This document shows, piece after piece, positions 1 through 64,000 of a DNA stretch of 64,000 nt (its first letter is position 1; each line of letters begins with the position of its first letter). The notes beneath the pieces are model-generated. The model had not been told where the DNA came from and did not search any database. It saw nothing but the letters and a program-made list of their open reading frames with translations. The position numbers and the translations under genes were made by a program. The DNA lies in NCBI RefSeq assembly GCF_021233415.1, contig NZ_CP089466.1, positions 2,418,001 through 2,482,000 of the forward strand. The letters are read 5' to 3'. The DNA comes from Halobacterium litoreum. Its GTDB lineage: Archaea > Halobacteriota > Halobacteria > Halobacteriales > Halobacteriaceae.

Positions 1-97
1 CCGAACCCCACCGGAGGTGGGGTGACGGCGCTTTTTCCCCAAGTTTTTGCCGAGCGGGGTCGCCTTTGGCGACCCGCGCAGGGCAAAAAGTGGGTTT
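1..97. repeat. Dispersed intergenic hairpin element, copy 1
   Basis: The copy consists of an outer hairpin CCCCACC-GGA-GGTGGGG, a conserved tract GACGGCGCTTTTTCCCCAAG, and a TTTTTGC/GCAAAAA stem (about 44-50 with 83-89) that encloses a second hairpin GGGTCGCC-TTT-GGCGACCC. It lies directly 3' of the minus-strand aldehyde dehydrogenase, whose stop codon falls in the end of the element. A second copy sits at 59023-59117, with nearly identical flanks but a different, still self-complementary core. On the plus strand the hairpin followed by TTTTT looks terminator-like. The left end may continue outside the window. Confidence 0.7.
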
Positions 98-1566
98 TAG
101 AACGGGTAGTCTCGCTCCTCTCGCTGGACGCTAATCCACTTCTGCTGGGTGAACTCCTCCATGACGGCTTCGCCGTTGTAGCGGCCCATGCCGGAGTCGC
201 CGGTGCCGCCGAAGGGCATGTGGGGTTCGTCGTTGATGGGCTGGTCGTTGATGTGAATCATGCCGGTGTCGATGCGGTCGGCGATGTCGCGGGCGCGGCC
301 GGTGTCGCCGGCGTGGACGCTGCCGGAGAGGCCGTAGTCCGTGTCGTTGGCGAGTTCGACGGCTTCGTCGTCGTCGCTGAACGGGATGACGGGGGCGACG
401 GGGCCGAAGTGTTCGTTGCACGCGGCGGCCATGTCGTTGGTGGCGTCCGAGAGGACGGTAGGTTCGACGACGAGGCCGTCGTGGCCGCCGCCGGTTTCGA
501 GGGTGGCGCCGGCGTCGACCGTCTCCTCGACGTAGTCGAGAATCTGGTCGCGCTGGGATTCGTCGATAATCGGGCCGACGACGGTGTCGGGTTCGTGGGC
601 GCTCCCGGTGGGGAGCGAGGCGGCGCGTTCGGTGAGGCGTTCGACGTACTCGTCGTAGACGTCCTCGTGGACGAGGTGGCGGTTGATGGAGATGCAGATC
701 TGCCCGGAGTGGAGGAACGAACCGAAGACGCCGCCGTCGATTGCCTTGTCGAGGTCGGCGTCGTCGGTGACGACGTGGACGTTGTTCCCGCCGAGTTCCA
801 TCGCGGGGAGTGCGAGGTTCTCGGCGGCGGTGGCGGCGACCTGCCGGCCGACGCCCGTCGAGCCGGTGAACGCGACCACGTCGACTTCGTCGTGGCCGGC
901 GACGGCGTCGCCGATGTCGCTCCCGCGGCCGGTGACGACGTTGAGGACGCCCTCGGGGAGGCCGGCGGCCTCGAACAGTTTCGCGAGGAGGAGGCCGCCC
1001 GTGACGGGGGTGTTGGAGGCGGGCTTGAGGACGACGCTGTTCCCGGTGGCGATGGCGGGCGCGACGGCGCGAATCGAGAGGTTCAGCGGGAAGTTCCACG
1101 GGGAGATGACGCCGACGACGCCCTGCGGTTCGCGCACGACGATGTTCTCCTTGCCCTCGACGGTGGACTCCCGTCGGTCCCCGGACATTCGCGTGGGGAA
1201 GGAGGCGGCTTCGCCGGTGATGCCGACGGAGGTGTAGAACTCCGCGAACCCTTTCGTTCGCGTGGTTCCGGATTCGGCCGCGAGCAGGTCGAGGATGTCG
1301 TCGCGGTGTTCCTTGAGCAGGTCGCGGGCGGTTCGGACGACGCTCGCTCGCTGCTGAGGTGGTGTGTTCGCCCACTCGGTCTGGGCGTCGGCGGCGGCCT
1401 CGTAGGCGGCGTCGACGTCGTCGCTGGTGCCGGCGGGTACCTCGGTGAACTGTTCGCGCGTCGAGGGGTCGTCGACGGCGATGGTGTCGCGGTCGCCGAC
1501 CGGGACGTACTCGCCGTCGATGTACTGGGTCTGCCAGTCCGCGTCGCTGAGGTCGAGGTCGGACAT
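97..1566 (-). CDS. Aldehyde dehydrogenase (NAD(P)-dependent, ALDH superfamily)
   Basis: This 489-residue protein oxidises an aldehyde to the acid in the cytoplasm. Visible family motifs are PWNFPL (156-161), the nucleotide-binding GSTGVG (235-240), the general-base Glu in ELGGNN (E257) and the catalytic Cys in SGQICIS (C291). The C-terminal block INDQPINDEPHMPFGG resembles vanillin/benzaldehyde dehydrogenase-type members, so an aromatic or semialdehyde substrate is possible but not proven. The start at MSDLDLSDADW was chosen because a TAACATTA box lies about 27 bases upstream, as expected for a leaderless haloarchaeal mRNA. Upstream in-frame ATGs at 1608 and 1620 would add basic, GC-shadow-like residues. 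It diverges from the small ORF at 1665. Confidence 0.93.
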   Translation of the reverse strand: MSDLDLSDADWQTQYIDGEYVPVGDRDTIAVDDPSTREQFTEVPAGTSDDVDAAYEAAADAQTEWANTPPQQRASVVRTARDLLKEHRDDILDLLAAESGTTRTKGFAEFYTSVGITGEAASFPTRMSGDRRESTVEGKENIVVREPQGVVGVISPWNFPLNLSIRAVAPAIATGNSVVLKPASNTPVTGGLLLAKLFEAAGLPEGVLNVVTGRGSDIGDAVAGHDEVDVVAFTGSTGVGRQVAATAAENLALPAMELGGNNVHVVTDDADLDKAIDGGVFGSFLHSGQICISINRHLVHEDVYDEYVERLTERAASLPTGSAHEPDTVVGPIIDESQRDQILDYVEETVDAGATLETGGGHDGLVVEPTVLSDATNDMAAACNEHFGPVAPVIPFSDDDEAVELANDTDYGLSGSVHAGDTGRARDIADRIDTGMIHINDQPINDEPHMPFGGTGDSGMGRYNGEAVMEEFTQQKWISVQREERDYPF

Positions 1567-1664
1567 CACGTCGGACTTCGAGGTCCTCCGTGGTAATGTT
1601 ACTCCCATCGGAACGTTCATCCGAGTGTTGAAGCCGCGGGGTCGCGTACTCCACACCGACTGCG

Positions 1665-1943
1665 ATGGACCGCGAAGTGCTGATGTTGCACCTGCGACAG
1701 GCGTTCGGCGGGACGCCCGCGGAGCGACGCACGGTCGCGCGGGCGGCGGGCGACCTCGCGGACGCGGGGAAACTGGGAGCCGACCTCGACGCGGAGTTGA
1801 CCGCGGAGTTCGTCCTCGAACACCTCTCGGACGCCCCGAAGGGGACGCCGGCCGAGCGCTGGAACTGGTGGATGGGCGCGCTGGAAGCGTCCCACGGCGG
1901 CTACCGGCGGTTCCGCGTGACGGCGTGGGAGCGAGAGGAGTAG
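1665..1943 (+). CDS. Conserved haloarchaeal hypothetical protein, 92 aa
   Basis: A 92-residue soluble, acidic, helix-rich protein without recognised catalytic motifs. It has charged helices, a WNWWMGALEASHGGYRRFRV patch and an acidic overall charge typical of real haloarchaeal proteins. It lies between the divergent aldehyde dehydrogenase and the beta-CASP nuclease, 47 bases upstream of the latter in the same direction, so the two may be cotranscribed. Function unknown. Confidence 0.75.
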   Translation: MDREVLMLHLRQAFGGTPAERRTVARAAGDLADAGKLGADLDAELTAEFVLEHLSDAPKGTPAERWNWWMGALEASHGGYRRFRVTAWEREE

Positions 1944-1990
1944 CGACGCACCGACGCACCCAAGCGGGCGCGCCGACTACCCCGAACCGA

Positions 1991-3262
1991 ATGGACGTGC
2001 GGTTCCTCGGTGGCGCCCGCGAGGTCGGGCGGAGCGCCATCCTCGTCGACGACTCGCTGCTCTTGGACTACGGTCTGAAGAACGGGACGCCGCCCCAGTA
2101 CCCCCTCGACTCGGTGGACCCGGACGCCGTCGTCGTCAGCCACGGCCACCTCGACCACGCCGGTCTCGTGCCCGCGCTCCTCGCCGGGTCGCGTCGCCCG
2201 CCGGTCCACTGGACGCCGCCGACCCGCGACCTCGCGCGCCTGCTCGCGAAAGACACGCTGAAGATTCAGCGCGCCGAGCAGGGCCGCGGGGCGACCGAGC
2301 GCGGCGGGCGCTACGACTGTCCGTTCACCCGGACGGAGGTCGCGCGCCTCGGCGAAGTCTCCGAGACCCACGGCTACCGCGAGCCCTTCGAAGCGGCGGG
2401 CTACGAGGTGACGTTCTTCGACGCCGGCCACATCCCCGGCAGCGCCCACGTACTCGTCGACGACGGCGAGAGCCGCCTCCTCTACACCGCGGACTTCAAC
2501 ACCGAGGACCAGCGCCTGCTCGCGGGCACCACGGCGCGCCCGGACGCCGACGCCGTCGTCTGCGAGGCGACGTACGCCGACGTGACCCGCCCCGACCGCG
2601 AGACGGTCGAACGCCGGTTCGCGCAGTCCGTCCAGCAGACCGTCCACGAGGGCGGCACCGTCGTCGTCCCGGCGTTCGCCGTCGGGCGCACGCAGGAGGC
2701 GATGCTCGTCTGTGACGCCCACGGCGTCGACTGCTACGTCGACGGGATGGGCGTCGCCGTCACCGAGAGCTTCAAGCGCACCCCGGAGTTCCTCCGCGAC
2801 CCCGACGCCTTCCGGCGGGCCTGCGGCCACGCGCGCTTCGTGGACGCCGGCACGCGGGACGGCCAGCGCCGCCGCATCGCCGACAAACGCACCGCCATCG
2901 TCACCACCGCCGGAATGCTCGGCGGCGGCCCCGCGATGACCTACGTCCCCGCAATCGCGGGCAACCCACAGCACAAAATCGCGTTCACGGGCTACCAGGT
3001 CGAGGGGACGCCCGGTCGGGAACTGCTCGAAACGGGGAGCGCGGAAATCGACGGCCGCCACCTCCGGGTCGCCGCGCAGGTCGAGAGCCACGACTTCTCC
3101 GCGCACGCCGACCGCGACGGCCTCCGCGAATTCCTCGACGCCTACCGCGGGAGCGAGGTGTTCGTGAACCACGGCGACCGCTGCGCGGATTTCGCCGAGG
3201 AACTCCGCGCGGACGGCTTCGACGCGAGCGCGCCCGCACTCGGCGACGAACTGTCTATTTAG
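1991..3262 (+). CDS. Beta-CASP metallo-beta-lactamase RNase (aCPSF2-like)
   Basis: A 423-residue zinc-dependent nuclease of the archaeal CPSF/RNase J superfamily, presumably acting in RNA processing or decay. The metallo-beta-lactamase signature HGHLDH is at residues 51-56, followed by DAGHIPGSAHV and the metal ligand in TADFNTED. The beta-CASP part has VVVPAFAVGRTQEAM, GMLGGGPA and the terminal His motif in SHDFSAHAD. There are no N-terminal KH domains, so it matches the shorter KH-less aCPSF2-type class rather than aCPSF1. The start MDVRFLGGAREVG aligns with the usual first beta strand of the fold; in-frame sequence upstream is Arg-rich shadow. Confidence 0.88.
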   Translation: MDVRFLGGAREVGRSAILVDDSLLLDYGLKNGTPPQYPLDSVDPDAVVVSHGHLDHAGLVPALLAGSRRPPVHWTPPTRDLARLLAKDTLKIQRAEQGRGATERGGRYDCPFTRTEVARLGEVSETHGYREPFEAAGYEVTFFDAGHIPGSAHVLVDDGESRLLYTADFNTEDQRLLAGTTARPDADAVVCEATYADVTRPDRETVERRFAQSVQQTVHEGGTVVVPAFAVGRTQEAMLVCDAHGVDCYVDGMGVAVTESFKRTPEFLRDPDAFRRACGHARFVDAGTRDGQRRRIADKRTAIVTTAGMLGGGPAMTYVPAIAGNPQHKIAFTGYQVEGTPGRELLETGSAEIDGRHLRVAAQVESHDFSAHADRDGLREFLDAYRGSEVFVNHGDRCADFAEELRADGFDASAPALGDELSI

Positions 3263-3316
3263 CGCGCCGTGGTACTCACCCACACAGGTAATTGCGTCGC
3301 GGACCTATCTGTGGAC

Positions 3317-3703
3317 ATGACGGACCTCTCGGCCACCGAGCGCGACGCGCTCCACGAACTCCAACTCGGCGTCGAACACGTCTACCGCGCGTACGGCAGT
3401 CTGCTCGGGTTCCACCACAGCCTCGGGCGCGGCATGGACCACCTGAACGAGGCCGAACACCTCCTCCGGGAGTCTGGTCACGACGCGTACGCCGACGAAC
3501 TCCGGGACCGCCACCTGCCCGCGGGCGCGGTCGGCGACCGGTGGAGTTACGAACTCGTCGAGGAGTTCCGGCACGGCCTGCTCGCCGCCGTCAGCGACTT
3601 CGAGAACGACCTCCGCGAGGACGTCGCCGGCGGCGAAGAACACGTCGCCGAGCGCGAACAGCGACGCGAGTGGCGGCGGCGCGCGCAGAACGCCGACGAG
3701 TAA
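3317..3703 (+). CDS. Conserved haloarchaeal helical protein, 128 aa
   Basis: A 128-residue acidic protein, mostly alpha-helical by inspection, starting MTDLSATERDALHELQ. It has a GFHHSLGRGMDHLNEAEHLL stretch and a charged coiled-coil-like C-terminus (EREQRREWRRRAQ). No transmembrane segment or catalytic motif is visible. It follows the beta-CASP nuclease by 54 bases in the same direction and faces the small minus-strand gene at 3704 with no gap. Function is not recognised. The ATG at 3317 is preferred over an in-frame start at 3269 because the extension has a different, unlike-protein composition. Confidence 0.75.
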   Translation: MTDLSATERDALHELQLGVEHVYRAYGSLLGFHHSLGRGMDHLNEAEHLLRESGHDAYADELRDRHLPAGAVGDRWSYELVEEFRHGLLAAVSDFENDLREDVAGGEEHVAEREQRREWRRRAQNADE

Positions 3704-3967
3704 TCAGTCCTCAACGCGGTCGGCGTACGTTTCGAGTTCCTCGGCGAGCGCACGCGCGTCGGCCGCGGAGAGGCGGACGCGGTCGGCGTGGGGCGGCGCT
3801 CGGTCGGTCGCGGCGTCGTCGAGTTCGAGTTCCACGAGCACGTCGCCGCCGCCGGCTGCGACGTTCAGGACGGCGGGCGCGTCCTCACTCCAGCCGTGGC
3901 CCTCGCGTTCGCCGTCGAGGAGGGTGAACGTCGTGTACGCGTTCACGCCGACGACGCGGTCGGCCAC
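3704..3967 (-). CDS. DUF6360-type haloarchaeal protein
   Basis: An 87-residue protein beginning MADRVVGVNAYTTFTLLDG. This matches my memory of the haloarchaeal DUF6360 family (N-terminal VNAYTTF motif, then alternating strand residues and a C-terminal LSAADARALAEELETYA helix). No enzymatic motif is visible. It lies 2 bases downstream of the siroheme reductase on the same strand, so it is probably cotranscribed with it, although the family is widespread and not tied to nitrogen assimilation. Confidence 0.8.
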   Translation of the reverse strand: MADRVVGVNAYTTFTLLDGEREGHGWSEDAPAVLNVAAGGGDVLVELELDDAATDRAPPHADRVRLSAADARALAEELETYADRVED

Positions 3968-3969
3968 CG

Positions 3970-5730
3970 TCAGTCACCCCCCGGAATCGGCTCGCCGTTG
4001 CCGTCCGTCGGCGCGGGGCTGGCGGCCATCTCGTCGTCGTCGGCGTACGGGTACCACGTCAGTTTCGTGTTGTGCATGTAGGGGTCGTCGTAGTCCGTCT
4101 CCTCGGGGTCCGCGAGGTTACGGAGCGCTTCCTCGTCCTGCCGCGCGACGAACTCGCGGAACGACTCCCCGCCCTCGCGCTCGTCGGCGAACGCCGAGAG
4201 GAGGTTCGCGACGTACCCCGGCACCTCGTCGGCGGGCACGCGCATCTCCACCCAGTCCGCGAACCGCGGATTCTCGCCGAGACCGCCGCCCAGTCCCACG
4301 TCGAAGGCCTCGACCGCCTCGCCGTCCTTCCGGGTCTTCATCCCGCGCAGGCTCACGTCCGCAATCTGGGGCTGAGCGCAGGACGCCGTGCACCCGGAGA
4401 GGTGAATGTGGAAGTCCGTCACGCCGTCGGGCACGTCGACGTTCGCCTTCAGCCAGCGCGCGTACCGCACCTGCCGGTTCTTCGTCTCCACGATGGACAG
4501 CGAGCAGAACTCCGTCCCCGTACAGGCGATGGAACCCCGAAGGAACGGGTGGGGGTCCGGCGAGTAGTCGTCGAGCAGGTCGGCCGCGAGGAAGTCGTCC
4601 AGGGCGTCCTCGGGCACGTCGGTGACAATGACGTTCTGTCGCTGCGTGAGACGCACCTCCCCGGAGCCGTGCTCGTCGGCGAGGTCCGCGAGCGCGAACA
4701 CGTCCTCGACGCCCATCCGCCCGACGAGGACGTTCAGGCCGACGTAGTAGTCGCCGTTCGGTTGCTCGTGGACGCCGACGTGGTCGCCGTGCTCGCCCGT
4801 CCCGGCGTTGTACGTGTACGACTCGCGGAGGTCGTCGCCGGCGGTTTCGAGGTCCCAGTCGACGTACTCCTCCTGTAAGACCGACCGCACTTTCTCGGCG
4901 CCCCACTCGTCTACGAGGAACTTCATGCGCGCGCTGTACCGGTCCTCCCGGTCGCCGTGGTCGTCGAACAGCGACGAAATCGCGCCCGCCACGTCGGTCA
5001 CGCGCTCCTCGGGCACCCAGACGTCCACATCGCGCGCGAACCGCGGTTCCTTCCGCGCGAGGCCGCCGCCGACGCGGACGTTGAACCCGAGTTCGCCGTC
5101 CTTCTCGGCCGGCTCGAACGCGAGGTCGTTGATGTCTCCCTGCCCACAGCCCTGGTCGCAGCCCGTGACCGACACCTTCCACTTCCGCGGGAGGTTCGCG
5201 TGCTCATCGTCGCCCTTGAACGTCTCGTGGAGTTCCTTCGCAATGGGCCACGCGTCCACGTGCTCGTGGGTGTCCTTCCCCGCGACCGGACACCCGACGA
5301 CGTTTCGCCACGAGTCGCCACACGCCTGCTGGGTCGTCAAGCCGTTCGCTTCCAGTTTCTCGAAGATGGCGGGCACGTCTTCGAGTGTTATCCAATGGAG
5401 TTGGATGGACTGCCGGGTAGTCCAGTCGCAGTACGCCGCGCCGAACTCCGGATTCTCGACGGGCCCCCGCGCGTACTCGTCGGCCACCTCGGCGACCGTC
5501 CGCAGTTGGCCGGGTTCGAGGACGCCGTTCGGCGTCCCGACTCGCATCATGAAGTACGACTCCTGGCCCTTCCGCTGGTGGTACAATCCCCACCACTTGA
5601 ACCGCTCGAACCACGCGTCCCGCTCGTCGTCCGGGATGGCGTCCCACCCCGCCTCAGCGAACTCGAAGAGGTGGTCGCGTATCTCCTCGCCGTACACCTC
5701 GTCCTTCCAGCGCTCCACGTCCGTCGGCAT
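3970..5730 (-). CDS. nirA: Siroheme/4Fe-4S nitrite or sulfite reductase
   Basis: A 586-residue ferredoxin-dependent reductase with the duplicated ferredoxin-like/siroheme architecture. The cluster ligands are C403-x5-C409 (ACTGTEFCS) and C447-x3-C451 (SGCTASCAQPQ), and the first half carries the paralogous TGCDQGCGQGD at 190-199. The family performs six-electron reduction of nitrite to ammonia or sulfite to sulfide. Haloarchaeal members are usually annotated as assimilatory ferredoxin-nitrite reductase, but no nitrate reductase or transporter gene is adjacent here, so the substrate stays open. The start is MPTDVERWKDEVYG; an in-frame ATG 10 codons upstream is less typical. Confidence 0.88.
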   Translation of the reverse strand: MPTDVERWKDEVYGEEIRDHLFEFAEAGWDAIPDDERDAWFERFKWWGLYHQRKGQESYFMMRVGTPNGVLEPGQLRTVAEVADEYARGPVENPEFGAAYCDWTTRQSIQLHWITLEDVPAIFEKLEANGLTTQQACGDSWRNVVGCPVAGKDTHEHVDAWPIAKELHETFKGDDEHANLPRKWKVSVTGCDQGCGQGDINDLAFEPAEKDGELGFNVRVGGGLARKEPRFARDVDVWVPEERVTDVAGAISSLFDDHGDREDRYSARMKFLVDEWGAEKVRSVLQEEYVDWDLETAGDDLRESYTYNAGTGEHGDHVGVHEQPNGDYYVGLNVLVGRMGVEDVFALADLADEHGSGEVRLTQRQNVIVTDVPEDALDDFLAADLLDDYSPDPHPFLRGSIACTGTEFCSLSIVETKNRQVRYARWLKANVDVPDGVTDFHIHLSGCTASCAQPQIADVSLRGMKTRKDGEAVEAFDVGLGGGLGENPRFADWVEMRVPADEVPGYVANLLSAFADEREGGESFREFVARQDEEALRNLADPEETDYDDPYMHNTKLTWYPYADDDEMAASPAPTDGNGEPIPGGD

Positions 5731-5773
5731 ACCCACACACTCGACACTCGGACTTACCAAGCCGCGCTTGCCG

Positions 5774-6103
5774 TCAAGAGTCCCCGCGGCGACCCGAAAC
5801 GGGCGAGCGTTGCCGCGACCGGCGAAGCCCCGTCGTCGGCTCGAACCCCGCGTCGGTCACCCGGCCCACGGCCACCCACGGCGTCGTCCCAGCCGCCCCG
5901 CACTCAACGCAGTGTCCGCGCGCCCGCGCCTCCACGCGCCGGCCGTCCACGCCCACGTCCACGAACGCCTCCGCGACGACCCACGCAACGGCACACGAGC
6001 AGAAGCCGCCAGCGACCGGCCACACCTCACTGGCGCCCACCTCGCGGCGGTCGTTCACGCTCACCCACGCGGCGTCGTCCAACAACCGCAGTCGCGTCAC
6101 CAT
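5774..6103 (-). CDS. Small Cys-containing haloarchaeal hypothetical protein
   Basis: A 109-residue protein starting MVTRLRLLDDAAW. It has two Cys pairs, FCSCAVAW and HCVECGA, that could bind one zinc ion, and an Arg/Ser-rich C-terminus. It ends 43 bases before the siroheme reductase start on the same strand, so it could be the first gene of that transcript. The window between it and the divergent gene at 6258 is 154 bases. The last 25 residues have shadow-like composition, so the exact biological 3' end is uncertain. No function recognised. Confidence 0.55.
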   Translation of the reverse strand: MVTRLRLLDDAAWVSVNDRREVGASEVWPVAGGFCSCAVAWVVAEAFVDVGVDGRRVEARARGHCVECGAAGTTPWVAVGRVTDAGFEPTTGLRRSRQRSPVSGRRGDS

Positions 6104-6257
6104 ACTCCCGATTCGGACCGGCGTGCCCTGTCCCCGTCGGCGCTGGCAACGCCCGCCACTCGTCGCCGACACCGTCAAGACTCGCCCCTACCCGGCAGTG
6201 CTGGCGGGCGTTGCGGGCGAAGCGACGGTTATGCGTCTCCCCTCGCTACGACTCCCC

Positions 6258-6347
6258 ATGTCCGACTCACCGCGCGGCCGCCGGCAACACGCCTCCGCCG
6301 ACGCCGCCCCAGAACTGTTCACCGCCGAGGAGGGCGACGACGAGTGA
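6258..6347 (+). CDS. Small leaderless ORF, 29 aa, upstream half of an overlapping pair
   Basis: A 29-codon ORF beginning MSDSPRGRRQHAS and ending in an acidic AAPELFTAEEGDDE. A GGTTATGC box about 27 bases before the ATG fits a leaderless start. The stop TGA overlaps the GTG start of the next ORF (GTGA), so translation would be coupled. The two peptides may be parts of one protein in relatives; a single -1 shift would join them. Function unknown. Confidence 0.45.
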   Translation: MSDSPRGRRQHASADAAPELFTAEEGDDE

Positions 6348-6481
6348 CCGACGCCAGCGAGACGCGCCCGGACGCAGACGACGACCGAGACGACGCCCAC
6401 CTCGACGGCGTCGAACCCGGCGCCGGCTGCGCCGAAATCTGGGAACACCTCTCGGAACGCCGCGAACGCGAGGAGGAATAG
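6344..6481 (+). CDS. Small haloarchaeal protein with GCAEIWEHLSERR motif
   Basis: A 45-residue ORF with a GTG start overlapping the previous stop by 4 bases. It is very acidic (DADDDRDDAHLDGVEPG) and ends in a strongly protein-like segment, GCAEIWEHLSERRERE. I recall this motif as recurrent at the ends of small haloarchaeal proteins. It sits 32 bases upstream of the 6514 gene in the same direction. Function unknown. Confidence 0.6.
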   Translation: MTDASETRPDADDDRDDAHLDGVEPGAGCAEIWEHLSERREREEE

Positions 6482-6513
6482 GTGTTTTACGCGCCACCCC
6501 GTTACAGTACGGC

Positions 6514-7170
6514 ATGACTCACGACGACGGCCGGCCGCCCACAGACCGCGACTCCCCGGTCGGCCAGCCGGTCGTCCGCGGCGACGAACGCGTCACCGGC
6601 GACCACAGCCGCGACGCCGTCGCCTTCGACCCCGACGACCCGGAGAGCGCCGCTGACGCCGCCGCCACCGTCGCCGCGTTCGCGAACGGCGACCTCGACG
6701 ACACCCACGTCCACATGCTCCGCGGCGCCGCCGCCTGCGCCGCGCTCGTGCGCGCCGAACACTCCTACAAAGCCGCCGCCGAACGCGCCGGCGACGGCGT
6801 CGGCGTCTCCTTCATCCGGAAATGGGCGCGCGTCCACGACCTCCCGCGGCCCATCCGCCAGCGCGTCGCCCGCGGCGACATCCCGCCGTCGGCCGCCAAA
6901 CACATCGCGCGCGTCGACGGCGACGGCCGCTACCTGCTCGCGTGGGCCGCCATCGACCACGACCTCACCGTCCGCGACGTGCGCGCCGCCGCCAGCGCGG
7001 TCGGCGACGGCACCGACCCCGTGGACGCGCTCCGCGACCTCGAGGTCACTCCGGGCGAACTCGACGTGGCGCTCCCGCTGGACGTCTACCGCGACCTCAG
7101 ACAGCACGCCACCGCCGCCGACGAACCCATCGACGACGTCGTCGCCGACGCGCTCCGCGACTACCTCTGA
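6514..7170 (+). CDS. ParB-like HTH protein (probable DUF7119 family)
   Basis: A 218-residue haloarchaeal protein. The middle part resembles the helix-turn-helix region of ParB/Spo0J proteins: RKWARVHDLPRPIRQRV, then GDIPPSAAKHIARV, then a long helical LLAWAAIDHDLTVRDVRAA. The N-terminal 50 residues are acidic and low complexity. The C-terminus (LPLDVYRDLRQHATAADEP...VADALRDYL) looks ribbon-helix-helix-like. It therefore probably binds DNA, but no partition locus or parA gene is near. A TTTTAC box at 6485-6490 lies about 27 bases before the ATG. The 3' end overlaps the convergent M20 peptidase gene by 10 bases. Confidence 0.8.
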   Translation: MTHDDGRPPTDRDSPVGQPVVRGDERVTGDHSRDAVAFDPDDPESAADAAATVAAFANGDLDDTHVHMLRGAAACAALVRAEHSYKAAAERAGDGVGVSFIRKWARVHDLPRPIRQRVARGDIPPSAAKHIARVDGDGRYLLAWAAIDHDLTVRDVRAAASAVGDGTDPVDALRDLEVTPGELDVALPLDVYRDLRQHATAADEPIDDVVADALRDYL

Positions 7171-8402
7171 CCCCCCGCCTCGAAAAACGCCCGGACCGCG
7201 TCCGCGAACACGTCCACCGCCGTCTCGACCTCCCGGAAGTCGATCGTCTCGTCCGGGAAGTGCGCCTGCTCGATGCTCCCCGGCCCCACGATGACCGCCG
7301 GAATCCCCGCCTCGACGTAGTGCCGGGCGTCCGCACCGTACGTCACACCACGCGGGTCAGTGTCCTCGACGCCGTTCTCGGCGAGCGCGCGCCGGACCGC
7401 ACGCACCACCGGCTCGTCGGGGTCGATTTCCGACGGCTCGAACTGCACGGAGAACCGCTCGAAGTCGGGCGGATGCTCGCGCAACCACTCGTTTTCCGCC
7501 ACCACCTCGGCGAGACGCTCGTCGAACTCCCGCTCGACCCCGGCGACGGTCTCCCCCGGCGCGACGCCGATGCGCCACTCCGCGGTCAACGACGCCGGCA
7601 CCGTCGACGCCCACTCGCCCGCCTCCACAGTCCCACAGACCACGGGCCACTTCGTCGGAAACCCCTCGTACAGCGGGTGGGTGACGCGCTCCTCGCGGGC
7701 CGCCGCCAGCTCCTCGAACGCCTCCCGCACCCGGTCGAAGTGCGGGAGCACCGACTCCCCGCGCCACGGCGTCGCCGCGTGCGACGACCGCCCACGGAGC
7801 GTCAACCGCTTCATCAGACTCCCCTCCGACGCGACGACAGGCGTCAACTCCGTCGGCTCCGCCACGATTGCCGCGTCCCGGGCGAACGGGAACGGGCTGT
7901 CCAGCGCGGACGACGCCGCGCCCACGCCGCCCTCCTCCTCGCCGACCACGCACTCCACGACCACTCGACCGTCCAAATCGTCCGCGTCCGCGAGCCGCCT
8001 CGCCGCGAACACGCACGCCGCCACCCCCGACTTCATATCCGCCGCGCCGCGCGCGGTCAACTCGTCCCCGTCCCACGTCGCCTCGAACGGCGACGACGAC
8101 CACGCACTCTCGTCGGCCGGCACCACGTCCACGTGCCCGTTCAACACCACAGTCGGCCCCGCGTCCGGGTCGCCGAGTTCCACGACGCCCGCCACGCTCG
8201 GCCTGCCCTCAGTATCGATTTCACTCGGGTCGTCCGGGAACGACGGGTGGTCCGCGAGCACCGACGCGTCTGCAGTCCACTCGTACGTCTCGAAGCCGAA
8301 ATCCTCGAATCGCTCGCGAACCCACGCCGCCAGTTCGGCCTCCCGACCGGCCGTCGACTCGAAGGACACGAGGCGGGACGCGAACTCCCGTAACGCTTCC
8401 AT
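7161..8402 (-). CDS. M20 family metallopeptidase (ArgE/DapE/carboxypeptidase-like)
   Basis: A 413-residue zinc hydrolase of the ArgE/DapE/CPG2 family. The first metal ligands are in VVLNGHVDVVPADES, the bridging Asp in GAADMKSG, and the catalytic Glu pair in VVGEEEGGVGA; the dimerisation domain contains RGRSSHAATPW and the last His is in GADARHY. Substrates in this family include N-acetylornithine, succinyl-diaminopimelate and dipeptides. No arg or dap genes are adjacent, so the substrate cannot be assigned. The start MEALREFASRLV is supported by a CTTAGG box about 27 bases upstream. It converges with the ParB-like gene with a 10-base overlap. Confidence 0.9.
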   Translation of the reverse strand: MEALREFASRLVSFESTAGREAELAAWVRERFEDFGFETYEWTADASVLADHPSFPDDPSEIDTEGRPSVAGVVELGDPDAGPTVVLNGHVDVVPADESAWSSSPFEATWDGDELTARGAADMKSGVAACVFAARRLADADDLDGRVVVECVVGEEEGGVGAASSALDSPFPFARDAAIVAEPTELTPVVASEGSLMKRLTLRGRSSHAATPWRGESVLPHFDRVREAFEELAAAREERVTHPLYEGFPTKWPVVCGTVEAGEWASTVPASLTAEWRIGVAPGETVAGVEREFDERLAEVVAENEWLREHPPDFERFSVQFEPSEIDPDEPVVRAVRRALAENGVEDTDPRGVTYGADARHYVEAGIPAVIVGPGSIEQAHFPDETIDFREVETAVDVFADAVRAFFEAGGQR

Positions 8403-8493
8403 ACCAAAACCGACCACCGACGCCCGCCTAAGCGTTCCGGGCCGCCGCGAGGATGGTAAACGTTTAACCGCGCGACCACCGAGGTGAAACCGA

Positions 8494-8567
<74 letters not shown>

Positions 8568-8705
8568 TACAACGAGTCCCGTAGCGACGCGTCAACCGGT
8601 CGATGGGGATTCCGAGCGAAACCACGACGCGCATCGACAGCACTGCCGCTACGCGACGCGAAAACGTAGAAGACTATCCGTACCGGCCCGTGCAATCCAG
8701 ACGAA

Positions 8706-8906
8706 CTACTGCGTGTGCGTCAACCACGCCAGCCCGACACCGACGCCGACAGCAACCACCGAACCGAAAATCTGCAGCACGGTCACCAGACCGCCACCGC
8801 TGTACTGCCACGGCATCCCGACGAGCGTCCCCACGCCCACAAGCGCGACGAACACCCCGACGAGGACGCCGAACACGTCCAATCGGTCAGCGAACACCTG
8901 TTGCAT
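8706..8906 (-). CDS. Small two-pass membrane protein, 66 aa
   Basis: A 66-residue protein with two hydrophobic segments, about residues 11-30 (VFGVLVGVFVALVGVGTLVG) and 39-62 (GLVTVLQIFGSVVAVGVGVG), separated by a short MPWQYSGG loop. Such small haloarchaeal membrane proteins are common and mostly uncharacterised. It is followed on the same strand by nothing close and preceded (54 bases) by the membrane protein ending at 8961. Confidence 0.7.
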   Translation of the reverse strand: MQQVFADRLDVFGVLVGVFVALVGVGTLVGMPWQYSGGGLVTVLQIFGSVVAVGVGVGLAWLTHTQ

Positions 8907-8960
8907 GCACGACGCCTCACCGCGAAAGAGGATAACGCTGACGGAACGACGCGAACGCCC

Positions 8961-9761
8961 TCAGTACCGAGACGGCATGAACGCCATCATCACCAACAAC
9001 GCCACCGCGCTACCGGCCAGAATCACGATCCCCCACAAGCCGTTCATGCGCTCCTTGAAGTACTGCTGAGCGTCCACGTCACCCGTGTAATCTTCGTAAT
9101 CGGTCGTCAACTGCACGACCGACTCACCGCCCGCCTGCGTGAAGTGCGCGAGATAATCCGTCCCACCGATGGTCGTGTTCTCGCCCTCGCTGAACGACAG
9201 CTCGTTCGTCCGCGGCGCGAACCACTCGATGGTGACCTCGGACTCCGTCACCGACGCCACCACCGTCTCGTTGTCGTTGTCCTGAAGTTCGATCGCGTCG
9301 CCCTCACTGAACTCGTACACCTGCTGCTCCGGCAAGTACTCGTCGCGTGGCACCAACGTCCGATTCTCGCCGTCCTCGACGATGACGTACGTCGTCCCGT
9401 TCTGCTCGACGGTCGGACGGTCCACAGTCTGCTGTTCGCGCAACTCGAACGACGACGGCTCCGACTCGTTCGCGATTACGACCGTGTAATTCCCATCACG
9501 GAACGGCACCGTATCCTCGGCACTCCACACCACCGTGTACCGTGCGGACTCGTTCACCCACGTCGCCGTCGCAGACTGCTCGGACACCTCCGAGAAGTCG
9601 TACGCCGTGTCCCCGATCGTCCGCGTCTCGTTCACAGACACGGAATAATCCGGATTATCCAGCGACACCTCCGGCTGCTCGGCGGCCCCGATGAGCGTGT
9701 ACGACCCGGCCGCCAGCAGAAGGAAGATAGCGACGGACACCGCCGCAGCGCGTCGTTGCAT
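8961..9761 (-). CDS. Membrane-anchored extracellular protein with two terminal TM segments
   Basis: A 266-residue protein with an N-terminal hydrophobic helix (AAAVSVAIFLLLAAGSYTLI, about 5-24), a long acidic, N-glycosylation-sequon-rich domain (many NET/NES/NGT motifs), and a C-terminal helix (GLWGIVILAGSAVALLVMMA) before a short basic tail. The topology suggests most of the protein faces the cell exterior. I recognise no enzymatic motif. The start MQRRAAAVSV is chosen because it gives a normal signal-anchor; longer in-frame starts add non-membrane residues. It is probably cotranscribed with the small membrane gene at 8706. Confidence 0.75.
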   Translation of the reverse strand: MQRRAAAVSVAIFLLLAAGSYTLIGAAEQPEVSLDNPDYSVSVNETRTIGDTAYDFSEVSEQSATATWVNESARYTVVWSAEDTVPFRDGNYTVVIANESEPSSFELREQQTVDRPTVEQNGTTYVIVEDGENRTLVPRDEYLPEQQVYEFSEGDAIELQDNDNETVVASVTESEVTIEWFAPRTNELSFSEGENTTIGGTDYLAHFTQAGGESVVQLTTDYEDYTGDVDAQQYFKERMNGLWGIVILAGSAVALLVMMAFMPSRY

Positions 9762-9865
9762 ACTCGAAGCGTGGAGAGGGGCGCGTATAATCGTTACTTT
9801 CCACTCCCGGACTCCGAGAACCAGCTGCCACACCCAACGCTACGCCACTCGACGAACGCGAAGAA

Positions 9866-9941
9866 AGCCAAGGGCCGGATTTGAACCGGCGATGGGCGGC
9901 TCTGCAGGCCGCTGCGTTAGGCCGGACTCTGCCACCTTGGC
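9866..9941 (-). tRNA. tRNA-Cys (anticodon GCA)
   Basis: On the minus strand: acceptor GCCAAGG/CCTTGGC with discriminator T at 9866, anticodon stem GCGGC/GCCGC enclosing CTGCAGA, and T arm GCCGGTTCAAATCCGGC. It sits distal to 5S rRNA, the classic place in haloarchaeal rrn operons, but a terminator hairpin lies between. Confidence 0.96.
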
Positions 9942-10011
9942 GCTATCACGTGATACTTCGCTCGCGCGCATAAGCGTAGCGGTCTGGAGTGTCGCCACTC
10001 CGCGCTACAAA

Positions 10012-10051
10012 TACAAAAAGCCCCGAACAGCGCTAACGCTGTTCGAGGCTT
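10012..10051 (-). terminator. Hairpin terminator after 5S rRNA
   Basis: On the minus strand a 15-bp stem (AAGCCTCGAACAGCG, loop TTAG, one G-U pair) is followed by CTTTTTGTAT. It begins 16 bases after the 5S 3' end, so it is positioned to end the rRNA transcript before tRNA-Cys or to attenuate read-through. Confidence 0.7.
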
Positions 10052-10066
10052 GATGAGAGTATGAAT

Positions 10067-10189
10067 GGCAGGCGGCGAACCGGATTTCCCAGAGGCTCGC
10101 GCACTCCAGTACTGACCGGAACGCAGGCGGGCTTATCTTCCGTGTTCGGGATGGGTACGGGAGTTGCCCCGCCGCTATGGCCGCCTTAA
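10067..10189 (-). rRNA. rrf: 5S ribosomal RNA
   Basis: About 123 nt starting TTAAGGCGGCCATAGCGG and ending GCCGCCTGCC, with terminal stem AAGGCGGC/GCCGCCT. It contains the CCCGTACCCATCCCGAACAC loop and the GGTCAGTACTGGAGTGCGCG segment typical of haloarchaeal 5S. The 3' end is estimated from the terminal helix. Confidence 0.95.
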
Positions 10190-10236
10190 TACCGACCAAC
10201 GGAATCGAACCGTTGTACGCCGACGTCGGCGGACGT

Positions 10237-10278
10237 CCGTGTGTAAGTGCAATCCAGTTAACGCCTGGACTCGACCAC
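10237..10278 (-). other. Pre-23S processing stem, 3' arm (bulge-helix-bulge)
   Basis: This arm pairs with 13392-13433 across the 23S gene. A 21-bp helix (10237-10257 with 13413-13433) leads to bulge TAA on this arm, a 4-bp helix (GCGT with GCGC, one G-U), bulge TCA on the other arm, and a 14-bp helix (10265-10278 with 13392-13405). This 3-4-3 geometry is the canonical substrate of archaeal EndA. Confidence 0.9.
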
Positions 10279-10294
10279 GTAATGTGGTGAGTGC

Positions 10295-13212
<2,918 letters not shown>

Positions 13213-13215
13213 GTT

Positions 13216-13322
13216 GTCGACTGCAGAGCAGTCGACGATATGGTACTCAACCACACGAGGTGGTCGAGATGTTGACTGCAGAGCAGTCAACGACGATGAA
13301 TGCTGACTGTAGAACAGTCAGC
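13216..13322 (-). repeat. Three tandem covarying 21-nt hairpins in the 16S-23S spacer
   Basis: The hairpins are at 13216-13236, 13271-13291 and 13302-13322. Each has a 9-bp perfect stem and the same AGA loop on the plus strand. Stem 5' arms are GTCGACTGC, GTTGACTGC and GCTGACTGT, with matching changes in every 3' arm, so the structure is kept while the sequence varies. They lie just upstream of the 23S 5' end in the transcript. Confidence 0.75.
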
Positions 13323-13391
13323 GATGCTCACCACGTAATGGGTGAGCGCTGTTGAGTCACGGATGTGACCAACAGTCGGTACTCGACCACG

Positions 13392-13433
13392 GTGGTCGAG
13401 TCCAGTGAGCGCCTGGATTGCACTTACACACGG
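13392..13433 (-). other. Pre-23S processing stem, 5' arm (bulge-helix-bulge)
   Basis: Partner of the 3' arm at 10237-10278; bulge TCA lies at 13406-13408 (plus-strand tga) and the 4-bp helix at 13409-13412. Bases 13391-13400 could also pair locally with 13381-13390 (ACTCGACCAC/GTGGTCGAGT), which would compete with the long-range stem. Confidence 0.9.
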
Positions 13434-13584
13434 TCGTCATCGCACGTCCCCATGGTGACTGGGGAGCGTACATCGACCCTTCCCACCCTCGCTCTCGCGG
13501 GGCGGTGCATCAGTCTTGCTTGGGACTCATCGTATCCCCGTCTCCCACTTAAGGGACACGGTTCGCGATGACTCCCGAGCGGGA

Positions 13585-13656
13585 TGGACCCACTGGGATT
13601 CGAACCCAGGGCATCCTCCTTGCAAAGGAGGCACTCTACCACTGAGCTATGGGCCC
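13585..13656 (-). tRNA. tRNA-Ala (anticodon TGC) in the 16S-23S spacer
   Basis: Minus-strand cloverleaf with acceptor GGGCCCA/TGGGTCC (G-U pair) and discriminator A, anticodon stem CCTCC/GGAGG around TTTGCAA, and T arm CTGGGTTCGAATCCCAG. Spacer tRNA-Ala is the standard haloarchaeal arrangement. No intron. Confidence 0.97.
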
Positions 13657-13677
13657 ACCTCCCGTCTGGGAGGGTTC

Positions 13678-13715
13678 GTTAGCCTTGATGGTTTGTAGGT
13701 GTCCAACTGGCCACG
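13678..13715 (-). other. Pre-16S processing stem, 3' arm (bulge-helix-bulge)
   Basis: Pairs with 15324-15361 across the 16S gene. In the transcript AAACCATCAAGGCTAAC pairs with GTTAGCCTTGATGGTTT; then come bulge TAC here, 4-bp helix CACC/GGTG, bulge ACA on the other arm, and helix TGGCCAGTTGGA/TCCAACTGGTCA. This is again the 3-4-3 EndA substrate. Confidence 0.9.
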
Positions 13716-13767
13716 TCGTCGTCGCGGCGCAAATGTGGGCCGGGGCGTCGCCCCGGTCCCGTACGTT

Positions 13768-15240
<1,473 letters not shown>

Positions 15241-15323
15241 TTGCTGGGGTAAACTCCCCAGCGGCCAGGACTATCAGTCCTGGTTTGGCGGAACACAAGG
15301 TTCCTCAGGCCACGACAGTACGT

Positions 15324-15361
15324 CGTGACCAGTTGGATGTCACCAAACCATCAAGGCTAAC
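15324..15361 (-). other. Pre-16S processing stem, 5' arm (bulge-helix-bulge)
   Basis: Partner of 13678-13715. The 18-base outer helix, 3-nt bulge, 4-bp helix, 3-nt bulge and inner helix can all be read directly from the two arms. It begins about 84 nt upstream of the 16S 5' end in the transcript. Confidence 0.9.
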
Positions 15362-15474
15362 ATCAGATTCCATCTGTACGGCGGACCGCAGGTGTGGAAT
15401 CCTCATTCCTTCGGACCTGAACGTAACTCCCGACAGGCAATAAACCCATCGGAGTCGGTTCGGCCCGAGACGAC

Positions 15475-15520
15475 GTTCGCATTTCCTCCAACGCCCCGTT
15501 ATTACTTAAGGGCATCGAAC
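15475..15520 (-). promoter_or_regulatory. rRNA promoter P1 (proximal)
   Basis: Minus-strand box TTCGATGCCCTTAAGTAATAA (split here as TTCGATGCCC plus TTAAGTAATAA), then GGGGCGTTGGAGGAAA and the start region TGCGAAC. This is the known Halobacterium rRNA promoter consensus (TTAAGTAA box, GCGAAC start). It gives a 16S leader of roughly 240 nt. Unlike P2-P4 it is not followed by a strong hairpin. Confidence 0.85.
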
Positions 15521-15573
15521 CCGACTCGTGAGAGCCGAGATAGACACCGTGGAGGCGTGGAGGGAATGCGTCA

Positions 15574-15597
15574 GTCGCCCGGAGAACCCCGGGCGAC
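15574..15597 (-). other. Hairpin 10 nt downstream of rRNA promoter P2
   Basis: Stem GTCGCCCGG/CCGGGCGAC. Equivalent hairpins of different sequence follow P3 (15709-15731, stem GTCGTTCGGG/CCCGAACGAC) and P4 (15838-15861, GTGGC...GCCAC with one bulge), each flanked by the same TGACGC box. Confidence 0.65.
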
Positions 15598-15606
15598 CTC
15601 ATTGTC

Positions 15607-15652
15607 GTTCGCATTTCCTCCAACGCCCCGTTATTACTTAAGGGCATCGAAC
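15607..15652 (-). promoter_or_regulatory. rRNA promoter P2
   Basis: Identical over its full length to P1 (TTAAGTAATAA box and GCGAAC start region), 132 bases further upstream. Confidence 0.85.
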
Positions 15653-15740
15653 CCGACTCGTGAGAGTCGGGACGAACCCTCGAAGAGGGGCATCGGAATC
15701 ACGCGTCAGTCGTTCGGGAGACCCGAACGACCTCATCGTC

Positions 15741-15786
15741 GTTCGCATTCCATCCGAGTGCCCGTTTACACTTAAGGGCATCGAAC
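15741..15786 (-). promoter_or_regulatory. rRNA promoter P3
   Basis: TTCGATGCCC then TTAAGTGTAAA box and GAATGCGAAC start region, 134 bases upstream of P2. The core differs from P1/P2 at the right side of the box and in the spacer (CACTCGGATG). Confidence 0.8.
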
Positions 15787-15869
15787 CAGACTCGCCGAAG
15801 GCGAGGGGTTCGACGCACGGGGCGGAGGCGTCAATCAGTGGCGTCGGGGTCACCGAGCCACCTCACGTC

Positions 15870-15914
15870 GTTCGCATTCTATCCGAGTGCCGGGTTACGT
15901 AAAACACCGTCGAA
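15870..15914 (-). promoter_or_regulatory. rRNA promoter P4 (distal)
   Basis: TTCGACGGTG then TTTTACGTAAC box, CACTCGGATA spacer and GAATGCGAAC start region, 129 bases upstream of P3. The degenerate TATA element suggests the weakest or differently regulated member of the array. From here to the MC1 gene (15915-16112) I see no gene. Confidence 0.65.
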
Positions 15915-16112
15915 CCAGACCCGCTTCGATACGGAACCGCATACCAGAACGAGCTCGTCGTCGAGGTGTCGCGTGGGCGGAGGTCGGCCGGTCGTCCCCC
16001 GCGAGTGCGTGGGGTCGGGCCGAGTGGTACCCACGCGACTTCGGGTAGTCACTTCTCGAACTAATCGCTTGCGCGTCGTGCGCGCGGACAAAATGAACTA
16101 TACGACGGAGAT

Positions 16113-16424
16113 TCAGGCGTCTACGTGTTCGATACCCTGTTTGGAGACGTTCGCTTTGGTGATGTCGCCGGGCATCCAGTCGGGTTTGTCGCTGGGGGCG
16201 TCCTCCTGCCAGGCCCACGCTTCGTAGATGTGTACCTTGTCGGTGCCTTTCTCTCGGAGGCGAATTTCGTGGTGTTCGGCGTGTTGTTCGCTGTCGGCGA
16301 CGTCTTCGAGCCGGCGAGCCGCCTTGAGTGCGGCCTGTCGTGGCGTGTTCCCGCTGAAGACGCTGTTCTCGTTGCCGTCGACGTCTCGTAGCGCGAAGTT
16401 GCGCTTACCGTCTTCACGTACCAT
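16113..16424 (-). CDS. Chromosomal protein MC1
   Basis: A 103-residue DNA-binding architectural protein of the MC1 family, best known from Methanosarcina, where a monomer bends DNA strongly. Conserved family blocks are visible: RNFALRDVDGNENSVFSG, TPRQAALKAARR, IRLREKGTDKVHIYEAW and DKPDWMPGDI. The haloarchaeal version is more acidic (ADSEQHAEHHE insertion). The start MVREDGKRN follows a TATATTTAT box with a short leader; an in-frame ATG at 16451 is possible but overlaps the likely transcription start. It lies between the rRNA promoters and the divergent pyrD operon. Confidence 0.93.
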   Translation of the reverse strand: MVREDGKRNFALRDVDGNENSVFSGNTPRQAALKAARRLEDVADSEQHAEHHEIRLREKGTDKVHIYEAWAWQEDAPSDKPDWMPGDITKANVSKQGIEHVDA

Positions 16425-16458
16425 GGTTTGCTCCGTGTCATGCCAACACAAGGCCGGG

Positions 16459-16484
16459 TGATAAATATACCGCCCATTTGGGCG
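16459..16484 (-). promoter_or_regulatory. MC1 promoter with abutting palindrome
   Basis: Minus-strand TATA element GGTATATTTAT (about 16460-16470) is immediately preceded by the perfect 14-bp palindrome CGCCCATTTGGGCG (16471-16484), which occupies the BRE position. On the other strand TTTATATG at about 16490 could drive rightward transcription. The palindrome is a candidate regulator site. Confidence 0.5.
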
Positions 16485-16654
16485 TAATGTTTATATGTGT
16501 GTTCGCGCGTTTCGGGGGAGAGCGGTACGATACCGGTCGGTTTCGACGCGGGCGTCCGCGAGTGCGACGCGGCCGGACGACGGCGGAACGGTCCACGAAC
16601 CGGTCGGAAGAGTTTAAGTACCGGCTGTGGCGAAGGGCAACGTAGACACTCGCG

Positions 16655-16852
16655 ATGGTTCGCAAGAAGAAGCTCAGTCCGAGTGGCGCGAAAGGCGAGG
16701 ACGGCGAGTACCACAACGCCCACGTCAACCTCCACGAGGACGAACTCTCCGTCGCCGGGCTGGAGATCGGCGACGAGGTGTTCGTTCGCGTTCGGGAGGA
16801 TAAGATAATCATCCAGAAGGCCGACGCCGAGGACGTGGAACACGACTTCTAG
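16655..16852 (+). CDS. Small AbrB/MazE-like protein, 65 aa
   Basis: A 65-residue protein starting MVRKKKLSPSGAKG. Its C-terminal half (HVNLHEDELSVAGLEIGDEVFVRVREDKIIIQKA) has the alternating pattern of a swapped-hairpin AbrB/MazE/SpoVT DNA-binding domain. No toxin partner is adjacent, so a plain regulator or structural role is more likely than an antitoxin. It is 5 bases upstream of pyrD and clearly cotranscribed. A GTTTAAGTA box at 16612-16620 gives a short leader. Confidence 0.8.
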   Translation: MVRKKKLSPSGAKGEDGEYHNAHVNLHEDELSVAGLEIGDEVFVRVREDKIIIQKADAEDVEHDF

Positions 16853-16857
16853 CGGCG

Positions 16858-17907
16858 ATGTACGAACTCCTGAAACCGGCGTTGCTGCGACTCCCGCCGG
16901 AGACGATTCACGAGGCGACGACCGGGTTGCTCCGGGTGGCCCAACGCGCGGGCGTCCACCGCGCGTACGCGGGACACTACACGGTCGACGACGATCGGCT
17001 GTCGGTGGACGCGTTCGGGCAGTCCTTCGACAATCCCGTGGGTGTAGCGGCCGGTTTCGACAAGAACGCGGAGGTGCCGCGTGCGCTCGCCGCGCTCGGC
17101 TTCGGGCACGTCGAGGTCGGTGCCGTCACCGCGGAACGCCAGCCGGGGAACCAGCGTCCGCGGTTGTTCCGGTTGCGGGAGGACGAGGCGCTGGTGAATC
17201 GGATGGGGTTCAACAACGAGGGCGCAGACCGCGTGGGGAAGCGCCTGGACGAGCAGTCGCTTCCGGACGCGCCCGTGGGCGTGAACATCGGGAAGTCGAA
17301 GGTGACGCCCCTGGAGGACGCGCCCGGGGATTACCGGTACACGTACGAGCGCGTGGCGGACGCAGGCGACTACTTCGTGGTGAACGTCTCCAGTCCGAAC
17401 ACGCCGGGACTCCGTGAGCTCCAGAACCGCGAGCAGTTGGCGGAGATTCTGGAGGCCCTGCAGGACGCGGGCGCGGCGCCGTTGCTCGTGAAACTCTCAC
17501 CGGACCTCCACCGGGACGCCGTGGTGGACGCCATCGACCTCGCGAACGAACTGGGGTTGGACGGCATCGTCGCGACGAACACGACGACCGATCGCCCCGA
17601 GACGCTGGAGAGTCCGAACGCGGCCGAGAGCGGCGGCCTCTCGGGGAAGCCGATTCGGGAGCGCGCGACCCGACAGGTGAGGTTCGTGGCCGAACGCACG
17701 GACCTCCCGGTGGTCGGCGTGGGCGGCGTGTTCACCGCGGAGGACGCCTACGAGAAGATTCGCGCGGGCGCGTCGGTCGTCCAACTGTACACGGGCCTCG
17801 TCTACCGCGGCCCGTCCATCGCGAAGTCCATCAACGAGGGCGTACTGGAGTTGCTGGAGCGGGACGGCTTCGACTCCGTCGAGGACGCCGTGGGCGCGGA
17901 CCTGTAG
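16858..17907 (+). CDS. pyrD: Dihydroorotate dehydrogenase, quinone-type (class 2)
   Basis: A 349-residue membrane-associated flavoprotein oxidising dihydroorotate to orotate in pyrimidine synthesis. The N-terminal helices (MYELLKPALLRLPPETIHEATTGLLR) form the quinone-binding segment of class 2 enzymes. FMN/substrate motifs include GVAAGFDKNAEV, MGFNNEGAD, the NVSSPNTPGLRELQ loop with the catalytic Ser, and GVGGVFTAEDAYEKIRAGAS near the C-terminus. Haloarchaeal class 2 enzymes are an exception among archaea, which mostly use class 1, and indicate electron transfer to menaquinone. Second gene after the AbrB-like protein. Confidence 0.95.
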   Translation: MYELLKPALLRLPPETIHEATTGLLRVAQRAGVHRAYAGHYTVDDDRLSVDAFGQSFDNPVGVAAGFDKNAEVPRALAALGFGHVEVGAVTAERQPGNQRPRLFRLREDEALVNRMGFNNEGADRVGKRLDEQSLPDAPVGVNIGKSKVTPLEDAPGDYRYTYERVADAGDYFVVNVSSPNTPGLRELQNREQLAEILEALQDAGAAPLLVKLSPDLHRDAVVDAIDLANELGLDGIVATNTTTDRPETLESPNAAESGGLSGKPIRERATRQVRFVAERTDLPVVGVGGVFTAEDAYEKIRAGASVVQLYTGLVYRGPSIAKSINEGVLELLERDGFDSVEDAVGADL

Positions 17908-17958
17908 CGAACCGGCGACGGAGCGCGAGAACGGAGCGAAAGCGGAACGCCGACTATT

Positions 17959-19674
17959 CTACCGGAGTGCGTCGAGTTCGAACTCGAAGGCGGCGACCGG
18001 CACTTCGACGTCGTGGGAGACGATGACCTCGGGGTGGAGTTCACCGATGACGCCGACCGTCTCGCCGTCGATTTCGACGCTCGCGGTCCGCCCGTCGATG
18101 AACGACGGGTGTTCGGTGGCGGGCGTCTCCAGGTCGACGTGGAACTCGTCGCAGAGCGCCTGGAGGCGCGCCTTGGCGTCCTCGTAGGAGGCGTCGTGGC
18201 GCGCGAGGACGGCGGCGACCGTGCGGCGCTCGGCGACGCCGGTCTCCGTGGATTCGTCGACGTGCGCGGCGAACCCGATTTCCGCGAGGTCCTGCGGGTA
18301 CGACCGGTGGGTGTTGTTCTCTAAGACGGTGGCGAGCGACGGGAGCGCCCACGTGCGGAGGACGGTGAAGTCCTCGCTGTAGGGTTCGGAGATGGTGGCC
18401 GGTTCGGCGGCCCCCACGCCGTCGTCGTCGGGCGACAGTCCCATGCTGTCGAAGTTCTCGGCCTCGCTGGTCATGTTGAAGTTCAGCAGGTCCTCGAACC
18501 CGAGGCCGACGAGCGCCTGCCGCGCGGCGGCTTCGAGCCGCGAGGTCTCGGTGCGGCCGCCGACCGTGCTCACGTCGGGGTACCGGGGCACGAGCTCGTT
18601 GAAGCCGTACGCGCGCCCGATGTCGTCCACGATATCGACCGGGTGGAGGACGTCGACGCGGTACGGCGGCACGTCGACGCGGTACTCGATTTCGTCGTCG
18701 CCGACGGTGTCAGGTTCTGCGTCCAGTCCCGCGCGCTCGGCGAGGTCGACCACGTCGTCGGTGTCGAGGTCGATGCCGAGCAGCGTCTCGACGCGCTCGT
18801 GGGGGACGCGCTTGGTGCGCACGTCGAGGTCCGGGCGGACGAGTTCGTGGTCGGGGTACTCGACGGCGACGTCCTCGATGGTGGCGCCGCGCGCGTCGAG
18901 CGCGTAGCAGATGATGGCGCACATCCGGTCGATAGTCCACTGGTCGGTGCCGGTGAGTTCCACGAACAGTTCGCGGGAGTCCGTGGTGACCTCGGTTCGG
19001 CGGCCGTTGATGACCGGCGGGAAGCTGAACAGCCCGATGTCGTCGTAGATGGCGGGGTAGGTGTCGTAGTCCGCGAGCAGGTCCGCGAACTTCTCGCCGG
19101 TCGGGTGTTCGGTGAGGACGTCGGCGGGCGTGCGCTCGGCGTCGTCGTCGAGCGGGACGAATTTGTCGCCGTCCGGGTCGATTCCCGTGTACCGGATTGC
19201 GTTCCCGGTGTCTTCGTCGCCGAGCGCGCCGCCTTTCAGCATCGCGAGGTCGTGGATGCCGATGGCGCCCTTCGCGCGCTTGCGGCCCATCGTCGCGTGG
19301 AGTTTCTCCTGCAGTTGGATGAGCGAGTCCAGCGCGTCCTCGTCGAGGTCGACGCCCCGGATGACCGCGCCAGTCACGTACGGGCGTTCATCGGGCACGT
19401 CTTCGACCTGGATAGTCCACTCGGCGCCGTTGGTGTCGGGGGCGTAGACGCCGCGGTCGTCGCCGTAGTGGTAGCGAAGCGAGCGCGCGATGCCCTCGAC
19501 AGAGAGGCGGTCGAGGCGGTCGGCCTCGAATTCGAGTTTGAACTCGCCGTCCTCGGTCTCGCCCTCGTACTCGATGCCGAGGCCGAAGAGGTCGTCCTTG
19601 AGGTCGTCGTCGCTCTTGTCGGTGTGACCGGTGAGTCGGCGGAGTTCGTCGGGGTCGATGTCGACGACGGGCAT
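17959..19674 (-). CDS. pheT: Phenylalanine--tRNA ligase beta subunit
   Basis: A 571-residue subunit of the (alpha-beta)2 synthetase that charges tRNA-Phe. It is of the archaeal/eukaryotic length and begins MPVVDIDPDELRRLTG. It has the B3/B4 editing region in the first half (LDDDAERTPADVL, FPPVINGRRTEVT) and the B5/catalytic-like core in the second half (RVDVPPYRVDVLHPVDIVDDIGRAYG). The start overlaps the pheS stop (TGATG), so the two are translated from one mRNA. It converges with pyrD with 51 bases between the stops. Expression is probably set by the leader upstream of pheS. Confidence 0.96.
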   Translation of the reverse strand: MPVVDIDPDELRRLTGHTDKSDDDLKDDLFGLGIEYEGETEDGEFKLEFEADRLDRLSVEGIARSLRYHYGDDRGVYAPDTNGAEWTIQVEDVPDERPYVTGAVIRGVDLDEDALDSLIQLQEKLHATMGRKRAKGAIGIHDLAMLKGGALGDEDTGNAIRYTGIDPDGDKFVPLDDDAERTPADVLTEHPTGEKFADLLADYDTYPAIYDDIGLFSFPPVINGRRTEVTTDSRELFVELTGTDQWTIDRMCAIICYALDARGATIEDVAVEYPDHELVRPDLDVRTKRVPHERVETLLGIDLDTDDVVDLAERAGLDAEPDTVGDDEIEYRVDVPPYRVDVLHPVDIVDDIGRAYGFNELVPRYPDVSTVGGRTETSRLEAAARQALVGLGFEDLLNFNMTSEAENFDSMGLSPDDDGVGAAEPATISEPYSEDFTVLRTWALPSLATVLENNTHRSYPQDLAEIGFAAHVDESTETGVAERRTVAAVLARHDASYEDAKARLQALCDEFHVDLETPATEHPSFIDGRTASVEIDGETVGVIGELHPEVIVSHDVEVPVAAFEFELDALR

Positions 19675-21182
19675 CAGTACACCACCTCCGCGTCCCGCAG
19701 GAAGTCGAGGTCACACAGCGTCCCGTGGACGTCCCGGATGTCCTCGAAGCCGGTCATCAGCATGAGCAGTCGCTCCAGTGCGAGCCCCCACGCCATCACG
19801 TCGCCCTCTACGTCCAGCGGTTCGAGCATCTCCGGGCGGAAGATGCCGGAGTTCCCGATTTCGATGAGTTCCCCGGTCTCGGGGTGCCGGCCGAACAGCT
19901 CGAAGGACGGCTCCGTGTAGGGGTTGTACGTCGGCTTGAACTGGAGGTCGTGGATGCCGAACTCGCCGTAGAACTCCCGGAAGGTACCCATCAGGTCCCG
20001 GACCGAGAGGTCGTCGGCGAGCACCCAGCCCTCGATTTGGAAGAACTCCAGCAGGTGGGTGGCGTCGAGGGTGTCGTTCCGGTAGGCCTTCTCGACGCTG
20101 AAGTACCGTGCCGGCGCCTCTACCTCCTCGTCGGCCATCCCGGAGAGGTACCGGGCGGTGAGACTCGTCGTGTGCCCGCGGAGCGCGAGCGCACGCGCGA
20201 AGTCCTCGTCCCACGGGGAGTGGTAGCCGTCGCCGTCGTCGCCGACGCCCTCGCGGTGGGCGCGTTCGACGCGCTCCACGAGGTCGGCGGGCAGGTCGCC
20301 GATTTTCTCGGGGTTCGACAGCGCGAACCGGTCCCAGTGGTTGCGCGCCGGGTGGTCCTGTGGCATGAACAGGCAGTCGTTGATGTAGAAGTCCGCGTCG
20401 ACGTGCGGGCCCTCCATCTCCTGGAATCCCATCCCCACCAAGACCTCCTTCACGCGCTCGGCGGCCTGCCGGAGGACGTGAACCTTCCCGCCCTGGTACT
20501 CGGCGGCGTCGGCTTCGACGTTGTACTCCGCGAAGTCGGCGTCCCGCCACTCGCCGGACGCGAGCATCTCGGGCGTGAGTTCGCCGACCTGCTCGCTGGC
20601 TTCGACGCCCGCCATCAGTTCGGTGACGCCGGCCTCCGTGAGTTGGACGGAGCGCGCGGTGCGCTCGCGGACGACCGCGAGGTCGCGGCGTTCGAGTTGG
20701 CCGAGTACGTCGCTGTCGGCGACCGATTCGCCGTCGGCGAGCGACGTGAGCGCGGCGGCCTCGGGGTCGCTGTCGGGGTCGGCGTCGGGGTCCGCGGTGA
20801 GTTCGCCGCTGTCGATTGAGCCGTACCCCTTCCGGGCGTAGTTCGAGAGCGCGATGTCCACTTGCGGGCCTTCGAGGCCGGACGCGCCGATGACGCGTCC
20901 CATCTGGACGGCGTCCTCGTCGGCGCCCTGTTCGAGGGCGGCCTCGTAGAGGCGTACCTCGGGCAGGCCCTCGGCTGCGTACTCGCGTCCCTCGTCAGTC
21001 AGTTCGACCTCGTCGGTCGTCTCCTCAGTGACGGCGACGAGCCCGGCGTCTTCGAGTTCGAACGCCGCGCCCGCCACCGTCTCGGGCGGGTACTCGGTGT
21101 CCGCCGCGAGGTCCTCGATTCGTCGTGGGTCGTCGGCGCTCGCCGCTTCGAGCACCGCGACCTGCTGTGCTGGCAGTTTCAT
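19674..21182 (-). CDS. pheS: Phenylalanine--tRNA ligase alpha subunit
   Basis: A 502-residue catalytic subunit of class II Phe-tRNA synthetase. The N-terminus (about 1-220) carries the winged-helix repeats typical of archaeal/eukaryotic PheS. The catalytic core contains motif 2-like HTTSLTARYLSGM...ARYFSVEKAYRNDTLDATH and motif 3-like GWGLALERLLMLM near the end. It overlaps pheT by 1 base. The gene is preceded by about 185 bases of leader containing a short ORF with four Phe codons; see the separate entry. The start MKLPAQQVAVLEAASADDPR agrees with the family N-terminal helix. Confidence 0.96.
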   Translation of the reverse strand: MKLPAQQVAVLEAASADDPRRIEDLAADTEYPPETVAGAAFELEDAGLVAVTEETTDEVELTDEGREYAAEGLPEVRLYEAALEQGADEDAVQMGRVIGASGLEGPQVDIALSNYARKGYGSIDSGELTADPDADPDSDPEAAALTSLADGESVADSDVLGQLERRDLAVVRERTARSVQLTEAGVTELMAGVEASEQVGELTPEMLASGEWRDADFAEYNVEADAAEYQGGKVHVLRQAAERVKEVLVGMGFQEMEGPHVDADFYINDCLFMPQDHPARNHWDRFALSNPEKIGDLPADLVERVERAHREGVGDDGDGYHSPWDEDFARALALRGHTTSLTARYLSGMADEEVEAPARYFSVEKAYRNDTLDATHLLEFFQIEGWVLADDLSVRDLMGTFREFYGEFGIHDLQFKPTYNPYTEPSFELFGRHPETGELIEIGNSGIFRPEMLEPLDVEGDVMAWGLALERLLMLMTGFEDIRDVHGTLCDLDFLRDAEVVY

Positions 21183-21400
21183 TGTGCGTAGGCGTGTGTG
21201 GCAGTCAGTTATCCGTTCCGAACCGCACCCGAACGCGTGGTTTCGGCCGTCCCGGAGCGTCGACCCCGGGTCGGCGTCCGCCCCGCGTTCAGGCGAAGAA
21301 GAACCCGAACCCCGTCGCTGCCGCTGGCTCACCGTCCGTGCATCCGGCGTGGGGTTCGGACGCCATGTGCGAGAGCATGGCGCGGCCCGGCAAAAACGTT
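21183..21400 (-). promoter_or_regulatory. pheST leader: promoter, Phe-codon leader ORF and hairpins
   Basis: On the minus strand a CGTTTTTG element (21391-21398) is followed 28 bases later by a leader ORF (21289-21366) and then by structured RNA up to pheS. A 9-bp stem CCGAACCCC/GGGGTTCGG pairs the early part of the leader ORF with the first Phe codons. After the ORF stop an imperfect hairpin (CGACC-CGG-GGTCG extended by further pairs, about 21253-21280) follows. Inference: ribosome position on the Phe codons decides which structure forms. No strong U-tract follows, so a terminator is not proven. Confidence 0.6.
21289..21366 (-). CDS. Putative pheST leader peptide, 25 aa, ending GFGFFFA
   Basis: A 25-codon ORF on the minus strand, beginning MASEPHAGC and ending ATGFGFFFA-stop, so that four of the last six codons are TTC (Phe). 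The ATG at 21366 is 28 bases from the centre of the TTTTT promoter element, as expected for a leaderless start; an in-frame ATG at 21378 would be too close. The stop is 106 bases before pheS. It resembles the E. coli pheM leader in placement and Phe run, by analogy only. It is too short for homology evidence. Confidence 0.6.
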   Translation of the reverse strand: MASEPHAGCTDGEPAAATGFGFFFA

Positions 21401-21442
21401 CCGCAGGAAGCGTTCCGCAGCGTGCTCCTCGCTCGCGCCCGT

Positions 21443-22987
21443 CTACGTCCGTGCGCGCGAGGAGTCCAACACGATGTCGAGGTCGTCGAGCACCTCGCGG
21501 GCCTCCTCGCGTTTCTCCTGGTGGTCTTCGAGGAACTCTTCCATCAGTTCGGCGGCCTGCTCCTTGCACCCGCCACAGAGGCGTTCGCCGTTCACGCACT
21601 CCGAGTACACTTCTTCGGCGACCGCGTCGTCGTCGCCCGCGAGCAGGTATGCGTACAGTTCGTACACCGGGCAGTCGTCGGCTTCGCCGCCGAGTTCGCG
21701 CTGTTCCTCGGCGGTGTCGCGGCCGCCCGTCGTCGCGGCCTTGACCTTGTCGTAGCCCTCCTCGGGGTCGTCGAGGAGGCTGATGTGACTCGCGGGAATC
21801 GAGGAGGACATCTTCCCGCCCGTCAGCCCGGTCATGAAGCGGTGGTAAATCGAGGACGGCGGCACGAAGCCGTAGCCGCCGTGGTCGACTTCGACGCCGA
21901 GCGCGAGGTCCTCGGCCGTCTCGTGGCTCATGTCGAAGGCGTCGACGTGCCCCTCGAAGACGCGCTTCTCGCCGTCGATGGCGTCGATGAGCGCGTCGAA
22001 GGCCTCGTCGGTCGCCTGCCGGTCGAAGAAGCGGACGCGTGGTCGGAGCGGTTCCATGCCGGCGTTCTCCAACTTCTGGACGACGCTGCCGACCGTCTCG
22101 TCGTCGAAGCCGGCGGTCGCGTCGTCGCTCTGAAGCCAGTCGGCGGCCTCCGTGCACCGCGGCGTCTCGGGGTCGTCGGCGTACGCGTCGCGGGCGTCGT
22201 AGGCGGCGCGAACGACCGGGCGCTCGTCGTCGTCGAACGCGACGCTCGCGTACGCCTCGGTGACTTTGAAGAAGCGCGTGCGTTCCGCGAGGTCGCGGGC
22301 GAGGCGGACGTGGGGGTCCTGGTCGGGACCGACCGGGATGACCGTCGGCTTGGGTTCGTCCAGTTGGGGGTAGAGGATGTCCGCCATCTGGGTGACGACG
22401 CTCTGCATGTGGGAGACGTCCGTCTCGCCGCCGAAGCCGTAGATGGCCTCGAACTCCGAGAAGTTCGCCTCGGCGCCGAGTTCGAACGCCAAGTCCTGGA
22501 GTTCGCGGTTCTCGGACTGCCGGTAGAGTTCGCCGTCCTCGGGGTCGAAGCCGAGGGCGAGCAGGCTGAGGAGGTAGTCCTCGGCGTGGTCGTCGATTTC
22601 GCTCCACGTCAGGCCGCGGGCCGCGTGGGCTTCGAGGTCGGCGATGAGCGCGTACGCGTCCCCGCCCTGCTGTTGGTGCCAGATGATTTCGTCGAACACC
22701 ATCTTGTGCCCGATGTGGGGGTCGCCCGTCGGCATGAACCCGGAGAGGGCAGCGAACGGGTCGTCGTTGCGCATCGCGTCGGCGACCCGGCGGTAGTCGC
22801 GGTGGCCGAAGATGATGGCTCGCCGCATCAGGTAGTGGGGGGTCGGCACCTCGTCTAAGACGTCCTCGAACGCTTCGATGCCGAACTCCTCGAAGAGCTT
22901 GCGGTAGTCGTCGATGGTCGAGGAGCCCCACGGGTCGAGTGCGACGTCGTCGGCGCCTGCCGTCTGGGTGGTGTCGTTGTCGGTCAT
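21443..22987 (-). CDS. trpS: Tryptophan--tRNA ligase 1
   Basis: A 514-residue class I synthetase charging tRNA-Trp. The ATP-binding signature is PTGDPHIGH (86-94, after a typical archaeal N-terminal extension), the adenylate site VIPVGPDQDPHVRLARD is at 217-232, and KMSSS is at 392-396. The distance from the DQDPH block to KMSSS is about 170 residues against about 40 in the second TrpRS of this window, so this protein carries a roughly 130-residue insertion. The start overlaps the endA stop by 4 bases (ATGA), forming the end of an operon with endA and a NucS-N/zinc-ribbon gene. Confidence 0.95.
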   Translation of the reverse strand: MTDNDTTQTAGADDVALDPWGSSTIDDYRKLFEEFGIEAFEDVLDEVPTPHYLMRRAIIFGHRDYRRVADAMRNDDPFAALSGFMPTGDPHIGHKMVFDEIIWHQQQGGDAYALIADLEAHAARGLTWSEIDDHAEDYLLSLLALGFDPEDGELYRQSENRELQDLAFELGAEANFSEFEAIYGFGGETDVSHMQSVVTQMADILYPQLDEPKPTVIPVGPDQDPHVRLARDLAERTRFFKVTEAYASVAFDDDERPVVRAAYDARDAYADDPETPRCTEAADWLQSDDATAGFDDETVGSVVQKLENAGMEPLRPRVRFFDRQATDEAFDALIDAIDGEKRVFEGHVDAFDMSHETAEDLALGVEVDHGGYGFVPPSSIYHRFMTGLTGGKMSSSIPASHISLLDDPEEGYDKVKAATTGGRDTAEEQRELGGEADDCPVYELYAYLLAGDDDAVAEEVYSECVNGERLCGGCKEQAAELMEEFLEDHQEKREEAREVLDDLDIVLDSSRART

Positions 22988-24015
22988 GGCGTCAGTCGAC
23001 TGACGGAGAGCCAGCGAATCGTGTCCTCACTGGTGCTGTCGAGCGCAAAAACCATTCGCTTGCGGACGCCGTGGGCGAGGCGCACGTCCAGGGAGAGGTC
23101 CCGCGGCGTGAACACGTGGCCCTCTGGGAGCACGCGCACGAGCAACTCGGAGTGGCCGAGGTCGTCGACCGACTCCACGTCGGCGTACACCCGGAAGTCG
23201 GCGCCGAACTTGAACCCGGTCTTGGGGACCATCCCCCTATCCCGGAGCGCGCGGTAGACCCGGAGGCGGCGGTCGAAGTGGTCGCCCTCGGTGTCCCGGC
23301 CGCGCTCGATGACGTCCTCTACGTCCGCGTCCGCGAAGGCGAGCGCGCCCGACGCCGCGAGGTACGCGGCTTCCAGCAGGGAGAGTTGGAGCGCGTCGTA
23401 GTCCGACGCGCGCCCGCCGAGCGGTTGGCCGTAGAAGCCGATTTCGTGGAGGTCGGCGGGCGGCTCCCAGACGAGCACGCGGTCGTCAAGCAAAACGGCT
23501 TCGACGCCCTCCGGCGGGTCGAAGGCGGTGTCGCCCGCGGGGTCCTCGCGGGTCACGTCGAGGTACGTGATTTCGCTCTCCTCGTCGACGACGGCGAGCA
23601 CTTCGCCGCCGAGGTCGTCGCTGGGCACGTCGGTGCGCTCGTCGACGACGCGCACGCGGTGTTTCACGTCGCCGTCGTTCGGGCCCTTCCCGCGCGGGAA
23701 CACGACGAAGTCGCCGTCGCCGGGGTCGCTCCACCACGGGTCGCGGTCGGGCGCGAGGTAGAACCCTCGGTCCCGGAGGTCCGCGTAGACGAGGAAGCGC
23801 GCGGTGAACCCGGCGTCGCGGCCCGCCAGAAACGTGCGGAAGTCCATCCCGTCGACGGAATCGAGGTCGCCGCGGAACAGGAGGTGGGCGGCCTCGACGA
23901 GCGAGAGCGAGATGGCGTTGCCGTCCAGCGGGTAGCCGTACCCGCGGGAGTCGTGGAAGCGCTGGCGCGCGTCCCCGCCGACGCGTACCTCGTCGCCGCG
24001 TAGGTCGCCGTCCAT
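22984..24015 (-). CDS. endA: tRNA-splicing endonuclease EndA (two-repeat type)
   Basis: A 343-residue nuclease that cuts bulge-helix-bulge RNA in tRNA introns and pre-rRNA. It is the fused two-repeat form of euryarchaea: the first, catalytically degenerate repeat covers about 1-170, the second carries the triad Tyr277 (FRVYADV), His288 (GHSELLV) and Lys319 (VRKRMVFAL). The Tyr-His-Lys spacing is as in the family. The two rRNA processing stems in this window (around 16S and 23S) have exactly its substrate geometry. It lies between trpS1 (4-base overlap) and the NucS-N-like gene, 23 bases away. The link with trpS fits, because haloarchaeal tRNA-Trp is intron-containing. Confidence 0.95.
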   Translation of the reverse strand: MDGDLRGDEVRVGGDARQRFHDSRGYGYPLDGNAISLSLVEAAHLLFRGDLDSVDGMDFRTFLAGRDAGFTARFLVYADLRDRGFYLAPDRDPWWSDPGDGDFVVFPRGKGPNDGDVKHRVRVVDERTDVPSDDLGGEVLAVVDEESEITYLDVTREDPAGDTAFDPPEGVEAVLLDDRVLVWEPPADLHEIGFYGQPLGGRASDYDALQLSLLEAAYLAASGALAFADADVEDVIERGRDTEGDHFDRRLRVYRALRDRGMVPKTGFKFGADFRVYADVESVDDLGHSELLVRVLPEGHVFTPRDLSLDVRLAHGVRKRMVFALDSTSEDTIRWLSVSRLTP

Positions 24016-24038
24016 ACCGGGACAACGCGGGCCGACAC

Positions 24039-24776
24039 TCAAAGCGACTGCGGTGCGCGCGCACAGTCCGCGTCGAGACACCGCGGGCCGTCGCGGGTGT
24101 CGAACGCGGGGAAGCCACAGTCGCAGTCGCTGTCGTCCGCGGCCGTGCCCCTGGGGAGACGGTGGCGGGCACCGCAGTCCTCGCAGGCGGCGTGGAGGCC
24201 GCGGTCGGCTTCGACGGAGAGGCCGCCGCCGCAGCGACACGTCCAGTCGCCGACGGCGCCCCGAACGGCGTCCGCGATGGGTTCGCAGTCGCGGTCGAGA
24301 CACGCCGTCACTTCGACGCCGCGTTCCACCCGAAGCAGGGGGAGCCCGCAGTCCTCACAGGTCTCCCCGACGACGGCGGCGTCCCGGGGGATGGCGTACT
24401 GCGCGCGGCAGTCCACGCAGACGACCCGCCCGCCGTCGCGGACGAGCGTCCCCTCGCAGCCACAGGTGCCGACCGGCGGGCCGGCGGGCGAGGCGGGGTA
24501 GTGGGCGTCGCCGTGTTCGGTGGCGCTCTCCACGACGAGGCGTTCGTCGCCGTCGGCGGCGTCGAGGCGGAAGCCGCGGGCGTCCCGCGTGTACCGGACG
24601 ACGCCGGGACGGGTGAGCCACGCCGCTGGCTGGTAGCCGTCGCTGTCGTGGACGAGCACGGTGTCGTCGGGCTTCACGAGTACCACCACGTCGCCGCGGA
24701 GGGTGCGTTCGGTCTCGCCGCCCGCCTCGTAGCGCACGGCGCACTCGCCGGCGAGTACGCGAATCGCGTCCTGCAT
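24039..24776 (-). CDS. NucS N-terminal-like domain plus topoisomerase-type zinc ribbons
   Basis: A 245-residue protein. Residues 1-100 (IRVLAGECAVRYEAGGETERTL, VVVLVKPDDTVLVHDSDGYQPAAWLTRPG) resemble the N-terminal domain of archaeal endonuclease NucS/DUF91. The rest holds a series of four-Cys zinc ribbons: CGCEGTLV...CVDC, CEDCGLPLL...CLDRDC, CRCGGGLS...CEDC, CDCGFPAF...CLDADC, like C-terminal fingers of type I topoisomerase. The NucS catalytic PD-(D/E)XK domain is absent, so it is probably a nucleic-acid-binding factor and not a nuclease. It heads the operon with endA and trpS1, which hints at an RNA role. Confidence 0.8.
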   Translation of the reverse strand: MQDAIRVLAGECAVRYEAGGETERTLRGDVVVLVKPDDTVLVHDSDGYQPAAWLTRPGVVRYTRDARGFRLDAADGDERLVVESATEHGDAHYPASPAGPPVGTCGCEGTLVRDGGRVVCVDCRAQYAIPRDAAVVGETCEDCGLPLLRVERGVEVTACLDRDCEPIADAVRGAVGDWTCRCGGGLSVEADRGLHAACEDCGARHRLPRGTAADDSDCDCGFPAFDTRDGPRCLDADCARAPQSL

Positions 24777-24849
24777 AAGCCGGGTTGGTCCCGGTCTCGC
24801 ACTTGAACTTACGCCGTCGCCTCGGCGACGGTTCGCTCGACAGAGCCGG

Positions 24850-27186
24850 CTACTCGACGGCGACGGTCCGCGTGTCGGTGACCGGGAGCAGGGGGAGGTC
24901 AGCGAAGGAGACGGTGACTTCGAACGTGAGTTCGTCGGCGTCCGCACCGAACACGCCGACGGGCGCGGTGACGGCGTCGTCCAGATAGCCCGAGGTCTCG
25001 GTCATCTCGACGCCGTTGACGGTGACGCGGACGCCGACGGGCGTGGCGCCGCCGTCGTTGCGCACGGCGACCTCGCACATCTCGTTCTCGCCGACCGCGA
25101 TTGACTCGGGGAAGTCGCCCCAGTCCACCGAGACGGCGGGCATCCCGGCGGCCTGTCCGAGGACGCTCTCGGCGACGCCCTCGGAGAGGCCGGCGTCCGC
25201 GAGGCCGGAGACGCCGGCGTCCCGAACGTCGGCGGGCGTCTCGATGCCCTCGTCGTGGAGTTTGTGCGCGCGCCCCGCCGCCACGCCGTCGAGGGCGGTG
25301 AGGCCGACGGCATCCTCGGGGACGCCGGTGTCGATGCGGGCTTCGAGGCGGGCGGCGGCGTTCGCGCCCGCGGGGTCGTCGTACCGGTCGAAGAACGCGC
25401 CGAGCGCGGCGAGCAGGCGGAGCGCGTTCTGCTTGATGACCCACGCGTCCGAGCGCAGTTCCGGCGGGACCGAGCCGTCCATGCTCCCGCGGAGGATGGC
25501 GTACACCTTCCGCGGGCCGTCGTCCATCTCGTCGCCGGCGTGGCCAAGTACGCGGTCGATGGCGTCGCGCTCGGACTGTCGGGCGCTCACGGAGTCGAAC
25601 TCGCCGGCGTTCGCGACGGCGCGCAGGATGCCGTCCGCGTCGGCGTCGTCGGTGGCGACCGCCTCGAACTCGCGGGCGGTGTCGAGGCGGAGGTAGTACG
25701 TCGAGGCGAGCACCCCCAGCCGAGTCGCGGAGAGGCCGAGGTCGTCGTCGGTCTCCACGAAGCCGTCCTCGACGAGGGCGTCGAGGGTCTCGCGGACGCG
25801 CTCCTTGAGGTTCGGGAAGTCGTAGTCGTCGGGCGCGGACTGCGCGCGCCGGTAGTAGAACGTCGTCTCCAGCCACTCCATCACGTCGCCGAGCCCGCGG
25901 ATGGTGCCCATCGCGATTTCGGCGTTCAGGTGCTCGGCGAGGTTGCCGTCGAGGCGGCTCTCTATCTCCTTGCCCTCCCGGAGCAGTTCGCGGTACTTGT
26001 CGGCGTCCGAGGAGTCACAGACGACCCAGCCGTAGCCCACGTCGTCGTAGCCGGGGCGGCCCGCGCGCCCGAGCATCTGGAGCACGTCGAGGGGGCTCAT
26101 GTCCACCTCGCCTTCGAGGGGGTCGTGGAGTTTGGTGTCCCGGATGACGACACAGCGCGCCGGCAGATTGACGCCCCACGCGAGCGTCGACGTGGAGAAC
26201 AGGACGCGAATCTTTCCCTCGCGGAACCACTCCTCGACGAGGTTCTTGTCGTGGGTCGAGAGGCCGGCGTGGTGGAACGCCACGCCGTCCAGCACGGACT
26301 TCCGCAGGGTCGCGTTGTCCAGTTCCTCGGCGTCGGTGTGGAACTCGTAGTCACCCCGCGACCCGACGGGGATGTCGCGCTCGCCGATTTCGTCCCTGGT
26401 CTTCTTCGCCGCCTGCACGGTGTCCTGCCGGGAGGAGACGAACACGAGCGACTGCCCGTCCTCGCGCAAGTGCGGCTCCGCGAGGTCGAGCGCGGTGAAC
26501 AGCCGTCGGTACTTGTCCGCGAACGGGTTGTCGCCGTGCGTGTACGTCCGCACGCCCGCGTGCAGGTCGACGGGCCGGTACTCGTCGCCGAACTCGAAGG
26601 TGGTCTCGGGCGTGGCGTCGAGCCACTCGGCCACGTCGTCGATGTTCGGCATCGTCGCCGACAGCGCCACCACGCGCGGGTCACAGAGCCGGCGCAGGCG
26701 CGAGACGACGACTTCGAGCACGCTCCCGCGCTTCTCCGAATCGAGCAGGTGGACCTCGTCGATGACCACGCAGTCCACGTCGGTGACGAACGAATAACGG
26801 GGCGAGTCGTGTTTCCGGGTCGCCGAGTCCGCCTTCTCGGGCGTCATCACGAGCACGTCCGCGCGCTCCGCGCGGCGCGGGTTCAGGTCGCGTTCGCCCG
26901 TGACGACGTACACCGAGTAGCCCAAATCCTCGAAGCGCTCCCACTCGTCTTCTTTCTCGTTGGTGAGCGCGCGAAGGGGCGCGACGAACAGCGCCGTCCC
27001 GCCGGCGTCGAGGGTCTGACAGATGGCGAGTTCCGCGAGTGCGGTCTTCCCGCTCCCGGTCGGCGCGGACGCCACGACGTTGGCGTCCGAGTCCAAGAGC
27101 GCGGGCACCGCCTCGCGTTGCATCTCGTTGAACTCGTCGAAGGGAAAGGCCTCGGCGAACTCCGGGACGACCTCGGCGACTTCCAT
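24850..27186 (-). CDS. Ski2-family DEVH helicase (Hel308/Brr2-like)
   Basis: A 778-residue superfamily 2 helicase. Motif I APTGSGKT is at 41-48, motif II DEVH at 143-146, motif III LSATMPN near 176, motif IV-V FVSSRQDT and STLAWGVNLPA, and motif VI QMLGRAGRPGYD. C-terminal to the core are a winged-helix/ratchet region, a helix-hairpin-helix region (VPEDAVGLTALDGVAAGRAHKL) and a terminal beta-rich Fn3/C2-like domain (EMCEVAVRNDGGATPVGVRV) as in Brr2/Sec63-type helicases. The latter makes it closer to the Ski2/Brr2-like archaeal helicases than to canonical Hel308. Function in RNA processing or replication-fork repair cannot be decided from sequence. Confidence 0.9.
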   Translation of the reverse strand: MEVAEVVPEFAEAFPFDEFNEMQREAVPALLDSDANVVASAPTGSGKTALAELAICQTLDAGGTALFVAPLRALTNEKEDEWERFEDLGYSVYVVTGERDLNPRRAERADVLVMTPEKADSATRKHDSPRYSFVTDVDCVVIDEVHLLDSEKRGSVLEVVVSRLRRLCDPRVVALSATMPNIDDVAEWLDATPETTFEFGDEYRPVDLHAGVRTYTHGDNPFADKYRRLFTALDLAEPHLREDGQSLVFVSSRQDTVQAAKKTRDEIGERDIPVGSRGDYEFHTDAEELDNATLRKSVLDGVAFHHAGLSTHDKNLVEEWFREGKIRVLFSTSTLAWGVNLPARCVVIRDTKLHDPLEGEVDMSPLDVLQMLGRAGRPGYDDVGYGWVVCDSSDADKYRELLREGKEIESRLDGNLAEHLNAEIAMGTIRGLGDVMEWLETTFYYRRAQSAPDDYDFPNLKERVRETLDALVEDGFVETDDDLGLSATRLGVLASTYYLRLDTAREFEAVATDDADADGILRAVANAGEFDSVSARQSERDAIDRVLGHAGDEMDDGPRKVYAILRGSMDGSVPPELRSDAWVIKQNALRLLAALGAFFDRYDDPAGANAAARLEARIDTGVPEDAVGLTALDGVAAGRAHKLHDEGIETPADVRDAGVSGLADAGLSEGVAESVLGQAAGMPAVSVDWGDFPESIAVGENEMCEVAVRNDGGATPVGVRVTVNGVEMTETSGYLDDAVTAPVGVFGADADELTFEVTVSFADLPLLPVTDTRTVAVE

Positions 27187-27222
27187 CAGGACGTGGATTG
27201 GCCGGGGCGCGGATAGGCGTTT

Positions 27223-28614
27223 CTAGTCCGCCGCGGCCGTCGACGCGGCGCGCCGGAGCATACCGTCGTCGGTGGAGTGCCAGAAGTAGACGGCGAGGCC
27301 GACGGCGGCCGCGACGTTCGACAGCGTCACCGCCCAGAACGCCGCGAGCACCGTGTAGTTGAACACGAACACGCCGAAGGCGGCTATCGGGAGCCGTATC
27401 CCCCAGTACTGGACGAGCGTCGCGTACATGCTAACACTCGTTCTGCTCGCGCCGTTGAACCCGGATTCGAGCGTGTAGATGGCGCCGAGCGCCCAGTAGC
27501 CGAGCGCGAGAATCTCCAAGTATTCGACGGTGAGGCGGAGGCCGGCGCCGTCGAGTGCGGGCGCGAACGTCTCGGCGATGCGCGCCGGGTAGGCGAGCTG
27601 GAGGGCGCCGACGCCGAGGAGCGCGACGACGGCGACGCCGACCGAGAGCCACGTCGCCCGGCGCGCGCGGTCGGGGCGGTCGGCGCCGAGGTTCTGCCCG
27701 ACGACGGTGGTGGCGGCGTTGGCGAGGCCGCTGGCGGGGACGAACGCGATGGTCGCGAGTTGCGCGCCGACGTTGTACGCGGCGAGCGCGGCGGTCGACC
27801 CGGCGATGGAGATGACGGCGACCATGCCGAGGCGGGCCGCCTGTCGACCGGCGTTCTGGAGGCCGACCGGGCCGCCGACGGCCAGAATCTCGCGGAACAG
27901 CGACGAGCGGACGCGGAGGTCGCTCCGGGAGACGGCGAACTGGCGGCGGCCGCTGGCGGCGACGGCGACCGCGAGCACGGCGCTGACGGTGACGCCGACG
28001 ATGCTGGCGACGGCGGCGCCGAACACGCTCCACTCGGGGAACGGCCCCCAGCCGAAGATGAGGAAGGGGTCGAGGACGGCGTTCACGACGATGTTCACCG
28101 CGTTCAGCGCGAACGCGGTGCCGGAGTCGCCCCAGCCGACGAAGCCGCCTTCGAGCCCGTCGCTGATGGCTATCGGGACGTACGCGAACATGTACGTCGA
28201 GAGGTACGTGACGGCGTACCCGAACACGTCGTCGTCGGCGCCGAGCAGGCCGACGATGTCGGGCGCGACGACCGTGACGAGGGCGGCGAGCACGAACGCG
28301 AGGACGGCACCGAGGACGGCGCCGTGGACCGGGAGACGGGTCGCGCGGCCGTGTTCGTCGGCGCCGACGCTCTGTGCGGTGAGAATCTGGGCGCCGGTGT
28401 ACGACGCCATCACCGGCAGCGAGATGAGCGCGTAGACGGGGACGACGAGGCCGACGGCGGCGACGGCGGCCTCGTTCACGCGCCCGAGCCAGAAGATGTC
28501 GACGACGGCGCCGAGGGCGACGACGACCTGCTGGGCGACGAGCGGGGCGGCGAGCACGGCGAGCGCTCGCGACAGTGACCCCTCGGTAATATCCTCTTTC
28601 GAAACGTCGAACAT
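27223..28614 (-). CDS. MATE family multidrug/organic cation exporter
   Basis: A 463-residue polytopic membrane protein of the MATE (NorM/DinF) family with twelve hydrophobic segments in two homologous halves (LSRALAVLAAPLVAQQVVVALG at the start of the first; FREILAVGGPVGLQNAGRQAARLG at the start of the second). The family exports drugs or metabolites using a cation gradient. The start MFDVSKEDITEGSLSRA follows a leaderless-type TATTAA box at about 28634-28640. It is divergent from lipA, with the two promoters in a 125-base gap. Confidence 0.9.
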   Translation of the reverse strand: MFDVSKEDITEGSLSRALAVLAAPLVAQQVVVALGAVVDIFWLGRVNEAAVAAVGLVVPVYALISLPVMASYTGAQILTAQSVGADEHGRATRLPVHGAVLGAVLAFVLAALVTVVAPDIVGLLGADDDVFGYAVTYLSTYMFAYVPIAISDGLEGGFVGWGDSGTAFALNAVNIVVNAVLDPFLIFGWGPFPEWSVFGAAVASIVGVTVSAVLAVAVAASGRRQFAVSRSDLRVRSSLFREILAVGGPVGLQNAGRQAARLGMVAVISIAGSTAALAAYNVGAQLATIAFVPASGLANAATTVVGQNLGADRPDRARRATWLSVGVAVVALLGVGALQLAYPARIAETFAPALDGAGLRLTVEYLEILALGYWALGAIYTLESGFNGASRTSVSMYATLVQYWGIRLPIAAFGVFVFNYTVLAAFWAVTLSNVAAAVGLAVYFWHSTDDGMLRRAASTAAAD

Positions 28615-28739
28615 TTTTCGAGTTGTCGTTGAATTAATAGTGGTTTTGTCCCTCTTTAACATACGGGGTGTGCGCGCTGTCGGCGGGGGCGAGCGCGACA
28701 ATCCGCACCGTTTTAGCGGTGGCCGCCGAAGGAGGGGAT

Positions 28740-29678
28740 ATGAGCGGTCGGCGCAAGCCGGACTGGCTGAAGATGCGGCCGCCGTCCGGGGAACGGTTCA
28801 CGGACATCAAGGAGACGCTCCGCGAGAACGACCTCCACACTGTCTGCGAGGAGGCGTCGTGTCCGAACCTCGGGGAGTGTTGGAGCGGCCGGAACGGCCC
28901 TGGCACCGCGACGTTCATGCTGATGGGCGACCGGTGCTCACGGGGCTGTAACTTCTGCGACGTGAAGACCGGCGGGATGGAGGCCTTAGACCCCGAGGAG
29001 CCCGCGAACGTCGCGGAGTCCGTCGCGGAAATCGGGCTCGACTACGTGGTCCTGACCTCGGTGGACCGCGACGACTTGGACGACCAGGGCGCCGGCCACT
29101 TCGCGCAGACGATTCGCGAAATCAAAGACCGCGACCCCGGCATTCTGGTCGAAGTGCTGATTCCGGACTTCCAGGGCGAGGAAGACCTCGTTCGGAAGAT
29201 CATCGACGCGGACCCCGACGTCATCGCGCACAACGTCGAGACCGTCGAGCGCCGGCAGTTCCCGGTCCGGGACCGCCGCGCCGGCTACGAGCAGTCCCTC
29301 CAGGTACTCGACCAGGTGAACCGGGAGTCCGACATCTACACGAAGACGAGTGTGATGCTCGGCGTCGGCGAGTACGACCACGAGGTGTACCAGACCCTCG
29401 GCGACCTGCGGGAGGTCGGCGTGGACGTGGTGACACTCGGCCAGTACCTCCAGCCGAGTCGCTCCCACCTCGACGTCGAGGACTACGTCCACCCCCAGAA
29501 GTTCGAGACGTGGCGCCGGGTCGCAGAAGAGGAGTTCGACTTCCTCTATTGTGCGTCGGGCCCCATGGTGCGCTCGTCGTACAAGGCCGGCGAACTCTTC
29601 GTCGACGCCGTGCTCCGCGAGGGGAAGAGCATCGAGGCAGCGCGGAAGGAAGCGCGACAGCGCAGCGCCTCGGACTGA
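28740..29678 (+). CDS. lipA: Lipoyl synthase
   Basis: A 312-residue radical-SAM enzyme that inserts two sulfurs into protein-bound octanoyl groups. The auxiliary cluster motif is CEEASCPNLGEC, the radical-SAM motif is CSRGCNFCDV, and the conserved C-terminal SSYKAGELF ends the family domain. It precedes the 2-oxoacid dehydrogenase genes, whose E2 needs the lipoyl group on Lys43. A GTTTTAGC box 27 bases before the ATG suggests a leaderless message, although GGAGG at 28731-28735 also precedes the start. The octanoyl/lipoyl transferase is not in the window. Confidence 0.95.
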   Translation: MSGRRKPDWLKMRPPSGERFTDIKETLRENDLHTVCEEASCPNLGECWSGRNGPGTATFMLMGDRCSRGCNFCDVKTGGMEALDPEEPANVAESVAEIGLDYVVLTSVDRDDLDDQGAGHFAQTIREIKDRDPGILVEVLIPDFQGEEDLVRKIIDADPDVIAHNVETVERRQFPVRDRRAGYEQSLQVLDQVNRESDIYTKTSVMLGVGEYDHEVYQTLGDLREVGVDVVTLGQYLQPSRSHLDVEDYVHPQKFETWRRVAEEEFDFLYCASGPMVRSSYKAGELFVDAVLREGKSIEAARKEARQRSASD

Positions 29679-29950
29679 CCGACGGGCGGAGGCGTACTCG
29701 GTGAGCGGCGGAGTTAGCCGGCACGTGCCGTCGCGACCGGACGCCCGTCCAACCGAAACCCGTATCGTGCGACGTTTGTTCCGATTCTGGCGAATGAATG
29801 GTTCTTTTCTGTCCGTTCGGTCGGTTGTCCGGGCGACTACTGGACGAGAGTTGCGGAATGTGCGCAGACGCTGACTCGTGGGAACGATTGTTACGAAAAC
29901 CCTATGGTCGCAGGGGTTGACCCTCCGCACATGTCAGGACGGGGGTACCC

Positions 29951-31066
29951 GTGACTGAGACTGTTCACCGAGCACCCGACGACATGGTTCGGGTACTCGA
30001 CGAGGACGGCGAGCTCGTAGACGGCGCCGAGGTCCCAGACCTCAGCGACGACGAGCTCGTGGAGATGTATCGACAGATGAAACTCGCTCGCCGCTTCGAC
30101 GAGCGCGCCGTGAGCCTCCAGCGACAGGGGCGCATCGGCACCTACCCGCCGCTCTCCGGACAGGAGGGCGCACAGATCGGCTCCGCGTTCGCGCTCGCGG
30201 AGGACGACTGGATGGTGCCGAGTTACCGCGAGCACGGCGCCGCGCTCGTCCGCGGCCTCCCGCTGAAAGACACCCTCCTGTACTGGATGGGCGACGAGCG
30301 CGGGAACAGCGTGCCCGAGGACGCGAACATCTTCACCGTCGCGGTGCCCATCGCGTCCCAGATTCCACACGCCACCGGACTGGCGTGGGCGTCGAAGCTC
30401 CGCGACGAGGAGGACAAGGCGTTCCTCTGTTACTTCGGCGACGGCGCCACCAGCGAAGGCGACTTCCACGAGGGCCTGAACTTCGCGGGCGTCTTCGACA
30501 CGCCGAACGTGTTCTTCTGTAACAACAACCAGTGGGCGATTTCGGTGCCCCGGGAGCGCCAGACGGCGTCCGAGACCATCGCCCAGAAGGCCGAAGCGTA
30601 CGGCTTCGAGGGCGTGCAGGTCGACGGGATGGACCCGCTGGCCGTCTACAAGGTGACGAAAGACGCCCTGCAGAAGGCGAAGAACCCCGACGACGACGAA
30701 CTCCGTCCGACGCTCGTCGAGGCGGTGCAGTACCGCTTCGGCGCACACACCACGGCGGACGACCCGTCGGTGTACCGCGACGAGGCGGAAGTCGAGGAGT
30801 GGAAGGCGAAGGACCCGCTCCCGCGACTGGAGACGTTCCTGAAGAACACCGACCGACTCGACGACGACGACGTCGAGGCCATCGAGGCCGACATCGAGGA
30901 CGACGTCGCGGCGGCCATCGAGGCCGCCGAGGAGACGCCGCGGCCGGACCCCGTGGAGATGTTCCAGAACGTCTACGCGGACATGCCACAGCGCCTCGAA
31001 CAGCAACTCGACTGGTTCGAATCGATTCGAGCGGAACACGGCGACGAGGCACTACTGGAGGACTAA
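29951..31066 (+). CDS. pdhA: 2-oxoacid dehydrogenase E1 component, alpha subunit
   Basis: A 371-residue thiamine-diphosphate subunit of a pyruvate/branched-chain-type dehydrogenase complex. The TPP motif runs from GDGATSEGDFHEGLNFAG to CNNNQWAIS (GDG-x26-NN), and the phosphorylation-loop-like YRFGAHTTADD is present. It starts at a GTG; a possible 16-codon ORF (29904-29954) ends overlapping it. Haloarchaea usually oxidise pyruvate with a ferredoxin oxidoreductase, and the substrate of their E1-E3 complexes is not settled, with branched-chain 2-oxoacids as one option. Genes for beta, E2 and E3 follow with 0-1 base gaps. Confidence 0.9.
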   Translation: MTETVHRAPDDMVRVLDEDGELVDGAEVPDLSDDELVEMYRQMKLARRFDERAVSLQRQGRIGTYPPLSGQEGAQIGSAFALAEDDWMVPSYREHGAALVRGLPLKDTLLYWMGDERGNSVPEDANIFTVAVPIASQIPHATGLAWASKLRDEEDKAFLCYFGDGATSEGDFHEGLNFAGVFDTPNVFFCNNNQWAISVPRERQTASETIAQKAEAYGFEGVQVDGMDPLAVYKVTKDALQKAKNPDDDELRPTLVEAVQYRFGAHTTADDPSVYRDEAEVEEWKAKDPLPRLETFLKNTDRLDDDDVEAIEADIEDDVAAAIEAAEETPRPDPVEMFQNVYADMPQRLEQQLDWFESIRAEHGDEALLED

Positions 31067-31067
31067 T

Positions 31068-32042
31068 ATGAGCGAGAATCTAACGCTGGTGCAGGCGGTA
31101 CGGGACGGCCTCCGCGACGAGATGGCCGAAGACGACGACGTGCTCGTGATGGGCGAGGACGTCGGGAAGAACGGCGGCGTGTTCCGCGCGACCGAGGGAC
31201 TCTTCGACGAGTTCGGCGACGAGCGCGTCATCGACACGCCGCTGGCCGAATCGGGAATCATCGGCACCGCGGTCGGGATGGCCGCGTACGGCCTGAAGCC
31301 GGTGCCGGAGATTCAGTTCTCCGGGTTCATGTACCCGGGCTTCGACCAGATCGTGAGCCACATGGCCCGCCTCCGCACGCGGAGTCGCGGCCGGTTCACG
31401 TGCCCGATGGTGCTGCGAGCGCCGATGGGCGGCGGCATCCGCGCGCCCGAGCACCACTCCGAGTCGAAGGAGGCGTTCTACGTCCACGAGGCCGGCCTGA
31501 AGGTCGCGATGCCGTCGACGCCGTACGACGCGAAGGGGATGCTGATTTCGGCGATTCGCGACCCGGACCCGGTCATCTTCCTCGAGCCGAAGAAGATCTA
31601 CCGCGCGTTCCGCGAGGAGGTCCCCGACGACCCCTACGAGGTCGAACTCGGGGAGGCCGCGGTGCGCCGCGAGGGGTCCGACGTCTCCGTGTTCACGTGG
31701 GGTGCGATGACGCGTCCGGCGATGGAGGCGGCGGACAACATCGAGGACATCGACGTGGAGGTCGTGGACCTCCGGAGCCTGAGTCCCATCGACTTCGACA
31801 CGGTCGTCGAGTCGTTCAAGAAGACGGGTCGAGCGGCCATCGTCCACGAGGCGCCCAACACCTGCGGCGTCGGCGCGGAGATTACCGCGACCCTACAGGA
31901 GGAAGCGCTCCTCTACCAGGAGGCACCGATAGAGCGCATCACCGGGTTCGACGTGCCGTTCCCGCTGGCGGCGCTCGAAGACTACTACCTGCCCGAGCCC
32001 GAGCGCATCGAGTCGGGCATCCGCGAGGCGTTCGAGTTCTGA
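31068..32042 (+). CDS. 2-oxoacid dehydrogenase E1 component, beta subunit
   Basis: A 324-residue partner of the preceding alpha subunit. It has the pyrimidine-binding domain (GEDVGKNGGVFRATEGL, DTPLAESGIIGTAVGMA), the APMGGGIRAPEHHSES active-site loop and the transketolase C-terminal domain (DVEVVDLRSLSPIDFDTV, HEAPNTCGVGAEI). One base after the alpha stop. The three TPP-site Glu/His positions expected in the family appear present. It completes an (alpha-beta)2 E1. Confidence 0.94.
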   Translation: MSENLTLVQAVRDGLRDEMAEDDDVLVMGEDVGKNGGVFRATEGLFDEFGDERVIDTPLAESGIIGTAVGMAAYGLKPVPEIQFSGFMYPGFDQIVSHMARLRTRSRGRFTCPMVLRAPMGGGIRAPEHHSESKEAFYVHEAGLKVAMPSTPYDAKGMLISAIRDPDPVIFLEPKKIYRAFREEVPDDPYEVELGEAAVRREGSDVSVFTWGAMTRPAMEAADNIEDIDVEVVDLRSLSPIDFDTVVESFKKTGRAAIVHEAPNTCGVGAEITATLQEEALLYQEAPIERITGFDVPFPLAALEDYYLPEPERIESGIREAFEF

Positions 32043-32043
32043 G

Positions 32044-33513
32044 ATGGCACGCGAATTCAAACTTCCAGACGTCGGCGAAGGCGTAGCGGAGGGCGAGCTC
32101 GTGCGCTGGCTGGTCTCGGAGGGCGACACCGTCTCCGAGGACCAGCCGGTCGCCGAGGTCGAGACGGACAAGGCCCAGGTGGAGGTGCCGGCGCCCGTGA
32201 ACGGCACGGTCCGGGAACTCCACTGGAGCGAGGGCGACGTGGTGCCGGTCGGCGACGTGTTCGTCACGTTCGACGTGGAGGGCGAAGCCGACGAAGAGCC
32301 CGAGACCACGGACGAGAGCGAGACCGAGGCCGACGACGGCGAGTCCGAGTCCGCGACCGAGTCCGCGGGCGGGCGGACGTTCGCGCCGCCGAGCGTGCGC
32401 CGACTGGCGCGCGAACTCGGCGTGGACCTCGATTCCGTCGAGGGCACCGGGCCGTCCGGTCGCGTCACCGAGGGCGACGTGCGCGCCGCCGCGGAGGGCC
32501 ACGCGACCGAACCGCAGGAGGAGCCGCCGGAGGAAGTCCGGGAGGCCGCGGAGCCGGTCGGCGAGCAGGCCGCCGAGCACACCGAGGGCGGCGCGGCGAG
32601 CGCCGAGCCCGCCGGTCGAGACAAGACGCTGGCGGCGCCCGCGACGCGCGGTGTCGCTCGCGAACTCGGCGTCGACATCGACGACGTGCCCGCGGTCGAG
32701 CAACGCGACGGCGAGGCGTTCGTCACCGCGGAAGCGGTCCAGCAGTACGCCGAGGGCGGGCAGGCCGCGCAGGGCGAGGCCGCTGCGGGCGGCGCGACCC
32801 GCGAGTTCGCCGAGGGCGGCGAGACGACCGAGCCGTACCGCGGTATCCGCCGCACCATCGGCGAAGCGATGGCGGAATCGAAGTACACCGCGCCCCACGT
32901 CACGCACCACGACACGGCGGTCATCGACGACCTCGTGGACACGCGCTCGAAGTTGAAGGAGCGCGCCGCCGAGCAGGACGTGAAACTGACGTACATGCCG
33001 TTCGTGATGAAGGCAGTCGTCGCGGCCCTCGAGGAGTTCCCGGTGTTGAACTCGGAACTCCGCGAGGAAGAAGAGGAAATCGCGCTGAAGCAGGACTACA
33101 ACATCGGCATCGCGGTGGCGACGGACGCCGGCCTGATGGTCCCCGTCGTGAAACACGTCGACCAGAAGTCGATGCTGGAGATCTCCCAGGAGGTGAACGA
33201 ACTCGCGGCGAAGGCCCGCGACCGCTCGATTTCGCGCTCGGAGATGCAGGGCGGGACGTTCACCATCACGAACTTCGGCGCCATCGGCGGCGAGTACGCG
33301 ACGCCCATCATCAACTACCCCGAGACGGCGATTCTCGGGCTGGGCGCCATCGACGAGCGGCCGGTCGCGGAGGACGGCGAGGTGCGGGCGGCGGAGACGC
33401 TCCCGCTGTCGCTGTCCATCGACCACCGCGTCATCGACGGCGCGGAGGCCGCGCAGTTCACGAACCGCGTGATGGAGTACCTGACTGACCCCGAACTGCT
33501 GTTACTCGAATAA
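32044..33513 (+). CDS. 2-oxoacid dehydrogenase E2, dihydrolipoyl acyltransferase
   Basis: A 489-residue core enzyme of the complex. It has a lipoyl domain at 1-80 with the lipoylated Lys in ETDKAQVEV (K43), and then an acidic linker. A peripheral-subunit-binding domain lies at about 118-153 (FAPPSVRRLARELGVDLDSV, GRVTEGDVRAA). A second PSBD-like repeat is at about 198-238 (PATRGVARELGVDIDDVPAV), and the acyltransferase domain ends with DHRVIDG (catalytic His461). Two PSBD-like units are unusual for an E2; the second lacks the GTGPSGRV turn. The long Glu/Gly/Ala linkers are typical halophilic adaptation. The stop overlaps the E3 start (TAATG). Confidence 0.93.
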   Translation: MAREFKLPDVGEGVAEGELVRWLVSEGDTVSEDQPVAEVETDKAQVEVPAPVNGTVRELHWSEGDVVPVGDVFVTFDVEGEADEEPETTDESETEADDGESESATESAGGRTFAPPSVRRLARELGVDLDSVEGTGPSGRVTEGDVRAAAEGHATEPQEEPPEEVREAAEPVGEQAAEHTEGGAASAEPAGRDKTLAAPATRGVARELGVDIDDVPAVEQRDGEAFVTAEAVQQYAEGGQAAQGEAAAGGATREFAEGGETTEPYRGIRRTIGEAMAESKYTAPHVTHHDTAVIDDLVDTRSKLKERAAEQDVKLTYMPFVMKAVVAALEEFPVLNSELREEEEEIALKQDYNIGIAVATDAGLMVPVVKHVDQKSMLEISQEVNELAAKARDRSISRSEMQGGTFTITNFGAIGGEYATPIINYPETAILGLGAIDERPVAEDGEVRAAETLPLSLSIDHRVIDGAEAAQFTNRVMEYLTDPELLLLE

Positions 33514-34937
33514 TGGTTGTTGGAGACATCTCGACTGGGACGGACGTCGCGGTCGTCGGCGCTGGCCCCGGTGGCTACGTCGCGGCGATTCGCGCTGGAC
33601 AACTCGGCCTCGACGTGACGCTCGTCGAGAAGGACGCCTACGGCGGCACCTGCCTGAACTACGGCTGCATCCCGTCGAAGGCGATGATTACGGCCTCGGA
33701 CGTGGCCCACGAGGCGGGCAACGCCGAGGAGATGGGCGTGTACGCCGACCCCGAAGTGGACGTGGCGGAGATGGTCGACTGGAAGGACGGCGTCGTCGAC
33801 CAACTCACCGGCGGCGTGGAGAAACTCTGCAAGGCCAACGGCGTGAACCTCGTCGAGGGCCGCGCTGAGTTCGCTGGCAACGACAAACTGCGCGTCGTCC
33901 ACGGCGGCGACGGGCAGGGCTCGGAGACCATCGAGTACGAGCACTGCATCGTCGCGACCGGCTCCCGGGCCATCGAGGTGCCGGGCTTCGAATTCGACAG
34001 CGAGCACGTACTCGACTCCCGGGACGCGCTCGCGATGGACGACCTGCCGGAGTCGATGGTCGTCGTCGGCGCGGGCTACATCGGCATGGAGTTGTCGACG
34101 GTTCTCGCGAAACTCGGCGTGGACGTGACCGTCGTGGAGATGCTGGACAGCGTCCTCCCGACGTACCCCGACGACCTCGCGAAGCCCGTCAAGGACCGCG
34201 CCGAGGAACTCGGCATCGACTTCCACTTCGGCCTCGCGGCCGACTCGTGGGAGGAAGCCGACGACGGCATCGTCGTCACCGCCGAGGACGAGGACGGCGA
34301 GACGACGGAGTTCGACACCGACAAGGTGCTCGTCGCCGTGGGTCGCCAGCCCGTCCTGGACACCCTCAACCTCGAGGAAATCGGCCTCGAGCCGAACGAC
34401 GACGGCCGACTGGAGACCGACCACGAAGCGCGCACCGACGTGGACAACGTCTTCGCCATCGGCGACGTGGCGCCCGGCCCGATGCTCGCGCACAAGGCGA
34501 GCAAGGAGGGGCAGGTGGCCGCCGAGGTCATCGCGGGCGAGCCCGCCGCGCTCGACTACATGGCGGTGCCGGCGGCGGTGTTCACCGACCCCGAAATCGC
34601 GACGGTCGGCCTCAGCGAGGAGGAGGCCGAGGAGCAGGGCTACGAGCCCGCCGTCGGGAAGTTCCCGTTCAGCGCGAGCGGTCGCGCGCTCACCACGGGC
34701 GACCCCGAAGGGTTCGTGCGCGTCGTCGCGGACGAGGAGTCGGGGTTCATCCTCGGCGCCCAAATCGTGGGTCCGGAAGCGAGCGAACTGATAGCCGAAC
34801 TCGGGCTCGCCGTGGAGATGGGCGCGACCCTCGAAGACGTAGCCTCGACCATCCACACGCACCCGACGCTCTCCGAGGCGACGATGGAGGCCGCCGAGCA
34901 CGCGCTCGGGCACGCCATCCACACGCTCAATCGGTGA
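33513..34937 (+). CDS. lpdA: Dihydrolipoyl dehydrogenase (E3)
   Basis: A 474-residue flavoprotein that reoxidises the E2 lipoyl group with NAD+. The FAD motif is VVGAGPGGYVAAIRAGQLG, the redox disulfide is C47-x4-C52 (GGTCLNYGCIPSK), the NAD motif is VVVGAGYIGMELSTVLAKLG, and the C-terminal His-Glu site is HTHPTLSEATMEAAEH. It closes the four-gene complex operon, overlapping the E2 stop by 1 base. Dihydrolipoyl dehydrogenase of halophilic archaea is a well-known enzyme. Confidence 0.96.
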   Translation: MVVGDISTGTDVAVVGAGPGGYVAAIRAGQLGLDVTLVEKDAYGGTCLNYGCIPSKAMITASDVAHEAGNAEEMGVYADPEVDVAEMVDWKDGVVDQLTGGVEKLCKANGVNLVEGRAEFAGNDKLRVVHGGDGQGSETIEYEHCIVATGSRAIEVPGFEFDSEHVLDSRDALAMDDLPESMVVVGAGYIGMELSTVLAKLGVDVTVVEMLDSVLPTYPDDLAKPVKDRAEELGIDFHFGLAADSWEEADDGIVVTAEDEDGETTEFDTDKVLVAVGRQPVLDTLNLEEIGLEPNDDGRLETDHEARTDVDNVFAIGDVAPGPMLAHKASKEGQVAAEVIAGEPAALDYMAVPAAVFTDPEIATVGLSEEEAEEQGYEPAVGKFPFSASGRALTTGDPEGFVRVVADEESGFILGAQIVGPEASELIAELGLAVEMGATLEDVASTIHTHPTLSEATMEAAEHALGHAIHTLNR

Positions 34938-34991
34938 CGCCGCTCGGTCGGTAACGCAGGCCTTTTTCCGGTTTTCCGCGACGGTGTCCGT

Positions 34992-35144
34992 ATGACCGAT
35001 TCCGAGGGCGCGAAGACGATGCTAATCGGCGTCCAGTGTACCCTGCTCGCGCTGTTCGTCCCCGGCTGGCTCCCGGACGCGTTCCCCGTCGTGGTGGCGG
35101 CGTTCGGCACCGCGCTCGTCGCCGGCGGGTACGGGCTGCCGTAG
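34992..35144 (+). CDS. Small two-segment membrane protein, 50 aa
   Basis: A 50-codon ORF starting MTDSEGAKTMLIGVQ. It has hydrophobic segments LIGVQCTLLALFVPGWL and FPVVVAAFGTALVAGGYG around a short LPDA loop. A CTTTTTCC box about 27 bases upstream supports a leaderless start. It lies between the E3 gene and pheA. Function unknown. Confidence 0.6.
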   Translation: MTDSEGAKTMLIGVQCTLLALFVPGWLPDAFPVVVAAFGTALVAGGYGLP

Positions 35145-35191
35145 GCTGTCACCCCGACGCGCTTTTCCGCCGTCCCGGGGTACGGGGAGGT

Positions 35192-35998
35192 ATGCAGACG
35201 GTCACGCTCGGTCCGGCCGGCACGTACTCCCATCGCGCGGCGAGCGCCGTCTCGGACGGCGACATCTCGTTTTCGGAGTCCGTGCGCGGCATCGTCGACG
35301 CGGTTGCGGCGGGCGACGCCGACCGCGGCGTCGTCCCCATCGAGAACAGCATCGAGGGGTCGGTGACGGAGACGCTGGACGCGCTCGCGGACACCGACCT
35401 CGCGGTCGTCAAGGAGGTCGTCACGCCGATTCGGCACGCCCTGCTCGCGCAGGGGGAATCCTTCGACGCGGTGGCGAGTCACTCGCAGGCGCTCGCGCAG
35501 TGCCGGGGCTACCTCGACGAGCACCACCCTGACGCGGAGTTGCGGTCAGTGGCGTCGACGGCCCGCGGCGTCGAGATAGCGCGCGAGGACGCGTCGGTCG
35601 CGGCCATCGCGCACCCCGACAACAACGGCGGGAACCTCCGCGTGCTCGCCGAAGACGTACAGGACCGCACGAGCAACGCGACCCGGTTCTTCGTCGTCGC
35701 GCCCGCCGCGGAGCGCTCGGAGGCGGGCGGAAAGTCGTCGTTCGTCGTCTACCCGAACGCGAACTACCCCGGTCTCCTGCTCGAACTGCTGGAGCCGTTC
35801 GCGGACCGCGACATCAACCTCTCGCGGGTCGAATCCCGGCCGTCCGGGGAGCGCCTCGGCGACTACGTGTTCCACGTGGACGTCGCGGGCGGCCTCTACG
35901 AGGAGCGCACGCAGGCCGCCGTCGCGGACGTCGAGGAGATAGCGTCGAACGGCTGGGTGCGCCGCCTCGGCTCCTACGACGTGGAACACGTGACGTAG
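35192..35998 (+). CDS. pheA: Prephenate dehydratase
   Basis: A 268-residue monofunctional enzyme making phenylpyruvate from prephenate. The catalytic domain (1-185) has LGPAGTYSHRAA, PIENSIEGSVTETLD, ESHSQALAQC-like VASHSQALAQCRGYL, and the TRF-type NATRFFVVA. The C-terminal ACT domain (about 190-268) contains NYPGLLLELLEPFADRDINLSRVESRPS, the phenylalanine-sensing ESRP motif. Chorismate mutase is not fused. A CTTTTCC box and GGGGAGG precede the ATG. Confidence 0.94.
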   Translation: MQTVTLGPAGTYSHRAASAVSDGDISFSESVRGIVDAVAAGDADRGVVPIENSIEGSVTETLDALADTDLAVVKEVVTPIRHALLAQGESFDAVASHSQALAQCRGYLDEHHPDAELRSVASTARGVEIAREDASVAAIAHPDNNGGNLRVLAEDVQDRTSNATRFFVVAPAAERSEAGGKSSFVVYPNANYPGLLLELLEPFADRDINLSRVESRPSGERLGDYVFHVDVAGGLYEERTQAAVADVEEIASNGWVRRLGSYDVEHVT

Positions 35999-36109
35999 TG
36001 AGACGCGGCGTGCCGGCGGCGTGACGGGGCGTGCCGTGAGGGCACCGTGACCGAGCGTGCGGTGGGAACGGCCGTGGGATTTTCCAGTCACCCAGACGAA
36101 CGACGAGCC

Positions 36110-36499
36110 ATGTCTCGCGGTACTCCCTTCGACGAGGTGGAGCGACTCCTCGAACGACTGGACGACGCCCGCGACGGCGGCCTCGCGGTGGACGTGGAGG
36201 ACGCGGGCGACGCCTTCGCGGTGCGCACCGACCTCCCCGGGTTCGAGAAGACGAACATCGACGTGGAGGTACAGGACCGCACCGTCCGCGTCGACGCCGA
36301 GCACGAGGCCGACGACGGGGACGCGGACGCCGACTACGTGATTCGGGAGCGCACGAAGCAGTCCGCGAGCCGGAGCGTCACGCTCCCCGAGGCCATCGAG
36401 GAAAACGAGGCGTCGGCGACGTTCGCGGACGGCGTGTTGACGGTGACGCTCCCGAAGACGAACGCCGGCGGCGACGCCACGAGCGTCGACGTGGAGTAG
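36110..36499 (+). CDS. Hsp20/alpha-crystallin family small heat shock protein
   Basis: A 129-residue chaperone. The alpha-crystallin domain covers about 22-118: GLAVDVEDAGDAFAVRTDLPGFEKTNIDVEVQDR, ERTKQSASRSVTLPEAIEENEASATFADGVLTVTLPK (A-x-x-x-G-V-L-x-V-x-L-P signature). The C-terminal I-x-I anchoring motif is not evident, so oligomer assembly may be limited. It faces the gene at 36500 end to end. Confidence 0.9.
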   Translation: MSRGTPFDEVERLLERLDDARDGGLAVDVEDAGDAFAVRTDLPGFEKTNIDVEVQDRTVRVDAEHEADDGDADADYVIRERTKQSASRSVTLPEAIEENEASATFADGVLTVTLPKTNAGGDATSVDVE

Positions 36500-36964
36500 T
36501 CAGTCGAGAACCGTCGCTGCGACTCGTTCGACCGCGTTCCGCCAGCCGTCGGGCGGGGTATCGCCGCGTTTCGGCGGCGCGACCGGGAGGTCGACGGCGC
36601 GGTAGTCGAAGTCGGTCAGCGTCTCGGCGGCGAGACGACCGACGAACGTGGCGTTCTCGCGTTTCGAGGAGACACCGCCGGTTTCGAGCGCGTAGTAGTC
36701 GGTGAACGCCTGCACCAGCACGACGGGACGGTCGAAGTCGCCGTCGTCGGCGTACCGCGCGAGTTTCACGGGGTTGTTCGCGGGGTCGGCGCGCCGCACC
36801 TCCACTTCCACGAGCACGAGCGGCGCGTCTGTAGCGTCGGGCACGCCGGCCACGTCGACGGGCGTGTTGCGGACGTACCACTCCGTCTGCCAGTCCCGGT
36901 CGGGGTCGCGGGCGGCGAGGGCGTCCCGGAGCGCGGCGTGTACGTCGTCGGCGAACTCGCCCAC
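36500..36964 (-). CDS. Conserved haloarchaeal protein, possible PD-(D/E)XK fold
   Basis: A 154-residue acidic protein starting MGEFADDVHAALRDALAARD. The pattern PVDVAGVPDATDAPLVLVEVEVRR (Asp, then E-x-E on a hydrophobic strand) followed by PVKLARYADD resembles the core of PD-(D/E)XK nuclease-like proteins, but this is a weak match by eye. No known defence or restriction genes are adjacent. It ends directly at the hsp20 stop and is divergent from leuS. Confidence 0.65.
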   Translation of the reverse strand: MGEFADDVHAALRDALAARDPDRDWQTEWYVRNTPVDVAGVPDATDAPLVLVEVEVRRADPANNPVKLARYADDGDFDRPVVLVQAFTDYYALETGGVSSKRENATFVGRLAAETLTDFDYRAVDLPVAPPKRGDTPPDGWRNAVERVAATVLD

Positions 36965-37123
36965 GAGCCGGTTCGTGGACGGGACGGGTGAAAGCAGTTG
37001 TGTGTGGCAGGGCCGCTCGAAGTATCGCGTCCCGTGTTACCGCGTGGCAATTCTTGCCGGAATCTGACAGGCCCGACAGTCACTATGAGAGGGCTTTTGG
37101 ACTGGCGGGGAGTCACCTCGGGT

Positions 37124-39961
37124 ATGACCTACGAGCCACGGGAAATCGAACGCAAGTGGCAGGACCGCTGGGAGGACGGCGGTCGCTACCACGCAGAACC
37201 GGACGGCGACGACGAGGACGCGACGTTCGTCACCGTCCCCTACCCGTACCCCTCCGGCGGGATGCACATCGGGCACGCCCGCACGTACACCGTCCCCGAC
37301 GTGTACGCGCGGTACCGACGACTGCAGGGCGACAACGTCCTGTTCCCCATCGCGTGGCACGTCACCGGCACGCCCATCATCGGCGCAGTGAACCGCCTCC
37401 AGAAGCGCGAGGAAGACCAGATGTCCGTCCTGCGGGACACGTACAACGTCCCCGAGGACGAACTGGAGCAACTGGAGACGCCGATGGGCTTCGCGCGCTA
37501 CTTCATCGAGAACCACTACAAGCACAACATGAAGTCCCTCGGCCTCAGCATCGACTGGCGCCGGGAGTTCACGACGAACGACGAGCGCTACTCGAAGTTC
37601 ATCGAGTGGCAGTACGAGAGCCTGCGCGACCACGGGCGACTGGAGAAGGGCCTCCACCCGGTGAAGTACTGCACCGACGAGGAGAACCCCGTCACCACCC
37701 ACGACTTACTGGAGGGCGAGGAGGCGGAGTTCCAGGAGTACACGCTCGTCAAATTCGAGAAGGGCGATACGGTGGTGCCGATGGCGACCCTGCGCCCGGA
37801 GACGGTCCACGGCGTCACGAACGCCTACATCGACCCCGAGGCCGACTACGTCGAGGCCGAGGTTGACGGCGAGACGTGGCTGGTGAGCGACGAGGCCGCC
37901 GAGAAACTCGTCTTGCAGGAGCGCGACGTGGAGATTCTCGACCGCTTCACCGGGGAGGCGCTGGTCGGCCAGCGCGTCACTAACCCCGTGACGGGCGACG
38001 AGGTGCTCGTCCTGCCCGCGACGTTCGTCGACGCGGACAACGCCACGGGCGTCGTGATGTCGGTGCCGGCGCACTCGCCGGACGACTGGATGGCCCTCCA
38101 GGAGGCGAAGGCCGACGACGAGCGGATGCGCGAGTACGGCATCGACCCCGCCGAGGTCGAGGCCATCGAACCGAAGGCCATCCTCGACATCGACGCCTAC
38201 GACGACCCGTTCCCGGCGCGCGCCGCCGTCGAGTCCTACGGCATCGAGTCGAGCGACGACCCGGCCCTCGAAGAGGCCACCCAGGAGGTGTACAACCGCG
38301 AGTTCCACGACGGCCGCCTGAAAGACATGTACGGCGAGTACGCGGGCGAGGTCGTGGAGGACGTGCGCGACGACCTCGCGGCGAGCTTCCGGGAGTCCGG
38401 CGACTTCGACGCGATGTACGAGTTCTCCGAGGAGGTCGTCTGTCGGTGTGGCGGCGACGTCGAGGTCGCGAAACAGGACACGTGGTTCCTGACGTACAGC
38501 GACGAGGACTGGAAGCAGATGACCCACGACGCCATCGCGGAACTGGACGCCGTCCCCGAAAACACCCGCGACCAACTCGACCACACGGTCGACTGGCTGA
38601 ACGAGTGGCCCTGCATCCGGAACTACGGCCTCGGCACGAAACTGCCGTGGGACGACGACTTCGTCATCGAGCCGCTGTCGGACTCGACGGTGTACATGTC
38701 CTACTACACCATCGCCCACCGCCTGCAGGACGTGCCCGCCGAGGAGATGGACCGCGAGTTCTTCGACACGCTGTTCTACGGCGAGAGCGAGGTCGCAGAC
38801 CCCGACGAGACGGCGCTCGAACTGCGCGAGGAGTGGGACTACTGGTACCCCGTGGACTACCGCATCTCCGCGAACGACCTCATCTCGAATCACCTGACGT
38901 TCTACCTGTTCCACCACACCGACCTGTTCGAGCAGGCGAAGTGGCCACAGGGCATCACCATCATGGGGATGGGGCTGCTGGAGGGCGAGAAGATGTCGTC
39001 CTCGAAGGGCCACGTCGTCCTGCCCGCCGAAGCCATCGAGGAGTACGGCGCGGACACCGTGCGCTTTTTCCTGTTGAACTCCGCGGAGCCGTGGCAGGAC
39101 TTCGACTGGCGCGGCGACGAGGTCGGCACCACGCAGGACCAACTCGCGCGGTTCTACGAGCGAGCGCAGGACGTAATTTCCGCCCCGGAGGGCGAGCGCG
39201 ACCTCAAACGCATCGACCGGTGGCTCCTCTCGAAACTCCAGTCGACGGTCCGTGACGCGACCGAGGCGATGGAGGCGTTCCAGACGCGGAAGGCGAGCCA
39301 GGAGGCGTTCTACCACTTCGAGGAGCACCTGACGTGGTACCGCAAGCGCGCCGACCTCGACCGCGAGGGCGCGCGCTGGACGCTCCGCGAGGTGCTGCGG
39401 ACGCGCCTCCGCCTGCTGGCGCCCATCGTGCCGTTCGTCGCTAACGAACTCCACGAGCAGTTGACCGGCGAGGACGTGGACAAGGGCCAGTGGCCGGAGC
39501 CCGACCCCGAACTGGAGTCCGAGCGCGTGGAGGCCGAGGAGCGCCTCGTCGAGGCGCTCGCGGACGACGTGCGGGAGGTCGTGGACGTGACGGGCACCGA
39601 CCCCGACCACATCACCGTCTACACCGCCGCCGACTGGAAGCAGACCGTCTACGAGACGGTCCGCGAGGTCGGCCCGGACGTGGGCGCGGTGATGGGGAGG
39701 GTGATGCAACACGAGTCGCTGCGCGACCGCGGCGACGCCGTCAACGACCTCGCCCAGGACCTCGTGAGTCAGGTCCGGGAGCGCGACGACGACGAACTCG
39801 CGGCGCTCGACGACGTGGACGAACGCGACGTCTACGAGCGCGCGACCGGCTACCTCGCCGAGGCGTTCGACGCAACGGTCGACGTGGTGCCCGAGAGCGA
39901 GGCCGACAGCGACCGCGCGTCCCGCGCCGTGCCGTTCCGGCCCGCCATCGACCTCGAATAG
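37124..39961 (+). CDS. leuS: Leucine--tRNA ligase
   Basis: A 945-residue class I synthetase of the archaeal/eukaryotic type. HIGH is at 48-51 (GGMHIGHARTYT), the editing domain includes MATLRPETVHGVTNAY and the TFVDADNATGVVMSVPAHSPDD region, and KMSSS is at 623-627 (GEKMSSSKGHVVLP). The anticodon-binding and C-terminal parts run to the end, so it is full length. The start MTYEPREIERKWQ is preferred because a CTTTTGG box lies 27-32 bases upstream. An in-frame ATG 13 codons earlier would place that box inside the coding sequence. It is single-gene, with a divergent hypothetical gene upstream. Confidence 0.96.
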   Translation: MTYEPREIERKWQDRWEDGGRYHAEPDGDDEDATFVTVPYPYPSGGMHIGHARTYTVPDVYARYRRLQGDNVLFPIAWHVTGTPIIGAVNRLQKREEDQMSVLRDTYNVPEDELEQLETPMGFARYFIENHYKHNMKSLGLSIDWRREFTTNDERYSKFIEWQYESLRDHGRLEKGLHPVKYCTDEENPVTTHDLLEGEEAEFQEYTLVKFEKGDTVVPMATLRPETVHGVTNAYIDPEADYVEAEVDGETWLVSDEAAEKLVLQERDVEILDRFTGEALVGQRVTNPVTGDEVLVLPATFVDADNATGVVMSVPAHSPDDWMALQEAKADDERMREYGIDPAEVEAIEPKAILDIDAYDDPFPARAAVESYGIESSDDPALEEATQEVYNREFHDGRLKDMYGEYAGEVVEDVRDDLAASFRESGDFDAMYEFSEEVVCRCGGDVEVAKQDTWFLTYSDEDWKQMTHDAIAELDAVPENTRDQLDHTVDWLNEWPCIRNYGLGTKLPWDDDFVIEPLSDSTVYMSYYTIAHRLQDVPAEEMDREFFDTLFYGESEVADPDETALELREEWDYWYPVDYRISANDLISNHLTFYLFHHTDLFEQAKWPQGITIMGMGLLEGEKMSSSKGHVVLPAEAIEEYGADTVRFFLLNSAEPWQDFDWRGDEVGTTQDQLARFYERAQDVISAPEGERDLKRIDRWLLSKLQSTVRDATEAMEAFQTRKASQEAFYHFEEHLTWYRKRADLDREGARWTLREVLRTRLRLLAPIVPFVANELHEQLTGEDVDKGQWPEPDPELESERVEAEERLVEALADDVREVVDVTGTDPDHITVYTAADWKQTVYETVREVGPDVGAVMGRVMQHESLRDRGDAVNDLAQDLVSQVRERDDDELAALDDVDERDVYERATGYLAEAFDATVDVVPESEADSDRASRAVPFRPAIDLE

Positions 39962-40042
39962 TACCGTAGACAACACTTTTTCCGGTCGCCGCGGTAGTTC
40001 CTCGCGTGCAGCCTTCGACCAGCGAGCGCCGCGAGCGAGGCG

Positions 40043-40963
40043 ATGCGTAGCGTCCTGCTCGCGTCACTCGGCGTCCTCGCGGGCGTCGTGGGCCTCTGGG
40101 CGGGCGCGCGCCTGCTCGTGGAGAGCGCCGCCGCAATCGCGCGCCGCCTCGGCGTCTCGGAGGCCGCAATCGGCCTCACCGTCGTCGCCGTCGGCACCTC
40201 CCTCCCCGAACTCGTCGTTACGGTGGACGCCGCGCTGTCGGGCTACCCGAACGTCGCCGTCGGGAACGTCGTCGGCGCGAACGCGTTCAACGCCACGTTC
40301 GTCCTCGGCGTCACCGCGCTCGTCGTGCCACTCGGCGTGACGCGCGCGAGCGCCGGCCGGAACGCCGCCCTGCTCGCGGTCGGCGCGGGCGTCCCCGCGC
40401 TCGTCCTGCTCGACGGCTCCGTCTCCCAGTTCGAGGGCGTCGTGCTCTGTCTCGCGTGGCTCGCGTCGCTCCCGGCGTTCGCGCGCATCGAACACCCCGT
40501 CGAACCCGACGTCGAGACGGAACCCGTGACGCGGTGGACGGTCGCCGCGCTCGTCGCCGGCACCGCGCTCGTGCTCGCGAGCGGCGACCTACTGGTGCAG
40601 TCGGCGACCTCGCTCGCGGCCGCCGCCGGCGTCTCCACGTGGGTCGTCGGCACCACCATCGTCGCCGCGGGCACGTCCACGCCCGAACTCGCGACGAACG
40701 TGCTCGCGGCGCGCCGTGGACGCGTCGGCATCGCCGTCGGGAACGTCGTCGGGAGCAACGTCTTCCGGCCGACCGGCGTGCTCGGCGCCGCGGCGCTCGC
40801 CGGCCCCATCGCGCCGACTGCGAGTGTGGCGCCGCAGTTGTGGTGGCTCGCCGGCGCCTCCCTGCTCGCGGCGCTGGCGCTTCTCACGCGGCGCACGCTC
40901 GGGCGACGCGAGGGCGCCGTGCTCGTGCTCGCGGAGGCGGCGCGCTGGGTGGTCGTCGCGTGA
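40043..40963 (+). CDS. Na+/Ca2+ antiporter, CaCA/YrbG family
   Basis: A 306-residue membrane protein with about ten hydrophobic helices and the two inverted alpha repeats of the calcium/cation exchanger family. Repeat 1 is VVAVGTSLPELVVT followed by GNVVGANAFN. Repeat 2 is IVAAGTSTPELATN followed by GNVVGSNVFR. The Glu in each PEL and the Asn in GAN/GSN are the ion ligands. It probably exports calcium in exchange for sodium or protons. An acidic cytoplasmic loop lies between the halves. In the second repeat the usual Asn after SNVF is Arg. Confidence 0.9.
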   Translation: MRSVLLASLGVLAGVVGLWAGARLLVESAAAIARRLGVSEAAIGLTVVAVGTSLPELVVTVDAALSGYPNVAVGNVVGANAFNATFVLGVTALVVPLGVTRASAGRNAALLAVGAGVPALVLLDGSVSQFEGVVLCLAWLASLPAFARIEHPVEPDVETEPVTRWTVAALVAGTALVLASGDLLVQSATSLAAAAGVSTWVVGTTIVAAGTSTPELATNVLAARRGRVGIAVGNVVGSNVFRPTGVLGAAALAGPIAPTASVAPQLWWLAGASLLAALALLTRRTLGRREGAVLVLAEAARWVVVA

Positions 40964-41004
40964 CCCGAGCAACGCTTACCCTGTCGGACGCCCAACCACT
41001 TCGC

Positions 41005-41214
41005 ATGAGCGTCGCCCCAGAACCCGCCAAGCGCGTCCTTCGCACCGTCACCCCACCGTACCGGTCCCGGCCCGACGCGGAGATGACCACCGTCGGATGG
41101 ATGGTGTTCCTCGGCCTGCTCGCCGTCCTCGTCCCGCTGCTCCCGTTCGTTCTGGTGGTCTGGCTGATTTCGAAAGTCGCCGACTTCGTCAGCGGACAGG
41201 TGGGCGGCGAGTAA
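41005..41214 (+). CDS. Small single-pass membrane protein (probable DUF7535 type)
   Basis: A 69-residue protein with a soluble N-terminus (VTPPYRSRPDAEMTTVGW) and one long hydrophobic segment at about 31-55 (MVFLGLLAVLVPLLPFVLVV) ending WLISKVADFV. I recall haloarchaeal homologues of this layout as DUF7535. It follows the exchanger by 41 bases and could be cotranscribed with it. Function unknown. Confidence 0.75.
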   Translation: MSVAPEPAKRVLRTVTPPYRSRPDAEMTTVGWMVFLGLLAVLVPLLPFVLVVWLISKVADFVSGQVGGE

Positions 41215-41253
41215 CGAGTCGGCGCTGCTGGGTCGCAGAGAGAAAGCGTCGGC

Positions 41254-42534
41254 TTACGTGCCGTGCTGCCAGGAGTTCATGTACTCGGCCTGCTCGTCCG
41301 TGAGTTCGTCGAGGCCGACGCCCTCGGCGTCGAGTTTGATTTCCGCGAGACGCCGGTCGAGTTCGTCGGGTACCTCGTGGACGCCGGCCGCGTAGTCCTC
41401 ACCGTGCTCGACGAGTTCGCGCACGCAGACCGCCTGCACGCCGAAGGACTGGTCCATGACCTCGACCGGGTGGCCGAGGCTGACGGGCGTCGCGAGGTTG
41501 ACGAGGCGGCCCTCCGCGAGCACGTTGACGCGGGTGCCGTCGTCGAGTTCGTACTCGCGGACGCCGTCACGGACTTCGCGCTGGGAGTCCGCGATGTCCC
41601 GGAGCGCCTCGAGGTCGATTTCGATGTCGAAGTGGCCGGCGTTCGCGAGGACGACGCCGTCCTGCATCTGCTCGAAGTGGCGCTCGACGATGACGTCGCG
41701 GTTGCCGGTGGTCGTGATGAACACGTCGCCGACCTCCGCGGCCTCGTCCATCGACATCACGTCGTACCCCTCCATGTGGGCTTCGAGCGCGCGCCGCGGG
41801 TCGATTTCCGTGACGATGACGTTCGCGTTCTGGCCCGAGGCCTTCTTCGCGACGCCCTTCCCGCACTGCCCGTAGCCCGCGACGACGACGTCCTTGCCCG
41901 CCCACGAGAGGTTCGTGGTCATGGCGATGCTCGAGAGGGAGGCCTCGCCGGTGCCGTGGACGTTGTCGAACAGTTGCTTCATCGGCGTGTCGTTGACCGC
42001 GAACACGGGGTACTCCAGCGCGCCGTCGTCGTCCATCGCGCGCAGGCGGTGGACGCCCGTGGTGGTCTCCTCGGTGCCGCCGACGATGGTGTCGATGAGT
42101 TCGGGGTGTTCCTCGTGGACGCGGAAGACGAGGTCGCCGCCGTCGTCGACGGTCACGGTCGGGTCGTGGCCGATGACGGCGTCGATGGCCTCGTAGTACT
42201 CGTCGTCGTCCACGCCGTGCTCGGCGTAACTCGTGATGGAGTCGTGAGCGTCGAGCGCGGCGCTCACGTCGTCGTGGGTCGAGAGGGGGTTACAGCCGGT
42301 GATGGCGACCTCCGCGCCGCCCGCGGCCATCGTCTCCACGAGCGCGGCGGTCTTCGCCTCGACGTGGAGCGCCATCCCGACCGTCTCGCCGGCGAGGGGC
42401 TGGTCGGCCTCGAACTCCTCGCGGAGCGTACCGAGAATCGGCATGTGTTCGAACGCCCAGTCGATTTTCTTTCGACCGGATTCGCGGGCCGCCTCGACGT
42501 CGTCGAGTCGGTCGCTAATCGACGGTGTTGTCAT
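41254..42534 (-). CDS. ahcY: Adenosylhomocysteinase
   Basis: A 426-residue NAD-dependent hydrolase splitting S-adenosylhomocysteine into adenosine and homocysteine. Motifs are ITGCNPLSTHDD (substrate site), GGTEETTTGVHRL, the Lys/Asp site VFAVNDTPMKQLFDN, the Rossmann motif VVVAGYGQCGKGVAKKA and the C-terminal LGHPVEVMDQSFGVQ. It is of archaeal length. The start MTTPSISDRLDDVE is the normal family start. Two genes away lies an amidohydrolase that may deaminate SAH or MTA, so this neighbourhood may serve recycling of methylation by-products. Confidence 0.96.
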   Translation of the reverse strand: MTTPSISDRLDDVEAARESGRKKIDWAFEHMPILGTLREEFEADQPLAGETVGMALHVEAKTAALVETMAAGGAEVAITGCNPLSTHDDVSAALDAHDSITSYAEHGVDDDEYYEAIDAVIGHDPTVTVDDGGDLVFRVHEEHPELIDTIVGGTEETTTGVHRLRAMDDDGALEYPVFAVNDTPMKQLFDNVHGTGEASLSSIAMTTNLSWAGKDVVVAGYGQCGKGVAKKASGQNANVIVTEIDPRRALEAHMEGYDVMSMDEAAEVGDVFITTTGNRDVIVERHFEQMQDGVVLANAGHFDIEIDLEALRDIADSQREVRDGVREYELDDGTRVNVLAEGRLVNLATPVSLGHPVEVMDQSFGVQAVCVRELVEHGEDYAAGVHEVPDELDRRLAEIKLDAEGVGLDELTDEQAEYMNSWQHGT

Positions 42535-42642
42535 ACGACGGGAGACGGCGACCGAACTCAAAACGCTACCGAAGCCGTCACCGCGAACCGCTACCGACAC
42601 CGCGGTCGGCAAGTCGCGGACGGCGAGAAGAGTCGGGGCGGG

Positions 42643-43599
42643 CTACGGCGGACCGTTCCCGTTGCCGGGGTTGCCGTTGCCGTTGCCGTTCCCGTTGTTT
42701 CCATTCCCGTTGTTGCCGGCGTTGCCGTTACCGTTCCCGTTGCCGCGTTCGTCGTCCTCGGTGTCGGCGTCGTCGCCGTCCTCGGACTCGTCTTCCTCGT
42801 CTGCCTCGTCACCGTCGTCCTTCGGACCGGGGTCGACGTGGTCCGGGCGGTTGTCCGCACCGGGGTTGTTCGCGGTGACGAACTCGGCGACCGCGTGCCC
42901 GCTCATGTTGCCGTTCGCCTGCAGGAAGCCGACGTACGCGGAGACGCGAGCGCCGAACGAATCGGTCTCGTTCTCGTCGCCCTCCTCGGCGACGGTGAGC
43001 GTCGTCGTGGTGGACGCCGTGCGGTCGTTCGCGGACGCCGTCACGTCGACCGTGACGTTCTGCTCGGGCGCCGGGAGGTCGACCGTGCCGTTCTCGTCGG
43101 CGGTGTAGTCCCCGCTGCCCGCGTAGGTCGCGTTGTCCACGGCGGTCACGGCGACCGACGCGTTCGCGACGCCGGCGCCGGTGGCGTTCGTCACGGACAC
43201 CGTCGCGGAGCCGTCGGTGGCCTGCGAGACGGCGACCGAGAGGTCGGCCTCGTCGGTCGGCGCGACGAGGTCGAGCGTCGTCGAACCCGTCGCGTTGTCG
43301 GCGGACGCGGTGACGTTCACCGTGACGTTCTGCTCGGGCGCGACGAGACCGAGCGTGCCGTTCTCGTCGGTCTCGTAGGTGCCCGTCCCGGCGTACGTCG
43401 TGTTGTTCACTGCTTCGACGGTGACTGTCGCGTTCGCCACCGCGGACCCGTTCTGTGTCACGGTCACGTCGACCGTGCCGTCGTCGGTCTGGTCGCCGCT
43501 CACGTCGAGGCCGTCGGCCGCCATCGCGCCACCCGGCACGAAGGCGACGGCCGCGACGACGAGGGCGGCGACCAGCACTGTGTGCCCTGCCGTTCGCAT
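42643..43599 (-). CDS. Secreted protein with two Ig-like repeats and a Gly-Asn tail
   Basis: A 318-residue exported protein with a Sec-type signal peptide at 1-27 (MRTAGHTVLVAALVVAAVAF, cleavage near AMAADG). Two about 90-residue beta-rich repeats share VTVTQNGSAVANATVTV/VSVTNATGAGVANASVAV, NNTTYAGTGTYETDENGT/DNATYAGSGDYTADENGT and APEQNVTV, resembling CnaB/Big-like stalk domains. These are followed by a helical segment, an Asp/Glu-rich run (DDGDEADEEDESEDGD), and a 35-residue tail made almost only of Gly-Asn pairs. Many N-glycosylation sequons occur. No PGF-CTERM or membrane anchor is seen. Confidence 0.75.
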   Translation of the reverse strand: MRTAGHTVLVAALVVAAVAFVPGGAMAADGLDVSGDQTDDGTVDVTVTQNGSAVANATVTVEAVNNTTYAGTGTYETDENGTLGLVAPEQNVTVNVTASADNATGSTTLDLVAPTDEADLSVAVSQATDGSATVSVTNATGAGVANASVAVTAVDNATYAGSGDYTADENGTVDLPAPEQNVTVDVTASANDRTASTTTTLTVAEEGDENETDSFGARVSAYVGFLQANGNMSGHAVAEFVTANNPGADNRPDHVDPGPKDDGDEADEEDESEDGDDADTEDDERGNGNGNGNAGNNGNGNNGNGNGNGNPGNGNGPP

Positions 43600-43650
43600 T
43601 GCGTCCGTTCAGTTACCAAAAGACTGCGTTAAGTCTGATGGCAGTTCTGC

Positions 43651-44946
43651 TTACACGTCTCGCGCGCGCTCGGCGACCGCGGCGGCGCGCTGCTGGGCGC
43701 GCTCGCGGACGCGGGCCTCGTCGAACGCGAGCACGTCGCGGTCGCGCATCAGCACCGAGCCGTCACAAATCGTGTGGCGCACGTCGCTCCCGGTGGCGGC
43801 GTACGCGAGGTGGGAGACGTGGTCGTGGACGGGCGTGAGATGGGGCGCTGTGAAGTCGACGACCGCGAGGTCGGCGTTCGCGCCGGGCTCGATTCGCCCG
43901 GAGTCGAAGCCGAGGGCGTCCGCGCCGCCCGCCGTCGCCATCTCCACGGCGGCCTCGGCGGGCACCGCGGCGGCGTCGTCGGCGGCAAGTTTGCCGAGCA
44001 TCGCGGCGTCCCGCATCTCGTCGAACAAATCGAGGTCGTTGTTGGAGGCGGCGCCGTCGGTGCCGAGCGCGACGGTGACGCCGGCCTCGCGCATCTGCTG
44101 GACGGGCGCCATCCCCGACGCGAGTTTCATGTTCGACGCCGGGCAGTGGACGACGGCGGCGTCGCGCTCGGCGAGTAACTCGATTTCGTCGGCGTCGCTG
44201 TGGACGCCGTGCGCGCAGAAGTCGCCGTCTTCGAGCAGGCCGACGCTGTCGGCGTACTCGAGCGGGCGGACGCCGCGCTCGTCGACGATTGGGTCGACTT
44301 CGTCGCGCGTCTCGTTGGCGTGGAAGTGGACCGGCACGTCCGCCTCGCGGGCCTGCGCGACGAACTCGCGGAGGTACTCCTCGCCGACCGTGGTCAGGCT
44401 GTGGGGCATGTACGCCGTCTCGATGCGGCCGCCGGCGTCGCCGTCGAACTCGCGGGCGACTTCGAGGCTCTCCTCGTTGTCCGCGATGGCTTCCTCCTCG
44501 TCTTTCCCGACGGTGACGACACCGTGCCCGAGTCGCGCCCGGACCCCCGCCTCGTCGACGGCGGCGGCGACCTCGGGGACGTGGAAGTACATGTCCGCGA
44601 AGGCGGTGGTGCCCGAGCGAATCATCTCCACGAGCGCGAGGTCGGCGCCGGCGCGCACGTCCTCGGGGCCGAGTTCGCCCTCGGCCGGCCAGATGTCTTC
44701 CTGTAGCCACGCACCGAGCGGTTTGTCGTCGGCGTACCCGCGCAGCAGCGTCATCGCGGCGTGGCCGTGGGCGTTCACGAGGCCGGGCATCACGAGACAG
44801 CCGTCGGCGTCGAGCACCTCGTCGGCGCCGTCGGTGTCGCCGACCGCGAGAATCTCGCCGGCGTCTTGGTCGACGAGCACGTCGCCCTCGGAGACGGACA
44901 TGTCGGGGCGGAGCACCGAGCCGCCCGCAATTCGGAGCGTAGTCAT
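43651..44946 (-). CDS. mtaD: Amidohydrolase, probable SAH/MTA deaminase (MtaD-like)
   Basis: A 431-residue metal-dependent deaminase of the ATZ/TRZ-like amidohydrolase superfamily. Metal ligands are in GLVNAHGHAAMTLLRG, VPVHFHANETRDE, FCAHGVHSDADE and LGTDGAASNNDLDLFDE. The family includes S-adenosylhomocysteine/5'-methylthioadenosine deaminases as well as guanine and chlorohydrolases. The nearness of ahcY makes an SAH/MTA role plausible, but the assignment is by family and context only. It is upstream of the secreted protein gene on the same strand, with 51 bases between. Confidence 0.85.
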   Translation of the reverse strand: MTTLRIAGGSVLRPDMSVSEGDVLVDQDAGEILAVGDTDGADEVLDADGCLVMPGLVNAHGHAAMTLLRGYADDKPLGAWLQEDIWPAEGELGPEDVRAGADLALVEMIRSGTTAFADMYFHVPEVAAAVDEAGVRARLGHGVVTVGKDEEEAIADNEESLEVAREFDGDAGGRIETAYMPHSLTTVGEEYLREFVAQAREADVPVHFHANETRDEVDPIVDERGVRPLEYADSVGLLEDGDFCAHGVHSDADEIELLAERDAAVVHCPASNMKLASGMAPVQQMREAGVTVALGTDGAASNNDLDLFDEMRDAAMLGKLAADDAAAVPAEAAVEMATAGGADALGFDSGRIEPGANADLAVVDFTAPHLTPVHDHVSHLAYAATGSDVRHTICDGSVLMRDRDVLAFDEARVRERAQQRAAAVAERARDV

Positions 44947-45182
44947 GGCGGAGGCTTCGCCTGACTGTCGTGTGAATCTGTCGGGACGCGTCAGAAAGTG
45001 CGCCCGCACCGGGGGAGTGCGAGCGCCCCCTGTTGGCTCGGGATGGGTGCGGCGTGGGGGCAGGGACGGACGTATACCGATAGTATACGCCCAATAGAAG
45101 TGTCACCATCCCCGTACTAATAGTTTGTGACAACGGACGGACAGGCAAAACCTAGTTCCCCGCACCCCGCCAAAGAGGGGAC

Positions 45183-46031
45183 ATGCGAATTGCCGTGCCG
45201 AACAAGGGCCGCCTCCACGACCCGACGCTGGACCTGCTGGACCGCGCCGGCATCGGCGTGGAGAACGGCGCCGACCGACAGTTGTACGCCGACACCGTCG
45301 ACCCCGAGATAACCGTCCTGTACGCGCGAGCGGCGGACATCCCGGAGTACGTCGCGGACGGCGCCGCCGACGTGGGTATCACAGGTCTCGACCAAGTGAA
45401 GGAATCGGGCGTCGACAACGTCGAACAGCGCCTCGACCTCGACTTCGGGAAGTGCCGCCTCGTCCTCGCCGCGCCGGAGGACGGCGACATCACCGACCCC
45501 GGCGACCTCGCCGGGAAGACCGTCGCCACGGAGTTCCCACGTATCACTCGGGACTACTTCGACGGCCTCGGCGTCGACCCCGAAGTCGTGGAGGTGACGG
45601 GCGCGACGGAACTCACGCCCCACGTCGAGATGGCCGACGCCATCGTCGACATCACGTCCACGGGGACGACGCTGCGCGTGAACCGCCTCGGAATCGTGGA
45701 CGAAGTCCTCCAGAGTTCGGTGCGCCTGTTCGCCCGCGACGACGTGGCCGACGACCCGAAGGTCGAGCAGGTGACGACCGCGCTCCAGTCGGTCCTGCAG
45801 GCCGACGGGAAGCGCTACCTGATGTTGAACGCGCCCGAGGACAACCTCGACGCCATCGAGGACGTGATTCCGGGCCTCGGCGGCCCGACGGTGCTCGACG
45901 TGGACGAACCGAACACCGTCGCCGTCCACGCCGTCGTCGAGGAGCGCGACGTGTTCGAGGCCGTCAACGACCTCAAGCGGGAGGGCGCGTCGGGGATTCT
46001 CGTGACGGAAATTGAGCGCCTCGTGGAGTAG
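45183..46031 (+). CDS. hisG: ATP phosphoribosyltransferase, long form
   Basis: A 282-residue first enzyme of histidine synthesis. The catalytic part starts [19 protein letters not shown] and has the PRPP site [14 protein letters not shown] (E-L-V/T-P-type loop with STGTTL). The C-terminal 75 residues form the ACT-like histidine-sensing domain of the long, hexameric form that works without HisZ. The start is preceded by GAGGGG. The other his genes are not in the window. I looked for a His-codon leader and found none. Confidence 0.95.
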
Positions 46032-46388
46032 TTACCGGAGGTAGTCGCCGGCGCGCTCGCCGAGGCGCGCGGCGGACGCGGTGACGGGGTAGGAGACGAA
46101 CCCGACGACGCTCAGCGCGGCGAGCGCGATGGCGGCGAGGCGCATCTCGTGGCTGGTCGCGCTTGCTATCGCGAGAACGGCGGCAGTCGTCGGCGCCACC
46201 CACGCGCCGGCGATGCGCCGCGGTTCCCCGAAGAAGTAGTACGCTGACAGCAACAGCACCGCCGCGATGGCGAACACCGCCGCCACGTCTGGGCCGGGCC
46301 GGTGGACGAAGGAGGCGGCGTACGCGAGCGCGGCGGCTGCGAGCGTGAGCACGCTCGCGTGGAGGGCTTGGCGCTCGTAGTCGTTCAT
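46032..46388 (-). CDS. Four-helix membrane protein, 118 aa
   Basis: A 118-residue protein with four hydrophobic segments (ASVLTLAAAALAYAASFV, VAAVFAIAAVLLLSAYYFFG, WVAPTTAAVLAIASA, LAAIALAALSVVGFVSYPVT) and short polar ends. No family motif recognised. It ends exactly at the hisG stop (convergent, no gap) and is downstream of another small membrane gene on the same strand. Confidence 0.7.
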   Translation of the reverse strand: MNDYERQALHASVLTLAAAALAYAASFVHRPGPDVAAVFAIAAVLLLSAYYFFGEPRRIAGAWVAPTTAAVLAIASATSHEMRLAAIALAALSVVGFVSYPVTASAARLGERAGDYLR

Positions 46389-46462
46389 ACGCGAAGCGTG
46401 TACCTACCGGACAAAAAACGGGGGCGGGCGTTCTCTCGCCCTGCGAATCTACCCGCGGCGGT

Positions 46463-46822
46463 TCACCCCGGCGCGGTGCCGAGGAGCGCAACCAGGTTCG
46501 CAATCAGCAACACCACGGCGAGCGTGACGACGTAGTGCATCACGACGACGAGCGCGGTGGTGCGGTACTTCACGCGGTAGACCGCGTGGACGGCCGCGAA
46601 GTCCGCGGCGAGGCTGACCGCGACGATGACCAGGGGGCTGTACCGGATGAGCGCCACGGTGACGACGGCGGGCGCGAGGCCGACCAGCGCGGCGCGCTGC
46701 CACGGTACGTCCCCGAGGATGTACGTCGCGGCGGCGTGCGCGGTGAACGCGAACACCACCCAGCCGGCGAGGAACGTCCCGACGAACTGGGGGAGGGTTC
46801 CCGCGGCGGGTTCGACTGCCAC
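46463..46822 (-). CDS. Membrane protein downstream of tbp, 119 aa
   Basis: A 119-residue protein with about four hydrophobic segments (FVGTFLAGWVVFAFTAHA, AALVGLAPAVVTVALI, PLVIVAVSLAADFAAVHAVY, VVMHYVVTLAVVLLIANLVA) and a conserved-looking YRVKYRTT loop. It starts 3 bases after the tbp stop on the same strand, so it is almost certainly cotranscribed with the TATA-binding protein. Function unknown. Confidence 0.75.
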   Translation of the reverse strand: MAVEPAAGTLPQFVGTFLAGWVVFAFTAHAAATYILGDVPWQRAALVGLAPAVVTVALIRYSPLVIVAVSLAADFAAVHAVYRVKYRTTALVVVMHYVVTLAVVLLIANLVALLGTAPG

Positions 46823-46825
46823 GGC

Positions 46826-47386
46826 CTACTCGAGCAGACCGAGTTCTTCGAGCCGGGAGACGATCTTGTCGACGGCGTGTTCGGCGTCTTCGGGCTTCTT
46901 CCCGCCGGTGATGACGAGTTTGCCGGAGCCGAACAGGAGCGCGACGACCTCGGGCTCGTCGAGGCGGTAGACGAGGCCGGGGAACTGCTCGGGCTCGTAC
47001 TCGATGTTCTCCAACCCGAGGCCGATGGCGATGGCGTTGAGGTTGAGTTGGCGTCCGAGGTCGGCGCTCGTGACGATGTTCTGGACGACGATTTCGGGTT
47101 CGTCCTCGACCTGAATGGAGAGCTCGCGGAGTTTGTCGAAGACGATGCGGAGGCTCTCGTGGACGTCGTCGGTGGACTTCGCGCCGGTACAGACGATCTT
47201 ACCGGACCGGAAGATGAGCGCGGCGCTCTTGGGGTCCTGCGTGCGGTAGACGAGCCCCGGGAACTGCTCGGGGTCGTAGTCGGCGCCTTCGAGGTCCATG
47301 GCGACGCTCTGGAGGTCGAGCTCCTGCCCGATTCCCGTCGAGGCGACCACGTTTTCAATGTTGATGGTTTCCTTGGGGTCGGTCAT
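46826..47386 (-). CDS. tbp: TATA-box-binding protein
   Basis: A 186-residue general transcription factor with the two direct repeats of the saddle fold (about 7-95 and 98-186). Each repeat has FPGLVYR followed by A-L-I/L-F-x-SGK-I/L-V-C/I-T-GxK. The pairs are EQFPGLVYRTQDPKSAALIF with SGKIVCTGAKS, and EQFPGLVYRLDEPEVVALLF with SGKLVITGGKK. Haloarchaea carry several TBPs; this chromosomal copy with unmodified repeats resembles the housekeeping TbpE type. Its own promoter has TTTATAAA at 47414-47421, with an inverted repeat between that and the start codon. Confidence 0.97.
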   Translation of the reverse strand: MTDPKETINIENVVASTGIGQELDLQSVAMDLEGADYDPEQFPGLVYRTQDPKSAALIFRSGKIVCTGAKSTDDVHESLRIVFDKLRELSIQVEDEPEIVVQNIVTSADLGRQLNLNAIAIGLGLENIEYEPEQFPGLVYRLDEPEVVALLFGSGKLVITGGKKPEDAEHAVDKIVSRLEELGLLE

Positions 47387-47392
47387 CGTTCG

Positions 47393-47423
47393 CCTTAAAT
47401 CACGTATTTAAGGTTTATAAAGG
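47393..47423 (-). promoter_or_regulatory. tbp promoter with inverted repeat over the start site
   Basis: On the minus strand TTTATAAACC is followed directly by CCTTAAAT-ACGTG-ATTTAAGG (arms 47406-47413 and 47393-47400), ending 6 bases before the tbp ATG. The perfect 8-bp arms cover the expected transcription start, the position of a repressor operator. The divergent methyltransferase gene uses the same 115-base gap. Confidence 0.6.
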
Positions 47424-47501
47424 TTGGTAGTCCGGGCAGTATCCTCTCATATACCCCGCGAGGCCGGTAGTCTGATTGCCCGCCGGCGCCGACCTGCCCG
47501 C

Positions 47502-48464
47502 GTGTTCGTCATCGAACTCGGCGGCGACGACGACGAGTTCGCCGCCGCCGAAGCGCGCGCCGCGGCCCCCGACGCCCGCGTCGTCGCCCCCGGCCTCGCC
47601 GTCGCCGACACCGTGGACCGCGAGCGGTTCGCCGGCCTCGCGTACGCCCACCGTGCCAGCGGGTCGGTCGCCGACACCGACGCGAGCGTCGAGTCCGCGG
47701 TCGACGCGCTCCGCGACGCCCCAATCGACCGTGAAGGCACCGTCGCCGTCCGCGCGCGCAACGTCCGCAACACGACCGAGGTGGCTACCCAGAAGGCCGA
47801 GCGCGCGCTCGGCGGCGTCCTCGTGGACCGCGGCTTCGAGGTGGACCTCGACGACCCGGACCACGAACTGCGCGCACTATTCTCGGGGGACGAGTGTCAT
47901 CTCGGCTGGCTGGCCGTCGAGTCGGTGCGGGACTACGGCGACCGGAAACCCACCGACCGCCCGTTCTTCCAGCCGGGGAGCATGGACCCCCTGCTCGCGC
48001 GCGCCGTCTGCAACCTCGCCCGAGTCACCCCGGGCGACCGCGTGCTCGACCCGATGTGCGGGACCGGCGGCGTGCTCATCGAGGCGGGCTTGCTCGGCGC
48101 GCGACCGCTCGGCACGGACGCGCAAGCGAAGATGACGCGGGGCGCCCGCGAGAACCTCGCGCATTTCCTCGATTCCTTCGACGTGGCGCGCGCCGACGCC
48201 ACCAGCCTCCCGCTCCGGGACGACAGCGTCGACGCCGCCGTCTTCGACGCGCCCTACGGCCGCCAGTCGAAAATCGAGACCCACGACCTCTCGGACCTCG
48301 TGGGCGGCGCGCTCGCGGAGGTCCGCCGGGTCGCGGACCGCTGCGTGCTCGTCGCGGACCGCGACTGGCGCGAGGAAGCGGAAGCCGCGGGCTGGACGGT
48401 CGAATCCCGGTTCGAGCGCCGCGTCCACCGGTCGCTCACGCGGTACGTCCTCGTCCTCGCGTAG
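47502..48464 (+). CDS. THUMP-domain RNA methyltransferase (tRNA G10-N2 type)
   Basis: A protein of about 320 residues from a GTG start (VFVIELGGDDDEFAAAE). The N-terminal half is a THUMP-like RNA-binding region, and the C-terminal half is a SAM methyltransferase with motif I DRVLDPMCGTGGVLIEAGLL and motif IV DAPYGRQSK. The DPMCGTGG plus D-PPYG-like pair is typical of the Trm11/TrmG10 family that modifies tRNA guanosine-10. In the catalytic motif the usual DPPYG is DAPYG here. The GTG is chosen over a TTG at 47424, because the latter would lie inside the divergent tbp promoter. Confidence 0.88.
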   Translation: MFVIELGGDDDEFAAAEARAAAPDARVVAPGLAVADTVDRERFAGLAYAHRASGSVADTDASVESAVDALRDAPIDREGTVAVRARNVRNTTEVATQKAERALGGVLVDRGFEVDLDDPDHELRALFSGDECHLGWLAVESVRDYGDRKPTDRPFFQPGSMDPLLARAVCNLARVTPGDRVLDPMCGTGGVLIEAGLLGARPLGTDAQAKMTRGARENLAHFLDSFDVARADATSLPLRDDSVDAAVFDAPYGRQSKIETHDLSDLVGGALAEVRRVADRCVLVADRDWREEAEAAGWTVESRFERRVHRSLTRYVLVLA

Positions 48465-48815
48465 TCAAGGCCGGTAGTAATCCACGACCGCCGCCACGAC
48501 CACCGAGACGGCGACGACGGCGAGCGCCGCCGCCCGGTGCTCGCCCAGCGGCTGGAGGCCGAGCGCGAGCATCACGCCGGTCGCGAGGAGGTAGCCCGCG
48601 AAACAGACGAACCAGACGGTGTCGTAGTCGAAGGGCGCCTGCTCGGCGGCGACCGCCCACCCGACGACGAAGCCGGGCGCGAGCAGCGCGAACAACCCCC
48701 ACCACGGCGTACTCGACGGCACGACCGCCTGCAGGACGAGCGACACGGGAAGCGCCACCATCAGTATCGACCCGAGCACGATACCGACGCGCTCCAGTTG
48801 GTCGGCCAGAGACAC
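48465..48815 (-). CDS. Four-helix membrane protein, 116 aa
   Basis: A 116-residue protein with hydrophobic segments VGIVLGSILMVALPVSLVL, WWGLFALLAPGFVVGWAVAA, VWFVCFAGYLLATGVMLALG and AAALAVVAVSVVVAAVVDYY. No family recognised. It follows rfcC by 30 bases... in genome order, but it is on the minus strand upstream of nothing close, so it is probably cotranscribed after rfcC. It is convergent with the methyltransferase gene with no gap. Confidence 0.7.
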   Translation of the reverse strand: MSLADQLERVGIVLGSILMVALPVSLVLQAVVPSSTPWWGLFALLAPGFVVGWAVAAEQAPFDYDTVWFVCFAGYLLATGVMLALGLQPLGEHRAAALAVVAVSVVVAAVVDYYRP

Positions 48816-48845
48816 AGTGTCCGTCGGTCGCGGCGCGTAGAAAAT

Positions 48846-49850
48846 CTACCGACCGAACTCCGCGAGCAGGCGGCCGAGTTGGATGCGGTCGCTGTTCCCC
48901 TGCGTGAGGTCGAACTCCACGTCGCCCGCGAGCCGGTGGAGTTGTGCGAGTTCGTCGCCGGAGTACCGGGAGCGCCCGACGTCGAGGAGTTCGCGCAGGA
49001 CTTCCTCGCCGTCCATCCCCTCGTCGACGAGCAGGTCGTCGAGGGTCTTCCGGGCGTCCGTGAAGTCGCCGGCCTCGGCGTCGTCGAGCATCGACTCGAC
49101 GGCGTCGTCGGCGCCCACGTCCTGTAGCGTCTCGTAGGCAGCGTTCATCGTCACCTCGCCCGCCTGCTCGGCGGTGGTCTGCGCGCCGAGAATCGCCTTC
49201 CGGAGGTTGCCCTCGGCGTACCCCGCGACGAACTCCAGGCCGTCCTCGTCGTGGTCGACGCCCTCGGCTTCCACGATGTCGCGGAGGACGGCGACCGTCT
49301 CGTCGGGCGTCGGCGCGCGCACCGAGACGGGGAAACACCGCGAGTGAATCGGCGGGATGAGTTTCGACGGCTGGCGGGTCGTGATGACAAACTGCGTCGC
49401 CTCGTGGTGGCGCTCCATCACGCGCCGGAGCGCCTGCTGGAAGTCCTCACGGATGGCCTCGGCGTTGTCCAACACGATGGTGTTGTAGTCGCCGGAGACC
49501 GGCGGGTAACTCGCGGACTCCTTCAGGACGTGGTTGATGAGGTCGGCCTTCGAGGAGTTCCGGCGGCGCTTCGAGTCGATGAAGGAGGCGAAACGCGGGT
49601 CTTCGCTGACCTCCTTTTTCGTCATGCCGAAGAAGTCAGCGACGTTCAGTTCCACGAGGTCGTTCTCGGGGTCCGCGTGGGCTTCGTCGGCGAGCGCGCG
49701 CACCGCCGCCGTCTTCCCGGCGCCCTCGGGCCCGTAGACGACGAGGTTCACGGGTTCGTCGACGGCGTCGCGGAGGCGGTCCCGCACGTCCGCCTGCGGG
49801 AGGTCCGCGAGCGTCGGCGCGTGCGTGTCGGTCCACAGCGGAGCGTCCAT
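48846..49850 (-). CDS. rfcC: Replication factor C small-subunit paralogue (RfcC-like)
   Basis: A 334-residue AAA+ clamp-loader subunit. Walker A is GPEGAGKT (40-47), Walker B is VLDNAEAI (DNAE at 128-131, where active subunits have DEAD/DEAH-like acid pairs), and the SRC sensor is IHSRCFPV; an RFC collar domain follows. The weakened Walker B fits an ATP-binding rather than hydrolysing subunit, as in the third RFC protein of haloarchaea. It works with RfcA and RfcB to load PCNA. The start MDAPLWTDTHAP is typical. Confidence 0.9.
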   Translation of the reverse strand: MDAPLWTDTHAPTLADLPQADVRDRLRDAVDEPVNLVVYGPEGAGKTAAVRALADEAHADPENDLVELNVADFFGMTKKEVSEDPRFASFIDSKRRRNSSKADLINHVLKESASYPPVSGDYNTIVLDNAEAIREDFQQALRRVMERHHEATQFVITTRQPSKLIPPIHSRCFPVSVRAPTPDETVAVLRDIVEAEGVDHDEDGLEFVAGYAEGNLRKAILGAQTTAEQAGEVTMNAAYETLQDVGADDAVESMLDDAEAGDFTDARKTLDDLLVDEGMDGEEVLRELLDVGRSRYSGDELAQLHRLAGDVEFDLTQGNSDRIQLGRLLAEFGR

Positions 49851-49904
49851 CGGCTACGGGTAGCCGCTACGGGGCAAAGAAAGAGTCGGTCCGGCGAGTC
49901 GGAG

Positions 49905-51098
49905 TCAGGCGACGGTGACGTTCGCCGCGTCCGTCACCGGCTGGCCGTTCGTCACGTACGGGCCGTCGTCCTCGCCCTCGCTGTCCACGAAGTCGTACGT
50001 CTCGTCGTCCGTGGTTTCGAGGTGGGGCATCGCGATGAGCGTGTCGTCCTCGGCCATCGCCTCGTCCAGCGTCACCTCGACGTTCTCGTAGTGGCCGGGT
50101 TCGAGGTACTCGGAGACGCCGACGACGCTCCCCGTGACCTCACCGTCGAGGAGCGAACTGTCGTGAATCGTGACGTAGCCGCCCTCCGGGAGGTAGGCTT
50201 CGTCGACGGTCACCGTCGAGCCGTTGGTCTCCTGTTCGTCGATGTCGACCTGCGCGTTCTCCGTGACCGTGATGGTCGCGAACTCGCTGGAGTTGTACGT
50301 CGTCACGCCGTGAATGTACTCGTCCGTCGGGACGCCGGTGGTGTCCACCTCGAAGGTGACCGTCGTCTCGTTGTTCGCGGGGACGGTCACGCGTTCGTGG
50401 ACGACGACGTCGACGCTCCCGCCTTCGAGGCGGAACGCCACGTCCTCGGTGCGCTCGGCGGGGTCCTCGTTGACGAGCGTCGCTTCGACCGTCACCGTGG
50501 AGTTCGGCGCGGCGTAGTTCGGTGCGACGAGGTTCGACACGACGATGCCGCGCGTCCGGGTCTCTTCGGCGTCGCCGAAGGTCACTTTCGCGCTGTCGAC
50601 GACGGCCTGCCCGCCGGTAGTGTACGGGCCGTCCTCGCTCCCGTTCGTCGCGACGAAGTCGTAGGTCTCGTCGTCGCCGGTTTCGAGGTGCGGCATCGCG
50701 ACGAGCACTTCGCTGCCGTTCGGCGGCGTGGCGTTCTCGAAGTCCGCGCCGGATACGCCCTCGTAGAGCGTCACGGTGACGTTCTCGTGGGTGCCGGCGT
50801 CGAGATACTCGGAGACGCCGACGACGCTCCCGAGCGCGTCGCCCTCGAAGAGCGTGTCGTCGTGGATGGTGACGTAGCCGCCCTCGGGCAGCGTGACGTT
50901 CCGGACGGTGACGGTGCCGTCCTCGACGGTCTGGTCGTCGAAGGCGACGGTCGCGTTCGCTTCCTGGACGGTCGCTGTCGTCGCGTCAACGGTGGTGTCT
51001 GTGGTTGCTGTCGCGTGCGATGCTGTGGCCGCCGTCGCGCCGCCCCAGAGGACGAGCGCGCCGACGACGGCGATGACTGCGAGTCTGCGTACGTTCAT
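49905..51098 (-). CDS. Secreted protein with two DUF7282 domains
   Basis: A 397-residue exported protein with a signal peptide at 1-30 (MNVRRLAVIAVVGALVLWGG, cleavage near ATASHA). Two copies of the DUF7282 module share LPEGGYVTIHD, GSVVGVSEYL, MPHLET-DDETYDFV and DGPY; they lie at about 52-170 and 280-397. Between them is a beta-rich CARDB-like region (APNYAAPNSTVTVEATLVNE, TVPANNETTVTFEVD). The module recurs in haloarchaeal cell-surface proteins of unknown role. No C-terminal anchor, so it may be released or held by partners. Confidence 0.85.
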   Translation of the reverse strand: MNVRRLAVIAVVGALVLWGGATAATASHATATTDTTVDATTATVQEANATVAFDDQTVEDGTVTVRNVTLPEGGYVTIHDDTLFEGDALGSVVGVSEYLDAGTHENVTVTLYEGVSGADFENATPPNGSEVLVAMPHLETGDDETYDFVATNGSEDGPYTTGGQAVVDSAKVTFGDAEETRTRGIVVSNLVAPNYAAPNSTVTVEATLVNEDPAERTEDVAFRLEGGSVDVVVHERVTVPANNETTVTFEVDTTGVPTDEYIHGVTTYNSSEFATITVTENAQVDIDEQETNGSTVTVDEAYLPEGGYVTIHDSSLLDGEVTGSVVGVSEYLEPGHYENVEVTLDEAMAEDDTLIAMPHLETTDDETYDFVDSEGEDDGPYVTNGQPVTDAANVTVA

Positions 51099-51349
51099 GT
51101 GTAAGGACACACCTGCAAGGAGTGTGACAGCACTCGCGCGAGCATAAACCGGTCAGATAGTTAACGCCAGTTTCGAAGTATACAGAGCCGCTACGCCGAC
51201 GAAACGCCGTCGTACTCGTTTCTAGTCGTGGGAGCGTGCGACCACAATCCGACCGTACCCTTCGACAATCCTATCCTACCTCTGATGTTTTCGGGGCGGT
51301 GCGCCCGGCTATCGGTGTCGTTTTGCGCGCGGCCCGCGCACGTCGCTGT

Positions 51350-52279
51350 ATGACCCTACAGGTGACGTTCCTCGGGACGAGCGCCGCCGTCCCCACGACG
51401 GAGCGCAACCCCAGTTCGGTGTTCGTCCGGCGCGAGGGCGACGCCTTCCTCTTCGACGCCGGCGAGGGGACCCAGCGCCAGATGATGCGGTACGGCACCG
51501 GGTTCGACGTCTCCGACGTGTTCGTCACGCACGCCCACGGCGACCACGTCTTCGGCCTCCCCGGCCTCGTCCACACGCTCGACTTCAACGACCGCGAGGA
51601 CCCCCTCACGATTCACGTGCCGCGGGGCGTCCGCGAGCAGGTCGCCGACCTCGTGTTCGCCGTCGGCGGCGACACCGGCTTCCCCGTCCGCATCCGCGAG
51701 GTGGCGGCCGGCGAGACGGTCCTCGACCGCGAAGCGTACGAGATTCGGACGTTCACCACCGACCACCGCACCGACTCCGTCGGGTACGCGCTCGTCGAGG
51801 ACGACCGGAAGGGGCGCTTCGACCGCGAACACGCGGAGGAACTCGGCGTCCCCGTCGGCCCGAAGTTCTCCCGGTTGCACGACGGACAGGCCGTCGAACT
51901 GGAGGACGGCACCGTCGTCGAACCCGAGCAGGTCGTCGGCGACCCGCGACCCGGCCGAACCATCGTCTACACGGGCGACACGCGCCCCCACGACGCCGTC
52001 CGCGAGGCCGCCGACGGCGCCGACCTCCTGATTCACGACGCGACGTTCGCGAACGACGCCAACGAGCGCGCCGCCCAGACCGGCCACTCCACGGCCGGCG
52101 AGGCCGCGAAGATAGCCGCTGAAGCGGGCGTCCGAGCGCTCGCGCTGACACACGTCTCCTCGCGGTACGCGGGCGACGCCCGCGAACTCAAGCGCGACGC
52201 CGAGAAGGGATTCCCCGGCGAGGTGTTCGTCGCCCACGACGGCATGGAGTACGACGTGACGTTCCCCGACACCGACTAA
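51350..52279 (+). CDS. rnz: Ribonuclease Z
   Basis: A 309-residue metallo-beta-lactamase endonuclease that trims tRNA 3' trailers. HAHGDH is at 61-66 (FVTHAHGDHVFGLPGL), preceded by the N-terminal FLGTSAAVPT and FDAGEGTQRQ. Later ligands are YTGDTRPHDAV, HDATFAND, the HST motif GHSTAGEAAKIA and the final THVSSRY. No exosite insertion problem is seen. Since the tRNA genes here do not encode CCA, the enzyme prepares ends for CCA addition. Its stop overlaps the convergent DICT gene by 4 bases. Confidence 0.95.
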   Translation: MTLQVTFLGTSAAVPTTERNPSSVFVRREGDAFLFDAGEGTQRQMMRYGTGFDVSDVFVTHAHGDHVFGLPGLVHTLDFNDREDPLTIHVPRGVREQVADLVFAVGGDTGFPVRIREVAAGETVLDREAYEIRTFTTDHRTDSVGYALVEDDRKGRFDREHAEELGVPVGPKFSRLHDGQAVELEDGTVVEPEQVVGDPRPGRTIVYTGDTRPHDAVREAADGADLLIHDATFANDANERAAQTGHSTAGEAAKIAAEAGVRALALTHVSSRYAGDARELKRDAEKGFPGEVFVAHDGMEYDVTFPDTD

Positions 52280-52986
52280 GCGAGTCCGCGCACCGCCGCG
52301 AGCGCCGCGTCCACGAACTCGGGTTCGTACGTCCACGCGCCGTAGTAGTCGTTCTCGCCGCGTTGCTCCGCGACCAGCGCGCTCTGCTGGTCGGTGCCGC
52401 CGCCGTCGAACACCACGAACCAGTACCGTCCGACCGCCGAGGACGGCGACGCGTGGACGGTGACTGGCGACTCGTCGAGGGCGTCGGTGTCCGCGGACGG
52501 GACGACGTAGACGTGGACGTCGAGGCGGGTACCGGCTGCGAGGCGACGGTACACCGGTCGCTGCGCCTCGAACGCCGCGAGCGACTGGAAGCCGGCGTGG
52601 AGTTCGCCGCGGCCCGTGCGCCACGCGCGGTCCTCTATCTCGCGGGCGGTCGCGAGCAGTTGTCGGCGCGTCAGCGACGCGAAGACGGTGTCGTCGAACA
52701 GGTCGAACAGCGCGCGGTGGGCCGGCGGGAGGGCGTCGCGGTCGAACGCGCGAGCGCTCGGCGGTTCGAGGAACGCGCGGAGGTCGGCGACGGTGACGGC
52801 GGCGACGAACTCGCCGGCCTCGTACACCGCGACGAACGGGTCGGGACCGCCCTCGGGGAGGCGGCGGAAGTCGACGTCGACGTTTCGCGCGTCGAACTGG
52901 GCGGCGAACGCCCCCGGTTCCGGCGCGAAGTGGACGAGTGACTTCCGGCGGCGACTCGCCGCGTCGACCACGTCTGCGAGCGTCAT
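52276..52986 (-). CDS. DICT sensory domain protein
   Basis: A 236-residue protein with the DICT domain, a predicted light- or redox-sensing fold found in haloarchaea and cyanobacteria. Visible blocks are SLVHFAPEPGAFAAQF, VAVYEAGEFVAAVTVADL, FLEPPSARAFDRDALPP and the C-terminal YWFVVFDGGG with ENDYYGAWTYEP. The start overlaps the stop of the HTH gene (ATGA), so the two form a translationally coupled pair. The 3' end overlaps rnz by 4 bases. Confidence 0.85.
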   Translation of the reverse strand: MTLADVVDAASRRRKSLVHFAPEPGAFAAQFDARNVDVDFRRLPEGGPDPFVAVYEAGEFVAAVTVADLRAFLEPPSARAFDRDALPPAHRALFDLFDDTVFASLTRRQLLATAREIEDRAWRTGRGELHAGFQSLAAFEAQRPVYRRLAAGTRLDVHVYVVPSADTDALDESPVTVHASPSSAVGRYWFVVFDGGGTDQQSALVAEQRGENDYYGAWTYEPEFVDAALAAVRGLA

Positions 52987-53381
52987 TCGACGCCTGCGAC
53001 GGCGCGGTCGTACTCGTAGGCGTCTCGAATGAGTTCGCTGGCGCCCGCTGGCACGTCCGCGAGCGAGACGTTGCCGGCGTCCCACTCGACGAGCCCCGCG
53101 TTCGCGAGCCGCGGGAGGTGGACGTGGTGGAGGGAGACGGCGATGCGTTCGCGGTCGGCGGCGTCGACGACGTCGGTGTCGGCCAGTTGCCACCCGGCCA
53201 GCACGTCCACGAGGTCGTCGACGGCCACCTCGTCTTCCGCGCGCAGATACCAGAGGACGCGGCGGCGAGTCGCGTCCGCGAGCGCGACGAACAGGTCGTC
53301 CGGGTCGGGGCCGTCGACCGCGGCGTCGCTCCGCGGTGGCCCGGCCTCGGACTGCGCAGGTGTGTCGTCTCGGTTCACCAT
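52983..53381 (-). CDS. Haloarchaeal HTH protein (DUF7344 type) coupled to DICT
   Basis: A 132-residue protein with a single winged-helix domain at about 30-110 (DDLFVALADATRRRVLWYLRAE, VDDLVDVLAGW, RIAVSLHHVHLPRLANAGLV). An acidic N-terminus precedes it. Haloarchaeal proteins of this type are usually partners of DICT or bat-like sensors. Its stop overlaps the DICT start. It is divergent from the DUF460 gene, so it could act on the shared promoter region, but no operator is identified. Confidence 0.8.
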   Translation of the reverse strand: MVNRDDTPAQSEAGPPRSDAAVDGPDPDDLFVALADATRRRVLWYLRAEDEVAVDDLVDVLAGWQLADTDVVDAADRERIAVSLHHVHLPRLANAGLVEWDAGNVSLADVPAGASELIRDAYEYDRAVAGVE

Positions 53382-53480
53382 CCGGTCGGACGAACTGTTT
53401 GGTACGTCATCACTTACCTGTTTCTCCCAGTTTGCGGCCCGCCGTGAACTTATTAGCCGCCGAACCCTACGTTCCGAAAC

Positions 53481-55445
53481 GTGAGTACCCGCACGAGCGC
53501 GCTCGACGCGCGCGTGTTCGGCGTCGACGTGCAGAGCGGCGACGTGCGCGGTGACGCTCCCTCCTACGCGCTCGTCGTGTTCGACGGAGAGACCGTCGAG
53601 CGCGACGTGGTGACCCGTCGGAAGCTGCTGCGCCGAATCGACAGCGAGGAGCCGGCCATCGTCGCCACCGACAACATGTACGAGTTGGCGGCCGACAAGG
53701 ACCAACTCGTCCACGTCCTGCGCGGCCTGCCCGACGAGACGAAACTCGTGCAGGTGACCGGCGACGAGCGCCCGGAACCCCTCTCTCGGGTCGCCAAGCG
53801 CCACGGCGTCCCCTACGGGAAGCCCGCAATGGAGGAGGCCGAGGCCGCCGCGCGACTCGCCGCGCGGAACGTCGGCTACGAGGTGTCCGCGTTCACCGAC
53901 GAGACCGAGGTGAAGGTCTCCCGGGGGCGGTCGACGGGCGGTGGCGGCGGGTGGAGCGAGGACCGCTTCACGCGGCGCATCCACGGCTCCGTGAAACGGG
54001 AGGCGCGGAGCGTCGCGTCGAAACTGGACGACGCTGGCCTCGACTACGAGCGCGACGTGACCGAGAAGTACGGCGGCTACGCGAACGCCGTGTTCACGGT
54101 GCAGGCGCGCCCCGAGGACATCCCGGTGAGCGGTCGGCGCTCGGGCGACACCAGAGTGGAGGTAGAGCCGGTCAGGCGGGACGGCATCGAGTTCGTCCCA
54201 CTGGCGCGCCGCCGCGACCGCGTGTTCGTCGGCGTCGACCCCGGCACGACGACGGCTGTCGCGCTCGTGTCCCTGGACGGGCGCGTGCTGGACGTGACGA
54301 GCACCCGGACCGCGGACACCGCGGCCGTCATCGAGTGGATTATCGAACGCGGGCGGCCGGTGCTGGTGGCGGCGGACGTGCGCCCGATGCCGGACACCGT
54401 CGAGAAGATTCGCGCGAGTTTCGACGCCGCGGGCTGGCGGCCCGAGGCCGACCTGCCCGTCGACGAGAAACAACACCGCACCCGCGAGGAGGGCTACGAG
54501 GACGACCACCAGCGGGACGCGATGGCGGCGGCGCTGTTCGCGCACGACGACCACGCCGACCGAATCGAGCGCGTGCGGGAGGCGACGCCCCGCGACCTCG
54601 ACGCGGGCGAGGTGGTGGCTCGCGTGCTCTCGGGCGAGTCCCTGCAGGGCGTGCTGAACGACCTCACCGAGACCGAGGAGCCGGAGCCCGAGGAGTCCAC
54701 GCACGACCCCCGAGAGTTGACCGAGGAGGAACGCCGCATCCGCGACCTGGAATCGCAGGTCGAGCGCCTGCAGTCCCACGTCGACGGCCTCGAAACCGAA
54801 GTGGCCGAGAAGGAAGCCGAAATCGAGGGCTACGAGGAGGAACTCTCCGAGGCCCGCCGCGAGGAGCGACAGGAGGCCCGCGAGCGCCGCGAGGTGACCC
54901 AACTCCAGTGGGAGAACGACCGACTGGAGACCGAACTCGAGGAGGAACGCGAGCGCGCCGACGAACTCGCGGCGAAACTCGAACGCCTGAAGGAACTGTG
55001 GAAACTCGACCACTCGAACTTCGCGGACGTGAACAAGAGCGGCGACCTCGTCGCCGTGAAGCCAATCGAGCAGTTCACCGTGGACGCCATCGAGGCCGTC
55101 GACGAGGAGTACGGCATCGCGAAGGGCGACGTGGTCTACCTCCGGGACGCCTCCGGCGCGGGCCGCCGCACCGCGGAACTGCTCGCCGACTTCCGGCCCC
55201 GCGTCGTCCTGCGGTCGGGCGGCCTCTCGGACGCCGCCGACGAGGTCCTGTTCGAGCGCGAGGTGCCGGTCGGCCCCGCCGACGACGTGACCATCCGGGA
55301 AATCGACGAACTCGCCATCGCAAGCGAGGCCGACGTGGAAGCCGTCGTCGCTGACTGGAAGGAGCGGAAAGCCGAGCGCGAGCGCGAGCAGAAGGAGAGC
55401 ATGGTCGACTCCATCATCTCCGAGCACCGCGCCGACCGGGAGTGA
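53481..55445 (+). CDS. DUF460 protein: RNase H-like domain and coiled coil
   Basis: A 654-residue archaeal protein. Residues about 245-360 form an RNase H/RuvC-like fold (VFVGVDPGTTTAVALVSLDG, then DEKQHRTREEGYEDDHQRDAMAAALFA, with acidic residues at the right places). Residues about 410-515 are a long charged coiled coil (RIRDLESQVERLQSHVDGLE onward), followed by a C-terminal alpha-beta domain. It starts at a GTG 28 bases after an ACTTATTAG box, fitting a leaderless mRNA. The family is widespread in Archaea and unsolved; a nucleic-acid processing role is inferred from the fold. Confidence 0.85.
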   Translation: MSTRTSALDARVFGVDVQSGDVRGDAPSYALVVFDGETVERDVVTRRKLLRRIDSEEPAIVATDNMYELAADKDQLVHVLRGLPDETKLVQVTGDERPEPLSRVAKRHGVPYGKPAMEEAEAAARLAARNVGYEVSAFTDETEVKVSRGRSTGGGGGWSEDRFTRRIHGSVKREARSVASKLDDAGLDYERDVTEKYGGYANAVFTVQARPEDIPVSGRRSGDTRVEVEPVRRDGIEFVPLARRRDRVFVGVDPGTTTAVALVSLDGRVLDVTSTRTADTAAVIEWIIERGRPVLVAADVRPMPDTVEKIRASFDAAGWRPEADLPVDEKQHRTREEGYEDDHQRDAMAAALFAHDDHADRIERVREATPRDLDAGEVVARVLSGESLQGVLNDLTETEEPEPEESTHDPRELTEEERRIRDLESQVERLQSHVDGLETEVAEKEAEIEGYEEELSEARREERQEARERREVTQLQWENDRLETELEEERERADELAAKLERLKELWKLDHSNFADVNKSGDLVAVKPIEQFTVDAIEAVDEEYGIAKGDVVYLRDASGAGRRTAELLADFRPRVVLRSGGLSDAADEVLFEREVPVGPADDVTIREIDELAIASEADVEAVVADWKERKAEREREQKESMVDSIISEHRADRE

Positions 55446-55535
55446 GCGCGGTTCCCGCCCGTCCCTCGACGCGTCCGCTGGACGCGTTCACACACTTCCG
55501 CACCGCTTAACCCGGCGGCCCGATTCTCTCGGCGT

Positions 55536-56519
55536 ATGGACACCTACGAACTGGTCACGCGGAACGCGGCGGAAGTCGTGACCGAGGAGGAGGTCCGCGC
55601 GCTGGCCGACGACCCCGACGGGAAGCGGGCGTACGTCGGCTACGAGCCGTCGGGCGTCCTCCACCTCGGCCACCTGCTCACCGCGAACAAACTCATCGAC
55701 CTGCAGGACGCGGGGCTGGACGTGGTGGTGTTGCTCGCGGACGTCCACGCCTACCTCAACGGGAAGGGCACCTTCGAGGAGATTCGGGAGACGGCCGACC
55801 AGATGAAAGAGCAGTTCCTCGCGTACGGCCTCGACGAGGAGTCGACGGAGTTCGTGCTCGGCTCCGAGTACCAACTCGACGAGGACTACGTGCTCGACCA
55901 GCACGAACTCGAACTGGAGACGTCGCTGAACCGCGCCCAGCGCGCGATGGCCGAAATCCAGAGCGGCGAGACGGCGAAGGTGAGCCACGTCGTCTACCCG
56001 CTGATGCAGGCCCTGGACATCGAGTACCTCGACGTCGACCTCGCCATCGGCGGGATGGACCAGCGGAAGGTCCACATGCTCGCCCGCGAGGAACTGCCGA
56101 GTCTCGGCTACCGGAAGCCGCCAGCGCTCCACACGCCCATCGTCGGCGACCTGTCGACGGGCGAGGGGAAGATGAGTTCCAGCGAGGGCGTCACGCTCTC
56201 GATGGAGGACGCCACCGAGGACATCGAGGAGAAGGTGAACTCGGCGTTCTGCCCGCCCGAGCGCGACCCCGAGGGCGAGAAGGTCAACCCCGTCCTCGAA
56301 CTGTTCCAGTACCACGTCTTCCCCCGCTTCGAGGAAGTGGTCGTGGAGCGCCCCGACGAGTACGGCGGCGACCTCGTCTACGAGGACTACGACGACCTCG
56401 CCGACGACCTCGAATCCGGCGAACTCCACCCGGCGGACGCGAAGGGCGCGCTCGCGACGTACCTCGACGAACTCATCGCACCGGGCCGAAAGCGACTGCG
56501 AGAGATTCGCGGCGAGTAG
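55536..56519 (+). CDS. tyrS: Tyrosine--tRNA ligase
   Basis: A 327-residue class I synthetase of archaeal type. HIGH-like HLGH is at 43-46 (EPSGVLHLGHLLT), tyrosine site residues are in YEPSG and YPLMQALDIEYLDVDLAIGGMDQRK, and KMSSS is at 212-216 (GEGKMSSSEGVTLSM). Full length without a C-terminal S4 domain, as normal in archaea. A CTTAACCC box 27 bases before the ATG indicates a leaderless start with no room for a leader peptide, unlike pheST and trpS2. Confidence 0.96.
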   Translation: MDTYELVTRNAAEVVTEEEVRALADDPDGKRAYVGYEPSGVLHLGHLLTANKLIDLQDAGLDVVVLLADVHAYLNGKGTFEEIRETADQMKEQFLAYGLDEESTEFVLGSEYQLDEDYVLDQHELELETSLNRAQRAMAEIQSGETAKVSHVVYPLMQALDIEYLDVDLAIGGMDQRKVHMLAREELPSLGYRKPPALHTPIVGDLSTGEGKMSSSEGVTLSMEDATEDIEEKVNSAFCPPERDPEGEKVNPVLELFQYHVFPRFEEVVVERPDEYGGDLVYEDYDDLADDLESGELHPADAKGALATYLDELIAPGRKRLREIRGE

Positions 56520-56591
56520 CGTTCCCGAGCGAAGTGAGGGAGCGGTTCGGCCGTCCGGCTTTTCAGTCCCGAGGCGCTATCCCCGACTCCG

Positions 56592-56771
56592 ATGGTCGAA
56601 CACTGCGACAAGTGCGGCACGAGTCTTGACCCGGAACAGCCGCGCCACCAGCGCTACGTGTTCGAGGCGGCGGCCGACGACACGGAGACGACGACCGGCC
56701 GGCTCTGCTCGGACTGCTTCTTCGAGTTCGAGGAGTGGCTGGAGACGAAGTCGGTCACGGAGTCGGCGTAG
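56592..56771 (+). CDS. Small zinc-ribbon protein, 59 aa
   Basis: A 59-codon ORF with two zinc knuckles, HCDKCGTSL and LCSDCFFEF, about 30 residues apart and joined by an acidic linker, ending EEWLETKSVTESA. Such CxxC...CxxC mini-proteins are abundant in haloarchaea and often of unknown function. It lies between tyrS and the first winged-helix paralogue in the same direction. Confidence 0.7.
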   Translation: MVEHCDKCGTSLDPEQPRHQRYVFEAAADDTETTTGRLCSDCFFEFEEWLETKSVTESA

Positions 56772-56810
56772 GCCGAGCCTTCTAAACCGCGGGTTCGCGT
56801 AGGCTCGGGC

Positions 56811-57674
56811 ATGACTGCGCCCGACTTCGAGGCGACGGCGGACGCGTTCGGGCGGCTCGCCGACCCGGTTCGCGTCGAGATTCTGGCGACGCTCTGGCAG
56901 GCCGAGGACTCGGTGTTGCCGTACTCCGAGTTGCGGGACGCCGTCGGCCTCCGGGACTCCGGACGGTTCAACTACCACCTCACGAAACTCACCGACCAGT
57001 TCGTCGCGAAGACCGACGACGGCTACCGGCTCCGACCGTCCGGGCTGGTGGTGTTGAACGCCGTCTACGCGGGGTCGTACGTGGACGCGCCGACGCGCAC
57101 CGGCCTGGACGTGGCGGGGTCGTGTCCGACGTGCGGGAGCGCGCTCGTCGGCGAGTACGACGAGGGGATGTTCCGCGTGAACTGCGAGGCGTGTGACGAC
57201 CAGGTGTTCATGCTGTCGTTCCCGCCGCGGGGCGTCACGCAGCGGAGCGACGAGGAGCTGGTGCGGGCGGTGTCGCTGCACGCGCGAGCGCACACAAGGC
57301 GCTCGAACAACGGGCTGTGTCCGTTCTGCGGCGGCGCGATGTCGCTGTCGCTGGACCTCGACGCGGAGACGACGCTGCCGGCGACGACGCTGGTGCGCTC
57401 GGAGTGCGGGAACTGCGGCGTGACCAACCGGTCGAGCGTCGGGTTCGCGGTGCTCGAACACCCGGCTGTCGCGGGGTTCCTGCGCGAGCAGGGCGTGCCG
57501 GCGGACGCGCCGCCGTGGCGCTTCGACTGGTGTCTGAACGACGACGCGGTGACGGTGGTGTCCGAGAACCCGCCCGAGGCGGCGGTGACGGCGTCCGCGA
57601 ACGGCGCGGCGCTCCGCGTGACACTCGACGCTGACGCGGACGTCGTCGCGACGGAGCGCGTCGAGGAGGCGTGA
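56811..57674 (+). CDS. Winged-helix regulator with zinc ribbons, paralogue 1
   Basis: A 287-residue ArsR-like regulator. The N-terminal wHTH (about 5-90) has ADPVRVEILATLWQ and the recognition helix region LRDSGRFNYHLTKL. The C-terminal half has four CxxC pairs (SCPTCGSAL, NCEACDD, LCPFCGGA, ECGNCGV), enough for two zinc sites. Two close paralogues lie at 60673 and 62936. I recall the haloarchaeal family as DUF7347/DUF7351-type. Ligand and targets unknown. Confidence 0.85.
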   Translation: MTAPDFEATADAFGRLADPVRVEILATLWQAEDSVLPYSELRDAVGLRDSGRFNYHLTKLTDQFVAKTDDGYRLRPSGLVVLNAVYAGSYVDAPTRTGLDVAGSCPTCGSALVGEYDEGMFRVNCEACDDQVFMLSFPPRGVTQRSDEELVRAVSLHARAHTRRSNNGLCPFCGGAMSLSLDLDAETTLPATTLVRSECGNCGVTNRSSVGFAVLEHPAVAGFLREQGVPADAPPWRFDWCLNDDAVTVVSENPPEAAVTASANGAALRVTLDADADVVATERVEEA

Positions 57675-57911
57675 GGCGTCGGCCGACGACCTGTCAGTTC
57701 GCTCGGGAAAACGGTTTTGTACCCGGCGGTCTAATTATTACACAAGGAGAGTATCGGAATTAAATCGGTGGCTTCTTCTATCAGTTCTCCATAGCAACTG
57801 CTCCGGCGCCCGAGCGACCGGAATTCGGACGTCGCCACGCATCGGACAGTCCCCAATTCGACGCCAGACGACTCGTCCAACGACGGCCCCACGCGACCAC
57901 ACCCAGCCGAC

Positions 57912-58919
57912 ATGACAACCTCAGACCCCACCGACAGCACCGACGCCCTGCCCGACCCCGAGACGCTCGCCGCCCGCGACGCCGTGGCGTACGAGGAGAC
58001 GACTACGGAAGTCGACGCCGACCAGTTCGACGCCGCCGAGGCGTGGGACAGCCACGTCGTCGTCGGCGTCGCCGACGACCGCGGCGCCCTCCTCCAGAAC
58101 GACGGCCACCACGGCTGGACGCTCCCCGCGTTTCCCGTGGAACCCGGGGCGGACTACGCCGCGGTCGCGCGCCGCGAGTTCGAGGCGCTGGCCGGCGTCT
58201 CCGCCACAATCGAGGGCGCGTCGTTCGTACGGAAGCGCACTGCGCGAGCGAGTGACGGCGACGAGCGCGTCGTCTGGAACGTCGTACTCGACGCCACCCC
58301 GGCCGAACCGCTCTCCGACGACCCCGAGAGTCGCGTCGACGACACCGAACTCGCGTGGTTCGACGCGCCGCCAGCGGACGCGCCCGACCCGGTCGCCGAC
58401 GACGTTCGACGCGTACTCGACGGAGCCGACCCGACCGCGTCGCTGACCGACCCCGAGGCGCTCGCCGACCGCGGCGACGTGGATTACGTCGAGGTCAGCG
58501 ACGACTCGCACTTCGAGATGAACCGCGACACCGAGGGCGTCGCCGTCGTCGGCGTCACGAGCGACGGCCGGCTCGCGCTCCCGACGTTCGAATCCGCCAC
58601 CGTCCTGACGCACGCCGTCGTCGAATCCGGCGACGACTTCGCGGACACCGCCCGCGAGGGCGCCCACGAACTGCTCGGCATCGACGTGGACCTCGACAGC
58701 GTCGAGCGCGTCCGCCGGAAGGTGTCCACGAGCGACGACGGCGAGGAAGTCGTCGCTCACGAAGTGGTGTATGCCGCCTCGCCGGCCGACGGCGCCGACC
58801 TCCCCGACGACGCACCGAGTTGCCAGGTCGAGTCCACGGACTGGTACGACAGCCTCCCCGAGGACTTCGCGCACGGGCACGACGAGATGTGCGCCGACGC
58901 CCGACTGTTCGTCGAGTAA
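57912..58919 (+). CDS. Tandem NUDIX-like domain protein with degenerate boxes
   Basis: A 335-residue acidic protein with two similar halves. Half 1 (about 40-150) has SHVVVGVADDRGALLQNDGHHGWTLPAF, then GADYAAVARREFEALAGVSA. Half 2 (about 195-330) has VAVVGVTSDGRLALPTF, then GDDFADTAREGAHELLGIDV. Both follow the layout of a Nudix fold, but the GX5EX7REUXEEXGU box lacks the paired catalytic Glu, so catalysis is doubtful. The 237 bases upstream hold an AT-rich block (TCTAATTATTACAC at 57729) that may be its promoter, with a long leader, and no other gene. Confidence 0.65.
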   Translation: MTTSDPTDSTDALPDPETLAARDAVAYEETTTEVDADQFDAAEAWDSHVVVGVADDRGALLQNDGHHGWTLPAFPVEPGADYAAVARREFEALAGVSATIEGASFVRKRTARASDGDERVVWNVVLDATPAEPLSDDPESRVDDTELAWFDAPPADAPDPVADDVRRVLDGADPTASLTDPEALADRGDVDYVEVSDDSHFEMNRDTEGVAVVGVTSDGRLALPTFESATVLTHAVVESGDDFADTAREGAHELLGIDVDLDSVERVRRKVSTSDDGEEVVAHEVVYAASPADGADLPDDAPSCQVESTDWYDSLPEDFAHGHDEMCADARLFVE

Positions 58920-59022
58920 CAGCCAGACCAACCAACCGAAAACGAGCATCCGCGAGCGCCGCGAGGCGGCGAAGCCGTCTCGGAATGCGCGAGCGGTTCA
59001 CAGCGCGCTTCGCGCGCTGGCG
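58920..59022. other. Intergenic region with extra hairpins before repeat copy 2
   Basis: Between the NUDIX-like gene and the repeat there are palindromic stretches such as CAGCGCGCTTCGCGCGCTG (perfect hairpin near 59001-59019) and GCGAGCGCCGCGAGGCGGCG. No ORF is supported. Confidence 0.5.
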
Positions 59023-59117
59023 CCGAACCCCACCGAAGGTGGGGTGACGGCGCTTTTTCCCCAAGTTTTTGCAAGCGAGGCGCGCGGAGCGCGCCTCGCA
59101 TAGCAAAAAGTGGGTTT
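59023..59117. repeat. Dispersed intergenic hairpin element, copy 2
   Basis: Near-identical in its outer parts to copy 1 at 1-97: CCGAACCCCACC, GGTGGGG, GACGGCGCTTTTTCCCCAAG, TTTTTGC and GCAAAAAGTGGGTTT. The enclosed core differs completely (GCGAGGCGCGC-GGA-GCGCGCCTCGC) yet still forms a hairpin. It again abuts the 3' end of a minus-strand gene (59116-59292) and here also lies 3' of the plus-strand NUDIX-like gene. Confidence 0.7.
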
Positions 59118-59292
59118 ACATCCCGAACATGCCCATGACGGATTGGATGGCGCCGCGTGCGACGAGCGCGACGCCGAGGAGGATGGCGGTGAGGCCGGCG
59201 GCGACGACGGGTGCTTTCCACGCGACGACGGCGACGCCGGCGACGACGAGGAGGATACCGAGGACGCCGGAGAGTCCTATCTTGTCGAGCAT
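59116..59292 (-). CDS. Small membrane protein, 58 aa (probable DUF7470)
   Basis: A 58-codon ORF starting MLDKIGLSGVLGILL. It has two hydrophobic segments (GVLGILLVVAGVAVVAW and VVAAGLTAILLGVALVA) and a Met-rich amphipathic C-terminus IQSVMGMFGM. It matches my memory of the haloarchaeal DUF7470 family. It is divergent from eIF1A and ends inside repeat copy 2. Function unknown. Confidence 0.75.
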   Translation of the reverse strand: MLDKIGLSGVLGILLVVAGVAVVAWKAPVVAAGLTAILLGVALVARGAIQSVMGMFGM

Positions 59293-59398
59293 GCGTGATT
59301 CGAGAGCGACGGGTAGTGTAAGCGTACTGGTCGCGTGCCGGAGTTAGCCGTCGCGTGAGTCGGTGGGGTTTAAACGGCTCGCTGTCCAACCGCGTCGT

Positions 59399-59686
59399 AT
59401 GGCTGACGACGACAGCGGACGCAAGAACCTCCGAATGCCCGACGACGACGAGGTGTTCGCGGAGGTCACGAACATGCTCGGCGCGAATCGCGTGAAGGTG
59501 CGATGCGCGGACGGGACGGAGCGGACTGCACGCATTCCCGGTCGGATGCAGAAACGCATCTGGATTCGGGAGGGCGACGTCGTCCTCGTGGAGCCGTGGG
59601 ACTGGCAGGACGAGAAGGCGGACGTGGTGTGGCGCTACGAGAAGGCCGACGCGGACCAGCTCCGCGAGGAAGGGCACATCGAATGA
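59399..59686 (+). CDS. eif1A: Translation initiation factor aIF-1A
   Basis: A 95-residue OB-fold factor stimulating start-site selection on the 30S subunit. Conserved blocks are [62 protein letters not shown]. The start [16 protein letters not shown] follows a GTTTAAACG box by 27 bases (leaderless). It is 13 bases upstream of rio1; the eIF1A-RIO1 pair is a conserved archaeal arrangement. Confidence 0.95.
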
Positions 59687-59699
59687 CGGTGGTGCGGCG

Positions 59700-60632
59700 G
59701 TGACCGACGAGTTCGGTCTCGCCGAGGAGCGGGAGGGCGCGCCGGGCGACGAGTTCGAGGAAATCGACGTCTCGGACACGGAGGCCGACCGCATCGCGCG
59801 CCGGCAGGACCGCGAGTTCGCGGAGTTCCGGAAGCGCCTGAAGGACACCGAGCAGTTCAAACTGGACGACGGCGCGTTCGACGACGCGACGTACGCGGCC
59901 GTCTACAAACTCGTACAGGACGAGCACGTGGGCGCGATGGGCGGCCCGATTTCGACGGGGAAGGAGGCGAACGTCTACGAGGCCCACGACGCGGAGGGCG
60001 GGGACGTGGCGGTGAAGGTGTACCGCATCAACGCGTCGAACTTCAAGCAGATGCGGGAGTACCTCGAAGGAGACCCGCGCTTCGAGGGGATTCGCGGCGA
60101 CAAGAAGGCGGTCGTGTTGTCGTGGACGCGCAAGGAGTTCTCGAACCTCCAGCGCGCGGCGGCGGCGGGCGTTCGCGTCCCGCACCCCATCGCGGTCCAG
60201 CGGAACGTGCTCGTGATGGAACTCATCGGGCAGGAGGGGGACGCCGCGCCGACGCTCAGCGACGTGAACGTGGAGAACCCGGAGACCGCCTACGAGGTGG
60301 TGCGGGAGTACGTGCGTCGCCTGTACGCCGCGGGCCTCGTACACGGCGACCTCTCGGAGTACAACATCGTCGTCTACGACGGCGAACTCGTCGTCATCGA
60401 CGTGGGGCAGGCGGTGACGATTCACCACCCGAACAGCGACGACCTGCTGCGACGGGACTGCCGGAACGTCGCGAACTTCTTCGCGCGACAGGGCGCCGAC
60501 GCCGACCCGGACGAACTGTACGACTACGTCACGTCGAACGCCGACCCCCACACCGAGGGCGACGCGCAACGCGAGAACGGCGACGGCGAGGATGACGGGA
60601 CCGACGACGCAGACGCAGACCCCGGAGCCTGA
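59700..60632 (+). CDS. rio1: RIO1 family serine/threonine kinase
   Basis: A 310-residue atypical kinase/ATPase acting in late 30S maturation. The ATP loop is STGKEANVYEA, the ATP-site Lys is in VAVKVYR, the catalytic loop is LVHGDLSEYNIVV, the metal-binding loop is VIDVGQAV, and the flexible loop follows NASNFKQMREYL. The C-terminus has an acidic tail of about 35 residues. It starts at a GTG 13 bases after eIF1A. In many archaea a KH-domain (Krr1/Dim2-like) gene follows directly; here 3.2 kb with trpS2 and two regulators intervene. Confidence 0.94.
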   Translation: MTDEFGLAEEREGAPGDEFEEIDVSDTEADRIARRQDREFAEFRKRLKDTEQFKLDDGAFDDATYAAVYKLVQDEHVGAMGGPISTGKEANVYEAHDAEGGDVAVKVYRINASNFKQMREYLEGDPRFEGIRGDKKAVVLSWTRKEFSNLQRAAAAGVRVPHPIAVQRNVLVMELIGQEGDAAPTLSDVNVENPETAYEVVREYVRRLYAAGLVHGDLSEYNIVVYDGELVVIDVGQAVTIHHPNSDDLLRRDCRNVANFFARQGADADPDELYDYVTSNADPHTEGDAQRENGDGEDDGTDDADADPGA

Positions 60633-60672
60633 CGGCGATACGCATTTCTCGGTCGGCGTCGTCTCGGCGACC

Positions 60673-61539
60673 ATGAGCGACGAGACGTCGGTGACTGCGG
60701 AGCGACAGTCGCCGGAGGCGGCGTTCGGACTGCTGTCGAGTGACCTCCGCGTGGCGATACTTCGGGCGCTCGGCGACGCCGACGGCGCGCTCTCGTTCTC
60801 GGAACTGCGGGAGCGCGTCGAGGTGGTGGATTCGGGGAAGTTCAACTACCACCTCGGGAAACTCGCCGGTCACTTCGTCACGCAGACCGGGGGCGGCTAC
60901 GAGTTGTCGCTGGCGGGCCGGCAGGTGTACGGCGCGATTCTCTCCGGCAGGTACACGGCGGACGCCACCGTCGACCCGTTCGCGTTCGACGGGCCGTGTC
61001 CGCTCTGCGGGCACGCGGACCTCGTGGCGGAGTACGTCGACGAGCGCGCACGGCTCTACTGCCCGGAGTGTGAGGTGTGGCGAAACGAGTTCTCGTTCCC
61101 GCCGGCGAGCCTCGACCAGTTCGACCGCGAGGCGCTGCCGGCAGCGTTCGACCGGTGGATGCGCGCGACGGTGGCGAGGATTCTGCAGGGGTTCTGTGCG
61201 AACTGCGGCGGGCGCGTCGACGGGCGCCTCGAACCCGACGACGGCGACTCGCCGATGTCGCTGTCCGCGGTGTTCGACTGCGAACGCTGTGGGGACGAAC
61301 TGCAGTCCGCGCCGATGCTCCCCGTCATCTTCCACCCCGTGGCAATCGGGTTCTTCGAGGCCCACGGCGTGGACGTGTTCGCGGACCCGTCGTGGCGCTT
61401 TTTCGACGCCGGGGACGACGTCGACGTGACCGAGACCGAGGACGGCGGAGCGCGCGTCCGGTTGGTGGTCGACGGCGACGAACTGACGGCGACCGTCGAG
61501 GCGGACGTCTCCGTCACCGACGTCGCAGTCGCCGACTGA
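60673..61539 (+). CDS. Winged-helix regulator with zinc ribbons, paralogue 2
   Basis: A 288-residue paralogue of the protein at 56811. The wHTH is at about 15-95 (LSSDLRVAILRALGD, VDSGKFNYHLGKLAGHF). Four Cys pairs follow (PCPLCGHA, YCPECEV, FCANCGGR, DCERCGDE). It begins 40 bases after rio1 and ends 41 bases before the trpS2 leader ORF. A role in regulating trpS2 is possible from position only. Confidence 0.85.
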   Translation: MSDETSVTAERQSPEAAFGLLSSDLRVAILRALGDADGALSFSELRERVEVVDSGKFNYHLGKLAGHFVTQTGGGYELSLAGRQVYGAILSGRYTADATVDPFAFDGPCPLCGHADLVAEYVDERARLYCPECEVWRNEFSFPPASLDQFDREALPAAFDRWMRATVARILQGFCANCGGRVDGRLEPDDGDSPMSLSAVFDCERCGDELQSAPMLPVIFHPVAIGFFEAHGVDVFADPSWRFFDAGDDVDVTETEDGGARVRLVVDGDELTATVEADVSVTDVAVAD

Positions 61540-61544
61540 GCACC

Positions 61545-61734
61545 GAAACCGTTTTTGCTGACGTTCCCCGATTCGGGAGTATGCAGTCCGCTCTCCGCGG
61601 TTGGCGCTGGCGCGCTCGGAGAGCGGACAGTCTCGCCGCCGCGGCCTGACGGGCGTCACCCGCTCAGGTCGGGCGCGTTGCTCCCTCCGTTCTTCTCGCG
61701 TATCGCTTCCGACCAGCCACACACATCCACAGCC
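61545..61734 (+). promoter_or_regulatory. trpS2 leader: promoter, Trp-codon leader ORF and hairpins
   Basis: A CGTTTTTGC element (61550-61558) is followed 27 bases later by a leader ORF at 61581-61649. Stem 1 is perfect: GTCCGCTCTCCG (61586-61597) with CGGAGAGCGGAC (61617-61628). Its 19-nt loop holds both Trp codons. Stem 2 pairs CCTGACGGG (61645-61653) with CCCG-C-TCAGG (61659-61668) and contains the leader stop codon; pyrimidine-rich sequence (CTCCCTCCGTTCTTCTC) follows. A ribosome waiting for Trp-tRNA would hold stem 1 open. The pairing is seen; the control mechanism is inferred. Confidence 0.65.
61581..61649 (+). CDS. Putative trpS2 leader peptide, 22 aa, with W-R-W
   Basis: A 22-codon ORF, MQSALRGWRWRARR then ADSLAAAA and stop. 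Trp codons TGG are at residues 8 and 10, although Trp is rare and the ORF is tiny. The ATG is 27 bases from the centre of TTTTT, so the mRNA would be leaderless, and the stop is 85 bases before trpS2. It resembles bacterial trpL-type leaders by layout. No homology test possible at this length. Confidence 0.6.
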   Translation: MQSALRGWRWRARRADSLAAAA

Positions 61735-62868
61735 ATGACAGACGACGACGTGACGCCGTACGCCGTCGCGGGCGACGTAGATTACGAGAAACTGCTCGCT
61801 CGCTTCGGCGCGGACGAACTGACCGACGACCAACGACGGCGCTTCCCCGACCACCCGCTGGTGCGTCGTGGCCTGTTTTACGCGGGCCGCGGCGTGAGTG
61901 ACTTCCTCGACGCCGAGGAGCAGTCCATCGTGACCGGCATCGGGCCGTCGGGGCCGATGCACCTCGGGCACGCGATGGTGTTCTACTTCGCGAAGCGCCT
62001 GCAGGACGAACTCGGCGCGCGGGTGTACGTCCCGCTGTCGGACGACGAGAAGTACTGGTTCAAGGACCAGACCGCCGCGGAGACGGGCGAGTACCTCCGG
62101 GAGAACCTGCGAGACTTGCTCGCCGTCGGCTTCGACCCCGAACTGACGCGGTTCGTCGTGGACACGAGAGACGCCGACGTGGTGTACCCGCTGGCGACGG
62201 CGTTCGGGAAGGAGGTGACCCACTCGACGCTGGAGAACGTCTACGGGACGCCGGAGAACGTCGGGCAGGCGTTCTACCCGGCGGTCCAGACGGCCCACCT
62301 CCTGCTCCCACAACTGGTACACGGCGAGCACGAGACGCTGGTGCCAATCGCGGTGGACCAGGACCCGCACGTCCGGGTGAGTCGGGACGTGGCAGCGAAG
62401 GCGCGGTATCCGGTCGGGAAGCCGGGCGCGCTGTTGATGCAGTTCCTGCCGTCGCTGGGCGGGCCGGGGAAGATGAGCAGTTCCGAGGGCGTCTCGATTC
62501 GGCTGACCGACGACGCCGACACCGTCCGGGAGAAGATTCGCAAGCACGCGTTCACGGGCGGACAGTCGAGCGTCGAAGAACACCGCGAGCAGGGCGGCGA
62601 CCCCGAGGTGGACGTGCCGTTCCAGTACCTGTCGGCGTTCTTCGAGTCGGACGACGACGAACTCGCGCGCATCGAGGCCGAGTACCGGGCGGGCGACCTG
62701 CTGTCGGGCGAACTCAAGGAAATTGCCGCCGACCGCATCGTGGAGTTCCTCGACGGGCACCAGTCCCGCCGGGACGCGCTCGGACCGGTCGAGGACGAAC
62801 TCCCGAAGTTCCGGCTGACCGAGGCCGAACGGGAGCGCGCCGTCGACGCAGTCGGGTTCGGCTACTGA
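61735..62868 (+). CDS. trpS: Tryptophan--tRNA ligase 2
   Basis: A 377-residue class I TrpRS of compact archaeal/eukaryotic type. The signature is PSGPMHLGHAMVF (HLGH at 76-79), the adenylate-site block is AVDQDPHVRVSRD, and KMSSS is at 246-250 (PGKMSSSEGVSIRL). It lacks the roughly 130-residue insertion of TrpRS 1 at 21443 and so may be the standard enzyme, with the other diverged. The Trp-codon leader just upstream suggests that this copy is the regulated one. Confidence 0.94.
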   Translation: MTDDDVTPYAVAGDVDYEKLLARFGADELTDDQRRRFPDHPLVRRGLFYAGRGVSDFLDAEEQSIVTGIGPSGPMHLGHAMVFYFAKRLQDELGARVYVPLSDDEKYWFKDQTAAETGEYLRENLRDLLAVGFDPELTRFVVDTRDADVVYPLATAFGKEVTHSTLENVYGTPENVGQAFYPAVQTAHLLLPQLVHGEHETLVPIAVDQDPHVRVSRDVAAKARYPVGKPGALLMQFLPSLGGPGKMSSSEGVSIRLTDDADTVREKIRKHAFTGGQSSVEEHREQGGDPEVDVPFQYLSAFFESDDDELARIEAEYRAGDLLSGELKEIAADRIVEFLDGHQSRRDALGPVEDELPKFRLTEAERERAVDAVGFGY

Positions 62869-62935
62869 CGGGGCGGGCGCGCTGTCGCACCGACGCGGCG
62901 GAACCCTGAAGCCCCCGGCCCCGCGTCGTTGGGGC

Positions 62936-63751
62936 ATGAGCGACGACGCAGAGGACGCGTTCGCCGCCGTCGCCGACGAACTCCGCGTCCGTATCCTCCG
63001 CGAACTCTGGGACGCCGACGACCCCCTCGCCTTCTCCGAGTTGCGCGACCGAGTCGACGTGGCGGACTCCGGGCGCTTCAACTACCACCTCGGGGAGCTA
63101 CGCGGTCGGTTCGTGGAGCAGCGAGACGAGGGGTACGCGCTCCGGTTCGCGGGCCGCGAACTCGTCGGCGCGCTGTACTCCGGCGTGTTCACGGAAGAGG
63201 CGTCGGTCGGCCCGCAGGCGGTGGAGGGCGACTGTCCGCTCTGCGGGAGCGACCTCGAAGCCGTCTACGAGGACGAACAGGCGCGTGTCACGTGTACGAG
63301 CGACGACTGCGGCGTCCACGTCGTCTCGGTGGGCATCCCGCCGGCGTTCGTGGACGGCCGCGAGGACGACCTCGCGACGGCCATCGACGGCTACGTGCGC
63401 ACGATGGCGCGCCAGTTCACCGCGGGGTTCTGTTCGTCGTGTCGCGGCCGGACGACCGGCCGCCTCGAACGCGACGGCGAGCACGGGCCGCGAGCCGTCT
63501 ACGAGTGCGAGCGCTGTGGCAACCGCTTCCACGGGTTCGTGACGACGGCGGTCCTCGACCACACCGAGGTGCTGTCGTTCTACCGCGACCACGGCCGCGA
63601 CGCACGCGACGCCCCGATCTGGCAGATGGGGTGGACGACCGACGCGGAGATGGACGGCGACGAGGCGGTTGTCGCGGTCGCCCTCGACGGCGACGAACTG
63701 GAACTCAAACTCGACGAGTCGCTTTCCGTGGTCGGCGCGGAGCGCACGTGA
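62936..63751 (+). CDS. Winged-helix regulator with zinc ribbons, paralogue 3
   Basis: A 271-residue paralogue of the proteins at 56811 and 60673. wHTH at about 5-80 (VADELRVRILRELWD, VADSGRFNYHLGELRGRF), then Cys pairs DCPLCGSD, TCTSDDCGV (spacing CX4-type instead of CxxC), FCSSCRGR and ECERCGNR. It follows trpS2 by 67 bases and precedes the KH gene by 56 bases. Confidence 0.85.
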   Translation: MSDDAEDAFAAVADELRVRILRELWDADDPLAFSELRDRVDVADSGRFNYHLGELRGRFVEQRDEGYALRFAGRELVGALYSGVFTEEASVGPQAVEGDCPLCGSDLEAVYEDEQARVTCTSDDCGVHVVSVGIPPAFVDGREDDLATAIDGYVRTMARQFTAGFCSSCRGRTTGRLERDGEHGPRAVYECERCGNRFHGFVTTAVLDHTEVLSFYRDHGRDARDAPIWQMGWTTDAEMDGDEAVVAVALDGDELELKLDESLSVVGAERT

Positions 63752-63807
63752 ACCGTGGACACAGGCGTAAAGAAGGCTTTTACGCGCCCGCCCAGTACGA
63801 ACACAGC

Positions 63808-64000
63808 ATGAAACACGTGAAGATTCCGCAGGACCGGATCGGCGCGCTCATCGGCGACGGAGGTGAGACGCTCCGCCGAATCGAGCAGGCCGCCGAGGTG
63901 GACCTCGACGTGGACTCCCAGAACGGGTCCGTGGCCATCGACCAGGTCGGCGACCCCATCCGCGGGATGCAGGCGCCCGACATCGTGAAGGCCATCGGTC
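63808..64000 (+). CDS. KH-domain RNA-binding protein (Krr1/Dim2-like), partial
   Basis: The first 64 codons of a gene cut by the window end. It begins MKHVKIPQDRIGALIGDGGETLRRIEQ, with the GxxG loop IGDGG of a KH domain, then VDLDVDSQNGSVAIDQVGD. Archaeal Krr1/Dim2-like proteins have two KH domains and act in 16S maturation. A CTTTTACG box about 28 bases before the ATG supports the start. It normally follows rio1 in archaeal gene order. Confidence 0.88.
   Translation, partial: MKHVKIPQDRIGALIGDGGETLRRIEQAAEVDLDVDSQNGSVAIDQVGDPIRGMQAPDIVKAIG

Follow-up and report, generated by a model that had tools for sequence, protein, structure and literature searches.

A Trp-codon leader conserved ahead of trpS2 in haloarchaea: a candidate ribosome-mediated attenuator

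Introduction

How might an archaeon adjust the expression of a second tryptophanyl-tRNA synthetase (TrpRS) to its supply of charged tRNA-Trp? The question is raised by a locus of Halobacterium litoreum in which a short open reading frame (ORF) bearing two closely spaced Trp codons precedes trpS2. In the E. coli trp leader, tandem Trp codons lie in a short 5′ ORF, and a stalled ribosome chooses between mutually exclusive hairpins. The H. litoreum locus lies in a 64,000-nucleotide (nt) stretch of contig NZ_CP089466.1, hereafter the window, from a genome of ~2.7 Mb, and a sequence-only reading of the window had suggested that ribosome stalling at Trp controls the folding of a stem around these codons and the expression of trpS2. 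Attenuators have been predicted before trp operons, trpS/trpS2, and leuS in Streptomyces and Corynebacterium (PMC1262725), and a mechanism of transcription attenuation or antitermination is not known in archaea (Blombach et al., 2021; PMC8448881). The comparative and folding analyses described here lead us to regard it as likely that the leader is a ribosome-mediated attenuator, which senses charged tRNA-Trp and acts by termination. A search of the open-access literature found no earlier report of this haloarchaeal leader, and priority is uncertain.

Architecture of the leader

The elements of the locus, all on the forward (+) strand of the window, are as follows.

61544..61557, +: promoter, with a BRE-like CGAAAC and a T-rich, TATA-like CGTTTTTG, 24–37 nt 5′ of the leader ATG
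61581..61649, +: leader-peptide ORF MQSALRGWRWRARRADSLAAAA, 22 codons, putatively leaderless; ATG at 61581, stop TGA at 61647–61649
61586..61597, +: segment 1, the 5′ arm of stem 1, GTCCGCTCTCCG; exact 12-bp pairing with segment 2
61602..61610, +: putative regulatory codons TGG-CGC-TGG (W-R-W); Trp codons at 61602–61604 and 61608–61610
61617..61628, +: segment 2, the 3′ arm of stem 1, CGGAGAGCGGAC; predicted alternative partner, segment 3
61629..61682, +: hairpin 2, long and covarying; foot AGT/GCT (61629–61631 with 61680–61682), apical loop CGTCA (61654–61658)
61680..61686, +: near-invariant GCTCMCT motif, 3′ foot of hairpin 2
61686..61697, +: segment 3, T/C-rich tract TCCGTTCTTCTC, of which 61686–61695 is predicted to pair with segment 2 in a long rod; candidate termination site
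61735..62868, +: trpS2, second (accessory) tryptophanyl-tRNA synthetase by profile matches; presumed regulated gene

When the sequence was read again, every coordinate given earlier for the ORF with its W-R-W upstream of trpS2 proved correct, and the exact 12-bp stem with both Trp codons in its loop, as well as the pyrimidine-rich sequence after the second hairpin, lay where they had been placed. The second hairpin itself, described at 61645–61668, is present and contains the stop codon, but it is the tip of the ~53-nt hairpin 2. The gene that follows, starting 85 nt 3′ of the leader ORF, had been called a Trp-tRNA synthetase, and its product scores above the cut-off of two TrpRS profiles (NF008927, 528.7 bits; TIGR00233, 203.4 bits). 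The Trp codons of the ORF thus fit the specificity of the gene behind it, a correspondence that holds for UGG ahead of trpS2, trpS1, and trpD and for Ser codons ahead of an accessory serS.

Across 100 aligned leaders, base composition upstream of the leader start is of promoter type, A-rich at −36 to −34 and T-rich at −30 to −26. Because this BRE/TATA-like signal occupies −36 to −26 from the leader start, the transcript is expected to be leaderless. The earlier description of the ORF as leaderless, with its start codon at the transcript 5′ end, is thus supported at the level of sequence, and the arrangement appears to be that of an attenuator, with a short ORF near the 5′ end of the transcript and upstream of its presumed target gene. 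On either side of trpS2, at 60592–61539 and 62936–63751 of the window, paralogous HTH proteins (DUF7347/DUF7351) are encoded, and the product of a neighboring gene weakly matches the HVO_A0261 N-terminal domain.

Conservation across the order

The upstream regions of trpS2 orthologues were read in a sample of 59 genomes. The leader unit is found ahead of trpS2 in all 25 genomes of this sample that have an orthologue, and in each of the 25 leaders a short ORF places W-R-W or a variant of it inside the loop of stem 1 (W-Q-W-R-W, W-S-W-P-W, and one ending W-R-W-H-stop among them). An alignment of 24 leaders (A1) has stem 1 as its sole consensus fold. A covariance model built from the relatives (R1) matches at E ≤ 0.01 in 181 of 392 genomes of the order, spread over 57 of 95 genera, a few of the weakest matches (L429, L431, L433–L435) being due to chance; the window leader scores E = 2.8e-29 in its own genome, although by construction it is a member of the model. 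In a phylum-wide sample, matches to the unit were confined to the same order. The 100 aligned leaders precede trpS2 (88), trpS1-type genes (11), or serS (1); they are related sequences, and counts made over them are not counts of independent events.

Whether the Trp codons and the stem are conserved within the genus had been set beforehand as a point on which the proposal would stand or fall, and both are kept far beyond the genus. The earlier judgment that two Trp codons at this place are unlikely by chance is likewise borne out by the covariance matches in 181/392 genomes, by the reading-frame bias of TGG described next, and by compensatory change in stem 1.

Evidence that the leader ORF is translated

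All 100 aligned leaders have a start codon (89 ATG, 11 GTG) 4–10 nt 5′ of the modelled arm 1. Every one of them also carries an in-frame TGG within the loop of stem 1, and 94 have two to four Trp codons; one leader (L077) is a Ser version, whose single TGG is near arm 2. Over the 100 leaders, 222 occurrences of TGG are in frame and 11 are not. The count picked starts that favor the Trp frame, a bias that is small because 87 of the 100 starts share the same offset. This frame preference holds despite variable spacing, since the first UGG lies 15–57 nt after the start, and the UGGs are separated by a codon that is itself variable (CGC, CGT, CAG, CAC, TGC, CCG, and others). Beyond the UGG codons the frame is unconserved. 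Relative to the end of arm 2, stop codons range from 20 nt upstream to 38 nt downstream; they fall at the loop of hairpin 2 in 64 of 100 leaders and before arm 2 in five, and the shortest leader peptides have 13 residues.

Two folds predicted to compete for one segment

Stem 1 is strongly constrained. Its positions are paired in 98.9% of alignment cells, and cells with a double change number 88 against a shuffled mean of 25.6, in an alignment that was fitted to the model; controls in which the arms were slid are 38–61% paired. Hairpin 2 is a spacer of near-constant length: 61 of 100 leaders have 53 nt between arm 2 and the T/C tract, and all but three have 51–56 nt. Its cognate halves fold at −29.3 kcal/mol, compared to −23.9 kcal/mol when halves are swapped between species (0/5000), its AGU/GCU foot is paired in all 84 leaders with a spacing of 53 or 54, and individual folds give an apical loop of the form C-N-U-M-A. 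As read from the aligned sequences, then, the ORF, the in-frame conservation of UGG, stem 1, hairpin 2, and the position of the promoter are features of the leader. The GCTCMCT motif (61680–61686 in the window, and its equivalents in relatives) is almost invariant; pairing accounts for part of this conservation, which goes beyond what the pairing model needs.

The switch layout proposed earlier was right in its Trp codons and its stem, both conserved, but missed a plausible competing pairing that reaches past hairpin 2. Once arm 1 is removed, segment 2 pairs with segment 3 in 98% of leaders. With segment 3 shuffled the pairing still forms in 85%, and species-specific covariation between segments 2 and 3 was sought and not found (swap test, 809/5000). 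The specificity of the pairing rests on conservation and register, because the swap test is non-significant and a shuffled tract pairs so often; a competing 2:3 pairing in the leaders is plausible on these models. A helix enclosing segment 3 is weakly suggested (swap test, 266/5000).

Folding was repeated with bases blocked by a ribosome, whose edges were assumed to lie 13 nt ahead of the A-site codon and, at the stop codon, 16 nt behind; the folding parameters are those of 1 M NaCl and 37 °C, not of molar KCl. With the ribosome on the first UGG, the rod is predicted in 98 of 100 leaders, and with it on the last UGG in 89. Stem 1 is predicted in 79 of 100 leaders when the ribosome occupies the stop codon and in 83 without a ribosome. 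The leader may thus alternate between two mutually exclusive folds that share segment 2, of which stem 1 covaries and the rod is predicted under blocking, its 2:3 part being without covariation. In the window leader the rod is predicted at −68.0 and the stem-1 state at −67.6 kcal/mol, a gap of 0.4 kcal/mol, near-equal energies as expected of a bistable switch. The competing pairing and the switch between the two states are predictions of these folding models.

The T/C tract and the output step

Segment 3 is nearly purine-free over about six positions. In 98 of 100 leaders, 51–84 nt separate it from the start of the synthetase gene. It contains TT together with C in 95% of leaders, compared to 5–15% in three neighboring windows, although one window within the downstream gene reaches 42%. 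Intergenic termination in Haloferax volcanii has as its motif a T stretch with TC (PMC7237163), which segment 3 resembles; unlike those intergenic sites, it belongs to a 5′ leader, where a competing fold is predicted to mask it. The tract is often weaker than a T5 terminator, with TTT in 46% of leaders. On this comparison, segment 3 is probably a termination site for RNA polymerase. An intrinsic terminator of the bacterial type, in which a U run immediately follows a GC-rich hairpin, was considered and rejected, the T/C tract lying inside the 3′ strand of the rod.

A proposed mechanism and its rivals

In the mechanism that we favor, transcription would begin at or beside the leader ATG, so that the first ribosome would load right at the mRNA 5′ end. 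With Trp-tRNA plentiful, this ribosome would clear the UGG codons and halt in or near hairpin 2; behind it stem 1 (segments 1:2) would form, segment 3 would be left unpaired, and RNA polymerase would most likely terminate. With Trp-tRNA scarce, the ribosome would stall on UGG and cover segment 1, and the freed segment 2 would pair with segment 3, stacking on hairpin 2 to make one long rod. The rod would hide the T/C tract, and transcription would continue into trpS2. Since it is stalling that makes the rod, the rod should be the ON state and the exposed tract the OFF state of a gene needed at low Trp-tRNA. It is in this sense that we infer ribosome stalling, termination at segment 3, and induction of trpS2.

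Could the RNA itself, without translation of the ORF, be the sensor? A T-box-like structure might bind tRNA-Trp directly, with the UGG in a hairpin loop pairing with the CCA anticodon or the tRNA 3′ end. Against this stand the start codon 4–10 nt before arm 1 in all leaders, the 222:11 frame preference of UGG despite variable spacing, and the existence of Ser-codon versions of the same scaffold. Nor did Rfam give a T-box match at E ≤ 5; the leader matches no known RNA family, and two sub-threshold matches to other families both lie inside trpS2. We consider a T-box-like RNA very improbable. Even less credible is a conserved small-protein gene that contains Trp by coincidence. It would explain the ORF, its promoter, and a handful of conserved residues, but the frame is lost after the UGG codons, stops vary from −20 to +38 nt around arm 2, some peptides have a mere 13 residues, and what is conserved is the RNA folds and the UGG codons rather than the peptide.

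Harder to set aside are readings that keep the stalled ribosome and change either what it does or what it answers to. The same UGG-stall sensor might act on trpS2 translation initiation or mRNA stability instead of termination. The closeness of segment 3 to the synthetase start (51–84 nt in 98/100 leaders), a near-invariant GCTCMCT that termination leaves unexplained, and the many tracts that are just moderately T-rich would all suit such an output. However, the trpS2 start region is outside both folds, no Shine–Dalgarno sequence that could be masked is seen by eye, and the tract, nearly purine-free over about six positions with TT and C in 95%, looks like haloarchaeal termination sites; an output of this kind is possible, and we think it rather unlikely. 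Alternatively, the trigger might be a translation inhibitor, for instance one acting on TrpRS, and trpS2 an inducible resistant synthetase controlled by the same stalling mechanism. Congruent with a resistance role, trpS2 encodes a second TrpRS where trpS1 is present too, an attenuator has been predicted before Streptomyces trpS2 (PMC1262725), and the scaffold also precedes an accessory serS, GNAT genes (in four genomes), a methyltransferase, and an ABC transporter, classes often linked to resistance. Yet no inhibitor is known here, and the placement of the unit before trpS1 in 21 genomes without trpS2, and before trpD in one, fits Trp supply, which leaves resistance a tentative reading of limited probability. 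A stall sensor of charged tRNA-Trp that acts by termination thus remains the reading that we prefer.

Relation to known systems

An attenuator of this kind would share with the E. coli trp operon leader its tandem Trp codons in a short 5′ ORF, its mutually exclusive hairpins chosen (here by prediction) through stalling, and its downstream Trp gene. Unlike the E. coli leader, it is haloarchaeal and its start codon lies, putatively, at the transcript 5′ end without a Shine–Dalgarno sequence; its UGG codons sit in the loop of the 1:2 stem; the unit comprises three segments and a spacer hairpin of near-constant length; and in place of a separate 3:4 hairpin and U run, the candidate terminator is a T/C tract that doubles as the 3′ strand of the alternative stem. 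The Rfam trp leader has no match at the window locus. The haloarchaeal leader may therefore work like the enterobacterial one, by analogy, without being a member of that family by homology.

The nearest published parallel that we found is the attenuator predicted before trpS2 of Streptomyces avermitilis (PMC1262725). The actinobacterial attenuators share a Trp-codon leader peptide and, in the S. avermitilis case, a position before a second TrpRS gene (PMC1262725), but they are bacterial, with GC-rich terminator hairpins and poly-U, and no homology of sequence or fold to the haloarchaeal leader was seen. With T-box riboswitches the leader would have in common the control of aminoacyl-tRNA synthetase genes by tRNA charging, as proposed here; unlike them, it conserves a translated ORF.

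Scaffold variants and downstream genes

The genes found behind the scaffold suggest a broader reading, toward which we lean with some reserve: a modular haloarchaeal ribosome-stall sensor, a form of transcription attenuation new to Archaea, built on one conserved RNA scaffold that accepts different codons. Trp codons would serve trpS2, trpS1, and trpD, Ser codons the accessory serS, and other stall signals the GNAT, methyltransferase, and ABC transporter genes. If true, such a sensor would imply close coupling of transcription and translation on leaderless mRNAs. A codon-specific leader switch conserved in 57 genera offers a ready test of such coupling, as well as of regulated archaeal termination, and its hosts can be cultured and manipulated; if confirmed, the attenuation principle operates in archaea too.

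Ser-codon versions of the scaffold (MESTSRSRSQSSFW; MESTSRSRSQSSFWEVDS, MVSTSHSRSRPHRWEVDS) precede an accessory serS in two genomes (L077 in G193 and L356 in G173), and a third copy, L069 in G193, precedes a broken serS. The scaffold is also found before orthologous GNAT acetyltransferases in four genomes (L071, L076, L416, L427), where no repeated codon is obvious; among the best 30 loci of GNAT orthologues, these four have it. Two copies in one genome precede a SAM methyltransferase (L067 and L073 in G189), and one elsewhere an ABC transporter (L075 in G279). A search with model R2 of 80 genomes that lack the Trp unit gave no clear codon-swapped version, its best new match (L391) not looking like a leader by sequence. 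A pattern scan for UGG..UGG with GGAYAGT returned mostly unrelated bacterial records, and its one haloarchaeal match (L263) fails the model.

The Trp-codon unit itself tracks the synthetase genes. In all 21 genomes where it precedes trpS1, no trpS2 was found, and in genomes with both genes (G013, G041, G217, and that of the window) it precedes trpS2; two genomes (G012 and G028) have trpS1 alone, without the unit. The window trpS1 (ATG at 22987, minus strand) lies close behind another gene and has no Trp leader upstream, and none was seen by eye upstream of trpC in the same genome. One Trp-codon unit, L158 (G039:C166; MLSAFRSWSWRWYRSGKRTVS), lies ~150 nt 5′ of trpD, with trpF overlapping downstream. 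The sequence-only reading had suggested comparing the leaders of trpS and trp biosynthesis genes across haloarchaea for tandem Trp codons and covarying stems; the trpS2 and trpS1 leaders have them, but 30 other trpD upstream regions (L323–L352) have no leader of the trpS2 type, which makes G039 the sole trpD case. Nearly all of these 30 trpD promoters share a different element, TGTACA...TTGTACA...GTACATTGG, a candidate operator of a Trp regulator.
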